From contig NZ_JHYY01000023.1 of the NCBI RefSeq assembly GCF_000621205.1, forward strand, positions 62,001 to 126,000: a stretch of 64,000 nucleotides of DNA, given 5' to 3'. The translations under genes were made by a program, and so were the position numbers. The stretch is from Halotalea alkalilenta DSM 17697 (GTDB lineage Bacteria > Pseudomonadota > Gammaproteobacteria > Pseudomonadales > Halomonadaceae). Under the pieces are notes generated by a model. That model was given only the letters and a program-made list of their open reading frames with translations. It was not told where the DNA came from and searched no databases. Positions 1-64,000 of this stretch are shown here, in pieces; positions within the stretch are counted from its first letter, which is position 1, and each line of letters begins with the position of its first letter.

Positions 1-1612
1 CGGCAGCGCAGCGTCGGGAATCGACTATCTGGGCCAGAGCTATCTCTACGACAGCCTGATGGTGTCGGATCCGGCCGAGATATTCAGCGCATACGGGCTG
101 CTCGCCAGCGGCATCCGCCTCGACCCGCAGCGGCGCTGGATGGAGTTCGACCTCGACCCGCGCGCACGCTTTCACGATGGCGAGCCGGTCACCGCGGAAG
201 ACGTGGTCTTCACCTTCAATCTGCTGGTCGAGAAAGGCGCGCCGTTCTTTCGCGGTTACTACGCCGACGTCACCTCGGTGCGCGCGGAAGGCCCCCTCAC
301 CGTGCATTTCGACTTCGCCGAGCACAACTCTCCTGAGCTTCCGCTGATCCTCGGCCAGCTGCCGGTGCTGCCTGCGCACTATTGGAAGGATCGAGACTTC
401 ACTCGCCCGACCCTCGAGATCCCGGTCGGCTCAGGCCCCTATCGCATCGAGCGGCTCGATCCAGGCCGCCAGATCGTCTATCGACGCGACCCTGACTACT
501 GGGCGCGCGACCTGCCGGTCAACCGCGGGCGCTTCAACATCGACCGGCTGATATTCGATACCTACCTTGACGACTCGGTGGCGCTCGAGGCTTTTCGTGC
601 CGGCAACGTCGATCTGCGAGTCGAGATGACTGCGAGCAACTGGGCCACCGGCTACCAGGGCCCGGCGATGGAGCGCGGGTTGATCGGCCAGTTGGTGGTG
701 GCGAACCACAACCCCGCGCCGCTCCAGGCTTTCGTACCCAACCTGCGGCGTGCCCAGTTCCAGGACCCACGGGTACGCCGGGCGATCGGCCTGGCCTACG
801 ACTTCGAATGGCAGAACCGCAACCTGTTCTACAGCCAGTACCGGCGCACGCGAGGCATGTTCGACGGCTCCGAGATGGAGGCCACCGGGCTGCCGGAAGG
901 CGAGGAGCTGGCGCTGCTTGAGCCGCTGCGCGACCAGCTGCCGCCCGAGGTGTTCGAAGAGCCGCTGCCGATCGGGGAGCCCAGCGATCTGCGCGAGCGG
1001 CTGCGCCAGGCGCTGGCGCTGCTCGAGGAGGCAGGCTACAGGGTCGAGAACGATCGCATGGTCGATGCGCAGGGACACTCGCTCTCGTTCGAGATCCTGC
1101 TCTGGGACGGACGGATGCAGCGCATGGTGCTGCCCTATGTGCGTAACCTTCGCCGTATAGGCATCGATGCGCGGGTCCGGGTGGTCGACCCCAGCCAGTA
1201 CCAGGTACGTATTTCCCAGCACGACTACGACATGATCATCGGCTCGTTCGCCCAGTCGAGCAGCCCCGGTAACGAGCAGCGAGAATTCTGGACCAGCGAC
1301 TACGCCGACCGGCCGCAGAGCCGCAATACCGCCGGCATCCGCAACCCGGCGATCGACCAGCTGGTCGAGTCGCTGATCCGCGCCGATTCGCGCGAGTCCC
1401 TCGACGCCCACGCCCGGGCGCTGGACCGCGCATTGCGCTGGAACTTCTATCTGGTGCCCCAGTACCACAACCCCGGTACGCGTATCGCCTATTGGAGAAA
1501 GCTCGCTTTCCCGCTGCCCTTCCCCGATTACGGGCTCGACCTCGACGCCTGGTGGGTGGATTCGCAGCGCGCTTCCCGTGTCGAGGCCGCCCAGGACGAT
1601 CAACAGCCATGA
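1..1612 (+). CDS. yejA: Peptide ABC transporter substrate-binding protein, YejA type (5' partial)
   Basis: The frame is open to the left edge of the window, so the N-terminus and signal peptide are missing; about 536 residues remain. The sequence has the family 5 (DppA/OppA) solute-binding pattern, for example [20 protein letters not shown] and a C-terminal [20 protein letters not shown] segment. Its TGA overlaps the ATG of a YejB-type permease by 4 bp, and YejE and YejF follow, which is the yejABEF order. In E. coli this system imports microcin C and other peptides. The product should be periplasmic and deliver peptides to YejBE. The YejA assignment rests mainly on its operon partners. Confidence 0.93.
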
Positions 1613-2676
1613 ACGACTACCTGCTGCGACGACTGCTGCTGATCGTACCGACCCTGCTCGGCATCATGCTGCTCAACTTCCTGATCGTGCAGGCCGCTCC
1701 AGGGGGGCCGGTCGAACAGATGCTCGCGCGGATCCAGGGCATGGGCAATACCAGCCTGAGCTTCACCGCCAGCACCGACGGCGTCGGCAGCGATGCCCAG
1801 CGAGGCACCGAGGGCGTCGATCCCGCCTTCATCGCGCAGCTCAACGCCCAGTTCGGTTTCGACCAGCCGATGTGGCAGCGCTTCGGTTCGATGATCCTCG
1901 ACTATGCGCGCTTCGACTTCGGTGACAGTTTCTTTCGCGGTCAGCCGGTGATAGAGCTGATCAAGGAGCGATTGCCGGTGTCGGTCTCGCTCGGGCTCTG
2001 GACCACCCTGCTGGTCTACCTGATCTCGATCCCGCTGGGCATTCGCAAGGCGCTGGGCCACGGCTCGCGCTTCGACGTCTGGAGCTCGACGGTGGTGGTG
2101 GTCGGCTATGCGATTCCGGGCTTTCTCTTCGCCACGCTCCTGATCGTGCTGTTCGCCGGCGGCAGCTACCTCGACTGGTTCCCGATGCGCGGCTTGACCT
2201 CGACCGACTTCGACCAGCTCTCCCCGCTGGGCAAAGCGCTCGACTATCTCCACCACATCGCTTTGCCGGTGATCGCCAACGCGATCGGCGGCTTCGCTGC
2301 GCTTACGCTTCTGACCAAGAACAGCTTCCTCGACGAGATCCATCGCCAGTACGTGCTCACCGCGCGGGCCAAGGGCGCAAGCGAGCGGCGGGTGCTCTAT
2401 GGCCACGTGTTCCGCAATGCGATGCTGATCGTCATCGCCGGGATGCCGGCGGCGCTGGTGGGCATCTTCCTCACCGGCTCGCTGCTGATCGAAGTGATCT
2501 TCTCCCTCGATGGCCTCGGCCTGCTCGGCTACGAGGCGGTGATCTCTCGCGACTATCCGGTGATCTTCGGTACCCTTTTCATCTACACGCTGATCGGACT
2601 GGTGCTCAAGCTGCTCTCGGACCTGACCTACATGTGGATAGACCCTCGAATCGATTTCTCATCGCGGGAGCAATGA
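1609..2676 (+). CDS. yejB: Peptide ABC transporter permease YejB
   Basis: This inner-membrane permease has 355 residues. The ATG at 1609 forms an ATGA overlap with the preceding stop, which fixes the start. It begins [19 protein letters not shown], the typical first transmembrane helix of DppB/YejB permeases. It has a long periplasmic loop (about residues 35-110) characteristic of YejB and a C-terminal permease core with an EAA-type loop (around [19 protein letters not shown]). It pairs with YejE to form the channel of a peptide importer energised by YejF. All four genes look translationally coupled. Confidence 0.93.
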
Positions 2677-3758
2677 CGATGCTGGCATGGTTGCGTTCAG
2701 GCTCCAGGGCCCACTCGCGCTATAGGATTTCACCGATCACCCAGCGTCGGCTCGCCACCTTTAGCGCCAATCGCCGTGCACGGCTGTCGCTGTGGCTTTT
2801 GATCGGACTGTTCGTGGTTTCGCTCGCAGCCGAGCTGATCTGCAACGACCGACCGCTGGTGGTCCGCTACGATGGCCAGTGGTACTGGCCGATGTGGAAC
2901 GACTATCCGGAGACCACCTTCGGCGGATTCCTGCCGACCACCACCGATTTCAGCGATCCAGCGGTGGGCGAGCTGGTCCACGCCAACGGCTGGTGGCTGC
3001 GCGCGCCGATTCCCTGGTCCTACGGCACCCTCGACATGCAGCTCAGCTCGCCTGCGCCCTCTCCTCCCGACATGCGCCACTGGCTCGGTACCGACGACCA
3101 GGGGCGCGATGTGGCCGCGCGGGTGCTATACGGTGTGCGCCTGTCGTTGCTGTTCGCGCTCGGGGTCAGCCTCGGCGCGGTGGTCATCGGCGTCTCGATC
3201 GGCGGCATGCAGGGTTACTTCGGCGGTGCGACGGATCTGTTCGGCCAGCGCTTCCTCGAGATCTGGTCGGGACTGCCGATGCTGTTCCTCTTGATCATCC
3301 TCTCGAGCCTGGTCAGTCCGAACATCTGGTGGCTGCTCGGGATCATGCTGCTGTTCGCCTGGCTCGGGCTGGTCGACGTGGTGAGGGCCGAGTTCCTGCG
3401 CGCGCGCAATCTCGAATACGTGCGCGCGGCCAAGGCGCTCGGCCTGCCTTCGAGGCTGATCATCTGGCGCCATGTGCTGCCCAACGCGATGGTCTCGACG
3501 GTGACCTTCCTGCCGTTCATCTTCACCGGTGCGATCGGCACCCTCACCGCGCTCGACTTCCTCGGCTTCGGGCTGCCGCCGGGCTCGCCCTCGCTCGGTG
3601 AGCTGGTCGCCCAGGGCCGCAACAATCTCCAGGCTCCCTGGCTTGGGATCACCGCCTTCGTCAGTCTTTCGCTGCTGCTGTCGCTGTTGGTGTTCGTCGG
3701 CGAAGGGCTGCGCGACGCCTTCGATCCCCGCCATACCGAGCTGGGGGGCAAGCAATGA
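2673..3758 (+). CDS. yejE: Peptide ABC transporter permease YejE
   Basis: The protein has 361 residues. The ATG at 2673 is preceded by GGGAG and overlaps the yejB stop by 4 bp; an upstream in-frame ATG at 2634 lies inside yejB and is less likely. A cytoplasmic N-terminus and the first helix ([18 protein letters not shown]) are followed by a long periplasmic insert containing the DPP_C hallmark [19 protein letters not shown]. The C-terminal binding-protein-dependent permease domain carries the EAA loop ([20 protein letters not shown]). It is the partner permease of YejB. The large insert is usual for YejE compared with DppC. Confidence 0.93.
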
Positions 3759-5389
3759 CGATGAGTCGGGCGAACCAAGCATCCACGATCGTTGCCGAAG
3801 GGGTGATGCGCCTCGAAGATCTCTGCGTCGAGTTCGACGGTCAACGAGTGGTCGACGGCCTCAGTCTGGAGGTGCGCGCAGGCGAGACGGTCGCACTGGT
3901 CGGCGAGTCGGGTTCGGGTAAATCGATCACCGCGCTCGCCGCACTCGGCCTGCTGCCGCGCGGTGCCAAGGTCAGCGGCGGGCGCTGGCTGGCCGGACAG
4001 CGGCTCGATGAGCTCGCTCCACGCGACTGGCGCCGCCTGCGTGGCGGCGAGGTCGGCATGATCTTCCAGGAGCCGATGAGCTCGCTCAATCCGCTGCATA
4101 CGGTCGGTCGCCAGATCGGCGAGACGCTCAAGCTGCACCAGGGGCTGGATGCCGGCGCGCGCCGAAAGCGAGTGCTGGAACTGCTGCGTCTGGTCCGGCT
4201 GCCAAGGGTGGAACGGCTGATCGATGCCTACCCCCATGCGCTTTCCGGCGGCCAGCGCCAGCGAGTGATGATCGCGATGGCGATCGCCAACGACCCTAAG
4301 CTACTGATCGCCGACGAGCCGACCACAGCGCTCGATGTCACCATCGCTCGCGAGGTGCTGGCGCTGATCGAGGATCTGCGCGAGCGGCTCGGCATGGGGG
4401 TGCTGCTGATCACCCATGATCTCAACCTGGTGCGCCGGCACGCCCAGCGGGTCTGCGTGCTGTGCCGTGGGAGAACCGAGGACTACGGCGACACCGAACG
4501 GGTCTTCGAGGCCCCCGGCAGCAGCTATACCCGCGCGCTGATCGACGCCGAACCGGACGGACGGCCGATTCCACTGGAAACGGATGCCGAGCCGCTGCTC
4601 GAGGCTCGGGGCTTGGGCGTCGAGTACCGCGCCAATCGGCGGTTGTTCTCCCGCCAGGCGCCGGCCTTCACCGCGCTCTCGCCGATCGATGTCACCCTGG
4701 CCCGCGGCGAGACATTGGGCATCGTTGGTGAATCCGGCTCGGGCAAGTCCACGCTGGCGCTGGCGCTGGCGAGGCTGGTGCCCTCCAGCGGCGAGATCCT
4801 GTTCGCCGGTGAGCGGCTCGACCTGCTCCAGGACGCCGCGCTGCGCCGGCGCCGCCGCGATATCGCGATGGTGTTCCAAGACCCCTATGGCTCGCTGTCG
4901 CCGCGGATGAGCGTCACCGATATCATCAGTGAAGGCTTGCGCTTCCACCATCCGGAGCTGACCCGGGAGCAGGTCGACGACAAGGTGTTGACTACGCTCG
5001 ATGCGGTGGAGCTCGACCGCGGCATCGCCGGGCGCTATCCCCACGAGTTCTCCGGCGGCCAGCGCGCGCGTATCGCGCTGGCACGGTCGCTGATCCTCGC
5101 GCCCAAGCTGTTGATCCTCGACGAACCGACCTCGGCGCTCGACCGCCAGGTGCAGAAACGGCTGATCGTGCTGCTGCGCCGGCTTCAGGCAGAGCGCGGA
5201 TTGAGCTACTTGTTCATCAGCCACGATCTCGCCGTGGTGCGGGCGATGGCGCATCGTATCCTGGTGCTGAAAGAGGGCCGGCTGATCGAGTGCCGCGAAT
5301 GCCAGGCGCTGATCGACTCTCCTGACAGCGACTACACCCGAGGGCTGATCGAGGCTTCGCTGCTGAAGCCGCCGGTGCAGCAGCCCTGA
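3755..5389 (+). CDS. yejF: Peptide ABC transporter ATP-binding protein YejF (double ABC)
   Basis: This 544-residue protein contains two complete ABC ATPase domains. The first has Walker A GESGSGKS, signature LSGGQRQRV and Walker B LLIADEPT. The second has [19 protein letters not shown] and [12 protein letters not shown]. Fused ATPases are the norm for YejF, whereas Dpp and Opp use two separate proteins. It overlaps yejE by 4 bp and closes the operon. It should bind the cytoplasmic face of YejB/YejE and hydrolyse ATP to drive peptide import. Length and motifs are normal. Confidence 0.95.
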
Positions 5390-5520
5390 CCATGGCGACG
5401 TGCGAGATCGCCGTCGAACGAAAGCAGCGAAAGCCGTGATAAAGTGCGCGCCTTCGCGCTCATACAATCGCCGGCCGCGCACCGGCCATCTCCACGCACT
5501 CATTCATCGAAGGGCCGGTC

Positions 5521-7260
5521 ATGACCGAAGAGACCTATATTCCCGGTAAGGACGAAGCGCTCGAGCGCTCGATCTCCAACCTCCGAGGAGCGATCGAGTC
5601 GCTCGGCTTCAACATCGTCGAAGCGCGCTGGCTCAACCCCGCGCCCTACATCTGGTCGGTGCACATCCGCGACCGTGACTGTCCGCAGGTGTTTTCCAAC
5701 GGCAAAGGGGCCAGCCGCGAGGCGGCGATGGCCAGCGCCCTCGGCGAGATGCTCGAACGGCTGTCGACCCGGTATCTGTGGGCCGATTTCTATCTCACTC
5801 CGATGCTCGAGCGGTTCGGCTTCATCCACCAGCGCGACGAGCGGTGGTTCCCGGCCGAGGAAGCACCGATGCCGGCAGAGCTTCTCGACGAAGGGACCCG
5901 CGCCCGCTACGACCTCGCCGAGACCGACGAAGGCGAGCTGGTGACCGCCGAACTCTGCGACATGAACGGCGGCGATTCCGGGCGCGGGGTCTGCGCCCTG
6001 CCCTACGTGCGCTCGCGCGACGGCGAGACCGTGCTGGTGCCGGTCAACGTGATCGCCAACCTGTTCGTGTCCAACGGCATGTCCGCGGGCAACAACCGCG
6101 ATGAAGCGGTGGTCCAGGGTCTCTCCGAAATCTTCGAGCGCGGAATCAAGAATCGCATCCTGCGCGATGGCATCGCCCTGCCCGAGGTCCCCGAGGAGGT
6201 GCTCGACTGCTATCCGACGATCAAGCAGGGGCTCGAGGCGCTCAACGCGGCAGGATTCCCAGTGCGGGCGCTGGACGCCTCGCTCGGCGGTCGCTACCCG
6301 GTGATGTGCGTGCTGCTGCAGAACCCGGCCGATGGCGGCGTCTACGCCTCCTTCGGCGCCCATCCGCGCTTCCAGGTCGCGCTGGAACGTGCGCTCACCG
6401 AGCTGCTCCAGGGCCGCGCGCTGGACGAGCTCGAAGGCTTCCCTGCCCCGACCAGCGACATGGACCTGGTCAGCGACCCCCACAACCTCGAGCTGCACTT
6501 CATCGACTCGAGTGGCTACGTCAGCTGGGCGCTGCTTTCCGACACCCCGGACGTCGAGTTCGCCGACTGGGACGACCAGGACGATAACGCCACCGCACGG
6601 GCACGGCTGATCGCGCTGCTCGAAGAGGAAGGCTTCGACGTCTACATCGCCGAGTACACCGACCTGGGTGGCTACGCCTGCCGCATCCTGGTGCCTGGCT
6701 TCTCGGAGATCTACCTGCCGGACGAGCTGCGCTGGAACAACAACAACCAGGCGCTTGAACATCGCGCCACCCTGTTCGACCTCGCCAACGCCGAGCCGAA
6801 CGACTGGGAGGCACTGCTCGACGATCTCGAGGGACATGCGGTCAACGAGCAGCTGCGAGTGCTCGAGTGGGCCGGCATCGCCGGCGACAAGGGCACCCCT
6901 TGGGCGCGCCTGCGGGTCGGCGAGCTCAAGCTATGGCTGATGCTCGCGCTCGAGCGCTTCGATGAAGCGAAGGAGCAGCTCGACATGGTGCTCGCCTCCG
7001 GCCATCTCGAGCCAGCTGAGCGCCTTGCCCTGCGAGCATTGGCGGACACGCTCGACCTGGCGCTCAACGACTTCGATCTCGCCGATTTCCGCCGTGCGCT
7101 GGTTGGCTACTACGGCACCGAGCTGGTCGACCAGGCCCAGGCGTTGACCGAAGGACGCCTGCGCTTTCCCGGGCTCGGGCCACTGGACCCAGCCTGCCCT
7201 ACCGTTGCCCACGGCAAACTGCTCGAAGCCTACGCCAAGGTGCTCAGCGCCCAGCGCTGA
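5521..7260 (+). CDS. ycaO: YcaO-domain protein (E. coli YcaO type)
   Basis: The protein has 579 residues, close to E. coli YcaO (about 586), and starts at an ATG after a 131-bp gap from yejF. The N-terminal two thirds form a YcaO domain, an ATP-dependent amide-activating fold, with the typical EMLERLSTRY and GLSEIFERGIKN segments. The C-terminal third resembles the helical, TPR-like extension of the E. coli protein. E. coli YcaO is linked to ribosomal protein S12 beta-methylthiolation with RimO; other clades make azolines in peptides. The length and tail fit the E. coli clade, and no precursor-peptide or dehydrogenase gene lies nearby. The gap and a downstream palindrome suggest its own transcription unit. 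Confidence 0.9.
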   Translation: MTEETYIPGKDEALERSISNLRGAIESLGFNIVEARWLNPAPYIWSVHIRDRDCPQVFSNGKGASREAAMASALGEMLERLSTRYLWADFYLTPMLERFGFIHQRDERWFPAEEAPMPAELLDEGTRARYDLAETDEGELVTAELCDMNGGDSGRGVCALPYVRSRDGETVLVPVNVIANLFVSNGMSAGNNRDEAVVQGLSEIFERGIKNRILRDGIALPEVPEEVLDCYPTIKQGLEALNAAGFPVRALDASLGGRYPVMCVLLQNPADGGVYASFGAHPRFQVALERALTELLQGRALDELEGFPAPTSDMDLVSDPHNLELHFIDSSGYVSWALLSDTPDVEFADWDDQDDNATARARLIALLEEEGFDVYIAEYTDLGGYACRILVPGFSEIYLPDELRWNNNNQALEHRATLFDLANAEPNDWEALLDDLEGHAVNEQLRVLEWAGIAGDKGTPWARLRVGELKLWLMLALERFDEAKEQLDMVLASGHLEPAERLALRALADTLDLALNDFDLADFRRALVGYYGTELVDQAQALTEGRLRFPGLGPLDPACPTVAHGKLLEAYAKVLSAQR

Positions 7261-7287
7261 TCGAGCCAGTCAGATCGAGTGGATGAA

Positions 7288-7329
7288 AACGCCGCGGCGG
7301 GCTCCATCGATGGAGCCCGCCGCGGCGTT
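7288..7329. terminator. 42-bp perfect palindrome, likely bidirectional terminator
   Basis: The two 21-bp arms are perfectly complementary and centred between 7308 and 7309, so the RNA could form a nearly loop-free hairpin on either strand. It lies between convergent genes: ycaO ends at 7260 and a small minus-strand gene ends at 7349. On the minus strand the arm runs into GTTTTC; the plus strand has only a weak T tract. A bidirectional terminator is the simplest reading. Confidence 0.7.
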
Positions 7330-7348
7330 CAGCATATGGCGGGAGGGG

Positions 7349-7513
7349 CTAGAATCGCAGCGCCACCGAGACGGTGGCGAAGGCGAACATCGCCACCAGC
7401 GCGGCCACGCTGAGCCGGCCATAGAGCGGTTTGCGGCTGCGGCTGTAGAGCATGAAGCTGGTGAAGGTCACCAGGAAAGCGGCGATGGTCAACAGCCAGA
7501 AGACAGTGGTCAA
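7349..7513 (-). CDS. Small two-helix membrane protein, TTG start
   Basis: This 54-residue frame begins at TTG (7513) with a good AAGGAG about 6 nt upstream. It starts (M)TTVFWLLTIAAFLVTF, continues through a basic turn SRSRKPLYGR, and ends with a second hydrophobic stretch, LSVAALVAMFAFATVSVAL. Two short membrane helices joined by a positive loop predict an inner-membrane hairpin with both ends outside. It is separated by 18 bp from the lipoprotein gene upstream, so the two may be cotranscribed. I do not recognise the family. The Shine-Dalgarno site, clean hydrophobic pattern and flanking terminator support it despite the non-ATG start. Confidence 0.65.
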   Translation of the reverse strand: MTTVFWLLTIAAFLVTFTSFMLYSRSRKPLYGRLSVAALVAMFAFATVSVALRF

Positions 7514-7531
7514 GCGAGGCTCCTTGCGGGT

Positions 7532-7831
7532 TCAGGGGGTGGAAGACGAACTGCCACATCCCTTCTGGTAGTGATAGGCATCGAGCTGGGCGAGATAGCC
7601 GCGGGCATTGATCGCGCTCTGGTCGCCCCTACCGCTGCGATCGGCGGACGACAGGTTGTTCCAGCCATTGCTGCCGTCACCTTCGGCCCTCCCTGACAGG
7701 CGCAGCAGCTGGGCCCGTTCGGCATTCAGCTGGGTGCAGTCCATCGCCGCGTACTGGGTCGGGGAGATCGGCTGGTAGCTCGATGCACAGGCGGCCAGCA
7801 TCAGCGGCGCCGCAAGCAGCACTATGCGCAT
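7532..7831 (-). CDS. Small lipoprotein of unknown function
   Basis: This 99-residue protein starts at the ATG at 7831 (MRIVLLAAPLMLAACASSYQ); an in-frame ATG further upstream would add residues before the signal peptide. The lipobox LAAC puts the acylated Cys at about residue 15. The mature part contains MDCTQLNAERAQLLRL, a pattern common in small proteobacterial lipoproteins, and ends in a Ser-rich tail. AGGATC precedes the start. It is followed by the small TTG-start membrane protein on the same strand. It is probably envelope-anchored; function is unknown. Confidence 0.8.
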   Translation of the reverse strand: MRIVLLAAPLMLAACASSYQPISPTQYAAMDCTQLNAERAQLLRLSGRAEGDGSNGWNNLSSADRSGRGDQSAINARGYLAQLDAYHYQKGCGSSSSTP

Positions 7832-7888
7832 GGATGAGATCCTGATTTGAGAAGACGGCGGCATTCTACTACGCCGCCGCCGTATCGG

Positions 7889-8671
7889 TCATGGGCTGAT
7901 GGTGAAGCGATCGGCATCCATCCAGGCGGGAAACTTGGCGCGGAAAGCCTCGAGGCTTTCACGGCCGATCACCCCGGTGCGTACGAAGGATATCTCGCGC
8001 TCGTCATCGATCAGCGGCTCACCGAGGTAGTCGACCAGCATCGAGTCGCCGCTGTAGTGCAGCCCCTTGCCATCTTCGCCGACCCGGTTGACGCCGATCA
8101 CGTAGCACTGGTTCTCGATCGCGCGCGCCTGCAGCAGGGTGCGCCATGGGATACGCCGGGCCGAGGGCCAGTTGGCGACGCAGAGCATCAGATCGTATTC
8201 GTTGCCGACGTTGCGGCTCCATACCGGGAAACGCAGGTCGTAGCAGACGCTGAGCAGGATCTTGAAACCGTTGAGTTCGACGATCACCCGCTCGCGCCCC
8301 ATCCCATAGCGCTCGTGCTCGCCGGCCATGCGGAACAAATGGCGCTTGTCGTACCAGCGCAGCTCGCCCTGCGGGGTCGCCCAGATCATCCTGTTGTAGC
8401 AAACGCCATCGTCGAGGATCACGATGCTGCCGGTGATCACCGCCTGGGTGCGGCTGGCCTGCTCGCGCATCCAGGCCACGGTCTCGCTGCTTTCCATCGG
8501 CTCGGCGAGCGCCTGCGCGTTCATGGTGAAGCCGGTCGAGAACATTTCCGGCAGGACGATCAGATCGCTGCCAGTGACGTCCACCAGTAGTTCTTCGAGC
8601 ATCCTACGGTTGGCGACGGGATCTTCCCAGTGCAGATCCGCCTGCACCAGGGTGATTCTCAACTCGGACAT
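7889..8671 (-). CDS. yafV: Carbon-nitrogen hydrolase, YafV-type omega-amidase
   Basis: The protein has 260 residues (E. coli YafV has 256). The nitrilase-superfamily triad is visible: Glu42 in LPEMFSTGF, Lys109 in WYDKRHLF and Cys143 in SVCYDLRFPVW. The family hydrolyses alpha-ketoglutaramate or alpha-ketosuccinamate to the keto acid plus ammonia, a repair or salvage step after glutamine transamination, in the cytosol. The ATG at 8671 gives a normal N-terminus (MSELRITLVQADLHWEDP). It stands alone, divergent from rarD. YafV/Nit2-like omega-amidase is the best call; other nitrilase clades are less likely given the MF and RFP motifs. Confidence 0.9.
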   Translation of the reverse strand: MSELRITLVQADLHWEDPVANRRMLEELLVDVTGSDLIVLPEMFSTGFTMNAQALAEPMESSETVAWMREQASRTQAVITGSIVILDDGVCYNRMIWATPQGELRWYDKRHLFRMAGEHERYGMGRERVIVELNGFKILLSVCYDLRFPVWSRNVGNEYDLMLCVANWPSARRIPWRTLLQARAIENQCYVIGVNRVGEDGKGLHYSGDSMLVDYLGEPLIDDEREISFVRTGVIGRESLEAFRAKFPAWMDADRFTISP

Positions 8672-8893
8672 GGAAGGGCCTCTCGCTGTGCCGGACGATG
8701 CCGGTGGGGTTGGGTCGAGGATAAACCAACTCCGCGACGGTCCGCACGCCCGGCTGCTGTCACCCTGACAGTGAGCCGGCTAAGATGGCAGCATCCAAGT
8801 CACGCTGCACTCTCCCGCAGGTTCCTGAATGCCTAAGCTTCGCTTGCACCGCCTCGACACGGGCAATGCCCATCCATACAGCGCTCTGGCCTC

Positions 8894-9799
8894 GTGAGCG
8901 CCGCATCTTCCGCCACGCCGCTCGAAGGCGTGCTGCTGGGGCTCGTGGCCTACGGCATGTGGGGCTGCTTTCCGCTCTACTTCTCGCTGTTCGGAAACGT
9001 TCCCGCCGGTGAGATCCTATCGCACCGGATACTCTGGTCGGCGGTGTTCCTGTGCCTGGTGATCGCGCTGCTGCGCCGGTGGCGCCCGGTGCTCGACGTG
9101 TTTCGCTCGCCCGTGCTGCTCGGCAGGATCGCACTGTGCGCTGCGCTGATCGGCAGCAACTGGTGGATGTTCATCTGGGCGGTGGGAAACCACCATGTGA
9201 TTCAAGGCAGCCTCGGTTACTACCTCACGCCATTGGTCAGCGTGGCGCTCGGCACCGCGGTACTCGGCGAGCGGCTCGGCCGTTTGCAGCAGCTCGCCAT
9301 CGCCTTCGCGGTGGCGGGTATCGCCGTTCAGCTGGTCTATCTCGGCGAGCTGCCGTGGATCTCGCTGGCGATGGCCGGTACTTTCGGCTGCTATGGCCTG
9401 TTTCGCAAGCAGATACCGCTCGACGGCATCACCGGGCTGCTGGTGGAGACACTGGTGCTGCTGCCGGTCGCGCTTGGCGCGCTCGTCTGGTCGGCCGCCT
9501 CCGGGCAGAGCCACTTCGGTGCCGGGGCGGGTACCAGTATGCTGCTGATCTCCTCCGGCGCGCTCACCGCGCTGCCGTTGATCGCCTTCGCCGCCGCCAC
9601 CCAGCGGCTCAGGCTCTCGACGCTCGGCTTTCTGATGTATCTGAATCCGACCCTGCAGCTGCTGATCGCGGTCAACCTGCTCGGTGAGCAGCTCGCTCCC
9701 ATCCAGCTGGTGGTCTTCGGGCTGATCTGGATCGGCCTGCTGCTCTATACCGCCGCCAGCGTGCACGACAGTCGGGTCAGAGCGCGAAAACCCGCATGA
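8894..9799 (+). CDS. rarD: EamA/DMT-family transporter RarD
   Basis: This 301-residue membrane protein has ten predicted helices and the RarD opening LLGLVAYGMWGCFPLYFSLF, followed by EILSHRILWS. RarD proteins are drug/metabolite exporters of the EamA superfamily, named for a chloramphenicol-resistance phenotype; the natural substrate is not known. The start is the GTG at 8894; no in-frame ATG upstream gives a better N-terminus. Its 3' end overlaps lrgB by 23 bp in convergent orientation. Confidence 0.9.
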   Translation: MSAASSATPLEGVLLGLVAYGMWGCFPLYFSLFGNVPAGEILSHRILWSAVFLCLVIALLRRWRPVLDVFRSPVLLGRIALCAALIGSNWWMFIWAVGNHHVIQGSLGYYLTPLVSVALGTAVLGERLGRLQQLAIAFAVAGIAVQLVYLGELPWISLAMAGTFGCYGLFRKQIPLDGITGLLVETLVLLPVALGALVWSAASGQSHFGAGAGTSMLLISSGALTALPLIAFAAATQRLRLSTLGFLMYLNPTLQLLIAVNLLGEQLAPIQLVVFGLIWIGLLLYTAASVHDSRVRARKPA

Positions 9800-10505
9800 A
9801 TATCGGCAGCATGATCGCAGTCGCAAGCCCCACGCAGCCCATCGCCAGGCCCGAGAACGCTCCCGCCAGCGCACTGATGCTGGCGAAGCTCTGAGCGGTG
9901 CCGAAGCCATGGGCGGAGGCGCCCATGGTGAAGCCTTTCACCGTATGGTCGTGAACGCCGAGCACGCGGAACACCAAAGGTCCGGTCAGGCAGCCGATGA
10001 TCCCAGTGATCAGCACGATCGCCGCGGTCAGCGCAGGTATCCCGCCCAGGCTCTCGGCGACCCCCATCGCGATCGGTACGGTCACCGACTTCGGTGCCAT
10101 CGAAGCGATGATCTCAGGCGGGGCGCCAAGCAGGGTCGCGATGCCGAGCGTCAGGAACGCCGAGGCGACTACCGCGGCGATGCAGCCGCTGAGCAGCGGC
10201 ATCATCATGCTGCGTACCCGGGCCAGGTTGTCGAACATCGGCACGGCCAGCATTACCGTGGCAGGCCCCAGCAGGAAATGAATGAACTGGGCACCTTCGA
10301 AGTAGCTCTGGTAGGAAGTGCCAGTGAGCTGGAGCAGACAGATCAGCGCGATGATCGTCACTACCGCCGGGTGCACCCCGCGCAGCAGCCTGAAGCGGCG
10401 ACAAAGCTGGTAGCAGCCGAGATAGAATGAGACGGTCAGGAACAGCGACAGCAGCGGAGAGGCCGACAGATAGACCCAGATAGTATCGATCTCGGTGAGA
10501 ATCAC
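9777..10505 (-). CDS. lrgB: LrgB/CidB-family membrane protein
   Basis: The protein has 242 residues with multiple hydrophobic helices and the LrgB hallmark LLGAPPEIIASMAPKSVTVP followed by GVAESLGG. LrgB pairs with LrgA; the holin-like CidA/LrgA and CidB/LrgB systems affect murein hydrolase activity and small-organic-acid (pyruvate) transport in other bacteria. Its ATG overlaps the lrgA stop by 4 bp, so the two are coupled, and its 3' end overlaps rarD. It is likely an inner-membrane protein; its role in this organism is inferred from the family only. Confidence 0.92.
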   Translation of the reverse strand: MILTEIDTIWVYLSASPLLSLFLTVSFYLGCYQLCRRFRLLRGVHPAVVTIIALICLLQLTGTSYQSYFEGAQFIHFLLGPATVMLAVPMFDNLARVRSMMMPLLSGCIAAVVASAFLTLGIATLLGAPPEIIASMAPKSVTVPIAMGVAESLGGIPALTAAIVLITGIIGCLTGPLVFRVLGVHDHTVKGFTMGASAHGFGTAQSFASISALAGAFSGLAMGCVGLATAIMLPIFMRVFAL

Positions 10506-10924
10506 CGCCGTTTCTCCTTCAACACCGGATCGGCATCATGGTTCTCGAGCTGGCCGCGCAGCGTACGCCGCATGAACAGCACCATGAACACCTGCAGCAA
10601 TACGGTAGACACCAATAGCGTCACCGTCAGCACGACGAAGTTCTGTGAAATCAATGGCCAATTGGCCATCACCCCTACCCCGGCCGGCACGAACAGCAGC
10701 GCCAGATGCTGGGTCAAGCCGCGCGTGGTCATCCTCAGCCCGTCGGGCACCTTGCCATACATCATCAGCCCCACCAGCAGAAGTACCATACCGATGACCG
10801 GCCCCGGAACCGGCAGATTCAGCGCCCTCGCCACGCCCTCTCCAATCAACTGACAGCCGAGCAGAATGCTCATCCCCACGAGCAGTGGCATCGCGCCTGC
10901 GCCTCCGTGATCTTTAATAGCCAT
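10502..10924 (-). CDS. lrgA: LrgA/CidA-family holin-like protein
   Basis: The protein has 140 residues with four predicted membrane helices and the LrgA-family segment LNLPVPGPVIGMVLLLVGL followed by LFVPAGVGVM. It is the first gene of a two-gene lrgA-lrgB unit with a 4-bp overlap. CidA/LrgA proteins form small membrane oligomers linked to murein hydrolase control and pyruvate uptake. The ATG at 10924 is used. The 163-bp region to the next plus-strand gene would hold both divergent promoters. No LytSR-type regulator is adjacent. Confidence 0.9.
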   Translation of the reverse strand: MAIKDHGGAGAMPLLVGMSILLGCQLIGEGVARALNLPVPGPVIGMVLLLVGLMMYGKVPDGLRMTTRGLTQHLALLFVPAGVGVMANWPLISQNFVVLTVTLLVSTVLLQVFMVLFMRRTLRGQLENHDADPVLKEKRR

Positions 10925-10998
10925 GCACTCGAACCATCCTTGTCACGCGGACCACACGGATGGCAATCGGGTAAAAGTCTGAACCTGGGCTTTAGATG

Positions 10999-11027
10999 CC
11001 GCAAGGGGTTCTCCCATCGTCTATAAT
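10999..11027 (+). promoter_or_regulatory. Putative sigma-70 promoter of the yqaE-type gene
   Basis: A perfect TATAAT sits at 11022-11027, about 60 bp before the small YqaE-type gene. The -35 region is weak (near 10999-11004). Direction and spacing fit transcription of that gene. Only the -10 box is strong evidence. Confidence 0.45.
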
Positions 11028-11087
11028 CACCGGCCGCACGGACAAGCGAATGGTTGGACACCGTTTTCCAACCTCTAGGAGATATCA

Positions 11088-11246
11088 ATGGATCTGCTTC
11101 GTATCATTCTCGCCATCATCCTTCCCCCGGTCGGCGTTTTCCTCCAAGTCGGCTTCGGCTTGCAGTTCTGGATCAACATCGTCCTCACCCTGTTCGGCTA
11201 CATACCCGGCATCATCCACGCCGTCTGGGTCATCGCCACCCGCTGA
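11088..11246 (+). CDS. yqaE: YqaE/Pmp3 family small membrane protein
   Basis: This 52-residue protein has two hydrophobic helices and the family pattern ILPPVGVFLQVGFGLQFWIN, then LTLFGYIPGIIHAVW. This is the UPF0057/Pmp3/YqaE family of stress-induced membrane peptides, whose yeast and plant members influence membrane potential and salt tolerance. TAGGAG lies 7 nt before the ATG. A clean promoter -10 box lies upstream, and the gene is monocistronic, between lrgA (divergent) and tRNA-Pro. Confidence 0.88.
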   Translation: MDLLRIILAIILPPVGVFLQVGFGLQFWINIVLTLFGYIPGIIHAVWVIATR

Positions 11247-11324
11247 GCCGAAAGCGCTTTTCTTTTTCAGAACAACCGGGTAGTATGCGCAGCGTCTTCG
11301 GGATCAAGCCCATGAGACGCGGCT

Positions 11325-11401
11325 CGGAGCGTGGCGCAGTTTGGTAGCGCGCTGCAATGGGGTTGCAGAGGTCGCAGGTTCGAATCCTGTCGCTCCGACC
11401 A
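11325..11401 (+). tRNA. tRNA-Pro (anticodon GGG)
   Basis: This 77-nt cloverleaf ends in encoded CCA. The acceptor stem pairs CGGAGCG with CGCTCCG, the D arm reads GCGCAGTTTGGTAGCGC, the anticodon stem CTGCA/TGCAG encloses loop ATGGGGT with anticodon GGG, and the T arm is GCAGG-TTCGAAT-CCTGT. It matches the proL-type tRNA that reads CCC and CCU. A hairpin with a T run follows, and a toxin-antitoxin module starts about 180 bp downstream. Confidence 0.97.
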
Positions 11402-11413
11402 AAAATCGATTTC

Positions 11414-11455
11414 AAAACCGCCACTTACGGATCATGCCGGGTGGCGGTTTTTTTA
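11414..11455 (+). terminator. Rho-independent terminator after tRNA-Pro
   Basis: Complementary arms AAACCGCCAC and GTGGCGGTTT flank a loop of about 16 nt and run into a seven-T tract. It lies just downstream of the tRNA 3' end and should end that transcript before the higBA module. Confidence 0.85.
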
Positions 11456-11534
11456 TTCCAAAATTCTTCACACGAGCTAATACGAAAAAATCTTCGATCT
11501 CCAGCGAGCCATCACCGGCCAGGCGCTACTTGAT

Positions 11535-11573
11535 TCCCAATATGGGAGGTAGCACTCTAATCCCATATTGGGA
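11535..11573 (+). promoter_or_regulatory. Paired palindromic operator of the higBA module
   Basis: Two 13-bp sites, TCCCAATATGGGA (11535-11547) and TCCCATATTGGGA (11561-11573), are exact reverse complements. Each is itself a palindrome with arms TCCCA/TGGGA around three A/T bases. They are spaced 26 bp start to start, and the second overlaps the Shine-Dalgarno region of the toxin gene. This is the expected arrangement for autorepression by an Xre-type antitoxin such as HigA. Binding itself is inferred. Confidence 0.75.
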
Positions 11574-11580
11574 GGAAGCG

Positions 11581-11877
11581 ATGCGGGTGATTGCCAAGCG
11601 AACGTTGCGAGAGTTCTGGATGCAAGGCTACGCCGATGCGGTCACGCCTCTCACCGAGTGGTACAACATGGTGAGCAAGGCAAGTTGGGCAACGCCGCAG
11701 GAGCTCAAGGCTAACGTTCGAACAGCGAGTATCCTCAAGGGAGGCCGAGTGGTGTTCAACGTCGGCGGCAACAAGTACCGGATCATCGTCGCCGTTCGCT
11801 ATACCCAGCAGGTCGCTTGGATTCGCTTTGTCGGTACTCAAGAGCAGTATGATCAAGTTGATGCGGAGACCCTCTGA
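11581..11877 (+). CDS. higB: HigB-type mRNA interferase toxin
   Basis: This 98-residue protein is close in size to E. coli HigB (YgjN). It begins MRVIAKRTLREFWMQ and has the HigB_toxin (RelE-fold) core GGRVVFNVGGNKYRIIVAVRY followed by the C-terminal WIRFVGTQEQYDQVDAETL. Such toxins cut mRNA at the ribosome. GGGAGG precedes the ATG at 11581. The toxin comes first and overlaps the antitoxin by 1 nt (TGATG), the usual hig order. A paired operator overlaps the ribosome-binding region. The DNA is less GC-rich than its neighbours, which hints at acquisition next to the tRNA. Confidence 0.92.
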   Translation: MRVIAKRTLREFWMQGYADAVTPLTEWYNMVSKASWATPQELKANVRTASILKGGRVVFNVGGNKYRIIVAVRYTQQVAWIRFVGTQEQYDQVDAETL

Positions 11878-12239
11878 TGAACATCAGCCCGATTAGAAAC
11901 GATGCGGACCTCGATCGTGCATCCGACCGGATGGAGACTCTTTGGGGGGCCGAAGACGGTACGCCGGAGGCCGACGAGCTGGAAATCCTCGCCATCCTGA
12001 TCGAGCGCTATGAGGACGAGCACTACCCTATCGGCCCTTCCGATCCCATCGAGGCCATCAAGTTTCGCATGGAGCAGCAAGGTCTTACTCCACGAGACCT
12101 GGAGCCGTTCATCGGCTCCAGCGGGCGAGTGTCCGAGGTACTCAACCGTAAGCGCAGACTGAGCCTGCGCATGATCCGGCAGCTCCACGAAGGAATGAAG
12201 ATTCCCTACGAGAGCTTGTTGGGAGATGTCGCCGCGTGA
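11877..12239 (+). CDS. higA: HigA-type antitoxin (Xre HTH)
   Basis: The protein has 120 residues. An acidic N-terminal half (about residues 1-55) likely wraps the toxin, and a helix-turn-helix follows at about residues 58-110, including GLTPRDLEPFIGSSGRVSEV and LNRKRRLSL. It resembles E. coli HigA (YgjM). It begins 1 nt inside the toxin stop codon, so it is translationally coupled. It should neutralise HigB and repress the operon through the paired operator. The 3' end lies inside a long inverted repeat. Confidence 0.92.
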   Translation: MNISPIRNDADLDRASDRMETLWGAEDGTPEADELEILAILIERYEDEHYPIGPSDPIEAIKFRMEQQGLTPRDLEPFIGSSGRVSEVLNRKRRLSLRMIRQLHEGMKIPYESLLGDVAA

Positions 12240-12299
12240 ACCGACGGCGTGCAGAGGTCCCATAAGCGAAGGGTATCTGCATACCGTCGGTTCACGCGG
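12232..12299 (+). repeat. Long inverted repeat overlapping the higA stop codon
   Basis: The 16-bp arms at 12232-12247 and 12284-12299 are perfectly complementary, and a further five-base pairing (GCAGA with TCTGC) extends the stem inward after a small internal loop. The left arm contains the higA TGA. There is no T run, so this is not a standard intrinsic terminator. It may protect the 3' end of the higBA mRNA or mark the edge of an inserted module. Confidence 0.6.
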
Positions 12300-12375
12300 T
12301 CAGAAGTAGCGCAAGCGCAATCATGTACAACGTGCCAATCGAGATCCAAACGTGTAGCTGATCTTTCACGGCCAT
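12292..12375 (-). CDS. Possible 27-residue hydrophobic peptide
   Basis: A short frame starts at the ATG at 12375 with a charged head (MAVKDQLHVW) followed by a single hydrophobic helix (ISIGTLYMIALALLL). The only purine-rich stretch upstream (GAGGG) is too close to the ATG, and the stop falls inside the inverted repeat behind higA. The helix looks protein-like, but the evidence is thin and chance cannot be excluded. Confidence 0.25.
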   Translation of the reverse strand: MAVKDQLHVWISIGTLYMIALALLLTA

Positions 12376-12622
12376 GCCCTCGTCGTCGTGAGCGTCACAA
12401 GCGCGTGCTGCTGAGCCAGGAGTAGTGACGCTACACAGTCTTTATGACCTTCTCTTACTCCCCCCTTACCCAGATGAAGATTCAGACGAAGAGGCGCATC
12501 AGCTGCCGCGGCGGTGATGCCCCGATACCTCGAGCTTAAGCGTGGCAGGACGAGTCGATCGGGCGGTGACACCGAGCAACCGGAGGGCACGAGGACATGC
12601 CGGTCGTGGTGACAACGAAATG
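12376..12622 (+). other. Non-coding stretch, possible small RNA
   Basis: I see no convincing gene on either strand. The plus strand carries several GGA motifs, some in potential hairpin loops (around 12417, 12546, 12592 and 12610), and runs directly into a strong intrinsic terminator. That is the layout expected of a small RNA, possibly of the CsrA/RsmA-sequestering kind. It does not match tmRNA, SRP RNA or RNase P RNA motifs. No promoter was recognised, so this is a suggestion only. Confidence 0.25.
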
Positions 12623-12654
12623 GGGCGCCGCCTGCCATAGGCGGCGCCCTTTCT
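12623..12654 (+). terminator. Strong rho-independent terminator
   Basis: Eleven-bp GC-rich arms (GGGCGCCGCCT and AGGCGGCGCCC) enclose a 5-nt loop and are followed by TTTCTT on the plus strand. No annotated plus-strand gene lies directly upstream, since higA ends almost 390 bp earlier. It therefore points to an unannotated transcript or to a very distal higBA terminator. Confidence 0.75.
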
Positions 12655-12761
12655 TGGTTGCTGAGGTTTGATCAGTGAAGTGCGCAAGCGCGCTCTATTC
12701 ACAGAGTGGACAGCGCTCGGCGCCTGGGTGTTCAGAAGAGAGGCTTGGCATAGCGCACGGT

Positions 12762-13097
12762 TCAGGGCACTTGAGTCGCCGCCCGGCCACTTCCCTCGTT
12801 CATCCGATAGCTCTCCACCCGCTGGTCGTTGCTCAGGGTGGCCTCGAGCACTTGGCGCTCGCGCAGACGGCCGAAAGGGTTGATCGACTCATAGACCCAA
12901 CGCATCACTGGCCGGCCCTGGGCGTCCTGGCTGCGCTCCTGCGGTTCACCGAAGCGCGCGACCATTTGGCTTGCGGTAGTGACCCCCGGCTGGATCTGGT
13001 TCACGTGATAAGGCTGCATGTAGGAGCCTCGACTGGCGCAGGCGCCCAGCAGCACGACAATGGCCGCCACCCACCAAATCTTGCCAACCTTGCGCAT
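12762..13097 (-). CDS. Lipoprotein with BamE/SmpA-like fold
   Basis: The protein has 111 residues. Signal peptide MRKVGKIWWVAAIVVLLGAC carries a lipobox (LGAC, Cys20). The mature part, QIQPGVTTASQMVARFGEPQ then VMRWVYES and an ATLSNDQRVESYRM strand, matches the alternating helix/strand pattern of the SmpA/OmlA (BamE-like) domain. GAGGAG lies 7 nt before the ATG at 13097. It is probably an envelope lipoprotein but not BamE itself, as neighbours and length differ. It stands as a single gene. Confidence 0.8.
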   Translation of the reverse strand: MRKVGKIWWVAAIVVLLGACASRGSYMQPYHVNQIQPGVTTASQMVARFGEPQERSQDAQGRPVMRWVYESINPFGRLRERQVLEATLSNDQRVESYRMNEGSGRAATQVP

Positions 13098-13253
13098 CGA
13101 CTGCTCCTCACTTGGGATTCAAAGCCAAACCTTATAGCGCTGCCTCCGATGGCCGACAAGCCCCCAAGCGGAGTCCATCTTCAATCCCACCAAGGAGTTG
13201 AACTCCCCTGGTCGAAAGAAAATCGCTCCTTTGCCCATCTTTCGCTCGACCTC

Positions 13254-14762
13254 TCAGCGCGACGCTCTCTCGGCCAGACGAGCGAAATCCTGGTCCAGGC
13301 TTGCCAGGGCCTGATCGATCTGCGCTCGGCGTTGGGAGATCCAGGACTGCTGAGCGCTCAAGTCCTCGCTGGCGGCGGCCAGCATACGCTCCATCTCAGC
13401 AGGCTGCGGACCACCGGTCGTCGCTCTATTGCGGACGATGGCCGCGGGATCGAGCGTGGCGCGAAAGCGCGCCTCGCTGATCGGCAGTTCGGTCGGATGA
13501 CCATCGTGTCCCACGCTCTGCGCATAGATGCGCCGCGCCTCTGCGTAGGGAAAATCCAGGGGCTCGATGCCGTGCTGCCTGGCATAGGACACCACCTCCG
13601 ACGCAAAGTGATGACCGACGCGGAAAGGCAGACCGTACTCGCGCATCAGCACGTCAGCCAGCTCCTGAGACGCGGTCCAATCGCTGTTCAGCTCCTCGAG
13701 GGCACGCTCGGAATCGATCACCAGGGCCTGGAGGACGCGATTCCATTTGTTCAATACCGAGATGGCGCTGTCCACCATCGCAGCGTTTTGCCCGATATCC
13801 TTGGGATCGCTCATACCGGGAGTGATGTTGTGCGTCTGGATCACCGGGCCCATGGCCAGAGTCAAGGCGGTCGATGCATCGCTGCGCGTGCTGTTGAGCA
13901 GGCCGGGATTTCGCTTCTGCGGCATTGCGCTCGACACATAGGTGTTGTCCCCGCCCTCCTCCAGCAAAATCCAGGGCCGGGTCTGGGCATACTGCGTCAG
14001 CACGTCCTCGATGAAATTGCCGGCGTGCAGCGCGATGCTGGTGACGATGCTGGCGACCTCCACCGGCTGCTCCATGGAGGCGATCTGCGAAGCGTCATAG
14101 GCATTGTCCACCAGAGCGGAAAACCCCAGATAGTCAGCCATGCGCTGACGATCCAGCGGCCAGCCGGTGCCGTTGAGGACCGTAGTGCCCATGGGCGATC
14201 GATCGATGCGAGCATAGGCCTCCCGGATGCGCTGCGCATCTCGCTGCAGACCCGCAGCATGACCCAATAGATAGTGCCCGAAGCTGTTGGGCTGCGCCGC
14301 CACGCCATTGGTGTAGTTGGGCACGATGGTCTCGGCATGTCTGTCCGCCAGCGCCACCAGCGTGCCGGTGGTTTGATGCAGCTGGGCCGCGAGTTCGAGC
14401 AGTTTGTCCCGCAGCATGGCGGATCGGTAGGTCGCATGCATGTCCTGGCTGGAACGACCCGCATGCAGCAGGGTCACCTCCTCTCCCCCGGCCTGGATCA
14501 GCAGGGGCTCGAAAGTGATCACCGTCGACGGGCGCGCGGCGCCAGGGGCTTCTCCTTGCTCCAGCACCTGAGCAATCGCCGCCGCCAACTTGGGCGCCAG
14601 GGTTTCATCGAGCAGCCCTTGTTCGCTGTTGATCACCACGGAAGCCTTGTTGATCTCCCCCAGCCAGAAGAATTCATCGCGCGGGGAAGCGTCAGCGGCC
14701 CCCAGTTCCAAGGAGCAGGTCATAGCCACGGCGAGGCCCAAGGCGGTCAAGGAGTGTTTCAT
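13254..14762 (-). CDS. Exported lyase-superfamily protein (argininosuccinate lyase-like)
   Basis: The protein has 502 residues. The N-terminus MKHSLTALGLAVAMTCSLEL followed by GAADA looks like a Sec signal peptide, which is odd for this normally cytosolic family. The fumarate lyase/argininosuccinate lyase signature is clear: SSAMPQKRNPG at about residues 275-287, preceded by GRSSQDMHATYRSAM near residue 100. The helical core and C-terminal domain are of normal length. By family it should catalyse beta-elimination that releases fumarate or a similar unsaturated acid, but the substrate cannot be read from sequence. It is monocistronic, with a Ser/Gln-rich secreted protein upstream. An alternative is that the leader is an unprocessed membrane anchor. 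Confidence 0.8.
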   Translation of the reverse strand: MKHSLTALGLAVAMTCSLELGAADASPRDEFFWLGEINKASVVINSEQGLLDETLAPKLAAAIAQVLEQGEAPGAARPSTVITFEPLLIQAGGEEVTLLHAGRSSQDMHATYRSAMLRDKLLELAAQLHQTTGTLVALADRHAETIVPNYTNGVAAQPNSFGHYLLGHAAGLQRDAQRIREAYARIDRSPMGTTVLNGTGWPLDRQRMADYLGFSALVDNAYDASQIASMEQPVEVASIVTSIALHAGNFIEDVLTQYAQTRPWILLEEGGDNTYVSSAMPQKRNPGLLNSTRSDASTALTLAMGPVIQTHNITPGMSDPKDIGQNAAMVDSAISVLNKWNRVLQALVIDSERALEELNSDWTASQELADVLMREYGLPFRVGHHFASEVVSYARQHGIEPLDFPYAEARRIYAQSVGHDGHPTELPISEARFRATLDPAAIVRNRATTGGPQPAEMERMLAAASEDLSAQQSWISQRRAQIDQALASLDQDFARLAERASR

Positions 14763-15022
14763 GCTGTGCTCGATATGGGAGAGAGCTTTTCATCTTAATT
14801 ATCAGACAGCTGAAGAAAATGCTCCCATAGTCCATCACGGCCCGTGATACCGATGATGGTATAGGGATCGAACATCGCGAGGCTTGCCATTCTCTCGCCC
14901 TCGTTCGTCCCGCAGGATCGAAGATGAAATTCCCGCCCCTTTTTATCAAAGGGGCGGGAAAAGTGACGCATGCAGCACGACATCCTTCTTATCCATTGGT
15001 TACCGAGACAGCTCCGAGACGT
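14763..15022. other. Intergenic region with a stem-loop
   Basis: This 260-bp stretch is less GC-rich than its surroundings. It holds a 13-bp-arm stem-loop at 14930-14960 (TTCCCGCCCC paired with GGGGCGGGAA) that probably terminates the minus-strand gene ending at 15023. A 31-codon minus-strand frame (14795-14890) follows but has weak start signals. No other gene is seen. Confidence 0.5.
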
Positions 15023-15430
15023 TTAGTTACCTAGGCTCTGGACTTTCTCCTTCGCACTATCATAGGTATCGGAGGCCTTCTGCTTGATGCTATCGATACT
15101 GTTATCGTCTTCTGGCTGCATTTCACGCTGCTGATTGCTGTCGGCGGCGCCCTGCGTGCCGGTCGCGGCCCCCTGTCCTCCTTGCGCCGGCTGCCCCTCG
15201 TTCACGCCACCCTCTCCCAGATTTCCACTGGGCTGCTGGCTGGTCGAGCCATCCATGCCGTTCTGACCAGTCTGGGAGGGCGTGCCCGCAGGCGCCTGGG
15301 TCTGCTGCTCAGTGGGTGGCGCAGTCTGTGCCCCCTCTGCCGTCGTGGTGCTGGTCTGCGCAACGGCAGTGGAGGTGCCAGCAATGGCGACCAGCGAGGA
15401 GAAAAGCAAAACCGAGAACTGTTTCTTCAT
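15023..15430 (-). CDS. Secreted low-complexity protein of unknown function
   Basis: The protein has 135 residues, starting at the ATG at 15430 (MKKQFSVLLFSSLVAIAG) with GGAAGGG upstream; an in-frame ATG 66 nt earlier would bury the signal peptide. A signal peptide with likely cleavage after AVA is followed by a Thr/Gln/Gly/Pro-rich disordered segment (residues 27-105). A short C-terminal helix, SIDSIKQKASDTYDSAKEKV, resembles repeats of stress or CsbD-like proteins. It is probably periplasmic. I do not recognise a family; disorder and composition are the main features. Confidence 0.75.
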   Translation of the reverse strand: MKKQFSVLLFSSLVAIAGTSTAVAQTSTTTAEGAQTAPPTEQQTQAPAGTPSQTGQNGMDGSTSQQPSGNLGEGGVNEGQPAQGGQGAATGTQGAADSNQQREMQPEDDNSIDSIKQKASDTYDSAKEKVQSLGN

Positions 15431-15548
15431 ATCACCCTTCCTGAATTTCCCATTCAGGAACGAGCCTAGAACATAAGAGGTAATCCAATTAGCCATTAGC
15501 GTTACTTTTTTTATTCAATTAGTTATTTTCAGTCTTCACAGGCGACGC

Positions 15549-16031
15549 CTAGGCCAGGTCGTCGAAATTCAGCCTCTCGAGCAGGACTTCGGAAATACGC
15601 TCGTATACCAACGTAAGCTCGTCGTCCTCGACGCTTTTCTGGATGGACGTAGGATGCGCGCCCTTGCCATCTTCGAAGGCGACGAGGAACGCTTCATTCA
15701 CCTTCCTGATCGTGATATCGATCAGGAGAAGCTCTTTCGGGTAGGCCTCGGGCGCCTCATCGATCGCGATCCTGAACATCACCAGGAGTTTGTCCTGATC
15801 ACGCTGCAGCCCACCATTGCGATGGGAAATGAATTCCCCCCCTTCGTTGCGGCCTATCTCGACATAAGGAATACGCTCATCACCTAGTTGAAGGAACTGG
15901 CCAGAGACTCCCAGGTACCCCGCAAATCCTTGTTCCAGTTGAAAAGCCAAGTTTTCCATATCCTCCCAATGGCGGCGGAGGATGTCGTTTTTCTTCTTGT
16001 ACGCTCTTCGCAAGTCATCCATGTCCGGCAC
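15549..16031 (-). CDS. Protein of unknown function
   Basis: This 160-residue, acidic, soluble-looking protein has no signal peptide or membrane helix. The start is taken as GTG at 16031 (MPDMDDLRRAYKKKNDILRR) because CCAGGAG lies about 7 nt upstream; a later in-frame ATG (16022) is possible. A helical N-terminus (about 1-35) is followed by mixed strands (YVEIGRNEGGEF, LLVMFRIAID, LLLIDITIRK), suggesting an alpha/beta domain. It is a single gene, divergent from the universal stress protein pair. I cannot assign a function. Confidence 0.75.
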   Translation of the reverse strand: MPDMDDLRRAYKKKNDILRRHWEDMENLAFQLEQGFAGYLGVSGQFLQLGDERIPYVEIGRNEGGEFISHRNGGLQRDQDKLLVMFRIAIDEAPEAYPKELLLIDITIRKVNEAFLVAFEDGKGAHPTSIQKSVEDDELTLVYERISEVLLERLNFDDLA

Positions 16032-16295
16032 AAAACGCTCCTGGGGTATCTCGGGTGATCGGATTGCGGCTTTCTAGGCATCCTAAGACGCAAACGACCG
16101 TGCGGCGATAGCGTAGGTTAAGGCGCGAGCGGCCATCCATGAGGATTGGACTTTGATCGCATGCGACAATTTGCGCCAAGGCGGCGGCTATCCACTCAGT
16201 TGCGGCTGGCATAAGGTGAAAAGACATCGCCTGGACAGAACCTGTAAGGATCGAAAAAGGCTATCACGCAGTCGACCAGTAGACTGGAGACGACC

Positions 16296-16766
16296 ATGAG
16301 CTCGCTGAAGACACTGTTGTTCGCCACCGATTTCTCCTCCGGCGCCGCCAAGGCATCCGCGGCTGCGGTTACGCTCGCGCGGCTCTCCGGGGCCAGGTTG
16401 CATGTCATCCACGCCGCCATTCTGATCGAGAAGTTCCTCTACGGTGCCACCGACTTCGCCGTATCCGGCGCCGATGAAAGACGGATGAATGAAACGATCG
16501 TCAAGGAATCCGAGAAGGCATTGGAAGAGTTCGTCGCTCGCTACTTCAGATCCGCTGAAACCGGCGTGGTGGAGAACCTCGAAAGCCGGGTCATCAAAGC
16601 GAGCATGCCCCATGAAGCGATCATCGAGGAGGCCGAGCGAATCGGTGCCGACATCATCATATTGGGTACGCATGGGCGCAGCGGTCTGGAACGCGTACTG
16701 ATGGGGTCGACGGCTGAGCGGGTGATGCGCAGCTCCCCCATCCCGGTGCTCACCTCGCGAGGATGA
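16296..16766 (+). CDS. Universal stress protein (UspA family), first tandem copy
   Basis: This 156-residue cytosolic alpha/beta protein begins MSSLKTLLFATDFSSGA and carries the ATP-binding motif G-2x-G-9x-GS in GTHGRSGLERVLMGSTAE. ATP-binding Usp proteins support survival under stress and starvation. GGAGACG precedes the ATG. A close paralog follows after about 180 bp with the same leader (GGAGACGxxCATGAGCTC), showing tandem duplication. Each copy has its own intergenic space, so they may be regulated separately. Confidence 0.92.
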   Translation: MSSLKTLLFATDFSSGAAKASAAAVTLARLSGARLHVIHAAILIEKFLYGATDFAVSGADERRMNETIVKESEKALEEFVARYFRSAETGVVENLESRVIKASMPHEAIIEEAERIGADIIILGTHGRSGLERVLMGSTAERVMRSSPIPVLTSRG

Positions 16767-16945
16767 GCACCGGTGCCTGCATCCGGTACCGAGCGTCGGG
16801 AGAGTGGGTAGACTTTGGTCGCGATGCGGCAATTCGCTTCAGGATGCGATCTATCCACTACTGCGCAACTGAAATAATGTAGGAAAGCGTTTCTTTACAT
16901 GCCTCGACGCATCCAAACGTTACCAACGCAATAATGGAGACGGTC

Positions 16946-17416
16946 ATGAGCTCATTGAATACCCTACTATTCGCCACTGATTTCTCGAAAGGCTCGGCCA
17001 AGGCATCCTCGATCGCCACTACGCTCGCCCAGCTGTCCGGCGCCAAGCTGTACGTCATCCATGTCGCCAGCCTGGTCGACAGCACGATTTATTGGCAGGA
17101 TCCCCTGCTGGCTTCCGGCGTGGATCCAGGCCAACTCAATGGAGAGATAGTCAAGGAGGCCGAGAAGAAGCTCAGCGAATTCGTTGCCATTAATTTCCAA
17201 TCGGATGATGAAAATGGCCTGAAGGATGTCGAAAGCCGAGTGGTTTCCGGTGGTGTGGCTTACGAAATCATCATCGGTGAAGCCCAGCGGGTCGGCGCCG
17301 ACATGATCATCCTGGGAACCCATGGGCGAAGCGGCCTGGAGCGTGTACTGGTCGGCTCGACGGCAGAGCGCGTGGTACGCAGCTCCCCCATTCCGGTGCT
17401 CACCTCCCGGGGATAG
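16946..17416 (+). CDS. Universal stress protein (UspA family), second tandem copy
   Basis: This 156-residue paralog of the previous gene has the same length and identical start and end motifs (MSSLNTLLFATDFSKGSAKA; SSPIPVLTSRG). The ATP motif GTHGRSGLERVLVGSTAE is intact. The ATG at 16946 is preferred over one 12 nt upstream because it matches the paralog and has GGAG at the right distance. Differences concentrate in the middle third (residues 35-85), where Usp dimers and ligand loops vary, so the copies may have diverged in binding. Confidence 0.92.
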   Translation: MSSLNTLLFATDFSKGSAKASSIATTLAQLSGAKLYVIHVASLVDSTIYWQDPLLASGVDPGQLNGEIVKEAEKKLSEFVAINFQSDDENGLKDVESRVVSGGVAYEIIIGEAQRVGADMIILGTHGRSGLERVLVGSTAERVVRSSPIPVLTSRG

Positions 17417-17567
17417 CCCGCGCCATGCCGCGACACCGGGGTCGATGGGAAAGCGTTACGAACGAGCGTATTCGCCGTCGCTCCGCTTTGGCTCTCCTCG
17501 AGCGTTCTCGCTACCCTGGCCTCATCTCATTCCCCTCGCATGCGTCGCCGCTGGCTAAGGAGAGAAG

Positions 17568-18077
17568 GTGAAGTGGGTCAAGAAACTACTGACCATCGGC
17601 AAGTCGACCTCGACGGACCGGCAAACCGCCCCATCCCCAGTGGATGTGGCGGCGCTGGCCAAAGAGGTATTGTCACAGGATTCGGCTTCCTTATCGGTTG
17701 CCGCGTCGTCGAAAAATGCCATGAACATCGATCTCGAGGCGCACAAACACGACCTGGATGCGATGAAGGCCGCGGCCATCGAAGAGAGCGCTCGCTATTG
17801 GCAATCAGTGTCCGGCCTTGAGCAAAGCGAGATTCCCCCCGCGGTAAAACCCGATGCCTTTCTCCGCGTTGCGATCCTGAGCCGCAAGGCCCGGAATTTC
17901 GATCAGGAAATCGCATTTTGCGAAAAGTGGGTCCAGATCGAGCAGGATTACCGGCATCGTGCGGCGACCTGCAAGGCTACGACCGACCGATACGTCAAGG
18001 ACTACACCATCGGTCCCATACCCGAGAACATTCGCAAGAGATTAGCCCGGGCGAAGAAGCGGCTGGACAAGCGCTGA
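17568..18077 (+). CDS. Protein of unknown function
   Basis: This 169-residue, basic, soluble protein starts at GTG (17568) with AAGGAGAGAA just upstream. The N-terminal part (MKWVKKLLTIGKS, then a Ser/Thr/Ala-rich stretch) looks flexible. A C-terminal half (about residues 75-169) has helical character with PDAFLRVAILSRKARNFDQE, which resembles a TPR-like helix pair, and ends in a Lys/Arg cluster (RKRLARAKKRLDKR). I do not recognise the family. It is a single gene after the Usp pair. Confidence 0.7.
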   Translation: MKWVKKLLTIGKSTSTDRQTAPSPVDVAALAKEVLSQDSASLSVAASSKNAMNIDLEAHKHDLDAMKAAAIEESARYWQSVSGLEQSEIPPAVKPDAFLRVAILSRKARNFDQEIAFCEKWVQIEQDYRHRAATCKATTDRYVKDYTIGPIPENIRKRLARAKKRLDKR

Positions 18078-18339
18078 GGAAGCCCAACCCGCACTCTATT
18101 CCGAGCGCTGGACGCTGGATCCCATCTCAAGGTACTCGGAAACATCTCGAACCACGGCCCATGGGATATGGGCGTGGCACCAGGCATGACCGAGATGAGG
18201 CTGGCTCGGACCTTGGTCTAGTTGCCTTATTAGTAATACTTTTCAATCATCCCCGGGTCGCCCATCGCAGGGCTTCCTCCATCGCCATGCCAGCCTCGCG
18301 GGCGAGCGGGCATGGTGTGCGCATCTGACGGGGAGTCGA

Positions 18340-19287
18340 ATGAAAAGAGCCCTACTGCTGATCGCACTGCTGATGATCCACGGCTGCGGCGGCGATGGCG
18401 AGGGCCAGCAACGGCCGCTCACTCTGATCGTGCCGACCGCACCGGGTGGCGGTACCGACACGGTCGCGCGGGTGCTGGCGACCCAGGCCGAGCCGGCGCT
18501 GGGCGCGCCGATCGGGGTCAAGAACCTACCCGGGGCGAGCAGTGCGATCGGCATGTTCCAGGGCGCCAACGCTCCGGCGGATGGCGAGACGCTCACCATG
18601 GTGGTCGCGGAGCTAGCGATCCTCAAGTCGCTGGGGCTGGCTGACATCGACCACCGCGGCTTCGCTCCGATCATGCTGGTCAATTACGACCCGGCGGCGA
18701 TCACCGTGCGCCGGGACGCACCCTACGACACGATCAACGAGTTCCTCGACTATGCCAGGGAGCACCCGAATGCGCTGCTGATGGGCAATTCCGGCACCGG
18801 CTCGATCTGGCACGTCGCCGCCGAAACCTTCGGCCACGCCACCGACACCCGCTACACCCACGTGCCGTTCGAAGGTGCGGCGCCGGCGATCACCGCCCTG
18901 CTCGGCGGCCATATCGATGCCGTCAGCGTCAGTGCCGCCGAGGTGCTGCCCTACGTGAACAGCGGAGAATTCAAGATACTCGGGGTGATGGCCGCGCAGC
19001 GCATCGAGGCGCTGCCCGAGGCGCCTACCTTCACCGAAGCCGGTGTGGAGGTCCCTGAGTTCGGCACTTGGCGTGGCCTGGTGGCTCCGGCGGGCACCTC
19101 CCAGGAGCGGATAGACCAGTTGGCCGCAGCCTTCACCGAGGCTGCGCAATCCAACGAGTTCCAGGCGTTCATGGCCGGCCGCGGATTCGGCATCGAGATT
19201 CTGCCACCGGCCGGGTTCGCCACTTTCCTCGATGAGCAGGCTGCGTTCTTCGAACGCACCCTCTCCACCCTCGGCCTCGCCCCTTGA
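18340..19287 (+). CDS. tctC: Tripartite tricarboxylate transporter substrate-binding protein (TctC/Bug), lipoprotein-like
   Basis: The protein has 315 residues. It has the Bug-family fold: RPLTLIVPTAPGGGTDTVAR near the start, NLPGASSAIGMF, then GNSGTGSIWHVAAETF. TctC binds carboxylates in the periplasm and hands them to TctA/TctB. The N-terminus MKRALLLIALLMIHGCGGDG ends in a lipobox-like IHGC, so this copy is probably membrane-anchored, whereas most family members are free periplasmic proteins. It is the first gene of tctC-tctB-tctA, 20 bp before tctB. The ligand cannot be predicted from sequence. Confidence 0.92.
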   Translation: MKRALLLIALLMIHGCGGDGEGQQRPLTLIVPTAPGGGTDTVARVLATQAEPALGAPIGVKNLPGASSAIGMFQGANAPADGETLTMVVAELAILKSLGLADIDHRGFAPIMLVNYDPAAITVRRDAPYDTINEFLDYAREHPNALLMGNSGTGSIWHVAAETFGHATDTRYTHVPFEGAAPAITALLGGHIDAVSVSAAEVLPYVNSGEFKILGVMAAQRIEALPEAPTFTEAGVEVPEFGTWRGLVAPAGTSQERIDQLAAAFTEAAQSNEFQAFMAGRGFGIEILPPAGFATFLDEQAAFFERTLSTLGLAP

Positions 19288-19307
19288 GCCCTACCCAGGA
19301 GCGCTCC

Positions 19308-19739
19308 ATGAACGCACGCAATCTCACCTTGGGTACGATCGTCGTACTGGTCGCGACCGCCGCCTTCATCGCCACCTTCGGCTTTCGCGATCCAGGGATC
19401 GAGCGTACCGGTCCAGCCTTCCTGCCACGCCTCTATACCGGCGCACTGATCCTGCTGGGCCTCGCTCTGGCACTGAGCCGAAGACCCTCCACCGACGCCG
19501 GCGGCGCGCCCGCCAGGAGCCTGGTCGGCATGGCGATCGTCGCGGTCTACGTCGCCGCGCTTCCTTGGCTGGGCTTCGTGCTCTCCACCTTGTTGCTCGC
19601 GCCATCGATGCTCGCCTACGTCGGCATGCGCAGCCCCTGGGTGCTGATCCTGCTGCCGCTGGGGCTGGTTGGCTTCATCCAGCTGTTCTTCACCGTATTG
19701 CTCGGAATCGAAGTGCTTCCTGGCCAGCTTTGGCAATGA
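19308..19739 (+). CDS. tctB: Tripartite tricarboxylate transporter small membrane subunit (TctB)
   Basis: The protein has 143 residues with four hydrophobic helices, including FIATFGFRDPGIERTGPAFL, the family motif after helix 1. The ATG at 19308 has CAGGAG 7 nt upstream; a TTG at 19284 overlapping the tctC stop is less likely. TctB is the poorly conserved small integral subunit of the TTT system and works with TctA. It sits between tctC and tctA with short gaps, as expected for one operon. Confidence 0.88.
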   Translation: MNARNLTLGTIVVLVATAAFIATFGFRDPGIERTGPAFLPRLYTGALILLGLALALSRRPSTDAGGAPARSLVGMAIVAVYVAALPWLGFVLSTLLLAPSMLAYVGMRSPWVLILLPLGLVGFIQLFFTVLLGIEVLPGQLWQ

Positions 19740-19770
19740 GCCAGGCGAACCACTGCGCGAGGAGTCAAAG

Positions 19771-21264
19771 ATGCTAGAGATGTTGGGGCAAGGGCTGGTG
19801 CTGGCGATGCAGTGGCAAGTACTGCTGTTCCTGCTGCTCGGCGTAGTGGTCGGGATCATCGTAGGCTCCCTGCCCGGGCTGACGTCCACCATGGGGGTGG
19901 CATTGCTGCTGCCGCTGACCTTCGCGATGGAAGCGGCCACCGGCATCTTGTTCCTGATCGGGGTGTATTTCGGTTCGATGTACGGCGGCTCGGTCACCGC
20001 GATCCTGATCAATACACCAGGCTCACCGGCGGCCGCGGCGACGGTACTGGATGGCTACCCCATGACCCGCAAGGGCGAGGCCTACAAAGCGCTGCAGATC
20101 TCCACCTTGTGCTCCTCCATTGGCGGCTTCATCAGCGTGCTGGTACTGATCCTGGTCGCGCCCCAGCTGGCCGCCTTCGCTCTGCGCTTCAGCGCCCCGG
20201 AAACCTTCGCCCTGGCGCTGTTCGGCCTGTCCATCATCTCGACGCTGTCGAGCGGCTCGATGGTCAAGGGGCTGATTTCCGGGTTCGCCGGACTGCTGCT
20301 CGCCACCATAGGTCTCGACCCGATCAGCGGTATCACCCGCTTCAGCGGAGACAGTTTGCATCTGCTCGGCGGCATCAGCTTCATCGCCGTGATGATCGGA
20401 CTGTTCGCGATGTCGGAAGTGTTTCGGATGATGGAAGGATCGAGCGCGGTACGCGCGGCCACCGGCCAGATGGTGAAGAGCGTGAAAGACAAGGCCGGTC
20501 TCAGCTGGAAGGAGTTCAAGTCGCTGATCGTGACGCTCTTGCGTTCGACCGGGATCGGCACCGGAATCGGGATGATTCCCGGTGCGGGTGCGGATGTCGC
20601 CGCCTTCGTCGCCTACAACGAAGCCAAACGCTTCGACAAGGACCCCGAGAGCTTCGGCAAGGGCTCGCTCAAGGGCGTCGCCGCCCCTGAGGCCGCCAAC
20701 AACAGTCTCACCGGCGGTGCGATGGTGCCGCTGCTGACCCTCGGCATCCCCGGCGACGCGGTCACCGCGGTGCTGCTCGGGGCGCTGCTGGTGCAAGGTC
20801 TTCAGCCCGGGCCGATGCTGTTCGAGAACAACGGCCCGCTGGTCTACACCTTGTTCATCGGCATGCTGCTGGCCAATGTATTGATCTTCGTCATCGGCTG
20901 GAGCTGCATCAGGCTGTTCACCCGGATCCTGAGCGTGCCGATCGGCCTGATGATCCCGGTGATTCTGGTGCTCTGCGTGGTTGGCGCCTACGCGCTCAAC
21001 AACCAGTTCTTCGATGTGATCGTGATGCTCCTAGCAGGCATGCTCGGCTATGCGATGAAGCGCTACGATTTCCCGGTCGCCCCGCTGGTGCTGGGAATGA
21101 TCCTTGGGCCGATGATGGAGAGCAACCTGAGGCGCGCACTGATCATGTCCCAGGGCAGTCTGGATATCTTCTACACCCGCCCGGTCACCGCCGTACTGCT
21201 GCTGCTGGCGCTTGCGACCCTGCTCTCGCCGCTGTTCAGGTGGCTCAGAACGCGACGCCGATGA
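19771..21264 (+). CDS. tctA: Tripartite tricarboxylate transporter large permease (TctA)
   Basis: The protein has 497 residues with about twelve membrane helices. TctA signatures are clear: GSLPGLTSTMGVALLLPLTF, YFGSMYGGSVTAILINTPGS and GIGTGIGMIPGAGADVAAFV. The ATG at 19771 has GAGGAG at good spacing. It is the main sodium- or proton-driven permease of the operon, 31 bp after tctB. It matches the usual length of the family (about 500). Confidence 0.95.
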   Translation: MLEMLGQGLVLAMQWQVLLFLLLGVVVGIIVGSLPGLTSTMGVALLLPLTFAMEAATGILFLIGVYFGSMYGGSVTAILINTPGSPAAAATVLDGYPMTRKGEAYKALQISTLCSSIGGFISVLVLILVAPQLAAFALRFSAPETFALALFGLSIISTLSSGSMVKGLISGFAGLLLATIGLDPISGITRFSGDSLHLLGGISFIAVMIGLFAMSEVFRMMEGSSAVRAATGQMVKSVKDKAGLSWKEFKSLIVTLLRSTGIGTGIGMIPGAGADVAAFVAYNEAKRFDKDPESFGKGSLKGVAAPEAANNSLTGGAMVPLLTLGIPGDAVTAVLLGALLVQGLQPGPMLFENNGPLVYTLFIGMLLANVLIFVIGWSCIRLFTRILSVPIGLMIPVILVLCVVGAYALNNQFFDVIVMLLAGMLGYAMKRYDFPVAPLVLGMILGPMMESNLRRALIMSQGSLDIFYTRPVTAVLLLLALATLLSPLFRWLRTRRR

Positions 21265-21291
21265 TCGCGGGCCGCGGTCATGGGCTACCAA

Positions 21292-21711
21292 CTAAAGGAA
21301 TCGTCGGACGGATCCCGCCGCATCCACCATGTTCACGAGCGCCGCTTCGGTTTCCGGCCAGCCGCGGGTCTTCAGTCCGCAGTCGGGGTTGACCCAAAGC
21401 CGCTCGACCGGCAGCACCGCCGCCGCCTTCTCGAGCAGCTCGACCATCTCCTCTACGCTCGGCACGCGCGGCGAGTGGATGTCGTAGACGCCGGGTCCGA
21501 TCTGATTGGGGTACTCGAACGCCTCGAAGGCGCGCAGCAGCTCCATCTGCGAACGGGAAGTCTCGATAGTGATCACGTCGGCGTCCATCGCCGCGATCGC
21601 TTCGATGATCTGGTTGAACTCGCTGTAGCACATGTGGGTGTGGATCTACGTCGAGTCCTTCACTCCGCTGCTGGCGATCCGGAAAGCCTCGACCGCCCAG
21701 TCGAGGTAATG
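21292..21711 (-). pseudogene. metE: metE remnant: truncated B12-independent methionine synthase with an in-frame stop
   Basis: The minus strand encodes the C-terminal region of Met[56 protein letters not shown] and a final LVNMVDAAG. Immediately upstream, in the same frame, the homology continues (HYLDWAVEAFRI, then SSGVKDST[14 protein letters not shown]), but the codon expected to be Gln before IHTH is TAG (21646-21648), consistent with a CAG to TAG change. Homology stops near 21711, so about 600 N-terminal residues are gone. The remnant keeps part of the catalytic C-terminal barrel but cannot make an active enzyme. B12 genes lie a few kb away. Confidence 0.85.
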
Positions 21712-21785
21712 CCGCATCCGACTCGGCGTCGAGGCGCTGCGGGTACTCGTGTCCAGAGCCCTTCCGAGAGGATCGGCGATCGCAA

Positions 21786-21813
21786 AGAAAAAACCGCCCC
21801 GTAGGAGGGCGGT
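21786..21813 (-). terminator. Rho-independent terminator, minus strand
   Basis: ACCGCCC and GGGCGGT pair around a short loop and are followed on the minus strand by TTTTTTCTTT. It lies upstream of the metE remnant and would end a minus-strand transcript coming from 21.8-22.2 kb, where no intact gene is recognised. It may be a leftover from a gene lost with the metE deletion. Confidence 0.7.
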
Positions 21814-22246
21814 CTAGGTGATACGACTGCTTCATCGGCATCCTTGCCGCATCGTCGATTTCTCGAGACGATTCAAGCTTGAAAACGATGAGGCGAAGGG
21901 GATTCCCTTTCCACGGTATGCTCGTTGGCCTGAACCAGATTCCCTGGCATCGTCCTTGATGCCCTTTCAGCATCCTTCGCCTCATCTGTAACCACTGTAA
22001 GAGGCCGGTCATCGAGTTGTATAGATTGAAACTGGTGTAAAGCGCTACCGGACACGGCCTTTATCGTCAAAAATGATCTATTAATCCAATCATTAGGTTT
22101 TCTTATCAAGATCAAGTGGCCCGGGCGCTCCAGCGGTGGTCGAGCCAATCGCCGAGCAATCGACGATGGATGCGATCTAATGCTTGAAATGCGCTCCAAA
22201 GGTGCCTAACGTCGAGCGCTTCAAAGTTTCGAACCGGCGGCTCCCG
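21814..22246. other. A/T-richer region without a recognisable gene
   Basis: This stretch is less GC-rich than its surroundings. The longest minus-strand frame (21873-22199) has no familiar domain, no good start and an unlikely composition. Together with the adjacent metE remnant and orphan terminator it looks like a decaying locus. I see no transposase fragment, direct repeats or RNA gene. Confidence 0.5.
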
Positions 22247-22600
22247 ATGCTTCTACCCTCGCTCGTCGCCCTCCTGGTCCTTGCCTATCTGTTCACCGGG
22301 CTGCTGCACGCCTCGGCCTGGACCTTCGCTGGCCACGTTCAGCGGGCTGCGCGCTGGGAGTTCTGTACGGTGGTGCTATGCTGGCCCGCCTACCGGCTCC
22401 AGCACTCGGTGTCGCTGCGTGCGCACCAGTACACCTGCGAATACGTCCGCCATTCCGGAGACCCGCGCAAGGTCTATTCGATCGCAACGATCGCCAGGTC
22501 GCTGCCGGAGGCCCGGGGCAAGAGCATTCAGCTATTGAGACAGCGGTATGGGGACGACTTCGGAATCATTGGCGTGGTCAGGTCCTGCGCGACCGAATAG
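22247..22600 (+). CDS. Hypothetical protein with N-terminal membrane helix
   Basis: This protein has 117 residues if the ATG at 22247 is used. It begins MLLPSLVALLVLAYLFTGLL, a signal-anchor or transmembrane helix, followed by a Cys- and His-containing soluble part and a C-terminal SIATIARSLPEARGKSIQLL helix. No strong Shine-Dalgarno site is visible, and an earlier start at 22184 is possible. No family is recognised. It lies next to a decaying region, so it could itself be a remnant. Confidence 0.4.
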   Translation: MLLPSLVALLVLAYLFTGLLHASAWTFAGHVQRAARWEFCTVVLCWPAYRLQHSVSLRAHQYTCEYVRHSGDPRKVYSIATIARSLPEARGKSIQLLRQRYGDDFGIIGVVRSCATE

Positions 22601-22701
22601 CAGCGCTGCAGCCGCGGCCGATAGGCCTCGCGACCGAGTCGAAGCACGCAGCGAGCTTCGATACCCTGAGGCGGTCGCCCGCTGCGAGGTTAGCGACGGC
22701 G

Positions 22702-23043
22702 CTATCGCTGCCCCTGCTCGTCGTCGTCTTCGAAGTCCAGCCGTTTGATGTTGGCCTCGATGCCCTCTTCGTCGGCATCGGTGGTTTCTGTTCGCTGCTC
22801 GAGGTAGCGCTCTTTTTCCTCCAGTGCGCGTTCGTCTTCGTCCAACCCACGCTCCTGCACGAGCTCGACGTAATCGTCGAACTCGTCGGGGAGATCGGAC
22901 GCATGCTCGCTGCTGGCATTGCCATCGGACCTGTCCGGATCGAGCGCCTCGATATCCCTTGCGCTCGCATCTACGTGAGCATCGACACCTTCGTCTTCAT
23001 CTTCGTCTCGGCCTCGACTCGGGCGACCACGCCTGTCATCCAT
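22702..23043 (-). CDS. Highly acidic hypothetical protein
   Basis: This 113-residue, very Asp/Glu-rich protein starts at the ATG at 23043 (MDDRRGRPSRGRDEDEDEGV) with GAGGAG about 7 nt upstream. The first 60 residues look disordered. The second half (DEFDDYVELVQERGLDEDER, then EEKERYLEQRTE) looks like a charged helix or coiled coil. It is the first of three small minus-strand genes in a row (to 23639), each with its own ribosome-binding site. No family is recognised; acidic proteins of this kind are common in halophilic bacteria. Confidence 0.65.
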   Translation of the reverse strand: MDDRRGRPSRGRDEDEDEGVDAHVDASARDIEALDPDRSDGNASSEHASDLPDEFDDYVELVQERGLDEDERALEEKERYLEQRTETTDADEEGIEANIKRLDFEDDDEQGQR

Positions 23044-23108
23044 GATTCGGCTCCTCGTTTTTCGCACCTGTAAGGAACATCCGCCTGACGATCGACCATG
23101 CCGCGCGG

Positions 23109-23300
23109 CTATTCCAATGACTCGTCTTCGTAGCGTCGCTTCGCCTCGAGTGCCTCTTCCATCGATGGATGCTCGCTCAGAAGCAGGCCGGCATCGGGGA
23201 CGACGCCACGCAGCTCGAAGCTCACCACTCCCTGCGATGAGTCGCCCTTCTTCACTTCGACGACTTCTGCCTCACGTGGATAACCGGGATTGTCTGGCAT
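23109..23300 (-). CDS. Small hypothetical protein
   Basis: This 63-residue protein starts at the ATG at 23300 (MPDNPGYPREAEVVEVKKGD) because AAAGGAG lies 8 nt upstream; an in-frame ATG 63 nt earlier lacks this. It has a beta-rich N-terminal half (GVVSFELRGVVPDAGLLLSE) and ends with an acidic helix (SMEEALEAKRRYEDESLE). It is soluble with no signal. It forms a row with the acidic protein and the DUF1737 protein, but gaps of 65 and over 100 bp suggest separate units. Function is unknown. Confidence 0.65.
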   Translation of the reverse strand: MPDNPGYPREAEVVEVKKGDSSQGVVSFELRGVVPDAGLLLSEHPSMEEALEAKRRYEDESLE

Positions 23301-23411
23301 GATAGAGCTCCTTTCATCTGGGTTCTGCGGCTTCCGATACCTCTCAGAGAGGAGTATAGACACTGGTGCGAATGTCGCAGAAAGGGTACGACCGATACCC
23401 TATGGACAGCC

Positions 23412-23639
23412 TCAAAAACTTGGTTCTTGATGAAAAGAGTCGGACGAGTTCGTCCATATCACTGCTTGGGCGAAATAGATGTTCTTGTTGTTCGACAGAT
23501 TGATCACCGGCGAGCCGTGCAGTTTGTATCCGTCACGCAGGGCCTGGCTGACTTTGCGGTTCAATTCATCTTTGTTGATCGAGGTGAGAAGCATGTAATC
23601 GAGCCTCTGCTCATTCGATCTCTCGGAATCGCTAGCCAT
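23412..23639 (-). CDS. DUF1737 domain protein
   Basis: This 75-residue protein matches the small DUF1737 pattern: a strand (YMLLTSINKDELNRKVSQAL), the highly typical DGYKLHGSPVI, and a strand ending in YFAQAVIW. Its role is unknown; members are small cytosolic proteins. CCAGGAG lies 8 nt before the ATG at 23639. It is the rightmost of three small minus-strand genes, followed after 212 bp by a divergent methyltransferase. Confidence 0.8.
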   Translation of the reverse strand: MASDSERSNEQRLDYMLLTSINKDELNRKVSQALRDGYKLHGSPVINLSNNKNIYFAQAVIWTNSSDSFHQEPSF

Positions 23640-23851
23640 TTCTCTACTCCTGGAAAAAAATGGGTGGCTGGGTTATTTCGCAAGCGGGAGGCTCGGTCGA
23701 GCCTCGTTTGCAGCCGTGACGAGTGTGCAAGCAACAAGGAAAATCACCGATTTCATCTCCACCAGCTGTTAACCTAGTAGTCTACGCCAAGGCGTCAGGG
23801 GCTGCTCTGCCCTTCGCCCTCCGCTCTCGCCCTTTCTGACCAGATGATGAC

Positions 23852-24544
23852 ATGGACGATATGCGAAATTCGAAGAAGATCGATTATTCCAATTCCAAAT
23901 CCGACCGACATGCGCCGCATTCCGCGCTCGACAACGCTTCCATCATCTCTGCCTACCGGCGCTGGGCCGGGGTTTATGACCGGGTCTTCGGCGGCGTCTC
24001 AGGCCCTGGCCGGCGCCGCGCGGTCGAGGCAGTCAATGCCCTCCCTGGCAAGCGGGTGCTCGAGGTGGGCGTGGGTACCGGCCTCGCCCTTCCCCACTAC
24101 GCGCAAAACAAGCGCATCACCGGTATCGATCTCTCTCCTGAAATGCTCGCCAAGGCTCGCGCACGGGTCGCCGAGCATGGGATCGCCAATGTCGACGCGC
24201 TGCTCGAGCTCAACGCCGAGGAGACCGGCTTCGACTCGGGTTCGTTCGACATCGCCGTCGCGATGTTCGTCGCGTCCGTGGTGCCCAATCCGCATCGACT
24301 GATCAGCGAGATGCGCAGAGTGGTCAAACCCGGTGGTTGGCTCTTGATGGTCAACCATTTCCAGGCCGAGAAAGGTGCGCGGTTGCTGGCCGAGAGAGCG
24401 CTTGCGCCAGCGTCGCGCAAGCTGGGTTGGCACCCGGACTTCGCGATGGAGTCGATCCTCTCGGAGGAGGATCTGCGCACGGCGACCCGCACGCCGATTC
24501 CGCCGTTCGGCCTTTTCACCCTGGTTCAACTGCCCAACGACTGA
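23852..24544 (+). CDS. SAM-dependent methyltransferase, PmtA-like
   Basis: The protein has 230 residues. Class I methyltransferase motifs: motif I VLEVGVGTGLALPHY (about residues 69-83), acidic ITGIDLSPEMLAKARAR, and a post-I region DIAVAMFVASVVPNPHRLI. Together with the N-terminal SAYRRWAGVYDRVFGG it resembles the Rhodobacter-type phosphatidylethanolamine N-methyltransferase PmtA, which makes phosphatidylcholine at the membrane surface. An N-terminal basic, Ser-rich stretch (residues 1-30) may aid membrane contact. It is a single gene ending 2 bp before a convergent acetyltransferase gene. A related small-molecule methyltransferase is possible. Confidence 0.8.
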   Translation: MDDMRNSKKIDYSNSKSDRHAPHSALDNASIISAYRRWAGVYDRVFGGVSGPGRRRAVEAVNALPGKRVLEVGVGTGLALPHYAQNKRITGIDLSPEMLAKARARVAEHGIANVDALLELNAEETGFDSGSFDIAVAMFVASVVPNPHRLISEMRRVVKPGGWLLMVNHFQAEKGARLLAERALAPASRKLGWHPDFAMESILSEEDLRTATRTPIPPFGLFTLVQLPND

Positions 24545-24546
24545 CG

Positions 24547-25047
24547 CTAGGACATAGGCGCCCCGCCGGATGGCGGGCGTCGCATGTCGACGTGGGGGAT
24601 TCCATCCTCGAGATAGGTCTCCCCCTGTGCTACGAAGCCGTGGGCGGCATAGAACCCTTGCAGATGCGCCTGGGCCGAGAGCTTGATCACTCTCCCCGGC
24701 CAGCGCTCGGCCATCTCCTCCACCGCGCGGGCGATCAGTCCATGCCCTTGGCCATTGCCCCGCGCCGCCCGAGCGCAGACGACGCGGCCGATCGCTACTT
24801 CTCCACTGGCGCCGCTATCTTCCCGTGGGCCTAGCAGGCGGGCGTAGCGCACCAGCTCGCCATGCTGGTCGAATCCCATCAGGTGCAGTGTATCCGGCTC
24901 GGTGTCACGTCCATCGAGATCGAGAAAGGCGCAGGCCTGCTCGACGACGAATACCTCGGCGCGCAGCCGCAGCAGCGCGTAGAGCCACTCGGTAGTCAAC
25001 CCGTCGAAAGACGACACCCGCCACGGCGCATGACTCATCCCATTCAT
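24547..25047 (-). CDS. elaA: GNAT-family acetyltransferase, ElaA type
   Basis: The protein has 166 residues. ElaA hallmarks are present: LYALLRLRAEVFVVEQACAF near the start (the LRxxVFVVEQ motif), LDLDGRDTEPDTLHL, the acetyl-CoA loop GRVVCARAARGNGQGHGLI and a C-terminal FYAAHGFVAQGETYLEDGIP. ElaA is a cytosolic acetyltransferase of unknown substrate. The start (ATG 25047, or 25038) is uncertain by three codons. It is convergent with the methyltransferase and separated from the upstream lipoprotein by a terminator. Confidence 0.88.
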   Translation of the reverse strand: MNGMSHAPWRVSSFDGLTTEWLYALLRLRAEVFVVEQACAFLDLDGRDTEPDTLHLMGFDQHGELVRYARLLGPREDSGASGEVAIGRVVCARAARGNGQGHGLIARAVEEMAERWPGRVIKLSAQAHLQGFYAAHGFVAQGETYLEDGIPHVDMRRPPSGGAPMS

Positions 25048-25069
25048 CCTCTTGCTGGTTCGTCGCTAG

Positions 25070-25107
25070 AGCCAAAAACAGCGATGCCCCGCCTCGGCGG
25101 GGCATCG
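25070..25107 (-). terminator. Rho-independent terminator, minus strand
   Basis: Eleven-bp arms (CGATGCCCCGC and GCGGGGCATCG) at 25082-25107 are followed on the minus strand by GCTGTTTTTGG. It ends the lipoprotein transcript before the ElaA gene. Confidence 0.8.
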
Positions 25108-25130
25108 TCACGACGAGACTATCTGTCGCG

Positions 25131-25646
25131 CTACCAGCTGATCGCGCTCTGCAGCTGCTCGGGGCTGAGCAGTCTCGCGGCGAACTGCTGCCCATCGGTG
25201 GATGCCGGAGGATAGGGATTGGCGCCGCGCTGATAGGCGGTAAGCACCTTGTCTTCCTTGGTCCCCAGCACGATCGGCTGGACGAAGTCCCCGCCCACTT
25301 CGGTGACCAGCTTCTCAAGCTGGTCGCGACTGTATACCGCAAGCACCAGCAGCGGCTCGGGTTGGGCATTCGCCTGCTGCGGCTGGTAATTGAACACCAC
25401 CACGTTCTCGGCCGGCAACGGCTTGCCGTTCCATTCCAGGGTATCCTCCGGCTGGACCTGGGTGCCCCAGCTCTTCGGATAGGTCAGGGTATAGCCGACC
25501 GAAGTGTTCTCGTAGGCCGCGGGCTCGATCTGTCCAATCGCCTGCGCGTTCGGATCCTGCACTTCGGGCGTACTGGAGCAGCCTGAGAGCACAGCGAGGG
25601 AGCCTGCCATCGCGGCGGCGAGAATCGTTTTGGTTGGTTTGAGCAT
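25131..25646 (-). CDS. Lipoprotein of unknown function
   Basis: This 171-residue protein starts at the ATG at 25646 with AGGAGG 5 nt upstream (a GTG one codon earlier is possible). Signal peptide and lipobox: MLKPTKTILAAAMAGSLAV then LSGC (Cys about 22). The mature domain SVGYTLTYPKSWGTQVQPED resembles the PsbP-like or DcrB-type strand start, with VVVFNYQPQQ and LLVLAVYSRDQLEKLV following. It is probably envelope-anchored. It is monocistronic, with a strong terminator. Confidence 0.78.
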   Translation of the reverse strand: MLKPTKTILAAAMAGSLAVLSGCSSTPEVQDPNAQAIGQIEPAAYENTSVGYTLTYPKSWGTQVQPEDTLEWNGKPLPAENVVVFNYQPQQANAQPEPLLVLAVYSRDQLEKLVTEVGGDFVQPIVLGTKEDKVLTAYQRGANPYPPASTDGQQFAARLLSPEQLQSAISW

Positions 25647-25745
25647 CACATCCTCCTGCGTGATCCGTGGTCTCCACGGTTATGATGGCGCCACATTCCA
25701 GCAGCGTTTCAATACCTAAGCCAATATAGACAACTATTTCGATTC

Positions 25746-26402
25746 TCACCGACTCGCGTCGATTTCGTCCCAACGATCCTCCATTACCACCTCGTCCAGC
25801 GACCGACGGCGGTCCCACCCCTCGAGCTCGAGCATCGGCCCGGGATAGAAGCGCTCGACATGGCCAAGACAGAGGATCGCGATCGGCTCGACTCCCGCAG
25901 GCGCCTGGATCAGGTCACGCACAGCGTCCGGTTCGAACAGCGATACCCAGCCCATGCCGAGCCCCTCCGCGCGCGCGGCAAGCCAGAGGTTCTGGATCGC
26001 GCAGCTGGCAGACGCGAGATCCATCTGTGGCAGCGTGCGCCGGCCGAACACGTAGCGCTCGCGATCAGCGCCGAGCGCGACCACCAGCACCTCGGCGCAC
26101 TCTCTGATACCTTCGACCTTGAGCCGCATGAACTCGGCGCCGCGTTCGCCAAGCGCCTCGGCAGTCGCCTCGCGCTCGCGGTCGACCAGCGCGGCGAGCG
26201 CGGCACGGCGCGCGCCATCGCGAATCCGCACGAACCGCCAAGGCTGCATGTAGCCGACGCTGGGCGCGAGGTGAGCCGCGTTGATCAACCGTGCCAGCAG
26301 CGCTTCATCGATCGGTTTGGAAAGGAAATGACGCATATCGCGCCGCTCCTCGATCGCTCTGTAGACCCCGCGACGTTCGGCTGGATCGAAACCGGACTCC
26401 AT
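25746..26402 (-). CDS. bluB: 5,6-dimethylbenzimidazole synthase BluB
   Basis: The protein has 218 residues (Sinorhizobium BluB about 227). It has a flavin-destructase/nitroreductase fold with the BluB motifs RRDMRHFLSKPIDEALLARL, LAPSVGYMQPWRFVRI, and GRRTLPQMDLASASCAIQNL. BluB breaks down FMNH2 with oxygen to 5,6-dimethylbenzimidazole, the lower ligand of B12. The ATG at 26402 is chosen because AGGAG sits 7 nt upstream; an ATG at 26408 leaves only 1 nt. It is the last gene of cobT-cobS-cobU-cobC-cbiB-bluB; the base activated by CobT is thus made by the same operon. Confidence 0.94.
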   Translation of the reverse strand: MESGFDPAERRGVYRAIEERRDMRHFLSKPIDEALLARLINAAHLAPSVGYMQPWRFVRIRDGARRAALAALVDREREATAEALGERGAEFMRLKVEGIRECAEVLVVALGADRERYVFGRRTLPQMDLASASCAIQNLWLAARAEGLGMGWVSLFEPDAVRDLIQAPAGVEPIAILCLGHVERFYPGPMLELEGWDRRRSLDEVVMEDRWDEIDASR

Positions 26403-26419
26403 CGGCATTCTCCTGGTGG

Positions 26420-27349
26420 TTAAGCTCCGGCGAGCAGCAGCGCGGCGCTGAGCAGCACCAGCCAAAAGACCAGCGCGCGATCGATCAGACGGCACGCACG
26501 CAGGATGTCGGCGGCCTTGGCGGGGCGCCCCTGGCCAAGCTCGCCGCGTTGCTGGAGCACGCCATGATAGCGGCTCGGCCCACCGAGACGCAGCTCGAGC
26601 GCACCGGCACCGGCAGCCATCACCGGCCCCGCGTTCGGGCTCTTCCAGCGGCGCCCCTGGCGCCAGGCGCAGGCGAGGGCGAGCCGCGCGGCCCTCGCAC
26701 TGCCGCTCGCACAGGCATAGGCGAATACCGTCAGACGCGCCGGGATCCAGTTGAGCAGGTCGTCGATACGCGCCGCGGCCCAGCCGAACCGCCGATAGCG
26801 AGGGTTCTTGTAGCCCCACATCGCATCCAGGGTATTGGCGCAGCGATACAGCACCACGCCCGGCAGCCCCAGCACGGCGAACCAGAAAAGCGCGGCGTAG
26901 ATCGCATCGCTGCCGTTCTCGAGCACCGACTCGGTGGCCGCGGTAGCGATGCCGGTCTCGTCGAGTTCGGCGGTGTCACGACTGACGATCATCGCAAGCG
27001 CCCCACGCGCCTGGTCGAGTTCGCCATGGCGCAGCGGCTCGGCCACTTGGCCTGCATGTTCGATCAGGCTGTGCCAGCCGATCGACAGGTAGACCACCAG
27101 CGCCGCCACCAGCACATAGAGCAGCGTCCCCTCCAGCGCAGCCTGGAGCACTACCGCCAGCGCCACAGGGCCCGCTACCACCGCGACCCAGGCCAGCAGG
27201 CCCCTGGCGCGCGCATGGCGCTCGCCATGCGCGCGTGCCTCGATCAGGCCGACCCAACGCCCCAGGCCAATCAGCGGGTGCCAGCGCCGCGTCTCGCCGC
27301 ACAAACGGTCGAGCAGACAACCTAGCAGCAGCGCCGCCAGCGCGGTCAC
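26420..27349 (-). CDS. cbiB: Adenosylcobinamide-phosphate synthase (CbiB/CobD)
   Basis: This 309-residue integral membrane protein begins TALAALLLGCLLDRLCGETR and contains RWHPLIGLGRWVGLIEARAH, SRDTAELDETGIATAATESV, ENGSDAIYAALFWF and a C-terminal GAGALELRLGGPSRYHGVLQ. CbiB amidates adenosylcobyric acid with the aminopropanol (or its phosphate) arm. The start is GTG at 27349, set by GAGGAGG upstream and by a GTGA overlap with the cobC stop. It lies 17 bp before bluB. Named cobD in the aerobic-pathway convention. Confidence 0.93.
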   Translation of the reverse strand: MTALAALLLGCLLDRLCGETRRWHPLIGLGRWVGLIEARAHGERHARARGLLAWVAVVAGPVALAVVLQAALEGTLLYVLVAALVVYLSIGWHSLIEHAGQVAEPLRHGELDQARGALAMIVSRDTAELDETGIATAATESVLENGSDAIYAALFWFAVLGLPGVVLYRCANTLDAMWGYKNPRYRRFGWAAARIDDLLNWIPARLTVFAYACASGSARAARLALACAWRQGRRWKSPNAGPVMAAGAGALELRLGGPSRYHGVLQQRGELGQGRPAKAADILRACRLIDRALVFWLVLLSAALLLAGA

Positions 27350-27987
27350 GGCCCCTCCTCCACGCCTTGGGGAGCGCCGAAGTGCTCGAGCCTGACCCAC
27401 TGTCGATGGGGGCACGCATGATCCACGCCGACCCGGAAGCGCACGAGCCCGGCGTAATCGAGTCCCAGCGTCGCCAGCCGGGCGGCGTCGAGTCCGGGCA
27501 GCCCGAGGTGCGCCACAAGCCACCCCTTGATCACCCCAGCATGGGTGATCACCATCACCCGCTCGCAGGGCGGAGAAACCAAGCGCTGCCAAGCACGCTC
27601 GATGCGGCTGCGAAACGCGGACACCGGTTCCCCTCCCGGCGGCGGCGAAGCCTCGGGGTCGGCCCAGAACGCGGCCAGCTCCTTGGGATGTTCGCGGGCG
27701 AGGCGCTCGAGCGGCACCCCGTCCCAGGCGCCGAAGTCGATCTCCTCGAGCTCCTGGTCGATTTCCAGCGGCAGCGCCCAGCGCTGCGACAGCCGCTCGG
27801 CGCTCTCGCGGCAGCGCTCCAGCGGTGAGCTCACCAGACGATCGGGTGGCCGCAAGCGAAGCGCCGCCCGCTCGAACTCGACCCGCCCCTGCGGGCTGAG
27901 CGCCACATCGGTGCGACCGCGCAGACTCGAAGCCCCCTCGCAGGCGCCGTGTCTCAGGCAGTCGATCACCATCTCGCGGCTATGCAT
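27346..27987 (-). CDS. cobC: Alpha-ribazole phosphatase (histidine phosphatase family)
   Basis: This 213-residue phosphoglycerate-mutase-like protein has the phosphohistidine motif CLRHGACEG near the N-terminus, SSPLERCRESAERL, EIDFGAWDG and a second catalytic His in VMVITHAGVIKGW. CobC (Salmonella name) removes phosphate from alpha-ribazole phosphate or adenosylcobalamin phosphate. The ATG at 27987 overlaps the cobU stop by 8 bp and has AAGGGG upstream. It overlaps the next gene by 4 bp. It is distinct from the aerobic-pathway 'CobC' (threonine-phosphate decarboxylase), which is not in the window. Confidence 0.92.
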   Translation of the reverse strand: MHSREMVIDCLRHGACEGASSLRGRTDVALSPQGRVEFERAALRLRPPDRLVSSPLERCRESAERLSQRWALPLEIDQELEEIDFGAWDGVPLERLAREHPKELAAFWADPEASPPPGGEPVSAFRSRIERAWQRLVSPPCERVMVITHAGVIKGWLVAHLGLPGLDAARLATLGLDYAGLVRFRVGVDHACPHRQWVRLEHFGAPQGVEEGP

Positions 27988-28501
27988 CCGGGCACCCCTT
28001 GAGGCACTGCGGCAGCCCCGCCACCACCCACCAGACGCGCTCCGCCCGCTCGGCGATCCGCTGGTGGAGGAGACCGCTCAGGTCAGCGAATCGACGCGCC
28101 AGCGCGTTCATCGGCACGCCCCCTTGACCGACCTCGTTGGATACCACCAGGATTCGGCCAGGCGCACCGGCGAGCGACGCGACCAGCGCGGCGCTGCGCT
28201 CCTCGAGCTGCTCCGGCGCCGCCAACAGTTGGTTACCGACCCAGAGAGTGAGGCAATCGACCAGCAGCAGCCGGGTCTCGCTCGCTTCGCGCTCGATCGT
28301 CTCGGCCAGCGCCAGCGGGGCCTCGTGCAGCCGCCAGCCGTACGGGCGACGGCTGCGATGCTCTGCGATACGCGCACGCATCTCGTCGTCCCCCGCCTGC
28401 GCGGTGGCGATGTAGTGGACTTCCAGTCCACTCGAGGCGGCCAGCCGCTCCGCGTGCAGGCTCTTGCCGGAGCGCATCCCGCCGAGCACCAGTTCGAGCA
28501 T
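27980..28501 (-). CDS. cobU: Adenosylcobinamide kinase/guanylyltransferase CobU (CobP)
   Basis: The protein has 173 residues. The ATG at 28501 has GAAGGAG 6 nt upstream. P-loop GGMRSGKS is at residues 7-14, then LHAERLAASSGLEVHYIATA, RIAEHRSRRPYGWRLHEAPL and VVSNEVGQGGVPMNALARRF. CobU phosphorylates adenosylcobinamide and transfers GMP to it, activating the corrinoid for CobS. It is 10 bp after cobS and overlaps cobC by 8 bp. Length is normal (Salmonella about 181). Confidence 0.94.
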   Translation of the reverse strand: MLELVLGGMRSGKSLHAERLAASSGLEVHYIATAQAGDDEMRARIAEHRSRRPYGWRLHEAPLALAETIEREASETRLLLVDCLTLWVGNQLLAAPEQLEERSAALVASLAGAPGRILVVSNEVGQGGVPMNALARRFADLSGLLHQRIAERAERVWWVVAGLPQCLKGCPDA

Positions 28502-28511
28502 AGTGACTCCT

Positions 28512-29303
28512 TCAGGTGCCGCCGAGCCGTATCGCCAGCACCAGGTAGATGAGGATTTCAGCGCCCTGCTGGGTGGCTCCCAGGGTATCGCCGGTGAAAC
28601 CGCCGATGCGACGCTTGAACCACTCGCGCAGCAGCGCGAGCAGCGCGGCCAGCGCCAACAGCAGCAGCAAGGTCGAGAAGAACCCACTCAACAGCAGCGC
28701 GAAGAGTACTCCGCTGCCGATGAGCAGGCAGAGATCGAAGCGCGATTGCGCGGTGCTGAGCGCGACCACCTTGCTTCGCTCGAGGCGCGCATAGGGCAGC
28801 AGCGAAATCATCGAGGTGGCCGCTATTCGGCTCAGCGAAGCACCGAGGATCAAGCCGACAGCGATCGCTCCCGGCTCGGCCGCCAGCGTGACCAGCAGGC
28901 CAAGACGCAGCGAGAAAGCGCAGACCAGCGCCAGCGCCCCATAGCTGCCCAGGCGTGAGTCTTTCATGATCTCCAGGCGGCGTTCGGCGGTCCATCCACC
29001 ACCGATGCCATCGGCGGTATCGGCAAGCCCGTCCTCGTGCAATCCTCCGGTGAGGATGATCAACGCAGTCAGGGTCGCCGTCGCTGCCACCCAGGTCGGT
29101 AAAACATTCGAGATAACGGTATAAAAAAGAGTAGCGAGCAGGCCCAGCAGTAGTCCCACCAAGCCGAAGTAGCGACGACAGCTCGCCATCTGGCCCTCGT
29201 CGACCCGCCCGCATGGCACCGGCAGCCGAGTGAGGAAGCCGACCGCAAGGCCGAACAGGCGCGCTTCTTCAGCACCGCGTCGGCGAATGCCAGCGAGGTT
29301 CAT
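28512..29303 (-). CDS. cobS: Adenosylcobinamide-GDP ribazoletransferase CobS
   Basis: This 263-residue polytopic membrane protein has the CobS active-site motifs: GGLHEDGLADTADGIGGG, the KDSRLGSYGALAL loop, and the C-terminal GGFTGDTLGATQQGAEIL. It joins adenosylcobinamide-GDP and alpha-ribazole (phosphate), the last assembly step of B12, at the inner membrane. It overlaps the cobT stop by 4 bp (ATGA). An early LTRLPVP motif (residues 24-30) is also typical. Confidence 0.95.
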   Translation of the reverse strand: MNLAGIRRRGAEEARLFGLAVGFLTRLPVPCGRVDEGQMASCRRYFGLVGLLLGLLATLFYTVISNVLPTWVAATATLTALIILTGGLHEDGLADTADGIGGGWTAERRLEIMKDSRLGSYGALALVCAFSLRLGLLVTLAAEPGAIAVGLILGASLSRIAATSMISLLPYARLERSKVVALSTAQSRFDLCLLIGSGVLFALLLSGFFSTLLLLLALAALLALLREWFKRRIGGFTGDTLGATQQGAEILIYLVLAIRLGGT

Positions 29304-30388
29304 ACCTTGACGCCCGCTTCCTCGAAGCTGGCCATCTCATCGTAGAACGCCAGTGCCGCGCGCATGAGCGGCAGCGCAAGCGCCCCCCCCGCCCCCTCGC
29401 CGATCCGCAAGCCAAGCTGCATCAATGGTTTGGCTTCGAGCCACTCGAGCAGCAGCGCGTGGCCCTTCTCGCTCGAGCAGTGGGCGAACAGCAGGTAGTC
29501 CCGCACCGCCGGCACCAGCGCACAGGCCAGGAGCGCCGCGACACAGGAGACGAAGCCATCGAGCAGCACCGGTACGGCCCTCTCGGAGGCACCGATCAGC
29601 GCGCCAGCCATGGTGACGATCTCGAAGCCCCCCAGGCGCGCCGCCAGCTCGAGCGGATCGCCTCCCGCCGGCCCCTGGTGCAGCGCCAGCGCGCGAACCA
29701 CCAGCTGCTTCTTGCGCAGCAGGGTGCGAAGATCGACCCCGGTACCGCGACCGACGCAGGACTCCACGGCGAACCCCGTCAGCGCAGCCATCAGCGCGGC
29801 TGCGGCGGTGGTATTGCCGATCCCCATCTCGCCCACGCAAAGCAGATCCATCCCCCGCTCGGCCCGCTCCAGGGCCAGCCGCCGGCCATTGTCGAGCCCG
29901 AGCAAGGCCTGCTCGCGGGTCATCGCCGCCGCCTGGTGCAGCGCCTGGGTACCCTCGCCGAGCCGCCGCTCGACCAAGCCCTCACTGGGCGGCAGCGCGG
30001 CAAGGATGCCGCAGTCGACCACCTCGAGCGCCATCCCGACCTGCCGGCAAAAGACATTGACCGAGGCGCCACCGGCCAGGAAGTTGCCGACCATCTGCCT
30101 GGTCACCGCGCTCGAAGTGATCGATACCCCTTCGCTCGCGATACCGTGGTCGGCGGCGAATACCAGCATCCTCGGTGCGACCAGCCGCTCGGCGGTAGTG
30201 ACACCGCGCAGCTCGGCCAGCGCCACCAGCCGCTGGGCCAGCTCCTCGAGCGTACCTAGCGCGCCGAGCGGCTTGGTCTTGGCGTCGATGCGGGCCTGGA
30301 TCGCCTCGAGCCGGACAGCGGGCAGCCGCGCCGCCAGCGGTGCGACCAAGGAGGCGGAGATGGCGGAAGACGAAAGCTCGCAGGTCAT
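29300..30388 (-). CDS. cobT: Nicotinate-nucleotide--dimethylbenzimidazole phosphoribosyltransferase CobT
   Basis: The protein has 362 residues with the ATG at 30388 (Salmonella CobT 356); an in-frame ATG at 30424 adds 12 residues and neither has a good Shine-Dalgarno site. Family motifs: KTKPLGALGTLEELAQRLV, VFAADHGIASEGVS, GEMGIGNTTAAAALMAAL, GRGTGVD and GLRIGEGAGGALALPL with the catalytic Glu. CobT transfers phosphoribose from nicotinate mononucleotide to dimethylbenzimidazole. It is the first gene of the minus-strand lower-ligand operon, which diverges from the riboswitch-controlled unit. Confidence 0.95.
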   Translation of the reverse strand: MTCELSSSAISASLVAPLAARLPAVRLEAIQARIDAKTKPLGALGTLEELAQRLVALAELRGVTTAERLVAPRMLVFAADHGIASEGVSITSSAVTRQMVGNFLAGGASVNVFCRQVGMALEVVDCGILAALPPSEGLVERRLGEGTQALHQAAAMTREQALLGLDNGRRLALERAERGMDLLCVGEMGIGNTTAAAALMAALTGFAVESCVGRGTGVDLRTLLRKKQLVVRALALHQGPAGGDPLELAARLGGFEIVTMAGALIGASERAVPVLLDGFVSCVAALLACALVPAVRDYLLFAHCSSEKGHALLLEWLEAKPLMQLGLRIGEGAGGALALPLMRAALAFYDEMASFEEAGVKV

Positions 30389-30454
30389 AGGGCGTGCCCG
30401 GGGTGGGGAAAGGCGGATGAACATAGCAATCGCGCCCGGTCAGCTCAAGCCCGA

Positions 30455-30484
30455 TTGACGCGCTCCGACGCCCCACCCTAGGAT
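30455..30484 (+). promoter_or_regulatory. Sigma-70 promoter of the cobalamin riboswitch transcript
   Basis: TTGACG (30455-30460) and TAGGAT (30479-30484) are separated by 18 bp, a good housekeeping-type promoter. The predicted start site would be near 30491, directly at the 5' edge of the riboswitch. It is oriented towards the chelatase-cobO-cobB unit. Confidence 0.65.
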
Positions 30485-30489
30485 AGGTC

Positions 30490-30675
30490 CGATCCAAGGT
30501 GCCTCGCCTGGAAGCTGGCGAGGATAATCGGGAAAGCGATGTGAATTCGCTGCTGTCCCCGCAACGGTGATCGAGTGCCCCATGCGAAGCCACTGTCGAG
30601 CGTCAGGCCGACGGGAAGGCGCATGGTGCGGGTGAGCCATCTCACCGCCTCGTCAGCCCGGAGACCGGCCTTGGG
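30490..30675 (+). promoter_or_regulatory. Cobalamin riboswitch
   Basis: All diagnostic conserved blocks occur in order: AAGGTGCC at the 5' side, AATCGGGAAAGCGATGTGAA, GCTGTCCCCGCAACGG (the B12-box core), GCCACTG, GGGAAGG, and a final AGCCCGGAGACCGGCC. This is the classical B12 element, which binds adenosylcobalamin and lowers expression when B12 is plentiful. It leads by about 190 nt into the chelatase-subunit gene on the plus strand. No intrinsic terminator is visible after it, so control may be at translation or through Rho. No equivalent element fits upstream of the divergent cobT. Confidence 0.96.
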
Positions 30676-30864
30676 ACGATATCCATGCTCTGCCATGCGC
30701 ACGGGACGATGCGCGGCGCGCCGAGAAGCATTCCTCGCTACGATCGTACGGCGCATCGCCCTGCGTTCGAAGCCACTCGCCGCCCGCCTGTCGCCCCTCC
30801 CGCCGTGTCGGAGCGATCACCCAACCGTCGCTTCGCGCGCCGGGCCGATCGCGAGCAATGTCCG

Positions 30865-32595
30865 ATGAGCGATGCCACCGCCCCAGCCGAACCCACACCT
30901 GGCTTTCCGTTCGTCGCGGTAGTCGGCCAGGAGATGCTCAAACGCGCCCTGCTGCTCGCCACCGTCGAACCGCGGCTCGGTGGCGTGCTGATCCAAGGCC
31001 CGCGCGGGGTGGCGAAGTCGACCCTCGCCCGCGGGCTCGCCGATCTGCTGCCCTCCTCCACTGCCCGCTTCGTCGACCTGCCGCTCGGCGCCAGCGCGGA
31101 GCGGCTGACCGGTTCGCTCGATCTCGAGCGTGCGCTGCGTGACCGCGCGCTGGCCTTCCAGCCCGGGCTGTTCGCCGCCGCCGATGGCGGCGTGCTCTAC
31201 ATCGACGAGGTCAACCTGCTCGACGACGCACTGGTCGATCTGCTCCTCGACGTCGCCGCCTCCAACGTCAACCGGGTCGAACGCGACGGGCTCAGCCACG
31301 CCCACTCCGCGCGCTTCGTACTGATCGGGACGATGAACCCCGAAGAAGGCGCGCTGCGCCCGCAGCTCTGCGACCGCTTCGGGCTGTCGGTGGCCATGGA
31401 GGCGTACACCGGGGTCGAGGCACGGATCGACATCGTCCGCGCCCGCCTCGCCTTCGAGGCCGACCCAGAAGCCTTCATCGCCCGCCACGCCGCTGCCACC
31501 CGCGCGCTCAAACAGCGCCTGCTCGAGGCGCGCGCGAGGCTGTCCGATGTCACCATCGCACCAGGGCTCGAGCGGCTGATCGCCGAGCGCTGCATCGCGG
31601 CCCAGGTCGACGGGCTGCGCGCCGACATCGCCTGGCAGCGCGCCGCACGCGCCCAGGCGGCGCTTTCGCATCGGCTCGAGGTCGCCCTGGAGGATATCGA
31701 TGCGGTCGAGCCGCTGGTGCTCGACCACCGCCTCGACGAGGCCTCCGCGCCACCACCGGCTTCGACGCCACCCTCCACCCCCGTGCCGGGCGGCGGGAGA
31801 AGCGCAAGCTCGCTGCTCCCCGCAAGCGCGGGTCACAACTCGGGAACGCGCGCCGCGCCGCGCGGCGATGGCGAAGGCTGTAGCGCCCAGCGTCATCTTC
31901 AACCAGAGCGAGGCGATATCCGCTTGCCTGCGCCCACCGCGCCATCGCGACCGCATTCCTACCGCGGCGCGAAGCGAAGCACTGCTGCCTCTGCGCGCGG
32001 GCCGGTCGACTGGTTCGCCACCTTGAGCATGGCGGCCAATCGCGGCCCGGGGCCGCTGCGCGCCCTGGCCCGCCGTGCGCCGGCCGCGCAGGCGCCGGTT
32101 CAGACCCTGGTGCTGCTCGATCTTTCCGCCTCGACGCTCTCCCATCGTGCGCTCGATGCAGCCGCCGGCCGGGTACTCGGGATCGCGAGGCGCAGCCGCC
32201 GCTTGCGCCAGCGCTTCGCCGTGCTCGGCTTCGGCGCCGGACGCCTCGACTGGATCTGCGACGCTCGTCGCGCGCCGGGCGATCTCGCTCAGCGCCTCGC
32301 ACGGTGCCAAGCCAGGGGCGGCACCCCGCTGATCGCAGCACTCGCCGAGGGGCGGCGGATGCTCGACCAGCGACGCCGCCGCCTGCCAGGTGTCGAGCTC
32401 GACACCTGGCTGATCGGCGACGGACGCTGCCGCGAGGATTTCTCCACCCAGCGCCGATGGCCGGGCCGGCTGCGGGTGATCGACAGCGAGCGCGGCCGGG
32501 TGCTTCTCGGCCGCGCCAGAACCCTGGCCGAAGTGCTCGGCGGCGACTACCAAAGGCTCGATGAAGGCCGTGACGACCGAGGAGCAAGGCAATGA
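30865..32595 (+). CDS. Cobaltochelatase/magnesium chelatase-type AAA+ and VWA subunit (ChlI/ChlD-like)
   Basis: The protein has 576 residues. The N-terminal AAA+ domain has Walker A GPRGVAKS (45-52), Walker B VLYIDEVNLLDD (110-121) and sensor segment LIGTMNPEEGALRPQLCDRF. A Pro/Ser/Arg-rich linker (about 295-395) joins a C-terminal von Willebrand A domain with MIDAS residues Asp419-x-Ser421-x-Ser423 (LLDLSAS). Such single-protein chelatase motors partner with CobN to insert cobalt into hydrogenobyrinic acid diamide, replacing the CobS/CobT pair of other aerobic bacteria. It is the first gene behind the riboswitch and overlaps cobO by 4 bp. The ATG at 30865 is chosen because residues upstream lack homology. 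Confidence 0.88.
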   Translation: MSDATAPAEPTPGFPFVAVVGQEMLKRALLLATVEPRLGGVLIQGPRGVAKSTLARGLADLLPSSTARFVDLPLGASAERLTGSLDLERALRDRALAFQPGLFAAADGGVLYIDEVNLLDDALVDLLLDVAASNVNRVERDGLSHAHSARFVLIGTMNPEEGALRPQLCDRFGLSVAMEAYTGVEARIDIVRARLAFEADPEAFIARHAAATRALKQRLLEARARLSDVTIAPGLERLIAERCIAAQVDGLRADIAWQRAARAQAALSHRLEVALEDIDAVEPLVLDHRLDEASAPPPASTPPSTPVPGGGRSASSLLPASAGHNSGTRAAPRGDGEGCSAQRHLQPERGDIRLPAPTAPSRPHSYRGAKRSTAASARGPVDWFATLSMAANRGPGPLRALARRAPAAQAPVQTLVLLDLSASTLSHRALDAAAGRVLGIARRSRRLRQRFAVLGFGAGRLDWICDARRAPGDLAQRLARCQARGGTPLIAALAEGRRMLDQRRRRLPGVELDTWLIGDGRCREDFSTQRRWPGRLRVIDSERGRVLLGRARTLAEVLGGDYQRLDEGRDDRGARQ

Positions 32596-33200
32596 GCGAC
32601 GACCAATCGGCTCAACAAGCCCACCGAACCAGGATGGCGGCGAAGAAGCGGGTGGTCGACGAACGCATCGCCCGCGCCCAGGAGAGCAGGGGCGTGCTCA
32701 TCCTGCTCAAGGGCAATGGCAAGGGTAAGAGCAGCTCCGCCTTCGGTACCCTCGCCCGCGCGCTCGGCCACGGCCAGCGCGGCGGAGTGATCCAGTTCAT
32801 CAAGGGGCGACGCGAAACCGGAGAGCATCTGTTCTTCCGTGACCATCCGCGGGTCGATTTCCACGTCATGGGCCACGGCTTCAGCTGGGAGACCCAGGAC
32901 CTGGCCCGCGACCGGGAAGCCGCCGAAGCGGCTTGGGAGCTCGCCGAGCGGATGCTGGTAGATCCGGGCTACCAGATCCTGGTGTTCGACGAACTCTCCT
33001 ACATGCTCAAGTACGGCCACCTCGATGCTCGACGGGTCGCGGCCGCGCTGAGCGGGCGCCCGCGCGAGCAGAACGTGATCATCACCGGACGCACCATGGC
33101 CAACGCGCTGACCGAGATCGCCGACACGATCAGCGCGGTCGCCGACGAGCGTCATGCGTTCCGTCTCGGGGTCAAGGCCCAGCCGGGGATCGAGTACTGA
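32592..33200 (+). CDS. cobO: Cob(I)yrinic acid a,c-diamide adenosyltransferase CobO (BtuR/CobA)
   Basis: The protein has 202 residues. P-loop GNGKGKSSS (41-49), GGVIQFIKGRRETGEHLFF and LVFDELSYMLKYGHLD are diagnostic of the CobA/CobO/BtuR family. It attaches the 5'-deoxyadenosyl group to reduced corrinoids, in both synthesis and salvage. The ATG overlaps the chelatase-subunit stop by 4 bp, and the TGA overlaps the cobB ATG by 1 nt. It is therefore under the riboswitch. Confidence 0.95.
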   Translation: MSDDQSAQQAHRTRMAAKKRVVDERIARAQESRGVLILLKGNGKGKSSSAFGTLARALGHGQRGGVIQFIKGRRETGEHLFFRDHPRVDFHVMGHGFSWETQDLARDREAAEAAWELAERMLVDPGYQILVFDELSYMLKYGHLDARRVAAALSGRPREQNVIITGRTMANALTEIADTISAVADERHAFRLGVKAQPGIEY

Positions 33201-34522
33201 TGGCTAAACCGATGGGTCCTTTGGGCAAAGAGCCCTGCTGCCCGGCACTGTTCATCTCGGCGTTCGCCTCGGGCCAAGGCAAGACCACGGTGACCGCTGC
33301 GCTGGCGCGGCTGCATCGCCAGCGCGGACGCCGAGTGCGGGTATTCAAGACCGGCCCCGACTATCTGGATCCCTTGATTCTCGAACGCGCCGCCGGCAAC
33401 CCGGTCGAACCGCTGGATCTATGGATGACCGGCGAGGCACGCTGTCGAGAAGCGCTGCACCTGGCGGCCGGCAGCGCCGATCTGATTCTGATCGAGGGTG
33501 CGATGGGGCTTTTCGACGGCACGCCCTCGAGCGCGGACCTCGCGATCGCGCTGGGCATTCCGGTGGTGGCGGTGATCAACGCACGCGGCATGGCCCAGAG
33601 CGTCGCCGCCATCGCCCATGGCCTCGCCCATTTTCGCCCGGAGTTGAAGCTCGCCGGAGTCGTCGCCAACCAGCTCGGCAGCGACCGCCACCGCGCGCTG
33701 ATCGAGCAGGCGCTGCCGCCCGAGACGCCGCTGCTCGCGGCGCTGCCGCGTAATGAAGCGCTGGCGCTGCCCGGCCGACATCTGGGCCTCGTGCCGCCGG
33801 ACGAGCAGCCCGATCTCGAACGAATCATCGCTGCGGCGGCAGGCGCCATGGCCGATAGCCGCCTCGCTGAGCTGCCCACGCCGATTTCCTTCCCCGCGCC
33901 CGAGGCACTGCCAGCCGCGCAGCGCTTGCTCGAAGGCGTGCGCATCGCGATCGCCCGCGACCAAGCGTTCAGCTTCGTCTATCCCGCCAACCTGCGCTTG
34001 CTCGAAGCGATGGGCGCAAGGCTTGCGTTCTTCTCACCGCTCGTCGATGGCGCCCTGCCCAAGGCCGATGCGCTGTGGCTACCCGGCGGCTACCCCGAAC
34101 TGCACGCCGAGCGGCTGGCGGCCAATACTCAGATGGCAGCGGCGCTGCGCGCCTTCCATGCCGAGGACAAGCCGATCCTCGCCGAGTGCGGCGGGATGCT
34201 CTACCTGCTCGACAGCCTGCGCGATCTCGACGGGCGCACGCACCGGATGGCGGGCCTGCTGCCGGGACGCGGCGAGATGCGCGACCGCTCCGGCTGCCAA
34301 GGCATGCAGAGCGCACCGCTGCCTGAGGGCGAGATCCGCGGTCATGCCCACCACCGCTCGCGCAGCTACGACATGCCGGCACCGATCGCTCACGGCATCC
34401 GCCCGAGCCATCCAGCGCCGGGCGAGGCGATCTATCGCCAAGGCAGGCTGACCGCGAGCTACCTGCATCTTTACTTCGCCTCCAATCCGCAGGCGATCGG
34501 CACGCTGTTCGCCCCGTCATGA
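33200..34522 (+). CDS. cobB: Cobyrinic/hydrogenobyrinic acid a,c-diamide synthase CobB (CbiA)
   Basis: The protein has 440 residues. An N-terminal dethiobiotin-synthetase-like P-loop, ASGQGKTTVTAALARL (23-38), and KTGPDYLDP bind ATP. A C-terminal class I glutamine amidotransferase domain carries the nucleophile Cys330 in LAECGGMLYLL plus RGHAHHRS and a conserved His in YLHLYF. It amidates the a and c side chains before cobalt insertion. The ATG lies 1 nt inside the cobO stop. It overlaps the next gene by 4 bp. Confidence 0.95.
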   Translation: MAKPMGPLGKEPCCPALFISAFASGQGKTTVTAALARLHRQRGRRVRVFKTGPDYLDPLILERAAGNPVEPLDLWMTGEARCREALHLAAGSADLILIEGAMGLFDGTPSSADLAIALGIPVVAVINARGMAQSVAAIAHGLAHFRPELKLAGVVANQLGSDRHRALIEQALPPETPLLAALPRNEALALPGRHLGLVPPDEQPDLERIIAAAAGAMADSRLAELPTPISFPAPEALPAAQRLLEGVRIAIARDQAFSFVYPANLRLLEAMGARLAFFSPLVDGALPKADALWLPGGYPELHAERLAANTQMAAALRAFHAEDKPILAECGGMLYLLDSLRDLDGRTHRMAGLLPGRGEMRDRSGCQGMQSAPLPEGEIRGHAHHRSRSYDMPAPIAHGIRPSHPAPGEAIYRQGRLTASYLHLYFASNPQAIGTLFAPS

Positions 34523-34920
34523 CCGGCACGCGCTATGCCCTCGGCGTCGGCTTTCGACGTCACTGCGAAATCGACGAGCTGGTGCGGCTGGTCGAAGCCG
34601 GGCTCGGCGCGGCGGGTCTGGAATCGCAAGCGATCACTTGGCTTGCGAGCATCGACGCCAAGCGCGGCGCGAGCCAGCTCGATGCGCTGGCGGCGCGCTT
34701 CGGCTGGAATGTCGAACTTTGGCCGGCCGAGCGGCTGGCGGCGACCCCCGGGGTGCACCAGCATTCACGCCTCGCCTCGCGGCTGCTCGGCAGTCCAAGC
34801 GTCGCCGAAGCGGCGGCACTGGCCTCGCTGTCAGAGCGTGGCCTGGAGTCCCCGTCGCTGAGGCTGGCAACGCAGCGCTCCCCGGCAGCCACGGTGGCGA
34901 TCGCCGAAGCGTGCGGCTAG
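34519..34920 (+). CDS. cobE: Cobalamin biosynthesis protein CobE (CbiG C-terminal-like)
   Basis: This 133-residue protein matches the single-domain CobE/CbiG-C family: LGVGFRRHCEIDELVRLVEA, then LASIDAKRGASQLDALAARF and the end block LRLATQRSPAATVAIAEA. CobE is needed for corrin ring synthesis in the aerobic pathway; its exact chemistry is unclear. The usual G-x-G-C-R-R start is altered (GVGFRRHC). It overlaps cobB by 4 bp. It shares a CTAG stop with the convergent MFS gene. Its presence hints that ring-synthesis genes exist elsewhere. Confidence 0.85.
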   Translation: MTGTRYALGVGFRRHCEIDELVRLVEAGLGAAGLESQAITWLASIDAKRGASQLDALAARFGWNVELWPAERLAATPGVHQHSRLASRLLGSPSVAEAAALASLSERGLESPSLRLATQRSPAATVAIAEACG

Positions 34921-36221
34921 GCGCCTTCGCGCAGCGCGTGCAGCTTGAACCAGGCGACCAGCAGGGCGACCAACAGCAGTACGGCGATGAAACCGGCGAC
35001 GCCCGGCCATCCGGCGAGGTGCCAGAAGAAACCACCGCTGGTGCCGGCGAGCGAGGAGCCGAGGTAGTAGCTGAACAGATAGAGCGAGGAGGCCTGAGCG
35101 CGCGCTACCGGTGCGCGCTTGCCTACCCAGCTGGAGGCGGTGGAATGAGCGGCGAAGAAACCGAAGGTGAACAGCAGCACACCGGCGAACACCACCACGA
35201 TCGGCGTCCACAGGGTCAGTGCAAGCCCTGCCAGCATCAGGGCGACGAACCACCAGAACACCCGAGGCCGGCCGAGCCGGTCGGCCAGCGCCCCGCCCCA
35301 GGCGGAACTGTAGATGCCGGAGAGATAGACCACCGAGATCAGCCCGACCACGCTCTGGCTGTAGCCGTAGGGTGCGCCGAGCAAGCGGTAGCCAAGGTAG
35401 TTGAACAGGGTGACGAAGCCGCCCATCAGCAGGAACGCCTGGAGGAACAGCCACGGCAGCCCAGGGTCGCGGAAGTGACGGACGAAGCCATCCTGCAGGG
35501 TGCGCAGGTCGAGGCGACGGGGAGAGAAGTTGCGCGAAGGCGGCAGCATGCGAATGAAGGCAAGCGCGCTGACCAGCGATACGCCGCCGAGCACCATCAG
35601 GGTGGCACGCCAGGAGATGAAATCGACCAGCACGCCGCTGATCAGTCGCCCGCTCATCCCACCGATCGCGTTACCGCCGATGTAGAGCCCCATCGATACC
35701 CCGAGGGCGCGTGGCGAAACCTCCTCGCCCAAGTAGGTCATCGCCACCGCGGCGAGTCCGGCGAGCGACAGCCCGACCAGCGCACGCATCGCCAGTACCC
35801 CGCCCCAGCTCGGCATCAGCGCGCCGAGCAGGGTGAACAGCGCGGCGGCGAGCAGCGACACCGACATCACCTGCTTGCGCCCCACCGCGTCCGAGATCGG
35901 CCCGGTGACCAGCAGGCCCAGCGCCAGGGTCGCGGTGGAGACCGACAGGACCAGGCTCGAACGCGCCGCATCGATGGCGAAGGCATCCGACAGCACCGGC
36001 ATCAGCGGCTGCACGCAGTAGAGCAGCGCGAAAGTGGCGAAACCGGCGGAGAACAGCGCCAGCATGGTGCTCCGGTAAGCGCGGGTGCCACGTTCGATGT
36101 AGCGCGGCTCGACCAGCGCACCGAACTCGTCTTCGAGCCGTCGCTCGGCCTGTGCCTGGATAGAGGGAGAAGCTGGTGGACGTTTGGAACCACGGCGCTT
36201 GGAGCGCGAAGCGGGCGGCAA
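34917..36221 (-). CDS. MFS transporter, YnfM-like
   Basis: This major facilitator protein of about 434 residues has twelve predicted helices. A charged N-terminal extension precedes helix 1 (LALFSAGFATFALLYCVQPL), the MFS loop 2-3 motif is GPISDAVGRKQVMSVSLLAA, and AMRALVGLSLAGLAAVAMTY follows. The start is uncertain: TTG at 36221 has AGAGGAG 5 nt upstream, while an ATG at 36236 and a TTG at 36245 lack such a site. It lies between cobE and cobW on the opposite strand, so it interrupts the B12 block. Cobalt or corrinoid transport is possible but not shown by sequence; YnfM-type exporters are typical drug/arabinose efflux proteins. Confidence 0.85.
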   Translation of the reverse strand: MPPASRSKRRGSKRPPASPSIQAQAERRLEDEFGALVEPRYIERGTRAYRSTMLALFSAGFATFALLYCVQPLMPVLSDAFAIDAARSSLVLSVSTATLALGLLVTGPISDAVGRKQVMSVSLLAAALFTLLGALMPSWGGVLAMRALVGLSLAGLAAVAMTYLGEEVSPRALGVSMGLYIGGNAIGGMSGRLISGVLVDFISWRATLMVLGGVSLVSALAFIRMLPPSRNFSPRRLDLRTLQDGFVRHFRDPGLPWLFLQAFLLMGGFVTLFNYLGYRLLGAPYGYSQSVVGLISVVYLSGIYSSAWGGALADRLGRPRVFWWFVALMLAGLALTLWTPIVVVFAGVLLFTFGFFAAHSTASSWVGKRAPVARAQASSLYLFSYYLGSSLAGTSGGFFWHLAGWPGVAGFIAVLLLVALLVAWFKLHALREGA

Positions 36222-36342
36222 GGGAACTCCTCTCATCAGCGGCAACAGCGGCAGCAGCGGTCGCTCACCGACATAGTTAAATTTGGGTTAACCATACGCC
36301 GATCGGCGGTGCCCGATCAATTCACTCGCCAAGGATAGCCAC

Positions 36343-37422
36343 ATGCCCCATACCCCGAACCTCGCCAAGATTCCCGCTACCGTCGTCACCGGCTTTCTCG
36401 GCAGCGGCAAGACCACCCTGCTCTCCGGGCTGCTCAAACGCGCTCAGGGCAAGCGCATCGCGGTGATCGTCAATGAGTTCGGCGAACTGGACGTCGACGC
36501 CGAGCTGCTGCGCGGCTGCGCACTGGAGGACTGCGCCGCCGAGGAGCGAGCGGGTCGCGGTGGCATCTACGAGCTCGCCAACGGCTGCATCTGTTGCACC
36601 GTCGAGGAAGAGTTCCTGCCGGTGATGCTCGAGCTGGTCGAGCGTCGCGACGAAATCGACCACATCCTGATCGAGACCTCGGGGCTAGCGCTGCCCAAGC
36701 CGTTGGTCCAGGCCTTCAACTGGCCCGAGATCAAGCGCTCGTGCACCGTCGATGCGGTGATCACGGTAGTCGATGGCCCCGCCTTCGCTGCGGGTCGCGT
36801 GGCGGACTCCGAGCAGCGGGTCGAGGCCCAGCGCCTGGCGGATACGAGCCTCGATCATGACCCGACCCTCGCCGAGCTGCTCGACGACCAGCTCGGTGCG
36901 GCCGATCTGGTGGTGGTGAGCAAGAGCGACCTGCTCGACGAGCGCGCGCGTGCGCGCGTGGCCGATGGCCTCGCCGCGCGGCTGCCGGCCAGCGTCAAGA
37001 CGCTGTTCCTCGCCCACGGTGAGTGCGACCCGATGACGCTCACCGGGCTTGGGCTCGAAGCAGAGGCGCGGATCGAGCGGCTTCACACCCATCACGATCA
37101 TCATCACGCCGAGGGCCATGAGCACCATCACGCCCACGACGACTTCGACGGCCTGGTGATCGAGCTGGGCCGGGTAGACTCCGAGCGGCTGGAGTCGCTG
37201 CTCGCCGAGCTGATCGGCGCGCATGCGATCTACCGGGTCAAAGGCTTCGTCGACAACGGCAAGCCGATGCGCCAGGTCGTCCATGCCGTCGGCGATCGCC
37301 TGCAGCGCCATTTCGACCGCCCCTGGCGCGAGCAGGAGCAGCGTGCCACCCGACTGGTGGTGATCGGTCGCGAACTCGACCGCGAGGCGATCGAACGCCA
37401 CCTCGCCCCCGCCGCGGCTTGA
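36343..37422 (+). CDS. cobW: CobW-family G3E GTPase
   Basis: The protein has 359 residues. P-loop GFLGSGKT (17-24), the metal-binding CxCC motif in GCICC (Cys82, 84, 85), and a switch region LIETSGLALPKPL. A His-rich stretch at about 248-267 (HTHHDHHHAEGHEHHHAHDD) should bind or buffer Co2+. CobW proteins deliver cobalt to the B12 chelatase, using GTP. It lies 10 bp before cobN, which supports that role. The base-recognition motif reads SKSD rather than NKxD, as is common in this family. Confidence 0.94.
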   Translation: MPHTPNLAKIPATVVTGFLGSGKTTLLSGLLKRAQGKRIAVIVNEFGELDVDAELLRGCALEDCAAEERAGRGGIYELANGCICCTVEEEFLPVMLELVERRDEIDHILIETSGLALPKPLVQAFNWPEIKRSCTVDAVITVVDGPAFAAGRVADSEQRVEAQRLADTSLDHDPTLAELLDDQLGAADLVVVSKSDLLDERARARVADGLAARLPASVKTLFLAHGECDPMTLTGLGLEAEARIERLHTHHDHHHAEGHEHHHAHDDFDGLVIELGRVDSERLESLLAELIGAHAIYRVKGFVDNGKPMRQVVHAVGDRLQRHFDRPWREQEQRATRLVVIGRELDREAIERHLAPAAA

Positions 37423-37432
37423 CGAGGCCAAC

Positions 37433-40400
37433 ATGCATCTTTTCGCCGCCCAGCCAGGGGGATTCAGCGACGACGAGGGGATCGTCGATCTCGACCAGCG
37501 CCCCGCGCGTCTGGTGATCCTCTCCGCCGCCGACAGCACCCTGAGCCTGCTCGCGGACACCGCCGACGCGCTGCCGGCCGACTACCCGACGCTGCGCCTG
37601 GCCAACTGGCTCAACCTGGTCAAGCCGGCCGCATTCGATCTCTACGTCGACAAGGTGCTGGACGCCCGCTCGGCCGAAGCGCCGCACGGTACCGAGGTGG
37701 TGGTGGTGTCGCTGCTCGGTGGCGAGAGCTACTGGCGCTACGGCCTCGAGCGGCTGATCGAGTGGTCGAACCGCCCCGGGCGTCGCCTGATCGTGGTACC
37801 CGGGGAGGACTACGAAGACCAGAGCCTGCTCGAAGCAGGCAACGCCGGCACGCAGTGCGCCTATCGGGTCTGGCGCTACCTGCGCGAGGGCGGACGCCTC
37901 AACGCCCAGGCGCTCTATGACTTCCTCCGCGCCGAGCTGCTCGAACCCGGCGCCTGCCGCTGGCGCGAACCGCGAGTGCTGCCGCGCGCGCTGCTCTATC
38001 ATCCTCGACGAGGCGAGGCGACGCTCGAGGAGTGGCAGGCCGAGTGGCGCTCGCGCGGTGTCGCCGAGCGCCCGAGCGTACTGCTGGTGCTCTACCGCAG
38101 CCATCTGCAGGCCGCCGACAGCGGGATGTTCGACGCCCTGCTCGAGGTGCTCGACCGGGCCGGGCTCAATACGCTGCCGCTGGCGGTCGCCTCGCTCAAG
38201 GAGGCGGGCTGCCTGGAGACGCTCAACCAGCTGCTCGAACGCAGCGGGAGCGCGCTGATCCTCAACGCCACCGGTTTCGCGATCGGCTCGAAGGTCAACG
38301 ATGCCAGCGCGGTCGAGCCGAGCGAGTACCATTGCCCCTTTTCGCGTCGCGTGCCGGTGCTCCAGCTGGTGCTCGCCAGCACCACGCGCGAGGAGTGGGC
38401 GAGTCAGGCCCGCGGGCTGCGCGCGCGAGATCTCGCCATGCAGGTCACCCTGCCCGAGCTCGACGGCCGGATCATCACCCGGGCGGTGGCGTTCAAGAGC
38501 CACGCCCAGCGCCACGAGCGCAGCCAGATCGACAGCGTGCGTTTCGTCCTCGATCCCGAGCGGGCGGATTTCGTCGCCCGGCTCGCCGCGGCCTGGATCC
38601 GCCTCGCCCAGCTCGACAACGCCGACAAGCGCATCGCCCTGGTGCTGGCCAACTATCCGTCCAGCGATGCACGGATCGGCAACGGCGTCGGTCTCGACAC
38701 TCCTGCATCGACGATCAACCTGCTGCGCTGGCTCGAGCAGGCGGGCTATGCGATCGAAGGCGCCCCTGGGGACGGCGATGCGCTGCTCGAAGACCTGCGC
38801 GCCACGGTGACCAACCAGCTCGACGGCCTCGCCTACCGGCCAAGCAGCGAGAGCCTGCCGCTCGAGCAGTACCTGCGCCATTTCGAGCGTCTGCCGCAGG
38901 AGTGCCAGAGCGCGGTGCTGGCACGCTGGGGCGCGCCCTTTGAGGATCCTCGCTTTCGCGCCGAAGGCGCGAGCGGGCGCTTCACGATCAGCGGCCGGCG
39001 ATTCGGCGCCGTGTTCGTTGGCGTGCAGCCGGCGCGCGGCTTCGACATCGACCAGCAGGCGCTCTACCACGATCCCGACCTGGTGCCGCCCCACGGCTAC
39101 CTGGCGTTCTACTTCTGGCTGCGCGAGCGCTTCCGGGCCGATGCGGTGGTCCACGTCGGCAAGCACGGCAACCTCGAGTGGCTGCCCGGCAAGGGCGGGG
39201 CGCTCTCGAACGCCTGCTGGCCGGAGATCGCTCTCGGCCCAACGCCCCACGTCTATCCGTTCATCGTCAACGATCCCGGCGAAGGCGCCCAGGCCAAGCG
39301 GCGCGCCCAGGCGGTGATCATCGATCACCTGATGCCGCCGATGGCCCGCGCCGAGACCTATGGCGAGCTGGCCGAACTGGAGGAACTCGCCGATGAGTAC
39401 TACCAGGCGCTGGGAGTCGATCCGCGCCGTGAGGCAAGGCTCAAGACGCTGATCGCGGCCAAGGTGCGCGAGACCCACCTGGCCGAGGAGCTGGGCCTCG
39501 ATGCCGGGGGCGACGACCAGGCGCTGCTCGAGGAGCTCGACGCCTACCTGTGCGAGATCAAGGAGGCTTCGATCCGCAACGGCCTGCACGTGCTCGGCGA
39601 ACTGCCGGCGCGCGCGCAGCTGGTCGAGACGCTGGTCGCGCTGCTACGCCTGCCGCGCGGTGCTCAGGCTGCCGAATGCGGATTGCTCCACGCGCTGGCC
39701 AGGGATCTCGGCCTGCCCGAAGACTACGATCCGCTGGCCCCGGCCAAGGGACTCTGGCAGGGACCGCGCCCCGCCGCCCTCAGCGCGGCGGTGGCCTCGC
39801 CATGGCTCACCACCGGTGACACCCGCGAGCGTCTGGAGGCGCTGGCGCGAAAATGGGTCGACACCCTTCTCGAAGCAGGCGGCGAGGACGCCCGCGAGGC
39901 ACTGGCGGCGCTGCCCAGGACTCGCGCGGTGCTCGACTTCGCCCGCGCCTCGCTGCTGCCGGCGCTCGAGCGCAGCGCGACCAACGAACGCGCTGCGCTG
40001 CTCGAGGCCCTGGCCGGACGCTTCGTCGATCCTGGGCCGAGCGGTGCACCGACCCGCGGGCGCCTCGACGTACTGCCCACCGGGCGCAACTTCTACGCCG
40101 TCGACAGCCGCGCGATCCCGTCGAAGACCGCTTGGGCGCTGGGCCAGCAGGCGGCCGATGCGCTGATCGAGCGCTACCTGCAGGAGCACGGCGACTATCC
40201 ACGCAGCCTCGGCCTCTCGGTATGGGGCACCGCGACGATGCGTACCGGCGGTGACGACATCGCCCAGGCGATGGCGCTGATCGGGATCGAGCCGGTGTGG
40301 GCGGCGGGCAGCCAGCGGCTGATCGACTTTCGGATCATCCCGGCCTTCCAGCTCGGCCGCCCGAGGGTCGACGTCACGCTCAGGGTCTCGGGACTGTTCC

Positions 40401-41299
40401 GCGATGCCTTCCCCAACGTCATCGCCCTGTTCGACGCCGCGGTACGCAAGCTCGCCGAATACCAGGAGCCGGGCGATGGCAATTCGATCCGGGCGGCGGT
40501 CGAAACCCGCGCCGCCGAACTCGAGCGCCAGGGCGAATCACCTCCGACGGCATGGCGTCGGGCCAGCTATCGCATCTTCGGCGCCATGCCGGGCGCCTAC
40601 GGCGCGGGAATTCAGGGACTGCTCGATAGCGGCGGCTGGGAGCGCGAGCGCGACCTCGGCGGCGCCTACGTCCAATGGGGCGGCTACGCCTACGGCCAGG
40701 GCCTCGACGGCGCAAGCGACGGCCGCGCCGACTTCGAGGCGTTCGAGACCCGGCTCGCCGGGCTGGACGCGATCCTGCACAACCAGGACAACCGCGAGCA
40801 TGACCTGCTCGACTCCGGCGACTACGCCCAGTTCCAGGGCGGCATGGCAGCGGCGGCGAACGCCCTTCAGGGCCGCCGACCGGCGCTCTACTTCGGCGAC
40901 CATGCCGATCCGGCACGGCCCCGGGTACGAGCGCTGAAGGAGGAGTTGAACCGAGTGGTGCGCGCACGGCTGCTCAACCCGAAATGGCAGGCAGCGATGC
41001 GCCGGCACGGCTACAAGGGCGCGTTCGAGATGGCCGCCAGCGTCGACTACCTGTTCGGCTTCGACGCCACCACCGGGATCGTCGACGACTACCAGTACGA
41101 CCTGGTCCAGGACTCGCTGCTCGAACAGCCGCTCAACCGCGAATTCTTCGCCAGCCACAACCCCCAGGCCGGCCGGGAGATCGGCGAGCGCCTGCTGGAA
41201 GCGGCGCAGCGCGGGATGTGGCAGGCCGAACCGTCGCGCCGCGAGCGGCTGGAAGCGATGCTGCTCGAGATCGACGACAGCGAGGAGCGCATGGATTGA
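37433..41299 (+). CDS. cobN: Cobaltochelatase subunit CobN
   Basis: This 1288-residue protein is the length expected for CobN. Family blocks include LLGGESYWRYGLERLIEWSN, the highly conserved VVHVGKHGNLEWLPGKGGAL, LPTGRNFYAVDSRAIPS, and the C-terminal EHDLLDSGDYAQFQGGMAAA. CobN is the large porphyrin-type catalytic subunit that inserts Co2+ into hydrogenobyrinic acid a,c-diamide with ATP, helped by an AAA+/VWA partner encoded 5 kb upstream. It follows cobW by 10 bp. It is cytosolic. Confidence 0.97.
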   Translation: MHLFAAQPGGFSDDEGIVDLDQRPARLVILSAADSTLSLLADTADALPADYPTLRLANWLNLVKPAAFDLYVDKVLDARSAEAPHGTEVVVVSLLGGESYWRYGLERLIEWSNRPGRRLIVVPGEDYEDQSLLEAGNAGTQCAYRVWRYLREGGRLNAQALYDFLRAELLEPGACRWREPRVLPRALLYHPRRGEATLEEWQAEWRSRGVAERPSVLLVLYRSHLQAADSGMFDALLEVLDRAGLNTLPLAVASLKEAGCLETLNQLLERSGSALILNATGFAIGSKVNDASAVEPSEYHCPFSRRVPVLQLVLASTTREEWASQARGLRARDLAMQVTLPELDGRIITRAVAFKSHAQRHERSQIDSVRFVLDPERADFVARLAAAWIRLAQLDNADKRIALVLANYPSSDARIGNGVGLDTPASTINLLRWLEQAGYAIEGAPGDGDALLEDLRATVTNQLDGLAYRPSSESLPLEQYLRHFERLPQECQSAVLARWGAPFEDPRFRAEGASGRFTISGRRFGAVFVGVQPARGFDIDQQALYHDPDLVPPHGYLAFYFWLRERFRADAVVHVGKHGNLEWLPGKGGALSNACWPEIALGPTPHVYPFIVNDPGEGAQAKRRAQAVIIDHLMPPMARAETYGELAELEELADEYYQALGVDPRREARLKTLIAAKVRETHLAEELGLDAGGDDQALLEELDAYLCEIKEASIRNGLHVLGELPARAQLVETLVALLRLPRGAQAAECGLLHALARDLGLPEDYDPLAPAKGLWQGPRPAALSAAVASPWLTTGDTRERLEALARKWVDTLLEAGGEDAREALAALPRTRAVLDFARASLLPALERSATNERAALLEALAGRFVDPGPSGAPTRGRLDVLPTGRNFYAVDSRAIPSKTAWALGQQAADALIERYLQEHGDYPRSLGLSVWGTATMRTGGDDIAQAMALIGIEPVWAAGSQRLIDFRIIPAFQLGRPRVDVTLRVSGLFRDAFPNVIALFDAAVRKLAEYQEPGDGNSIRAAVETRAAELERQGESPPTAWRRASYRIFGAMPGAYGAGIQGLLDSGGWERERDLGGAYVQWGGYAYGQGLDGASDGRADFEAFETRLAGLDAILHNQDNREHDLLDSGDYAQFQGGMAAAANALQGRRPALYFGDHADPARPRVRALKEELNRVVRARLLNPKWQAAMRRHGYKGAFEMAASVDYLFGFDATTGIVDDYQYDLVQDSLLEQPLNREFFASHNPQAGREIGERLLEAAQRGMWQAEPSRRERLEAMLLEIDDSEERMD

Positions 41300-41383
41300 G
41301 CCCAGTCCGTTCCTCATTGGCCGGCTGCCTGCGCTAGACTGGAGTTGCAAAAAATTACCGACGCCCACCGCGGAGAGTTCGCC

Positions 41384-41839
41384 ATGTCACGCAAGATTCT
41401 CGTCGCCGTCGATCTCGATGCGCCCTTCGCCATCGCCCTGATCGAACACGCCCAGCGCTTCGCCGCAGTAATGGGCGACCGGCTCACCCTGCTCCATGTG
41501 GTCGAGCGCGGAGGGCGAATCGCGTTCAGAGGCGCGGTCGCGGAGCTGCCGACCGACCCCGCCACGCTGATCGAAGCCGCCGAGGGCTGGCGTGAGCGGC
41601 TCAACGAGCAGCTCGAGACGCCCATCGCCCCAGGACAGCTGCGCCTGCGGGGAGGGACGCTCAACGAGCAGATCGGCGCGGAGATCGAGGAGCAGGGAGT
41701 CGAGCTGCTGATTCTCGGCGGCGAGTCGCGCCATACCCTGGCGCTGTTCTTCGACGGCGGCGGTACCGCGCGGCTTGCCCGCCACGCGCCTTGCGACGTG
41801 CTGGTGGTGGCGCGGAACAAGCTCGGCATCGAGGACTGA
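41384..41839 (+). CDS. Universal stress protein-like protein with degenerate ATP motif
   Basis: The protein has 151 residues. The UspA fold start (SRKILVAVDLDAPFAIALIE) and central RLTLLHVVERGG are clear. The C-terminal ATP-binding G-2x-G-9x-GS motif is degraded to LGGESRHTLALFFDGGGTA, so nucleotide binding is doubtful. GGAGAG precedes the ATG at 41384. It is inserted between cobN and cobQ on the same strand, 84 bp after cobN and 54 bp before cobQ, so it is probably cotranscribed with them. Why a Usp-like protein sits in a B12 operon is unclear. Confidence 0.82.
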   Translation: MSRKILVAVDLDAPFAIALIEHAQRFAAVMGDRLTLLHVVERGGRIAFRGAVAELPTDPATLIEAAEGWRERLNEQLETPIAPGQLRLRGGTLNEQIGAEIEEQGVELLILGGESRHTLALFFDGGGTARLARHAPCDVLVVARNKLGIED

Positions 41840-41893
41840 GCACCGCGTGCTTTGCTACCATGAGCGCCCCCGCTCGCCTGGAACCCGCGCCAC

Positions 41894-43414
41894 ATGCCCG
41901 ACACGCCTCGCTTTCGTGCCAGTAGCTTTCGTGCCAGTACCACGCTGATGGTCCAAGGCACTACCTCGGACGCCGGCAAGAGCGCGCTGGTCACTGCGCT
42001 GTGCCGGCTCCATGCAAGGCAAGGCCGAAGGGTCGCACCCTTCAAACCGCAGAACATGGCGCTCAACAGCGCGGTGGCCGAAGACGGCGGTGAAATCGGC
42101 CGAGCCCAGGCGGTCCAGGCCCAGGCCGCCGGAGTACCGGCGCTGACCGCCTTCAATCCGATTCTGCTCAAGCCCAACTCAGACACCGGCGCCCAGGTGA
42201 TCGTGCGCGGCCGCGCGATCGGCCACTATCCCGCGCGCGCCTACCAGGCGCTCAAGCCGCGCCTGCTCGAGACCGTGGTCGAGCTGCACGGCGAACTCGA
42301 ACGCGACTACGACCTGGTGCTGGTGGAGGGTGCCGGTAGTCCTGCGGAGATCAATCTGCGCGCCAACGACATCGCCAACATGGGTTTCGCCGAAGCGGTG
42401 GACTGCCCGGTGATCCTGGTCAGCGACATCGACCGCGGCGGCGTATTCGCCCACTTGGTCGGCACCCTGGCGCTGCTGTGCGAAGCCGAGCGCGAGCGCG
42501 TCCGCGGTTTCGTGATCAATCGGTTTCGCGGCGACCCCGGGCTGCTCGAACCGGGGCTTGCGTGGCTCGAGGCGCACACCGGCAAGCCGGTGCTGGCGGT
42601 GGTGCCCTACCTGGAGGAGTTCCACCTCGAGGCCGAGGACGGACTGTCGCGCGGCGGCGACACCCAGCGCGGCGGGTTCCAGGTGGTGGTGGCGAGCCCA
42701 CCGCGGATCAGCAACGATACCGACTTCGACCCGCTGCGCCTGCACCCCGGCGTATCGCTGCGCTTCGCCAAGCGCCCCGAGCTGGCGGGGCCCGCCGACC
42801 TGCTCATCCTGCCGGGAAGCAAGAACACTCGAGCCGATCTGGCCTGGCTGCGCGCGCGCGGCTGGCAGGGTTACATCGAGCGTCACTTGCGCTATGGCGG
42901 CAAGGTGCTCGGAATCTGCGGCGGCTACCAGATGCTCGGCCAGCGGATCGAAGATCCCGGCGGGGTCGAAGGACCGGCAGGCAGCAGCGAGGGGTTCGGA
43001 CTGCTCGAACACCGCACCCTGCTCACCGCGGACAAGACCCTTCGCCGGGTCGGCGGCCGCAGCCTGCTCGGCGCCGGCGAGGCACGCATCGAGGGTTATG
43101 AGATCCACGTCGGCGAGAGCGCGCGGACAGCCGCATCGCTTGCGGCCTTCCAGCTCGACGACGGCCGCCTCGAGGGCCAGCGCTCGGCGGACGATCGAGT
43201 GCTCGGCAGCTACCTGCACGGGCTCTTCGACCATCCCGAGGCGCTGGCGGCGCTGCTTGCCTGGGCCGGGCTCGAACGGCCGGAACCTTTCGACTACCGC
43301 GTGCAGCGCGAGCATGAGATCGACCGCCTCGCCGATGCGCTGGCCGCATCGCTGCGCCCGGGCTGTCTCGAAGAGCCGCTGCTCGCGCCGCTCTACCGCG
43401 CAGCCCAAGCCTAG
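41894..43414 (+). CDS. cobQ: Adenosylcobyric acid synthase CobQ
   Basis: The protein has 506 residues. An N-terminal P-loop-like [20 protein letters not shown] (20-39), then [13 protein letters not shown], and a C-terminal amidotransferase domain with Cys342 in [11 protein letters not shown] and YEIHVGES. It amidates the b, d, e and g side chains of adenosylcobyrinic diamide. The N-terminus contains a perfect 5-residue tandem unit ([10 protein letters not shown]) from a 15-bp DNA duplication, so the true start could be slightly downstream. Normal length otherwise. Confidence 0.95.
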
Positions 43415-43423
43415 CCGCAATGC

Positions 43424-44236
43424 TCAGGACAAGAGGAAATTACCCTGCTGCCCGTTGCCGAGCTCGGAGTCGGCGACGCTATCGTCCTTGAGCGTTACAC
43501 CCGAGGCGCCGAGCGCGCAGGCTTCGCGCACCAGGTAGGCGAGCAGCTGTGCGGCGGCCTCGAAGCTCTGTCCGCGCGGGCGAATGTTGGAGATGCAGTT
43601 GCGTTCGCTGTCGAGCCTGCCGGGGCGCGGGTCCCAGGTGAAGTAGACGCCGAGGCTGTCGGGCGAACTCAAGCCGGGACGCTCGCCGACCAGCACCACG
43701 CTCATCCGCGCGCGCAGCGCCGCACCGACCGGGTCGCCCACCGCCACCCTGCCCTGCTCGACCAACGCCGCCGGCCCCGCCCGCAGTCCGAGGTGTTCGA
43801 GCTTGGGCAAGGCGACATCGAGAAACGCCAGGGCATGCTCGTGGATCGCCCTGGCAGAGAGCCCGTCCACCACGCAGATCGATAGATCGCATGGCGCCGA
43901 ATCGAGCGCCGCCAGCTGGGCTTCGGACTCGGCATCCAGGCGACGACCGTAATCGGGCCGGCGCAGGTACTCGCTGCGATCACGCGCCACGCTGTGCAGC
44001 CGCAGCGCAAGCGGGAAGCGCTTGGCCAATCCTTCGATCATCCGCTCGGTGTCGAGGGCCAGATGCACTGCGTCACGGGCCTGGGCATGGTCGAGCTGGA
44101 ACGCGAGCTGGGCGGCGGTCGGCAGACTGCCGCCGGCGCGCCCGAGACCGATGCGCGCGTCGGTATGCTGGCGAAGCCGGCGCCAGGGATTGATGACCAC
44201 CCCCGGGGAGGAGTGCTCGCTGCCTGATTCGCTCAT
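43424..44236 (-). CDS. eutC: Ethanolamine ammonia-lyase small subunit EutC
   Basis: The protein has 270 residues. EutC motifs: INPWRRLRQHTDARIGLGRA, LDHAQARDAVHLALD, VVDGLSARAIHEHA, VVLVGERPGLSSPDSLGVYF and NCISNIRPRG. With EutB it forms the adenosylcobalamin-dependent lyase that converts ethanolamine to acetaldehyde and ammonia. It overlaps the eutB stop by 4 bp. There is no microcompartment gene nearby, so this is a stand-alone lyase for ethanolamine nitrogen or carbon. It sits convergent to cobQ, with 9 bp between stops. Confidence 0.95.
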   Translation of the reverse strand: MSESGSEHSSPGVVINPWRRLRQHTDARIGLGRAGGSLPTAAQLAFQLDHAQARDAVHLALDTERMIEGLAKRFPLALRLHSVARDRSEYLRRPDYGRRLDAESEAQLAALDSAPCDLSICVVDGLSARAIHEHALAFLDVALPKLEHLGLRAGPAALVEQGRVAVGDPVGAALRARMSVVLVGERPGLSSPDSLGVYFTWDPRPGRLDSERNCISNIRPRGQSFEAAAQLLAYLVREACALGASGVTLKDDSVADSELGNGQQGNFLLS

Positions 44237-45654
44237 GCGGGCCGTCCCCTATCGAGGGCGGCCGCGCAGGTATCGTCCAGTACTCGACGGAACCGCGGCG
44301 GCAGCTCGTCGGCTACCTTCACGCCTTCGCCATGGACGTAGATGCCGCTCTCCGCCAGCCAGCGCTCGAACTCGGGCGCCGGGCGCAGTCCGAGCACTTC
44401 ACGCAGGTAGAGCGCATCATGAAACGAGGTGGTCTGATAGTTGAGCATGATGTCGTCCGACCCGGGGATCCCCATGATGTAGTTGCAACCGGCGGCGCCG
44501 AGCAGGGTCAGCAGGGTATCCATATCGTCCTGGTCGGCTTCGGCATGGTTGGTGTAGCAAATGTCGCAGCCCATCGGCACGCCGAGCAGCTTGCCGCAGA
44601 AGTGATCCTCGAGCCCGGCGCGGATGATCTGCTTGCCATCGAACAGGTACTCGGGGCCGATGAAACCTACCACGGTATTGACCAGCAGCGGCTTGAACTC
44701 GCGCGCCACCGCGTAGGCGCGCGCCTCCAGGGTCTGCTGGTCTAGTCCGTGATGGGCATCCGCCGAGAGCGCGCTGCCCTGGCCGGTTTCGAAGTACATC
44801 ACATTGTCGCCGAGCTCGCCGCGCGAAAGCGAAAGCGCCGCCTCGCGCCCTTCGCGCAGCAGCGCGAGATCGATGCCGAAGCCGCGGTTGGCCGCCTCGC
44901 TACCGGCGATCGATTGGAATACCAGGTCGGTCGGCGCGCCGCGCTCGATCGCCGCGATCGCGGTGGTGACGTGGGTAAGTACGCAGCTCTGGGTCGGAAT
45001 CTCGTAGCGCTGGATGATTTCATCGAGCATCTTGAGCAGAGTGATCACCGCACCGGTGTTGTCGGTCGCCGGGTTGATGCCGATCACCGCATCGCCGCTG
45101 GCGTAGAGCAGCCCGTCGAGAATGCTCGCCGCGATCCCGGTCGGATGATCGGTCGGGTGATTGGGCTGCAGCCGGGTCGAGATCCGCCCTTCGAGTCCGA
45201 TGGTGTTGCGAAAACGGGTCACTACCCGGCATTTGCGCGCCACCAGCACGAGATCCTGGATCCGCATCAGCTTCGATACCGCGGCGACCATCTCGGGGGT
45301 GAGGCCAGGGGCAAGCGCCGCCAGGCTCCGAGCGTTCGCCGCCGGCGATAGCAGCCAGTCACGAAACTCGCCGACGCTGAGCCCCGCAACCGGAGCGAAG
45401 GCGCCACGGTCATGACGATCGAAGATCAGCCGAGTGACCTCGTCTTCCTCATAGGGAATCAACGGCTGCTCGAGAAAAACGTCGAGCGGCTGCTCGGCCA
45501 GCGCCAGCTGGGCGGCGACCCGCTCCTCAGCACTGGCCGCCGCGACACCGGCGAGCTCGTCTCCCGAGCGGCGCGGCGACGCCGCCGCCATCAGCGCACC
45601 AAGACGGTCGAAGCGATAACGACGTCCACCGACGTCGATATGATATGCGCCCAT
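44233..45654 (-). CDS. eutB: Ethanolamine ammonia-lyase large subunit EutB
   Basis: The protein has 473 residues (E. coli 453). Motifs: LMRIQDLVLVARKCRVVTRF, SRLQPNHPTDHPTG-type block (STRLQPNHPTDHPTGIAA), DAVIGINPATDN, and GQGSALSADAHHGLDQQTLE. It is the catalytic barrel subunit that binds adenosylcobalamin and ethanolamine. AGGAG lies before the ATG at 45654. It is the first gene of eutB-eutC. No eut regulator or permease is seen within the window; the next upstream gene is a divergent lipoprotein. Placing a B12-using enzyme next to B12 synthesis makes functional sense. Confidence 0.96.
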   Translation of the reverse strand: MGAYHIDVGGRRYRFDRLGALMAAASPRRSGDELAGVAAASAEERVAAQLALAEQPLDVFLEQPLIPYEEDEVTRLIFDRHDRGAFAPVAGLSVGEFRDWLLSPAANARSLAALAPGLTPEMVAAVSKLMRIQDLVLVARKCRVVTRFRNTIGLEGRISTRLQPNHPTDHPTGIAASILDGLLYASGDAVIGINPATDNTGAVITLLKMLDEIIQRYEIPTQSCVLTHVTTAIAAIERGAPTDLVFQSIAGSEAANRGFGIDLALLREGREAALSLSRGELGDNVMYFETGQGSALSADAHHGLDQQTLEARAYAVAREFKPLLVNTVVGFIGPEYLFDGKQIIRAGLEDHFCGKLLGVPMGCDICYTNHAEADQDDMDTLLTLLGAAGCNYIMGIPGSDDIMLNYQTTSFHDALYLREVLGLRPAPEFERWLAESGIYVHGEGVKVADELPPRFRRVLDDTCAAALDRGRPA

Positions 45655-45907
45655 CTACTCTCCTACTTGCACGATTGTCATTGTCTGCAATACCAGATTC
45701 CGCCGCGCCATTCGCCAAGTCAATCGCCTGGGCGATTCCATACCGGGAGCGAGGGTCTAGTCGAAAGGTCTGAGAAGCCCCAGGAACGGGGCGCTGGGGC
45801 TCGTTTCGCGCTGCGCAATGGAGTATACCGGACGAAGCCTCTTCTACCGCCGGGGCACCAAAGAGGCACGACAGAGGCACACCAGTGGCTATCGCGAGGA
45901 CCGGGAC
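45655..45907. other. Intergenic region between eutB and a lipoprotein gene
   Basis: This 253-bp region lies between divergent genes and should hold both promoters. I see no clear riboswitch, operator or RNA gene in it. Confidence 0.4.
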
Positions 45908-46189
45908 GTGGCTCGGGGAGTGTTGCTCATCATCGCGCTGACTTGCTCGGCATGCACGTCGTTGGATTGGCACCGGCCCAACTCCACCCACCAGGATCTG
46001 GCCGGAGACCAGGCCGACTGCCAGGCTTTCGTCGACTCAGGGCTGAGGCGCGCGAGCCTGGACAACGAGTTCGGTCTGGGACTGAGCTTTTCGACCCGAG
46101 GCATCGGCACTCGCTTCTATACCAACCCAGGCGATTCAAGCGTCGACAACTGCCTCAACCAGATGGGCTGGACGCTCGCACCGCGCTGA
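45908..46189 (+). CDS. Small lipoprotein-like protein
   Basis: This 93-residue protein starts at GTG (45908) with GAGGA 7 nt upstream; a longer frame from 45818 would place basic residues before the signal. The start (M)ARGVLLIIALTCSACTSLDW looks like a signal peptide with a possible lipidated Cys in SAC, though the lipobox is imperfect. The mature part has spaced Cys residues (DQADCQAFVDSGLRR, DNCLNQMGW) that could form a disulphide. The pattern is like small outer-envelope proteins of unknown function. Confidence 0.65.
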   Translation: MARGVLLIIALTCSACTSLDWHRPNSTHQDLAGDQADCQAFVDSGLRRASLDNEFGLGLSFSTRGIGTRFYTNPGDSSVDNCLNQMGWTLAPR

Positions 46190-46205
46190 GCGGTGCGAGA
46201 CGCAG

Positions 46206-46769
46206 CTACGCCGCGGGCGTCGACTGGATCAGACACTGCTGGACCCGATCGGCGGTGGCGGAAAGCGCCTGGTACACCGCGGTCGGGACCTCGCGCTCCC
46301 AGGCACCGAGCGGTCGATAGTCGCTGACATCGTCGCTGCGCGTGGCGGCGAGACCGAGCTGGTCGAAGAAATAGTAGTTGCTGTCACCCAAAGTCTGCAG
46401 TTCCAGCCGGTAGGCCAAAGTCTGCTCCCCGACCTCACCCCAACCGCTGATCCGCTGGGTCTGCGGCTCATCGCGCATGCTTCCTTCCGTGGCCACCGCC
46501 TGACCGGGCTGCGAAGGCAGGGCCGCGGCGCTCTGGTCACGATTGGTATGCTGCACGTTACTGGCAAGGCAAGCCGCGACCTGGGGCTCCTCGACCGAGA
46601 CCAAATCCCGACGCATGCTGATCGAGCCGATCACATTGCCTTGATCCGTGTTCACCACGTTGACACCTTGGGCGCTCTCCACCTCACGCGACATCACATT
46701 GTGCGAGCTCGCACAGCCCGAGAGCGTTGCCATGACGGCCAAACCACCTGCCAGCAGCGTTTTCTTCAT
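46206..46769 (-). CDS. Lipoprotein of unknown function
   Basis: The protein has 187 residues. MKKTLLAGGLAVMATLSGC gives a clear lipobox (LSGC, Cys19); an upstream in-frame ATG is rejected because it precedes the signal peptide. The mature part has two blocks: NVVNTDQGNVIGSISMRRDL with VAACLASNVQ, and a beta-rich EQTLAYRLELQTLGDSNYYF. It is convergent with the small lipoprotein gene to its left, with 16 bp between their stops. No family is recognised. Confidence 0.75.
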   Translation of the reverse strand: MKKTLLAGGLAVMATLSGCASSHNVMSREVESAQGVNVVNTDQGNVIGSISMRRDLVSVEEPQVAACLASNVQHTNRDQSAAALPSQPGQAVATEGSMRDEPQTQRISGWGEVGEQTLAYRLELQTLGDSNYYFFDQLGLAATRSDDVSDYRPLGAWEREVPTAVYQALSATADRVQQCLIQSTPAA

Positions 46770-46999
46770 CGCGAAATCCAGTTCGATTGATCGAGCGTAA
46801 AAAACAATGATCACTATAAGCCAAACTTCCCCCCTGCGTCGCAAATCGGTGATGCGCGGTAAGCGACGCGGCACCGCCGCCAGATCGACGCACCGCTAGG
46901 CAGCTCCCTGGTGGAGTGCGACAATCCACAATCTGCCGCAGCTCACCGGGCACGATCGCCTGGGACCTGCGTCCACGCATGGCATAGCAAGGAACTCCG

Positions 47000-47503
47000 A
47001 TGATTGGCTCCGAACTTCTCAACGATTACCGCCGTTGGCAGCGCTTCCAGGAACAGGACCGCCTGGGCCGCGAGCACGGTGCTGCGGTGCGCAAGCTGGA
47101 AGGGTCCGGGGCGATGGCCAGCAAGCTGGCCGAGGCCTATCGCAGCATGGCCGGCCGCGCCGCCGCCGAGGGCGCCTGCTATCGCACCCTGTTCGAGCGT
47201 GAGCAGGAGGATGGCAGCACGCTGGCCTGCGAGGGATGGCTGTTCGTCCGCCGGGTGATCAGCGAGGGGGGCACCACCCGTGTGCGCGCGACGATGCTCG
47301 AGAGCTTCACCCTGGAGCATGGCCGGATCCCGCCGGGGGAGCGTCCAGCCTATTCGATCACCCTCGAGCTGTTCGATCAGATATCGATCCAGCGCGGCAT
47401 GGCGATGAGCAGCCGGGTGGATCGCCAGGACGCAGCCGGCGACATCCGCTTCGTCACCTTCGTCGATGCGGTACAGAACTACAAAGCGCACATGCAGGCC
47501 TGA
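47000..47503 (+). CDS. Protein of unknown function
   Basis: This 167-residue soluble protein begins MIGSELLNDYRRWQRFQEQD. An N-terminal helical half (1-60) is followed by a beta-rich half (GTTRVRATMLESFTLEHGRI, ITLELFDQISIQRG). No signal or membrane helix. AAGGAAC precedes the ATG at 47000. It is a single gene. I cannot assign a family or function. Confidence 0.75.
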   Translation: MIGSELLNDYRRWQRFQEQDRLGREHGAAVRKLEGSGAMASKLAEAYRSMAGRAAAEGACYRTLFEREQEDGSTLACEGWLFVRRVISEGGTTRVRATMLESFTLEHGRIPPGERPAYSITLELFDQISIQRGMAMSSRVDRQDAAGDIRFVTFVDAVQNYKAHMQA

Positions 47504-47738
47504 AGCGCCGATGCGTCCTCGGCTCCGAGGACGCCTCTCCTGCGCCCGGGACGATCGCGCCCGGGCCGCCCACTCCCGCACTAGATCTAACGTCGGGGGC
47601 GAACATCGATGCTCAAACGTTGGATTGACCCTCGACCAAGCCTATACTCGGCCAGGAGAGCTTATTCAAAACTGAATAACATTCAATCCGACAGCTTCCT
47701 CCCGAGGCATCGCCCACCGGGACCCTAAGGAGCATGCC

Positions 47739-48356
47739 ATGGTCGTTCCCCCCACCGATTACAGCACCCTGCCACTGGTCGGACTCAAGGAGGTATCCCA
47801 CCTATCGCGCCCTCCCCAGCTCGGCTCCGAGCTGGAACTGGACATGCATAGTCCAGCCACTTCGCTGATGACCGACTTCGCCCAGACTCGCGCCCAGACC
47901 ATCTACTCGGGGTCGCGCGCCAAGCTCGCGTTGACGACGATGAAGAACAGCGACGTACACATGCTGGTGGTGCTCAATGACAACGGCGTATTCGTCGGCA
48001 TCCTCACCGCGCGCATCCTGGTCGGAGGGCGCTGGTTGACCGTGGCGGCGCAGAGCTACGGAGTGCCCTACAGCGACGTCACGGTCGAGATGATCATGAT
48101 CAAGCGCGACGAGCTTCGGGCGATTCCGTATCGACGGCTCCGCCAGGCCAACCTGGGCGATGTTGTGCAGACGCTGCGGGATTCCGGCGAGCGCCATATC
48201 TTGATCCTCGACGACGAGAGCGCTGACGCCCCCGCCATACGCGGGGTGATCTCGGCACGAGACGTCAGCGCCGCACTGGGCGTCGACCTCGAGCACCCTC
48301 CCGAGGCGCACAGCTTCTCGGCGATCCGCTCGGTGGTGCTCGGCCACGATCTCTGA
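47739..48356 (+). CDS. CBS domain-containing protein
   Basis: This 205-residue protein has a CBS pair at about residues 45-185: SRAKLALTTMKNSDVHMLVV, NDNGVFVGILTARILVGGRW, then LGDVVQTLRDSGERHILILD and RGVISARDVSAALGV. CBS pairs sense adenine nucleotides or SAM; no catalytic domain is attached. GGAG lies before the ATG at 47739. It is a single gene after a 235-bp gap that contains a GC-rich hairpin (47513-47534) without a T run. The regulated partner is unknown. Confidence 0.85.
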   Translation: MVVPPTDYSTLPLVGLKEVSHLSRPPQLGSELELDMHSPATSLMTDFAQTRAQTIYSGSRAKLALTTMKNSDVHMLVVLNDNGVFVGILTARILVGGRWLTVAAQSYGVPYSDVTVEMIMIKRDELRAIPYRRLRQANLGDVVQTLRDSGERHILILDDESADAPAIRGVISARDVSAALGVDLEHPPEAHSFSAIRSVVLGHDL

Positions 48357-48436
48357 CACAGGGTGACCGCTTGCCCCGATGGTCGGTGACCTTCGGGGCG
48401 GGTGCCTGTCGGTCGTGTCCGCCCCGGTCATGCACC

Positions 48437-48643
48437 TCATCCTCTGATCAATTTCACCAGCAGAGCCGCCAGCGCGAACACCCCTGCCAGCGACCCGAGC
48501 AGCATAAAGTATGCGCCATCCGACAGGAACCTGGTCCGGCGTGACTTCCTGACCGGGAATCTTGGATCATGCCGGGCGGACTTGGAGGCGCCGAGGAAAC
48601 GTCGCTGCATAGAACGATTGAGCCCCGTCCGATCATCCAACAT
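48437..48643 (-). CDS. Small single-helix membrane protein
   Basis: This 68-residue protein starts at the ATG at 48643 (MLDDRTGLNRSMQRRFLGAS) with GGAGGGG 8 nt upstream; an earlier in-frame ATG (48691) lacks a ribosome-binding site. The basic N-terminal half (RRFLGASKSARHDPRFPVRK) is followed by one hydrophobic helix (YFMLLGSLAGVFALAALLV). Predicted inner-membrane protein with a cytosolic basic tail. No family is recognised. Confidence 0.55.
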   Translation of the reverse strand: MLDDRTGLNRSMQRRFLGASKSARHDPRFPVRKSRRTRFLSDGAYFMLLGSLAGVFALAALLVKLIRG

Positions 48644-48975
48644 GCCCGCCCCCTCCCGCTTGATGAAGCTCCGCAACCGTATTCCTGGCACGAACGTCTC
48701 GTACCCGGCGGGCCGGCCGAGCCAGCTTGCGCGCGAATCGTCATGGACCGCCGATGATACGGACTGCCGGCGTCATTCTACCTTGGCCGCTTATCCATTA
48801 GTCGCGAAAAGTGGCTGATCGGTGGATGAAAAGATACCTTGATTCAACTCGGGACGAAGTGATGCAACCCAGTGGGGAGAAGCCACTTCCAGTCGCTCCG
48901 GCAAACACTAAGATAACGGTATAAAAGCGAATGCGACCGGGAACGAACCACCGCAGGGCGATCGAAACCGCACGA
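48644..48975. other. Intergenic region, no gene seen
   Basis: This stretch of about 330 bp between two minus-strand genes has no convincing reading frame, RNA gene or inverted repeat with a T run. Part of it (48911-48926) matches 16 bp inside cobS, which I regard as chance. Confidence 0.4.
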
Positions 48976-49917
48976 TCAATCGTCGGGCAGCTGGGGAGCC
49001 TCCTGCAGCCCGTAGAGCGCGGCGTGACGCTGCTGGCGGTACTCTTCGAGCAGCTGTTCGTAGCGCCTCGGCAGATCGACATCGGTACGGCGGACGATGA
49101 ATATCTCTTCATAGACCGGGTGGCTCAGCGCCACCTCCCTGACCTGCCGCTGCCAAGGCGAGGTCTCCAGCACCGAGCGGGATACCACGGTGAAGCCGAG
49201 CCCGCGCGCGACCGCGTCGAGCACCTGCCCCACTTCGCTGACCACGCCCTTGTTGGGGAAGTGGCTCATCGAGCGGAATTCAGAGGCAAAGTTGCCACGC
49301 AGCAGGCGGGCCGCGTTGGCGACGCCGTTGGAATAGTTGATGAAGCCGAGCGCGAGCAGCTCGCTGAAGTCCGCGCCGCGAAAATCGGCCGGCACCACCA
49401 GGCAGAGCGGCTCATGGTGCCAGAGCTCGAACTCGAGATCGGTATCCGCATGGCGCGGCGTTTCGGTCACCAAGCCAAGATCATAGCGACCGGCGAGCAG
49501 GTCCTTCACGATTTCCGTGCTATAGGCGAAGGTGTAGTTGACCGTGAGCTCTGGATGCAGCTGCTGGTAGCCGAGGGTGAAGGGGTAGAACATCAGCCCG
49601 ACGCTCGCGGGGCTCGCGATCCGGCATTCGCCGCTATGGACCGACTCATCGTCCAACGCATGGCGGAACTTCTCGTGCTCGGCGAACAGGCGCAGCGCGT
49701 AGTCGTAGGCCCGCCGCCCCGCCTCGGTGAGGGTGAAGCGGCGCCCCTGGCGGCGCAGCAGGGTTTTGCCGAGATAGGCTTCGAGCTTGCGCACGTGCTG
49801 ACTGACGCCCGGCTGGGTCATCTCCAGCGTACGGGCGGTGAGCGTGAAGCTGCCGGTCTCGACCAGCGTGATGAAGGTGCGAAAATAGAGAGCGTTGAAC
49901 ATGGGTAGGGTCGACAT
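48976..49917 (-). CDS. LysR-family transcriptional regulator
   Basis: The protein has 313 residues. The N-terminal winged HTH, FRTFITLVETGSFTLTARTL then EMTQPGVSQHVRKLEAYLGK and TEAGRRAYDYALRL, is typical of LysR regulators. The C-terminal effector-binding domain follows with RYDLGLVTETPRHADTDLEF. The first Met (49917) or MFNALYFRTF (49902) may be the true start. It is divergent from yfcL-ppnN, but nothing ties it to them. Effector and targets are unknown. Confidence 0.9.
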   Translation of the reverse strand: MSTLPMFNALYFRTFITLVETGSFTLTARTLEMTQPGVSQHVRKLEAYLGKTLLRRQGRRFTLTEAGRRAYDYALRLFAEHEKFRHALDDESVHSGECRIASPASVGLMFYPFTLGYQQLHPELTVNYTFAYSTEIVKDLLAGRYDLGLVTETPRHADTDLEFELWHHEPLCLVVPADFRGADFSELLALGFINYSNGVANAARLLRGNFASEFRSMSHFPNKGVVSEVGQVLDAVARGLGFTVVSRSVLETSPWQRQVREVALSHPVYEEIFIVRRTDVDLPRRYEQLLEEYRQQRHAALYGLQEAPQLPDD

Positions 49918-50059
49918 GTACCCGATCTGGAGAAGTGCTTAAATCATATCAGATTTTTCACCGTCCAGGCCCGGCCCGCCAAGCTCGCATGTTAGGCTTG
50001 GGAAGCGGGAGGCCGGAGGCGAGGCCCGCTGGAGATGACTTCGATGAGGATGGAGCGGT

Positions 50060-50341
50060 ATGCCTGACCCTTTCGCCCTGCGCGGCGACCAGATCAAGAA
50101 CGTCCTGCTCGGCATGGAGCGCGAGGCCGAGGAAAGCGATCTGTTTTCGCTCGGCTACATGATTCCCCAGGTAGAGCTGGTATTGGAAATGGCCGACTAC
50201 GATCCCGACGGGGTCGATGCGGAGGATTTCGACGCCAGCTACTGGCAGTGGCTGGAACACACCTTCGCCCAGGATGCGATGAGCGACGGCGACCGAGAAC
50301 AGATCGCAAGCCTCTGGCGCCAAGCTCTCTCCCTGGCGTGA
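50060..50341 (+). CDS. yfcL: YfcL-family small protein
   Basis: This 93-residue acidic protein resembles E. coli YfcL in length and layout: ALRGDQIKNVLLGMEREAEE, a DLFSLGYMIPQVELVLEMAD core and ASYWQWLEHTFAQDAMSDGD at the end. Function of the family is unknown. It lies 38 bp before ppnN on the same strand and is probably cotranscribed. Confidence 0.75.
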   Translation: MPDPFALRGDQIKNVLLGMEREAEESDLFSLGYMIPQVELVLEMADYDPDGVDAEDFDASYWQWLEHTFAQDAMSDGDREQIASLWRQALSLA

Positions 50342-50379
50342 ACGCCACCCTCGCCGCCAAGGCCAACCAGGAATCGACC

Positions 50380-51795
50380 ATGCACAACTCCGCGGTAGAC
50401 ACGAACTCAAGCGTAGAGACCTTCTCCACCATCATCTCCCCCGAGGGCAGCCTCGAGGTACTGTCGCAGATGGAGGTCCAGTATCTGCGTGACTCTTCCA
50501 CCCAGGGGGTGCACGACGTGCTGCGCCAATGCGCGCTGGCGATCCTCAACGCGGGCGCGGTCACCGACGACGCGCGCAGCGTGCTCGAACGCTACCCGGG
50601 GTTCGACATCGAAGTGCTGCAGGAGGACCGCGGGGTCAGGCTCAAGATCGACAACGCACCGGCGCACGCCTTCGTCGATGGCAAGATGATCCGCGGCATT
50701 CGCGAGCAGCTCTCGGCGGTACTGCGCGATCTCGCCTACTCGCGCGCCACCCAGGAGATGATGCGCCGCGGCGCATCGGGTCTCGGCGGCGAGCAGCTCA
50801 GCGAGAGCGAGACGATCACCAACGGGATCTTCGAGCTGCTGCGCAATGCCCGGCTGTTCAAGCCCTCGGTCGAGCCGCGTCTGGTGGTCTGCTGGGGCGG
50901 TCACTCGATCTCGAGGATCGAGTACGACTACAGCAAGGCGGTGGGTTACCAGCTCGGCCTGCGGATGATGGACATCTGCACCGGCTGCGGCCCCGGGGCG
51001 ATGAAGGGACCGATGAAGGGCGCCAACGTCGCCCACGCCAAGCAGCGCTACCGCGAGAGCCGCTACCTGGGCATCTCGGAGCCCGGGATCATCGCCGCCG
51101 AATCGCCCAACCCGATCGTCAATGAACTGATGATCATGCCCGACATCGAAAAGCGCCTGGAAGCCTTCGTGCGCGTCGGTCATGCGATCATCGTCTTCCC
51201 CGGCGGCGTCGGCACCGCCGAGGAGATCCTCTACCTGCTCGGCATCCTGCTTCACCCGGACAACCAGGATCTCCCCTTCCCGGTGATCTTCACCGGCCCC
51301 GCGTCCAGTGCCGAGTACTTCGCGCGTATCGATGAGTTCATCGCAGCGACCCTGGGCGAAAAGGCGCGCAATCGCTATAGGATCATCATCGACGACCCCC
51401 ACGAAGTCGCGATGCAGGTGAAAAACGGTATCGCCGAAGTCACCAATTTCCGCCGCGAACAGAAAGATGCGTTCTACTTCAATTGGCGGCTCAAGGTGCC
51501 CGACGACTTTCAGCAGCCGTTCATCCCCACCCACAAGGCGATGGCCGAGCTTGCTTTGCATCGCAACCAGAGCGTCTCGGCGCTCGCCGCCAACCTTCGC
51601 CGCGCTTTTTCCGGCATCGTCGCGGGCAACGTCAAGGCGCAGGGCATCGAGGCGATCGAGCGGCATGGCCCTTTCCGCCTGACCGCGGAACCCTGGCTGA
51701 TGAAGCACCTGGACGCGCTGCTCGAGTCTTTCGTCGCTCAGCAGCGGATGAAACTCCCGGGCAGCGAGTACGTGCCCTGCTACACACTGGGGTGA
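50380..51795 (+). CDS. ppnN: Pyrimidine/purine 5'-nucleotide nucleosidase PpnN
   Basis: This 471-residue protein (E. coli PpnN/YgdH 454) has an N-terminal PpnN domain (EVLSQMEVQYLRDSSTQG). The central LOG-like domain has CTGCGPGAMKGPMKGANVAH and the signature FPGGVGTAEEILYLLGI. The C-terminal extension is present. PpnN hydrolyses nucleoside monophosphates to base and ribose 5-phosphate and in E. coli is stimulated by (p)ppGpp. AGGAA lies before the ATG at 50380. It follows yfcL. Confidence 0.94.
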   Translation: MHNSAVDTNSSVETFSTIISPEGSLEVLSQMEVQYLRDSSTQGVHDVLRQCALAILNAGAVTDDARSVLERYPGFDIEVLQEDRGVRLKIDNAPAHAFVDGKMIRGIREQLSAVLRDLAYSRATQEMMRRGASGLGGEQLSESETITNGIFELLRNARLFKPSVEPRLVVCWGGHSISRIEYDYSKAVGYQLGLRMMDICTGCGPGAMKGPMKGANVAHAKQRYRESRYLGISEPGIIAAESPNPIVNELMIMPDIEKRLEAFVRVGHAIIVFPGGVGTAEEILYLLGILLHPDNQDLPFPVIFTGPASSAEYFARIDEFIAATLGEKARNRYRIIIDDPHEVAMQVKNGIAEVTNFRREQKDAFYFNWRLKVPDDFQQPFIPTHKAMAELALHRNQSVSALAANLRRAFSGIVAGNVKAQGIEAIERHGPFRLTAEPWLMKHLDALLESFVAQQRMKLPGSEYVPCYTLG

Positions 51796-51850
51796 TTCGC
51801 CGCGCCGCCATCGCGGCGCGGCCACCCCCGCGCCGGGCGGGCCGACCGCG

Positions 51851-52297
51851 CTAGAGCTGCTCGATCCAGCGCTCGGCCCAGGCTATGGCTTCCTCGTCGG
51901 GATGGAGCACTTCCATCGCATCGATCTCCAGGCGCTCTCCCAGCCGCTGCGCGCCGTACTCGGCCAGCAGTCCGTCCAGCCGACGCCCGGCGCCGCAGAA
52001 GGTCGGGTAGCTGCTGTCGCCCATCGCGATCAATCCATAACGCAGGCCTTGCAGCGCCGCGCCGCGCTCATCCAAGGCCTGGACGAACGGGACGAAGTTG
52101 CCGGGAAAATCACCGCTACCGGTGGTGCTGATGCAGAAAAGCGCCAGATCCGGCAGCGGATCGGTCAGCGCCTCGAGCACCGGCTGGTCGAAAATGGTGA
52201 CTTCGAAACCCGCCTCGCGCAGCAGTGGCGCGATCTCCTCGGCGACGTCCAGCGCACCGCCGAAGACGGTGGCGACGAAGATTCTGGCAGTCGGCAT
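51851..52297 (-). CDS. Flavodoxin-like protein, MioC/YqcA type
   Basis: This 148-residue flavodoxin fold starts at the ATG at 52297 (MPTARIFVATVFGGALDVAE), preceded by GGAG. FMN-binding loops: the first TVFGGAL, then FCISTTGSGDFPGN and GDSSYPTFCGAG. It matches MioC/YqcA, small short-chain flavodoxins used as electron carriers. It is convergent with ppnN. The assignment between MioC and YqcA cannot be made from the sequence alone. Confidence 0.9.
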   Translation of the reverse strand: MPTARIFVATVFGGALDVAEEIAPLLREAGFEVTIFDQPVLEALTDPLPDLALFCISTTGSGDFPGNFVPFVQALDERGAALQGLRYGLIAMGDSSYPTFCGAGRRLDGLLAEYGAQRLGERLEIDAMEVLHPDEEAIAWAERWIEQL

Positions 52298-52447
52298 GCA
52301 ACTCCTCCATTGATCAGACCACGCGCAGAGCACGCGAACGCCGGCATGCTAGCACAGCGATCGGCGCACGATCTCGCCGGCACGGGTGGCGTTGCGCGAA
52401 GACTTTTATTAGTCTTAATGGAATGACACTGCATCGGGGATTCCAAC

Positions 52448-52639
52448 ATGCTTTCCGGCCTTTCCATCGGTCATCTGCTGGTCACCCTCGCCGTGATCCT
52501 CCTGGTATTCGGCACCAGCAGGCTGCGCTCGGCTGGCAGCGATATCGGTACGGCGATAAAAGCGTTCAGGAGTGCCGTGAAGGACGACGACGAGGCACCC
52601 GGCAGCGCCGATGCACCACGCAAGCCAGACCAGCAATAG
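52448..52639 (+). CDS. tatA: Sec-independent translocase TatA/TatE-like protein
   Basis: This 63-residue protein has one N-terminal membrane helix (GHLLVTLAVILLVF), the TatA hinge FGTSRLRSAGSD, an amphipathic helix (IGTAIKAFRSAVKDDDEA) and a charged tail. TatA multimers form the Tat export pore with TatB and TatC. No tatB or tatC lies nearby, so this is an orphan, possibly a second, TatE-like copy. It is convergent with ihfA. Confidence 0.88.
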   Translation: MLSGLSIGHLLVTLAVILLVFGTSRLRSAGSDIGTAIKAFRSAVKDDDEAPGSADAPRKPDQQ

Positions 52640-52680
52640 GCCCGCTCCCCAACCTCAGCGGCTAACGCCAGGCAAGACGA

Positions 52681-52733
52681 AGACGCCCGCTTCAAAGGAA
52701 AGACGCCCGCTTCAAAGGAAGCGGGCGTCTTCG
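52681..52733. terminator. Bidirectional terminator with a tandem-duplicated arm
   Basis: A 20-bp unit (52681-52700) is repeated exactly at 52701-52720 and is followed by its partial complement (GCGGGCGTCTTC). Either copy can pair with the shared right arm. It lies between the convergent tatA and ihfA genes and probably terminates both. The duplicated arm allows two alternative hairpins. Confidence 0.65.
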
Positions 52734-52751
52734 TTGGCGGTGAGCGGAGGA

Positions 52752-53066
52752 TCACTCCTGCGTCCGACCTGCAGCCGCAGCGTGCAGCTCCACCTGGCTC
52801 TTGAGCTTCTGCCCCGGGCGGAAGGTCACTACCCTTCGCGCGGAGATCGGGATCTCCTCGCCGGTTTTCGGATTCCGCCCGGGTCGCTCGCGCTTGTCAC
52901 GCAGGTCGAAGTTGCCGAACCCGGACAGCTTTACCTGCTCGTTTTCTCGCAGGCAGCCACGAATCTCGTCGAAGAACGTCTCCACCAGCATCTTGGAGTC
53001 CCTCTTCGACAGGTTCAGCGACACGTTCAGGTGCTCGGCTAGCTCCGCCTTGGTCAAAGCGCTCAT
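52752..53066 (-). CDS. ihfA: Integration host factor alpha subunit
   Basis: The protein has 104 residues. Typical HU/IHF fold: [20 protein letters not shown], then [20 protein letters not shown] and [20 protein letters not shown] with the DNA-intercalating Pro. IHF-alpha pairs with IHF-beta to bend DNA. It is the last gene of the thrS-infC-rpmI-rplT-pheS-pheT-ihfA operon, 26 bp after pheT, the usual gammaproteobacterial order. Confidence 0.97.
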
Positions 53067-53092
53067 CGCGATCTTCCTCGTTGACAGTCGAC

Positions 53093-55489
53093 CTAGCGTC
53101 TCAGCGTCACCGCGAAGCGTTGTTCAACGCCCTCGACGACCGCCTTGACGAACCCTTCGATCTCTTCATCGTTGAGCGTGCGCGAAGGATGTTGCCAGGT
53201 CAAGCCTAGCGCAAGGCTCTTATGCCCCTCTTCCACCCCTTTGCCCTGATAGACATCGAACAGGCGCAGATCGCTCAGCCACTCGCCGGCGCTAGAGCGT
53301 ATCGCCTCGAGCAGCGACGCCACCGGCAGCGCCTGATCAGCGACCAGCGCCAGGTCGCGACGCACCTCGGGGAACCGCGACAGGCTTGAGAACTGGGGCA
53401 GCGTACCGGCCTGCAGCAAGCCAAGGTCGAGTTCGAACAGGAACACCTCGACCTTGATGCCGAGCGCGGCACGAAGGCCTGGGTGCAATGCGCCGATCCA
53501 GCCGGCAGTGCGCTCCTCACCTTCGATTCGGCGCAGGATGCGCGCGCTCTGACCCGGATGCAGCGCGGGATGCTCGGCGGATTCGAAGCGCCAGTTGGCG
53601 GCGTCGCCACCCAGCGCCAGGAGGCTCTCGACATCGCCTTTGAGATCGAAGAAGTCGACCGCCTCGCGGCGCGCGTTCCAGCCCTCAGGATCACGGGCCC
53701 CACAGACCAGGCCACCGACCCGCTGGGCCTGGATCAGCGATTCGCCGCACTGCCCTTCGAACACCATGCCGATCTCGAACATCCGCACCCGGCTCTGCTG
53801 CCGGTTGAGGTTGTGGCCCAGCGCCTTGATCAACCCAGGCCAGAGGCCGGCGCGCATCACCGACATATCGACCGAGATGGGATTGGCCAGGCTCGGGGCG
53901 ACGGCATCGGGCAGCAACCGCGCCTGCAGCTCGGGGGCGACGAAGCTGTAGGTGATCGCCTCCTGGTAGCCACGCGCGATCAGCTGGTCGCGCAGCAGCG
54001 CCTTGGAGCGTCTGGCCTCGGGCCTCGGCACCGGCGCGAGATGTGCGCTCGGATAGTGCACCGGGAGTCGGTCGTAGCCGTGGACACGGGCCAGCTCCTC
54101 GATCAGATCCGCCGGCTGGGTCACATCGAAACGCCAGCTCGGCACCGCCACCCGCCAGCGGCCCTCGCTCTCAGCGCTCAAGGAGAAGCCGAGCCGCATC
54201 AGGATGTCCTCGATCTCACCTGCATCGAGCGCGACACCGAGCAAGCGCTCGACCCGGTCGATGTCGAGCAGGACATCGTCGCGACTGGGCAGCTTCGTCT
54301 CATCGGCGAGGGTGGCCAAAGGACCTGGACGACCGCCGGCCAGCTCGACCAGAAGCGCCGTGGCGCGCTCGATCGCCAGCTCCTGCAGGGCGATGTCGAC
54401 CCCGCGCTCGAAGCGCTGGGAAGCATCGGTGTGCAGGCCATAGGAACGCGCCTTGCCGGCCATCGCAAGCGGGGTGAAGAATGCGGCCTCGAGCAGCACG
54501 TTGCGCGTGCTGGCGGTGACCCCTGAGTGCTTGCCACCCATGATCCCGGCGATTCCCAGCGGCCCTTTGGCGTCACCGATGACCAGCGTGTCCGCGCGCA
54601 ACGCCAGTTCCTGCTCGTCGAGCAAGGTCAGCCGCTCGCCTTCGTTCGCCATCCGCACGCAGAGATAGCCATCGAGCTGATCGAGATCGTAAGCGTGCAG
54701 CGGCTGGCCGAGCTCGAGCATCACGTAGTTGGTGACGTCGACGATCAGATCGATCGAGCGCACTCCACTGCGACGCAGTCGCTCCTGCATCCAAAGCGGC
54801 GTCGGCGCCGCGGCGTCGACCCCTTCGACCACCCGGGTGACCAGGCGAGGACAAGCATCGAAGGCATCGATACGGATCGGGAAAGTCCGCTCGCTATGCG
54901 CCTGCACCGCGGAAAGCTCGGGTTCCTGCACCGCCAAGCGGTTGAGCACGCCGACCTCGCGAGCCAGCCCGCGCAGGCTCAGGCAGTCGCCGCGGTTGGG
55001 GGTGAGGTCGACATCGACCACGCTGTCGTCCAACCCCATCCAGTCGCGCAGCGCCGTGCCTATCGGCGCGTCCTCTGGCAGCACCATGATGCCGCTCGAG
55101 TCCTGCTCTTCGAGGCCGAGCTCGGACGCGCCGCAAAGCATGCCGTGGGACTCGACACCGCGCAGCTTGGCCTTCTTGATCTTCAGCCCGCCCGGCAGCA
55201 CCGCCCCGACCCTCGCCAGCGCCACCCGCTGGCCGGCGGCGACGTTGGGCGCACCGCACACCACCTGCCAGCGGCTTTCTCCATCCTCGACCTGGCAGAT
55301 CCTCAGTTTATCGGCATCGGGATGCTGCTCGAGCGTGTCGACCCGAGCGATGACTACGTCGCTGAAGGCCGGGGCAACCGCTTCGACCGAATCGACCTCG
55401 AGACCGGCCATGGTGATCTGGTCGGCAATTGCCTGGATATCCAGCGCCGGCGACACCCACTGGCGCAACCACTGTTCTGAAAACTTCAT
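53093..55489 (-). CDS. pheT: Phenylalanyl-tRNA synthetase beta subunit
   Basis: This 798-residue protein (E. coli 795) begins [20 protein letters not shown]. An N-terminal tRNA-binding OB domain (about 40-150) is followed by the editing B3/B4 region and B5. The C-terminal ferredoxin-fold anticodon-binding domain ends the protein ([20 protein letters not shown] through [20 protein letters not shown]). With PheS it charges tRNA-Phe. It is 51 bp after pheS and before ihfA. The length is normal. Confidence 0.97.
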
Positions 55490-55540
55490 GTTGCCTCGCT
55501 TGTCTGGCAGCGAATGTTCAGGGTTCCAAGACTCGAAAGC

Positions 55541-57062
<1,522 letters not shown>

Positions 57063-57098
57063 GATGTTCTCCTGACGAGTTTACGAAGTTGACCGGGC

Positions 57099-57293
57099 TT
57101 AGAGGTTCGGCAGCATACGGGCGATCAGCTGGCGATCAGCCGCGTGCAGCTGCTTCATCCCGCGCAGCTGGCGCTTACGCTTGGTCGACTTGTGGGTCAG
57201 GATGTGGCTGCGAAAGGACTGCTTGTGCTTGAAGCCGTTGGCAGTCTTCTTGAAGCGCTTGGCCGCGCCACGATTGCTCTTGATCTTGGGCAT
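57099..57293 (-). CDS. rpmI: 50S ribosomal protein L35
   Basis: The protein has 64 residues, [20 protein letters not shown] then [20 protein letters not shown], a full-length L35. It lies between infC and rplT in the conserved operon. Confidence 0.98.
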
Positions 57294-57403
57294 GGATGAA
57301 AAACTCCAGTGCAGCGAAGAACGCCGCTTTGTTTAGAAAACCCGGGGCCGATTACCGGTGGCTACGCGAGCACCCACCAGGCATCCGTTGAACCGCCGCC
57401 GGA

Positions 57404-57943
57404 TCACTTCTTCTTCGGGGCCAGCATCATGGTCATCTGGCGACCTTCCATGCGGGGGCGTGATTCGACCACCACCAGGTCACCGAGATCGCTCTCGATG
57501 CGTTCCATCAGCTTGCGGCCGAGGTCCTGGTGTGCCATCTCACGGCCGCGGAAGCGCAGCGTGACCTTGCCTTTGTCCCCATCTTCGAGGAAGCGCATCA
57601 GGTTGCGAAGCTTGACCTGATAGTCTCCCTCGTCAGTCCCTGGACGGAACTTGACCTCTTTGATCTGGACCTGCTTCTGCTTCTTCTTCTGCGCAGACTT
57701 CTGCTTTTTCTGCTCGAAGACGAACTTGCCGTAGTCCATGATCTTGCAGACGATCGGCTCGCCGTTGGAAATCTGTACCAAATCGAGCCCAGCTTCCTCG
57801 GCCTTGGCCAAGGCGTCACGCATCGGCACTACACCGAGCTGCTCGCCTTCGGGGTCGATCAGACGGACCTCGTCGGCGCGAATGCGATCGTTGATGGGAG
57901 GCAGTTTTTCCTGCGGGCGTCCGCGTTGATTGTTCCGCTTGAT
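57404..57943 (-). CDS. infC: Translation initiation factor IF-3, ATC start
   Basis: The protein has 179 residues with start at the ATC at 57943; the first in-frame ATG (57829) would cut off 38 conserved residues ([37 protein letters not shown]). GGAG lies 8 nt before the ATC. Bacterial infC commonly uses AUU or a similar rare start, because IF-3 rejects non-AUG initiation and so controls its own synthesis. The N-domain, lysine-rich linker ([20 protein letters not shown]) and C-domain ([20 protein letters not shown]) are intact. Length matches E. coli (180). It is 30 bp after thrS. Confidence 0.96.
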
Positions 57944-57973
57944 CTCTACATCTCCGTAGTCAGTTTGGAAGGG

Positions 57974-59875
57974 TCACTTCGCGCACTCGGCCTTGAGCCG
58001 TTCAAGCAGAGAGTCGAGGGAGAGCGCTCCCAAATCCTCACCACTGCGCGTTCTGACCGCGACGGTGCGATTCTCTACCTCCTTGTCACCGACGACAAGT
58101 AGATAAGGGATTTTTTGCAACGTATGTTCCCGGATTTTAAAGCCGATCTTCTCGTTTCTCAAGTCCGCCTTGACACGGATCCCATTTCGCTGCATGAGGC
58201 CGACGGTCTCGTTCACGTACCCGGCCTGGGCATCGGTGATGTTCATCACCACCGCCTGCACCGGCGCGAGCCAGGTCGGCATCGCTCCCGAATGGTGCTC
58301 GATCAGGATGCCGATGAAGCGCTCGAAGGAGCCGACGATAGCGCGGTGGAGCATGATCGGCGTCCTGCGGCTGCCGTCCTCGGCAACGTACTGGGCACCC
58401 AGGCGCGTAGGCATCATCGGGTCGACCTGCATGGTCCCCACCTGCCATTCTCGGCCGAGGCAGTCCTTCATATGGTACTCGATCTTGGGACCGTAGAAGG
58501 CGCCCTCTCCCGGCAGCTCCTGCCACTCGACTCCGCACGCGGCCAGCGCCGAACGCAGAGCGTTCTCGGCATGATCCCACGCTTCCTCGCTGCCGATGCG
58601 CTTGCCCGGGCGCAGCGCAATCTTCACCGCGATCTCGTCGAAACCGAAATCGGCGTAGACCTTCAGCGCCTGGGCGTGGAAAGCAGTGACCTCGGACTCG
58701 ATCTGCTCCTCGGTGCAGAAGATATGGCCATCGTCCTGGGTGAAAGCGCGCACACGCATGATGCCATGGAGCGCTCCCGAGGGCTCGTTGCGATGGCAGG
58801 CGCCGAACTCGCCATAGCGTATCGGCAGTTCGCGATAGCTGCGCAGACCTGAGTTGAACACCTGGACATGGCCGGGGCAGTTCATCGGTTTGAGCGCGTA
58901 CTCGCGCTTCTCCGACTCGGTGAAGAACATGTTCTCGGCATAATTGTCCCAGTGACCGGACTTCTTCCACAGGCTCACGTCCATCACCTGGGGCGTACGG
59001 ATCTCCTGGTAGCCGCCATCCTTGTAGACCTCGCGCATGTACTGCTCGACCGCCTGCCACAGCGCCCAGCCACGCGGGTGCCAGAACACCATGCCGGGCG
59101 CCTCTTCCTGCTGGTGGAAGAGATCGAGCTTGCGCGCGATCTTGCGATGGTCGCGCTTCTCGGCTTCCTCGAGCCGATGCAGATAGGCCTTGAGCGCCTT
59201 CTTGTCTTCCCAGGCCGTGCCGTAGATACGGGTCAGCATCGGCTTGGTGGCATCGCCGCGCCAGTAGGCGCCGGCCAGCTTGAGCAGCTTGAACGCCTTG
59301 ATCAAGCGGGTGTTCGGCACGTGCGGACCGCGGCACATGTCGACGTATTCCTGGTGATGATAGAGGCGAATGGTCTCACCTTCGGGGATGCCGGCGACCA
59401 GCTCCTGCTTGTAGGGCTCGTCGCGCTCGACGAAGGTGCGCATCGCTTGGTCGCGATCGACGTATACCCTCTCGACGTCGTAGTCGCGGTCGATCAGCGC
59501 CTGCATGCGCTCCTCGATCGCTTTGAGATCGTCGGGAGTGATCGAATGGCCGAAGTCGATGTCGTAGTAGAACCCGTCCTCGATCACAGGCCCGATCGCC
59601 ATCTTGGCTTCGGGGTAGAGCTGCTTCACTGCGTGGCCCACCAGGTGCGCGCAGGAGTGGCGGACGATCTCCAGACCCTCGCGGTCCTTGATCGTGACGA
59701 TGCTCACTCGGGCGTCGCGATCGACCACGTCGGCGGTGTCGACCAGCACACCATCGATCTTGCCGGCCACGGCGGCCTTGGCCAGCCCTGGACCGATCGA
59801 CTCGGCGATCTGCATGATGGTGACGGGAGCATCGAAATTGCGCTGGCTGCCATCCGGCAGCGTAATGGTGGGCAT
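57974..59875 (-). CDS. thrS: Threonyl-tRNA synthetase
   Basis: The protein has 633 residues (E. coli 642). An N-terminal TGS domain ([20 protein letters not shown], 1-60) and the editing domain with [16 protein letters not shown] precede the class II catalytic core containing the zinc Cys in [10 protein letters not shown] and [20 protein letters not shown]. The C-terminal anticodon-binding domain follows. It is the first gene of the operon; a 5' leader before it may carry the autoregulatory tRNA-like site known in E. coli, but I could not confirm this. Confidence 0.97.
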
Positions 59876-60023
59876 GGGTAAATCCTCAACTATTCAGTGG
59901 TGCGCCATACCAGGGCGCACTTGAATGATGCACGCAAGTGCTTGGAAGCGAAGAAGAGGTGCGACTTTAGCAGCGCGCCAGCCACAACGTCCACCATCGG
60001 GAAGCGGCGGGATCGAAACGAAA

Positions 60024-60052
60024 AAGGGGCGCCCGAAGGCACCCCTTTGATC
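60024..60052 (-). terminator. Rho-independent terminator of the OmpA-type gene
   Basis: Arms GGGGTGCC and GGCGCCCC around a TTCG loop are followed on the minus strand by CTTTTTCG. It ends the transcript of the OmpA-like lipoprotein gene that stops at 60067. Confidence 0.85.
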
Positions 60053-60066
60053 ATCGCACGGCTGGC

Positions 60067-60960
60067 TTAGTTGCTGGAGCCGTTCTCGATCGGTGCGATT
60101 TCCACACGACGGTTCTGCGCACGCCCTTCGGCGGTGTCGTTAGACGCCACCGGACGGGTGAAGCCGAAGCCTTCGGTGGTCAAGCGAGCGGAGTCGACAC
60201 CCTGGGTGGACAGGTATTCGGCCACCGAGTCGGCACGCTGCTTGGACAGGCGCTGGTTGTAGGCCGCGGTGCCGACGGAGTCGGTGTGGCCTTCGACGCG
60301 GACGCTGACGTTCGGGTTGGCGGACAGACGTTCGGCGACCACGTTGAGGGTCTGCTTGGAGTCGTCGGTCAGCTCGTACGAGTCGAACGCGAAGTGGATG
60401 TCACGGAGCACCAGGTTGGCCGGGCAGCCGAGAGCGTTGACTTCAACGCCGGCCGGGGTATCCGGGCACTGATCCATGTAGTCCGGCACGCCGTCACCGT
60501 CGGAGTCGAGCGGGCAACCGCGCGCGTCGACTTCAACGCCAGCCGGAGTTCCGGGGCATTCGTCCATGTAGTCCGGGACGCCGTCGCCGTCGGTGTCGAG
60601 CGGGCAACCACGAGCGTCGACAGCTACGCCAGCCGGAGTACCCGGGCACTCGTCGATGTCATCCGGAACGCCGTCGCCATCGGAATCCGCAACGCCGGTA
60701 TCCGGAGATTTGCACAGCAGCGCGGCAGCGGTAGCGCCCGCCACAGCACCGATGGCAGCACCGGTTTCTTCGTCGCTGCTACCGCTGACGGAGTAGCCAA
60801 GGCCGCCGCCGATCAGACCGCCTGCGATGCCGCAGACGACTTTGTTCTGGTACCACGGTGAGGCGCTAGAGCCAGTCGGGGACTGATTCGAGCTGGCACA
60901 GCCAGACAGCCCCAGCACCAGGGCGGACCCTAGCAGTAAGCCAGTCGCAGATTTGTTCAT
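60067..60960 (-). CDS. OmpA-family lipoprotein with TSP3 calcium-binding repeats
   Basis: The protein has 297 residues, starting at the ATG at 60960 (MNKSATGLLLGSALVLGLSG; Cys21 lipobox). A glycine-zipper segment (GIAGGLIGGGLGYSVSGSS) is followed by three near-identical thrombospondin type 3 repeats (DSDGDGVPDYMDQCPDTPAG) with Asp/Asn Ca2+-binding residues, about residues 105-180. A C-terminal OmpA domain (FDSYELTDDSKQTL and GHTDSVGTAAYNQRLSKQRA) binds peptidoglycan. It likely tethers the outer membrane to the cell wall. The three TSP3 units are also near-identical in DNA, so copy number could vary. Confidence 0.93.
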   Translation of the reverse strand: MNKSATGLLLGSALVLGLSGCASSNQSPTGSSASPWYQNKVVCGIAGGLIGGGLGYSVSGSSDEETGAAIGAVAGATAAALLCKSPDTGVADSDGDGVPDDIDECPGTPAGVAVDARGCPLDTDGDGVPDYMDECPGTPAGVEVDARGCPLDSDGDGVPDYMDQCPDTPAGVEVNALGCPANLVLRDIHFAFDSYELTDDSKQTLNVVAERLSANPNVSVRVEGHTDSVGTAAYNQRLSKQRADSVAEYLSTQGVDSARLTTEGFGFTRPVASNDTAEGRAQNRRVEIAPIENGSSN

Positions 60961-61049
60961 GCAAGACTCCTTCTTGATACAACGCCATCGTAACGAAGTG
61001 TTACTCGAGCGATTCCGATTTATTAGGCGACCCGACCAGCCTGGACTAT

Positions 61050-61193
61050 TTACTCGAAGCGCTTCCGCAGGAAGCTCATCCATGCCGTCTCGGCCCGTGG
61101 AACGCCCTTACGGCCGAGCGCTCCATACTCCTTCTGGCGGGCACAAAGTGCCCCAAGCGAGAGCATGATGCAATACTCGAACAGCGTTTTCAA
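61050..61193 (-). CDS. Probable 47-residue peptide, TTG start
   Basis: A frame from TTG (61193) has a good ribosome-binding site, GAGGTG, 7 nt upstream. The product begins (M)KTLFEYCIMLSLGALCARQK and ends in ETAWMSFLRKRFE, with a short hydrophobic segment near residues 7-16 and a basic C-terminus. It lies upstream of the OmpA-type gene on the same strand, 89 bp before it. No family is recognised. The strong Shine-Dalgarno site and plausible composition favour a real small gene, but it could be chance. Confidence 0.45.
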   Translation of the reverse strand: MKTLFEYCIMLSLGALCARQKEYGALGRKGVPRAETAWMSFLRKRFE

Positions 61194-61357
61194 TCGCCAC
61201 CACCTCTTATGGAGGGAACGATCGAACGAGTACGGCAACGAGACCCCGGCCCACGTTCGGTCTCGCACCAAAGCGATTCCCATCGTGTTCGGCATCGTGC
61301 AGAAGGATAGCCACAATGCGTTGATTTCGCACGCTGGAAATAAGGGCAGTGAGGTAA

Positions 61358-61376
61358 ATTGTCGCTAAACGACAAT
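61358..61376 (+). promoter_or_regulatory. Candidate operator upstream of mmsA
   Basis: A perfect inverted repeat ATTGTCG-CTAAA-CGACAAT (7-bp arms, 5-nt spacer) lies 113 bp before the mmsA start. Its size and A/T-rich core fit a dimeric repressor site. The cognate regulator is not visible in the window. Confidence 0.45.
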
Positions 61377-61488
61377 CACGCTCAACCACATTCCCACTCG
61401 AACGTCAGTGATTGAATACCTATTTCGACATCCGCGCGGCTTATCCTCGGATCATCACAATCAGTTCCAACCAGGGGTTTTTCTTCTC

Positions 61489-62985
61489 ATGAAACGCATC
61501 CAGCACTACATGGACGGCCACATGACTGGCCTCGACTCCACCCGCACCGCTGCGGTCTTCAACCCCTCCACCGGCACCCAGTCCGCCGAAGTATCGCTAG
61601 CCTCCAAGGCCGACACCGAGAGCGCCATCCACGCCGCCGCCAAGGCCTTTCCCGGTTGGGCCGCGACCTCCCCGCTGAAGCGCTCCCGCGTGCTGTTCAA
61701 GTACAAGGCCCTGCTCGAGGAGCACACCGACGAGATCGCACGCCTGATCGCCTCCGAACACGGCAAGGTGCTGTCGGACGCCCGCGGCGAGCTCACCCGC
61801 GGCATCGAAGTGGTCGAGTTCGCCTGCGGCATGCCCCATCTGCAAAAGGGCGAGCACTCGCTCAACGTCGGCACTGGGGTCGACAGCTTCTCGATGATGC
61901 AACCGCTCGGCGTGTGCGCCGGCATCACCCCGTTCAACTTCCCGGCCATGGTGCCGCTGTGGATGTTTCCGATCGCCATCGCCGCCGGCAACACCTTCGT
62001 GCTCAAGCCCTCGGAGAAGGATCCCTCGGCGACTCTGCGCATCGTCGAGCTGTTCACCGAGGCAGGTCTCCCCGACGGCGTGCTCAACCTGATCAACGGC
62101 GACAAGGAAGCGGTCGATACCCTGCTCACCGATCCCCGCGTCCAGGCGGTCAGCTTCGTCGGCTCGACTCCGATCGCCGAATACGTCTATGCCACCGGCT
62201 CGCAGCACGGCAAGCGCGTCCAGGCCCTCGGCGGGGCCAAGAACCACATGGTGATCATGCCCGACGCCGACCTCGACCAAGCCGCCGATGCGCTGATGGG
62301 CGCCGCCTACGGCAGCGCCGGCGAGCGCTGCATGGCGATCTCGGTCGCCGTACCGGTCGGTGACGAAACCGCTTCGCTGCTGCGCGAAAAGCTGCTGTCG
62401 CGGCTCGACGGCCTGCGGGTCGGCCAGAGCATCGTCGAGGGTCCCGACCACGACATGGGACCGCTGGTGACCCGCCAGCACCTCGACAAGGTCCGCGCCT
62501 ACATCGCCGCCGGGGTCGAGGAAGGCGCCGAGCTGGTCCGCGACGGCCGCGAGCTGGACGACCAGAGCGGCGGCTATTTCATCGGCGGTACGCTGTTCGA
62601 TCGGGTCAAGCCCGGCATGCGGATCTACGACGAAGAGATCTTCGGACCGGTACTGGCGATCGCGCGGGCAGCGAGCTTCGATGAGGCGGTGGCGATGGTC
62701 AACGCCCACGAGTTCGGCAATGGCACCGCGATCTTCACCCGCGACGGCGATAGCGCGCGCCAGTACTGCGAGCAGATCCAGGTCGGGATGGTCGGGGTCA
62801 ACGTGCCGATTCCAGTACCGATGGCCTTCCATAGCTTCGGCGGCTGGAAGCGTTCGATCTTCGGTGCGCTGCACGTGCACGGCCCGGACGGAGTGCGTTT
62901 CTACACCCGAATGAAGACGGTCACCGCGCGCTGGCCTTCAGGGCTCAGGGAGCGCACCAACCACTACAGCATGCCCACGCTCTGA
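61489..62985 (+). CDS. mmsA: CoA-acylating methylmalonate-semialdehyde dehydrogenase
   Basis: The protein has 498 residues, starting at the ATG at 61489. Aldehyde dehydrogenase core: GVCAGITPFNFPAMVPLWMF, FVGSTPIAEYVYATG, ALGGAKNHMVIMPDAD, and the catalytic Cys281 in GSAGERCMAISVAV. Motifs and length match MmsA, which oxidises methylmalonate semialdehyde (valine/thymine catabolism) or malonate semialdehyde to propionyl- or acetyl-CoA. A palindromic operator-like site lies upstream. A minus-strand NCS1 permease gene is convergent, suggesting a pyrimidine or beta-alanine catabolic context. Confidence 0.93.
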   Translation: MKRIQHYMDGHMTGLDSTRTAAVFNPSTGTQSAEVSLASKADTESAIHAAAKAFPGWAATSPLKRSRVLFKYKALLEEHTDEIARLIASEHGKVLSDARGELTRGIEVVEFACGMPHLQKGEHSLNVGTGVDSFSMMQPLGVCAGITPFNFPAMVPLWMFPIAIAAGNTFVLKPSEKDPSATLRIVELFTEAGLPDGVLNLINGDKEAVDTLLTDPRVQAVSFVGSTPIAEYVYATGSQHGKRVQALGGAKNHMVIMPDADLDQAADALMGAAYGSAGERCMAISVAVPVGDETASLLREKLLSRLDGLRVGQSIVEGPDHDMGPLVTRQHLDKVRAYIAAGVEEGAELVRDGRELDDQSGGYFIGGTLFDRVKPGMRIYDEEIFGPVLAIARAASFDEAVAMVNAHEFGNGTAIFTRDGDSARQYCEQIQVGMVGVNVPIPVPMAFHSFGGWKRSIFGALHVHGPDGVRFYTRMKTVTARWPSGLRERTNHYSMPTL

Positions 62986-63170
62986 ACCCTCGCCTCCAAC
63001 CACGATGCCCGCAGCCTGCTGCGGGCATCGTGCTTTCAAGCCTCTGGGTGCCGGTGCGGCTATCTCGACCAGCCTGGCCGTGAGGATCACAGCACGCTGA
63101 GAGCAATGACAAAGTAAAGGGAGCGCCGTCGGCTCCCTTTCGCTGTTGCGGCCGCCGTCCACCCTCGAAC

Positions 63171-64000
63171 TCAGCGTCCCGCGTAGCTGGCCTTGAGGTC
63201 GCGCGCGAACCAGGCGTAGCAAAGCGCCCCGACGATCCCGCCGATGAACAGCGAGAAGTAGTGCAGGTCGCCGAACTGGGGGCCGAAGTTGATTCCCAGG
63301 GCGACGATGGCAGCGGGAATCAACGCTTTGATCGCCCTCGGATTGACGCCGTTGTTGTACCAGTAGGAGCCCTTGGGATCGGTGCTGAACAATCCATCGA
63401 CGTCGATCAGGCCGCGGCGCACGCGGTAGAAATCGACCAGCAGGATGCCGTAGAGCGGACCGATGACCGCAGCGAGCGCACCGACGGTGTAATGGATCAG
63501 CTCGGGATTGTTGAAGAGTTTCCACGGCATCAGGAACACTGAACCGACCGCGGCGATGAAGCCGCCGGTGCGGAAGCTGATCAGCCTCGGCGCCACGTTG
63601 GCGAAATCGAACGCCGGCGCAACGAAGTTGGCGACGATGTTGATGCCCACCGTGGTGGTGACGAAGGTCAACGCGCCGATCAGCGCCACGTAGGTATTGT
63701 CGAGCCGGGCGACGGTCTCTATCGGGTCATCGATCATCTCGCCGAACACCGGCAGAGTGGCCGAGACCATCATCACGGTGGTAGCGGCGAAGACCACGAA
63801 GTTGACCGGCAGCCCCCAGAAGTTGCCCTTCTTCACCGCTGCCATGCTGTGGCAGTAACGGCTGAAGTCACCGAAGTTGAGCGTCGGGCCGGCGAAGTAC
63901 CCAGCGACGATCACCGCAGCGATGATCATCTGCCAGGCCTGCTGGCTGGGTGACAGCACCTGATCACCGAGAGTGAAGCTCACGTTCTCCCAGCCAGCGT
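63171..64000 (-). CDS. NCS1-family permease (5' partial)
   Basis: The visible C-terminal part has about 276 residues, and the frame runs off the right edge (the N-terminus is outside). Family blocks: GPTLNFGDFSRYCHS, TTVGINIVANFVAPAFDFAN, PELIHYTVGALAAVIGPLYG and ILLVDFYRVRRGLIDVDGLF. NCS1 permeases import nucleobases and related compounds (uracil, allantoin, hydantoins, thiamine) with H+ or Na+. With mmsA nearby, a pyrimidine or hydantoin substrate is plausible. The substrate is inferred, not shown. Confidence 0.88.
   Translation of the reverse strand, partial: AGWENVSFTLGDQVLSPSQQAWQMIIAAVIVAGYFAGPTLNFGDFSRYCHSMAAVKKGNFWGLPVNFVVFAATTVMMVSATLPVFGEMIDDPIETVARLDNTYVALIGALTFVTTTVGINIVANFVAPAFDFANVAPRLISFRTGGFIAAVGSVFLMPWKLFNNPELIHYTVGALAAVIGPLYGILLVDFYRVRRGLIDVDGLFSTDPKGSYWYNNGVNPRAIKALIPAAIVALGINFGPQFGDLHYFSLFIGGIVGALCYAWFARDLKASYAGR

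Follow-up and report, generated by a model that had tools for sequence, protein, structure and literature searches.

The locus in the middle of the window (i.e., the whole 64-kb stretch of DNA that was analysed) raises the question of how a cobalamin riboswitch might control an operon whose first start codon lies far behind the aptamer and is preceded by no recognisable Shine-Dalgarno (SD) sequence. Taken as a whole, the evidence is best explained by a class-I-type (adenosylcobalamin) riboswitch that would shut down the chelatase-cobO-cobB-cobE unit at ample corrinoid supply, a reading to which a probability of roughly 0.7 is given.

Promoter, aptamer and the two divergent operons

The riboswitch is genuine, ordinary in kind and expected at its position, the 5' leader of genes for B12 metabolism. 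Using cmscan, positions 30480-30687 of the plus strand match RF00174 over all 189 model positions with 113.8 bits (E 9e-28; gathering cut-off 31.5 bits), such that the B12-box blocks at 30490-30675, which the first-pass annotation had taken for a cobalamin riboswitch, are borne out by the covariance model. The score is on par with those of the best relatives, and the aptamer of the sister species (G001) reaches 112.4 bits. Within the aptamer, the B12 box AGCCCGGAGACCGGCC is situated at about 30655-30670, and loop L5, belonging to P5/L5 GCUGUCCCCGC (30552-30562, plus strand), reads UGUCCCCG; it is thus of the UCCCG type and matches the kissing-loop consensus, UCCCG (PMC10653944).

Directly before the aptamer lies the sigma-70-type promoter TTGACG-N18-TAGGAT (30455-30484, plus strand; TTGACG from 30455, TAGGAT at 30479-30484), whose position had been given correctly. 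It is the sole promoter-like site above the scan threshold in 29400-31100 (0.1 expected), and its pattern, with at most one mismatch allowed, occurs once in the 64-kb window (0.11 expected by chance). The expected transcription start (about 30491) coincides with the 5' edge of P1. Most of the 40 riboswitch-chelatase leaders compared carry TTGAC/TTGCG-N17-18-TA[GC]GAT at a near-constant distance to the aptamer, with 12-17 nt between the -10 element and the first conserved aptamer block in most leaders. The plus-strand scan of 29400-31100 found no intrinsic terminator (hairpin plus U-run), as had been stated before, and the switch does not match the transcriptional-terminator subtype. A second riboswitch was found on neither strand of the 64-kb window, even at E<=1. 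The only other candidate in the genome is a compact, cobalamin-riboswitch-like match of 28.8 bits, i.e., below the cut-off (C5:134039-134169; L144:4040-4170), which is nearly identical in the sister species and precedes an ABC transporter operon followed by cobF; the ABC subunits encoded there are similar to BtuC and score highest with the models for EitA/EitC and F420-0 transporters.

The unit behind the switch consists, on the plus strand, of an AAA+/VWA putative cobaltochelatase subunit (30865-32595; AAA_5/AAA_lid_2, with TIGR02442/BchI-ChlI below cut-off), the corrinoid adenosyltransferase gene cobO/btuR (32592-33200), the a,c-diamide synthase gene cobB (33197-34522), both identified by profile matches, and a gene for a CbiG C-terminal/CobE-like protein (34519-34920; PF01890), in agreement with the gene content assigned at first. 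Beyond it follow cobW at 36343 and cobN at 37433. Since an MFS-type gene on the opposite strand (34917-36245) intervenes between cobE and cobW-cobN, cobN falls outside the riboswitch unit, and cobalt insertion would here be regulated only via the AAA+/VWA subunit; the earlier statement that the switch reaches cobalt insertion thus holds for this subunit but not for cobN. The MFS-type gene is conserved in G001 and G017, and in several relatives cobW-cobN directly continue the unit.

On the minus strand, family matches and synteny define a cobT-cobS-cobU-cobC-cbiB-bluB operon without a riboswitch (25746-30424). It combines nucleotide-loop assembly (cobS, cobU, cbiB, and cobC, whose product is a CobC-like phosphatase) with cobT and bluB; the name lower-ligand operon, used earlier for CobT-BluB, fits these two genes, both of which are present, and leaves aside the four others. 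Its first gene starts at 30424 or, better, at 30387; some 30-70 nt separate this start from the promoter of the plus strand. A candidate promoter for this operon, TTGAGC-N17-TATGTT (30420-30448, minus strand), has 8/12 matches and lies below the scan threshold; its candidate -10 element lying at 30420-30425, a cobT start at 30387 would leave an untranslated region of about 26 nt. The possibility that the cobT strand, or the region before bluB, conceals a riboswitch was considered and rejected, as no match exists at E<=1. Given the short distance to the plus-strand promoter as well, the earlier view that this operon lacks a riboswitch of its own is upheld, and the sequence is consistent with B12 feedback on only one of the two divergent arms.

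Promoter, switch and divergent cobT operon are conserved across genera of the Halomonadaceae, the relatives by CobT including loci of Kushneria and Halomonas. The layout of cobT operon, promoter, riboswitch and chelatase-cobO-cobB is common to the window and to G001, G017, G010, G031, G008, G036, and G016, with cbtB as a further gene between switch and chelatase in G010.

P13 and the starts behind it in the Halomonadaceae

Concerning the region behind the aptamer, the first-pass annotation had described about 190 nt of further leader. This length is right, but an expression-platform hairpin inside it had been overlooked, namely UGCGCA-CGGGACGA-UGCGCG at 30696-30715 (plus strand), which fits P13/L13 because its loop, CGGGAC, is able to pair with L5 (CCCG:CGGG or GUCCC:GGGAC). 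The loop now called L4 was initially considered as the partner of L13 and was dropped, the literature consensus (PMC10653944) pointing to UCCCG in L5. The sister species has exactly this hairpin, and the sequence around it hardly differs between the two members of the genus, whereas the rest of the leader has diverged. Nearly all of the 40 leaders possess P13 behind the aptamer (recognised by eye in G110 and G129), with the loop CGGG or, in a Halomonas-type group, GGUGG/GGCGG. Across eight divergent sequences, pairing is seen in 92% of the alignment cells, both partners are exchanged in two pairs, and the pairing is lost once the partner strand is shifted. The covariation does not rise above column shuffles, 90-345 of 500 of which reach the observed values owing to the few distinct sequences, and is therefore supportive rather than decisive.

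Ligand binding would favour the L5-L13 kissing loop, and this in turn would stabilise P13 and a closed structure downstream of it. What such a structure may close can be read from the relatives, in most of which an SD and a start codon adjoin P13. The first start behind P13 is that of the cobalt-transporter gene cbtB (Pfam PF09489) in seven leaders (G010, G029, G142, G134, G060, G125, and G163); cbtB was not detected in the genome of the window. In G110 and G129, the chelatase start itself follows immediately on P13. Among the 28 leaders without cbtB and with an SD plus start behind P13, 24 open there an ORF of 14-43 aa with an overlap of 4 or 8 nt between its stop and the chelatase start, compared to 14.1 +/- 2.3 when the interior is shuffled with frame and length kept; this count includes leaders from one and the same genus, which are not independent. 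In most relatives the closed structure would thus block the P13-adjacent SD of cbtB, of a coupled leader ORF, or of the chelatase. The arrangement suggests that translational gating at P13 may be relayed to the chelatase by coupling, and no description of such a leader-ORF relay in the Halomonadaceae was found in the literature searched, a search that was not exhaustive.

Concerning the origin of the leader ORFs, that of G006 corresponds, at both the DNA and the protein level, to the 5' end of cbtB of G029, a member of the same genus (g6). Within this one genus, a truncated relic overlapping the chelatase start (L148, G006) is found behind the riboswitch in one case and the full cbtB (L158, G029) in the other. 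The idea that the leader ORFs in general stem from a cbtB relic was rejected, since the relationship is clear only in this genus and suggestive in a few others.

The leader and the chelatase start in the genus of the window

In the window and in the sister species, the SD and start adjoining P13 are absent. Between P13 and the chelatase start extends an SD-less, C-rich leader of 150 nt that appears non-coding (30716-30864, plus strand). The ATG at 30865, before which a weak ribosome-binding region had been assumed, is present, but no SD was found for it; the only SD-like tetramer upstream, GGAG at 30810, has no start at a usable distance behind it. No SD within or next to P13 or a ribosome-binding-site hairpin, the mark of the translational subtype, was recognised in the window, where other structures involving the ribosome-binding site are possible. 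An SD-less ORF of 57 aa, beginning at 30695, ends on the chelatase ATG; it was ruled out as a conserved uORF, since an early stop codon truncates it in the sister species, and a coupled uORF with its own SD and an overlap with the next start is not found in the window.

An N-terminal coding extension through the leader was likewise rejected. In both species of the genus, the chelatase frame carries no stop all the way back across P13 and into the aptamer, and a GTG in frame behind P13 is present in G013, too, such that translation could begin upstream of 30865 (at ATG 30709 inside P13 or at GTG 30805), the former leader ORF being fused in frame and P13 holding the start codon. However, the leader substitutions between the two species are distributed over the codon positions as 5/3/3, which is not coding-like, versus 0/1/7 over the initial 180 nt of the gene, and most of them change the residue; moreover, a usable SD is lacking, and with such a G+C content open frames occur often. 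An upstream start is accordingly regarded as unlikely, and the substitution pattern makes 30865 the better start.

As the P13-adjacent start is gone, repression in this genus must act at 30865 and/or via Rho. It would be exerted at the SD-less region around 30865 via the fold of the leader, via access of Rho to the C-rich leader, or both; most likely it acts on translation, possibly together with Rho. Control by access to the ribosome-binding region or by Rho, as proposed in the first-pass annotation, is hence supported as probable in view of the missing intrinsic terminator, with the mode being deduced. The translational link is one read from the relatives, the window itself having neither SD nor start next to P13.

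Alternatively, the switch might work in this genus mainly by Rho-dependent termination in the untranslated leader, with P13/L13 controlling the exposure of a rut-like region at 30773-30832. This stretch is C-rich and G-poor; its 60-nt C-minus-G maximum of 17 corresponds to the 99.6th percentile of the window, and the leader of the sister species reaches 20, which is above any relative tested. The excess of C over G supports Rho weakly and, together with the lack of both an intrinsic terminator and an SD, makes this alternative possible, although rather doubtful: composition alone would be weak evidence, and some relatives with leader ORFs reach a C-minus-G of 15.

A further alternative, judged slightly less probable still than the upstream start, is that the aptamer is intact but uncoupled from its platform, such that B12 binding would now have little effect on the operon. 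This would agree with the disappearance of SD and start from beside P13 and with the fact that the two species share no conserved leader ORF, but an aptamer scoring as high as the best relatives and a P13 region nearly unchanged between species, while the remaining leader differs, argue against it.

Repression of the chelatase unit by the riboswitch thus continues to be the preferred reading, although several points weigh against it: no SD or start adjoins P13 in the window, the fold of the downstream leader is not unusually stable (z about 0 compared to shuffled sequence), the P13 covariation stays within the shuffles, and the relatives are not independent. The leader also contains a long imperfect hairpin at about 30738-30772, which comprises 17 perfect pairs in the sister species and is degraded in the window by one-sided changes; six of the interspecies leader differences fall here. 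That it might be a high-copy repeat was excluded, as each genome contains one other near copy, with further matches being weaker and scattered.

Comparison with known systems

The organization of the window's switch resembles that of Escherichia coli btuB (RF00174, translational type) in the aptamer, the B12 box, the L5 consensus, the complementary loop of P13, and the absence of a terminator, whereas it differs in lacking an SD both next to P13 and at the start codon and in its 150 nt of additional leader. For ppe2 of Mycobacterium tuberculosis, a relay from a B12 riboswitch by uORF coupling has been shown experimentally (PMC11260477). As in ppe2, the switch-adjacent SD of the relatives serves a short ORF that shares an NUGA overlap with the following start; phylum and target are different, however, the ORF of the relatives appears to descend from cbtB in one genus at least, and the window possesses no conserved uORF. 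A cobalamin riboswitch before cbtBA is known, e.g., from Herbaspirillum (PMC7011215), and cbtB is likewise the first gene behind the switch in the seven relatives mentioned, whereas in the window's genome the chelatase comes first. The layout of the relatives fits both the published kissing-loop models (PMC10653944) and the uORF coupling of ppe2 (PMC11260477).

What is added here is the family-wide pattern of P13, start and coupling, and its loss in the genus of the window. It is tentatively proposed, with somewhat less than even confidence, that the B12 riboswitch of the Halomonadaceae controls a short leader ORF, which in part represents a decayed cbtB and overlaps the cobaltochelatase start with its stop codon, and which would thereby bring about coupled repression, and that the genus of the window has lost this relay in favour of a different output (Rho, or structure at a start without SD), with aptamer and P13 being kept. 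One aptamer-P13 module is retained throughout, while the frame behind it has shifted from a cobalt transporter gene to a leader ORF, the chelatase, or nothing. The family therefore offers a natural series for testing how the output of a riboswitch is rewired, and also for testing whether passing on ribosomes is the only role of a relic leader ORF.
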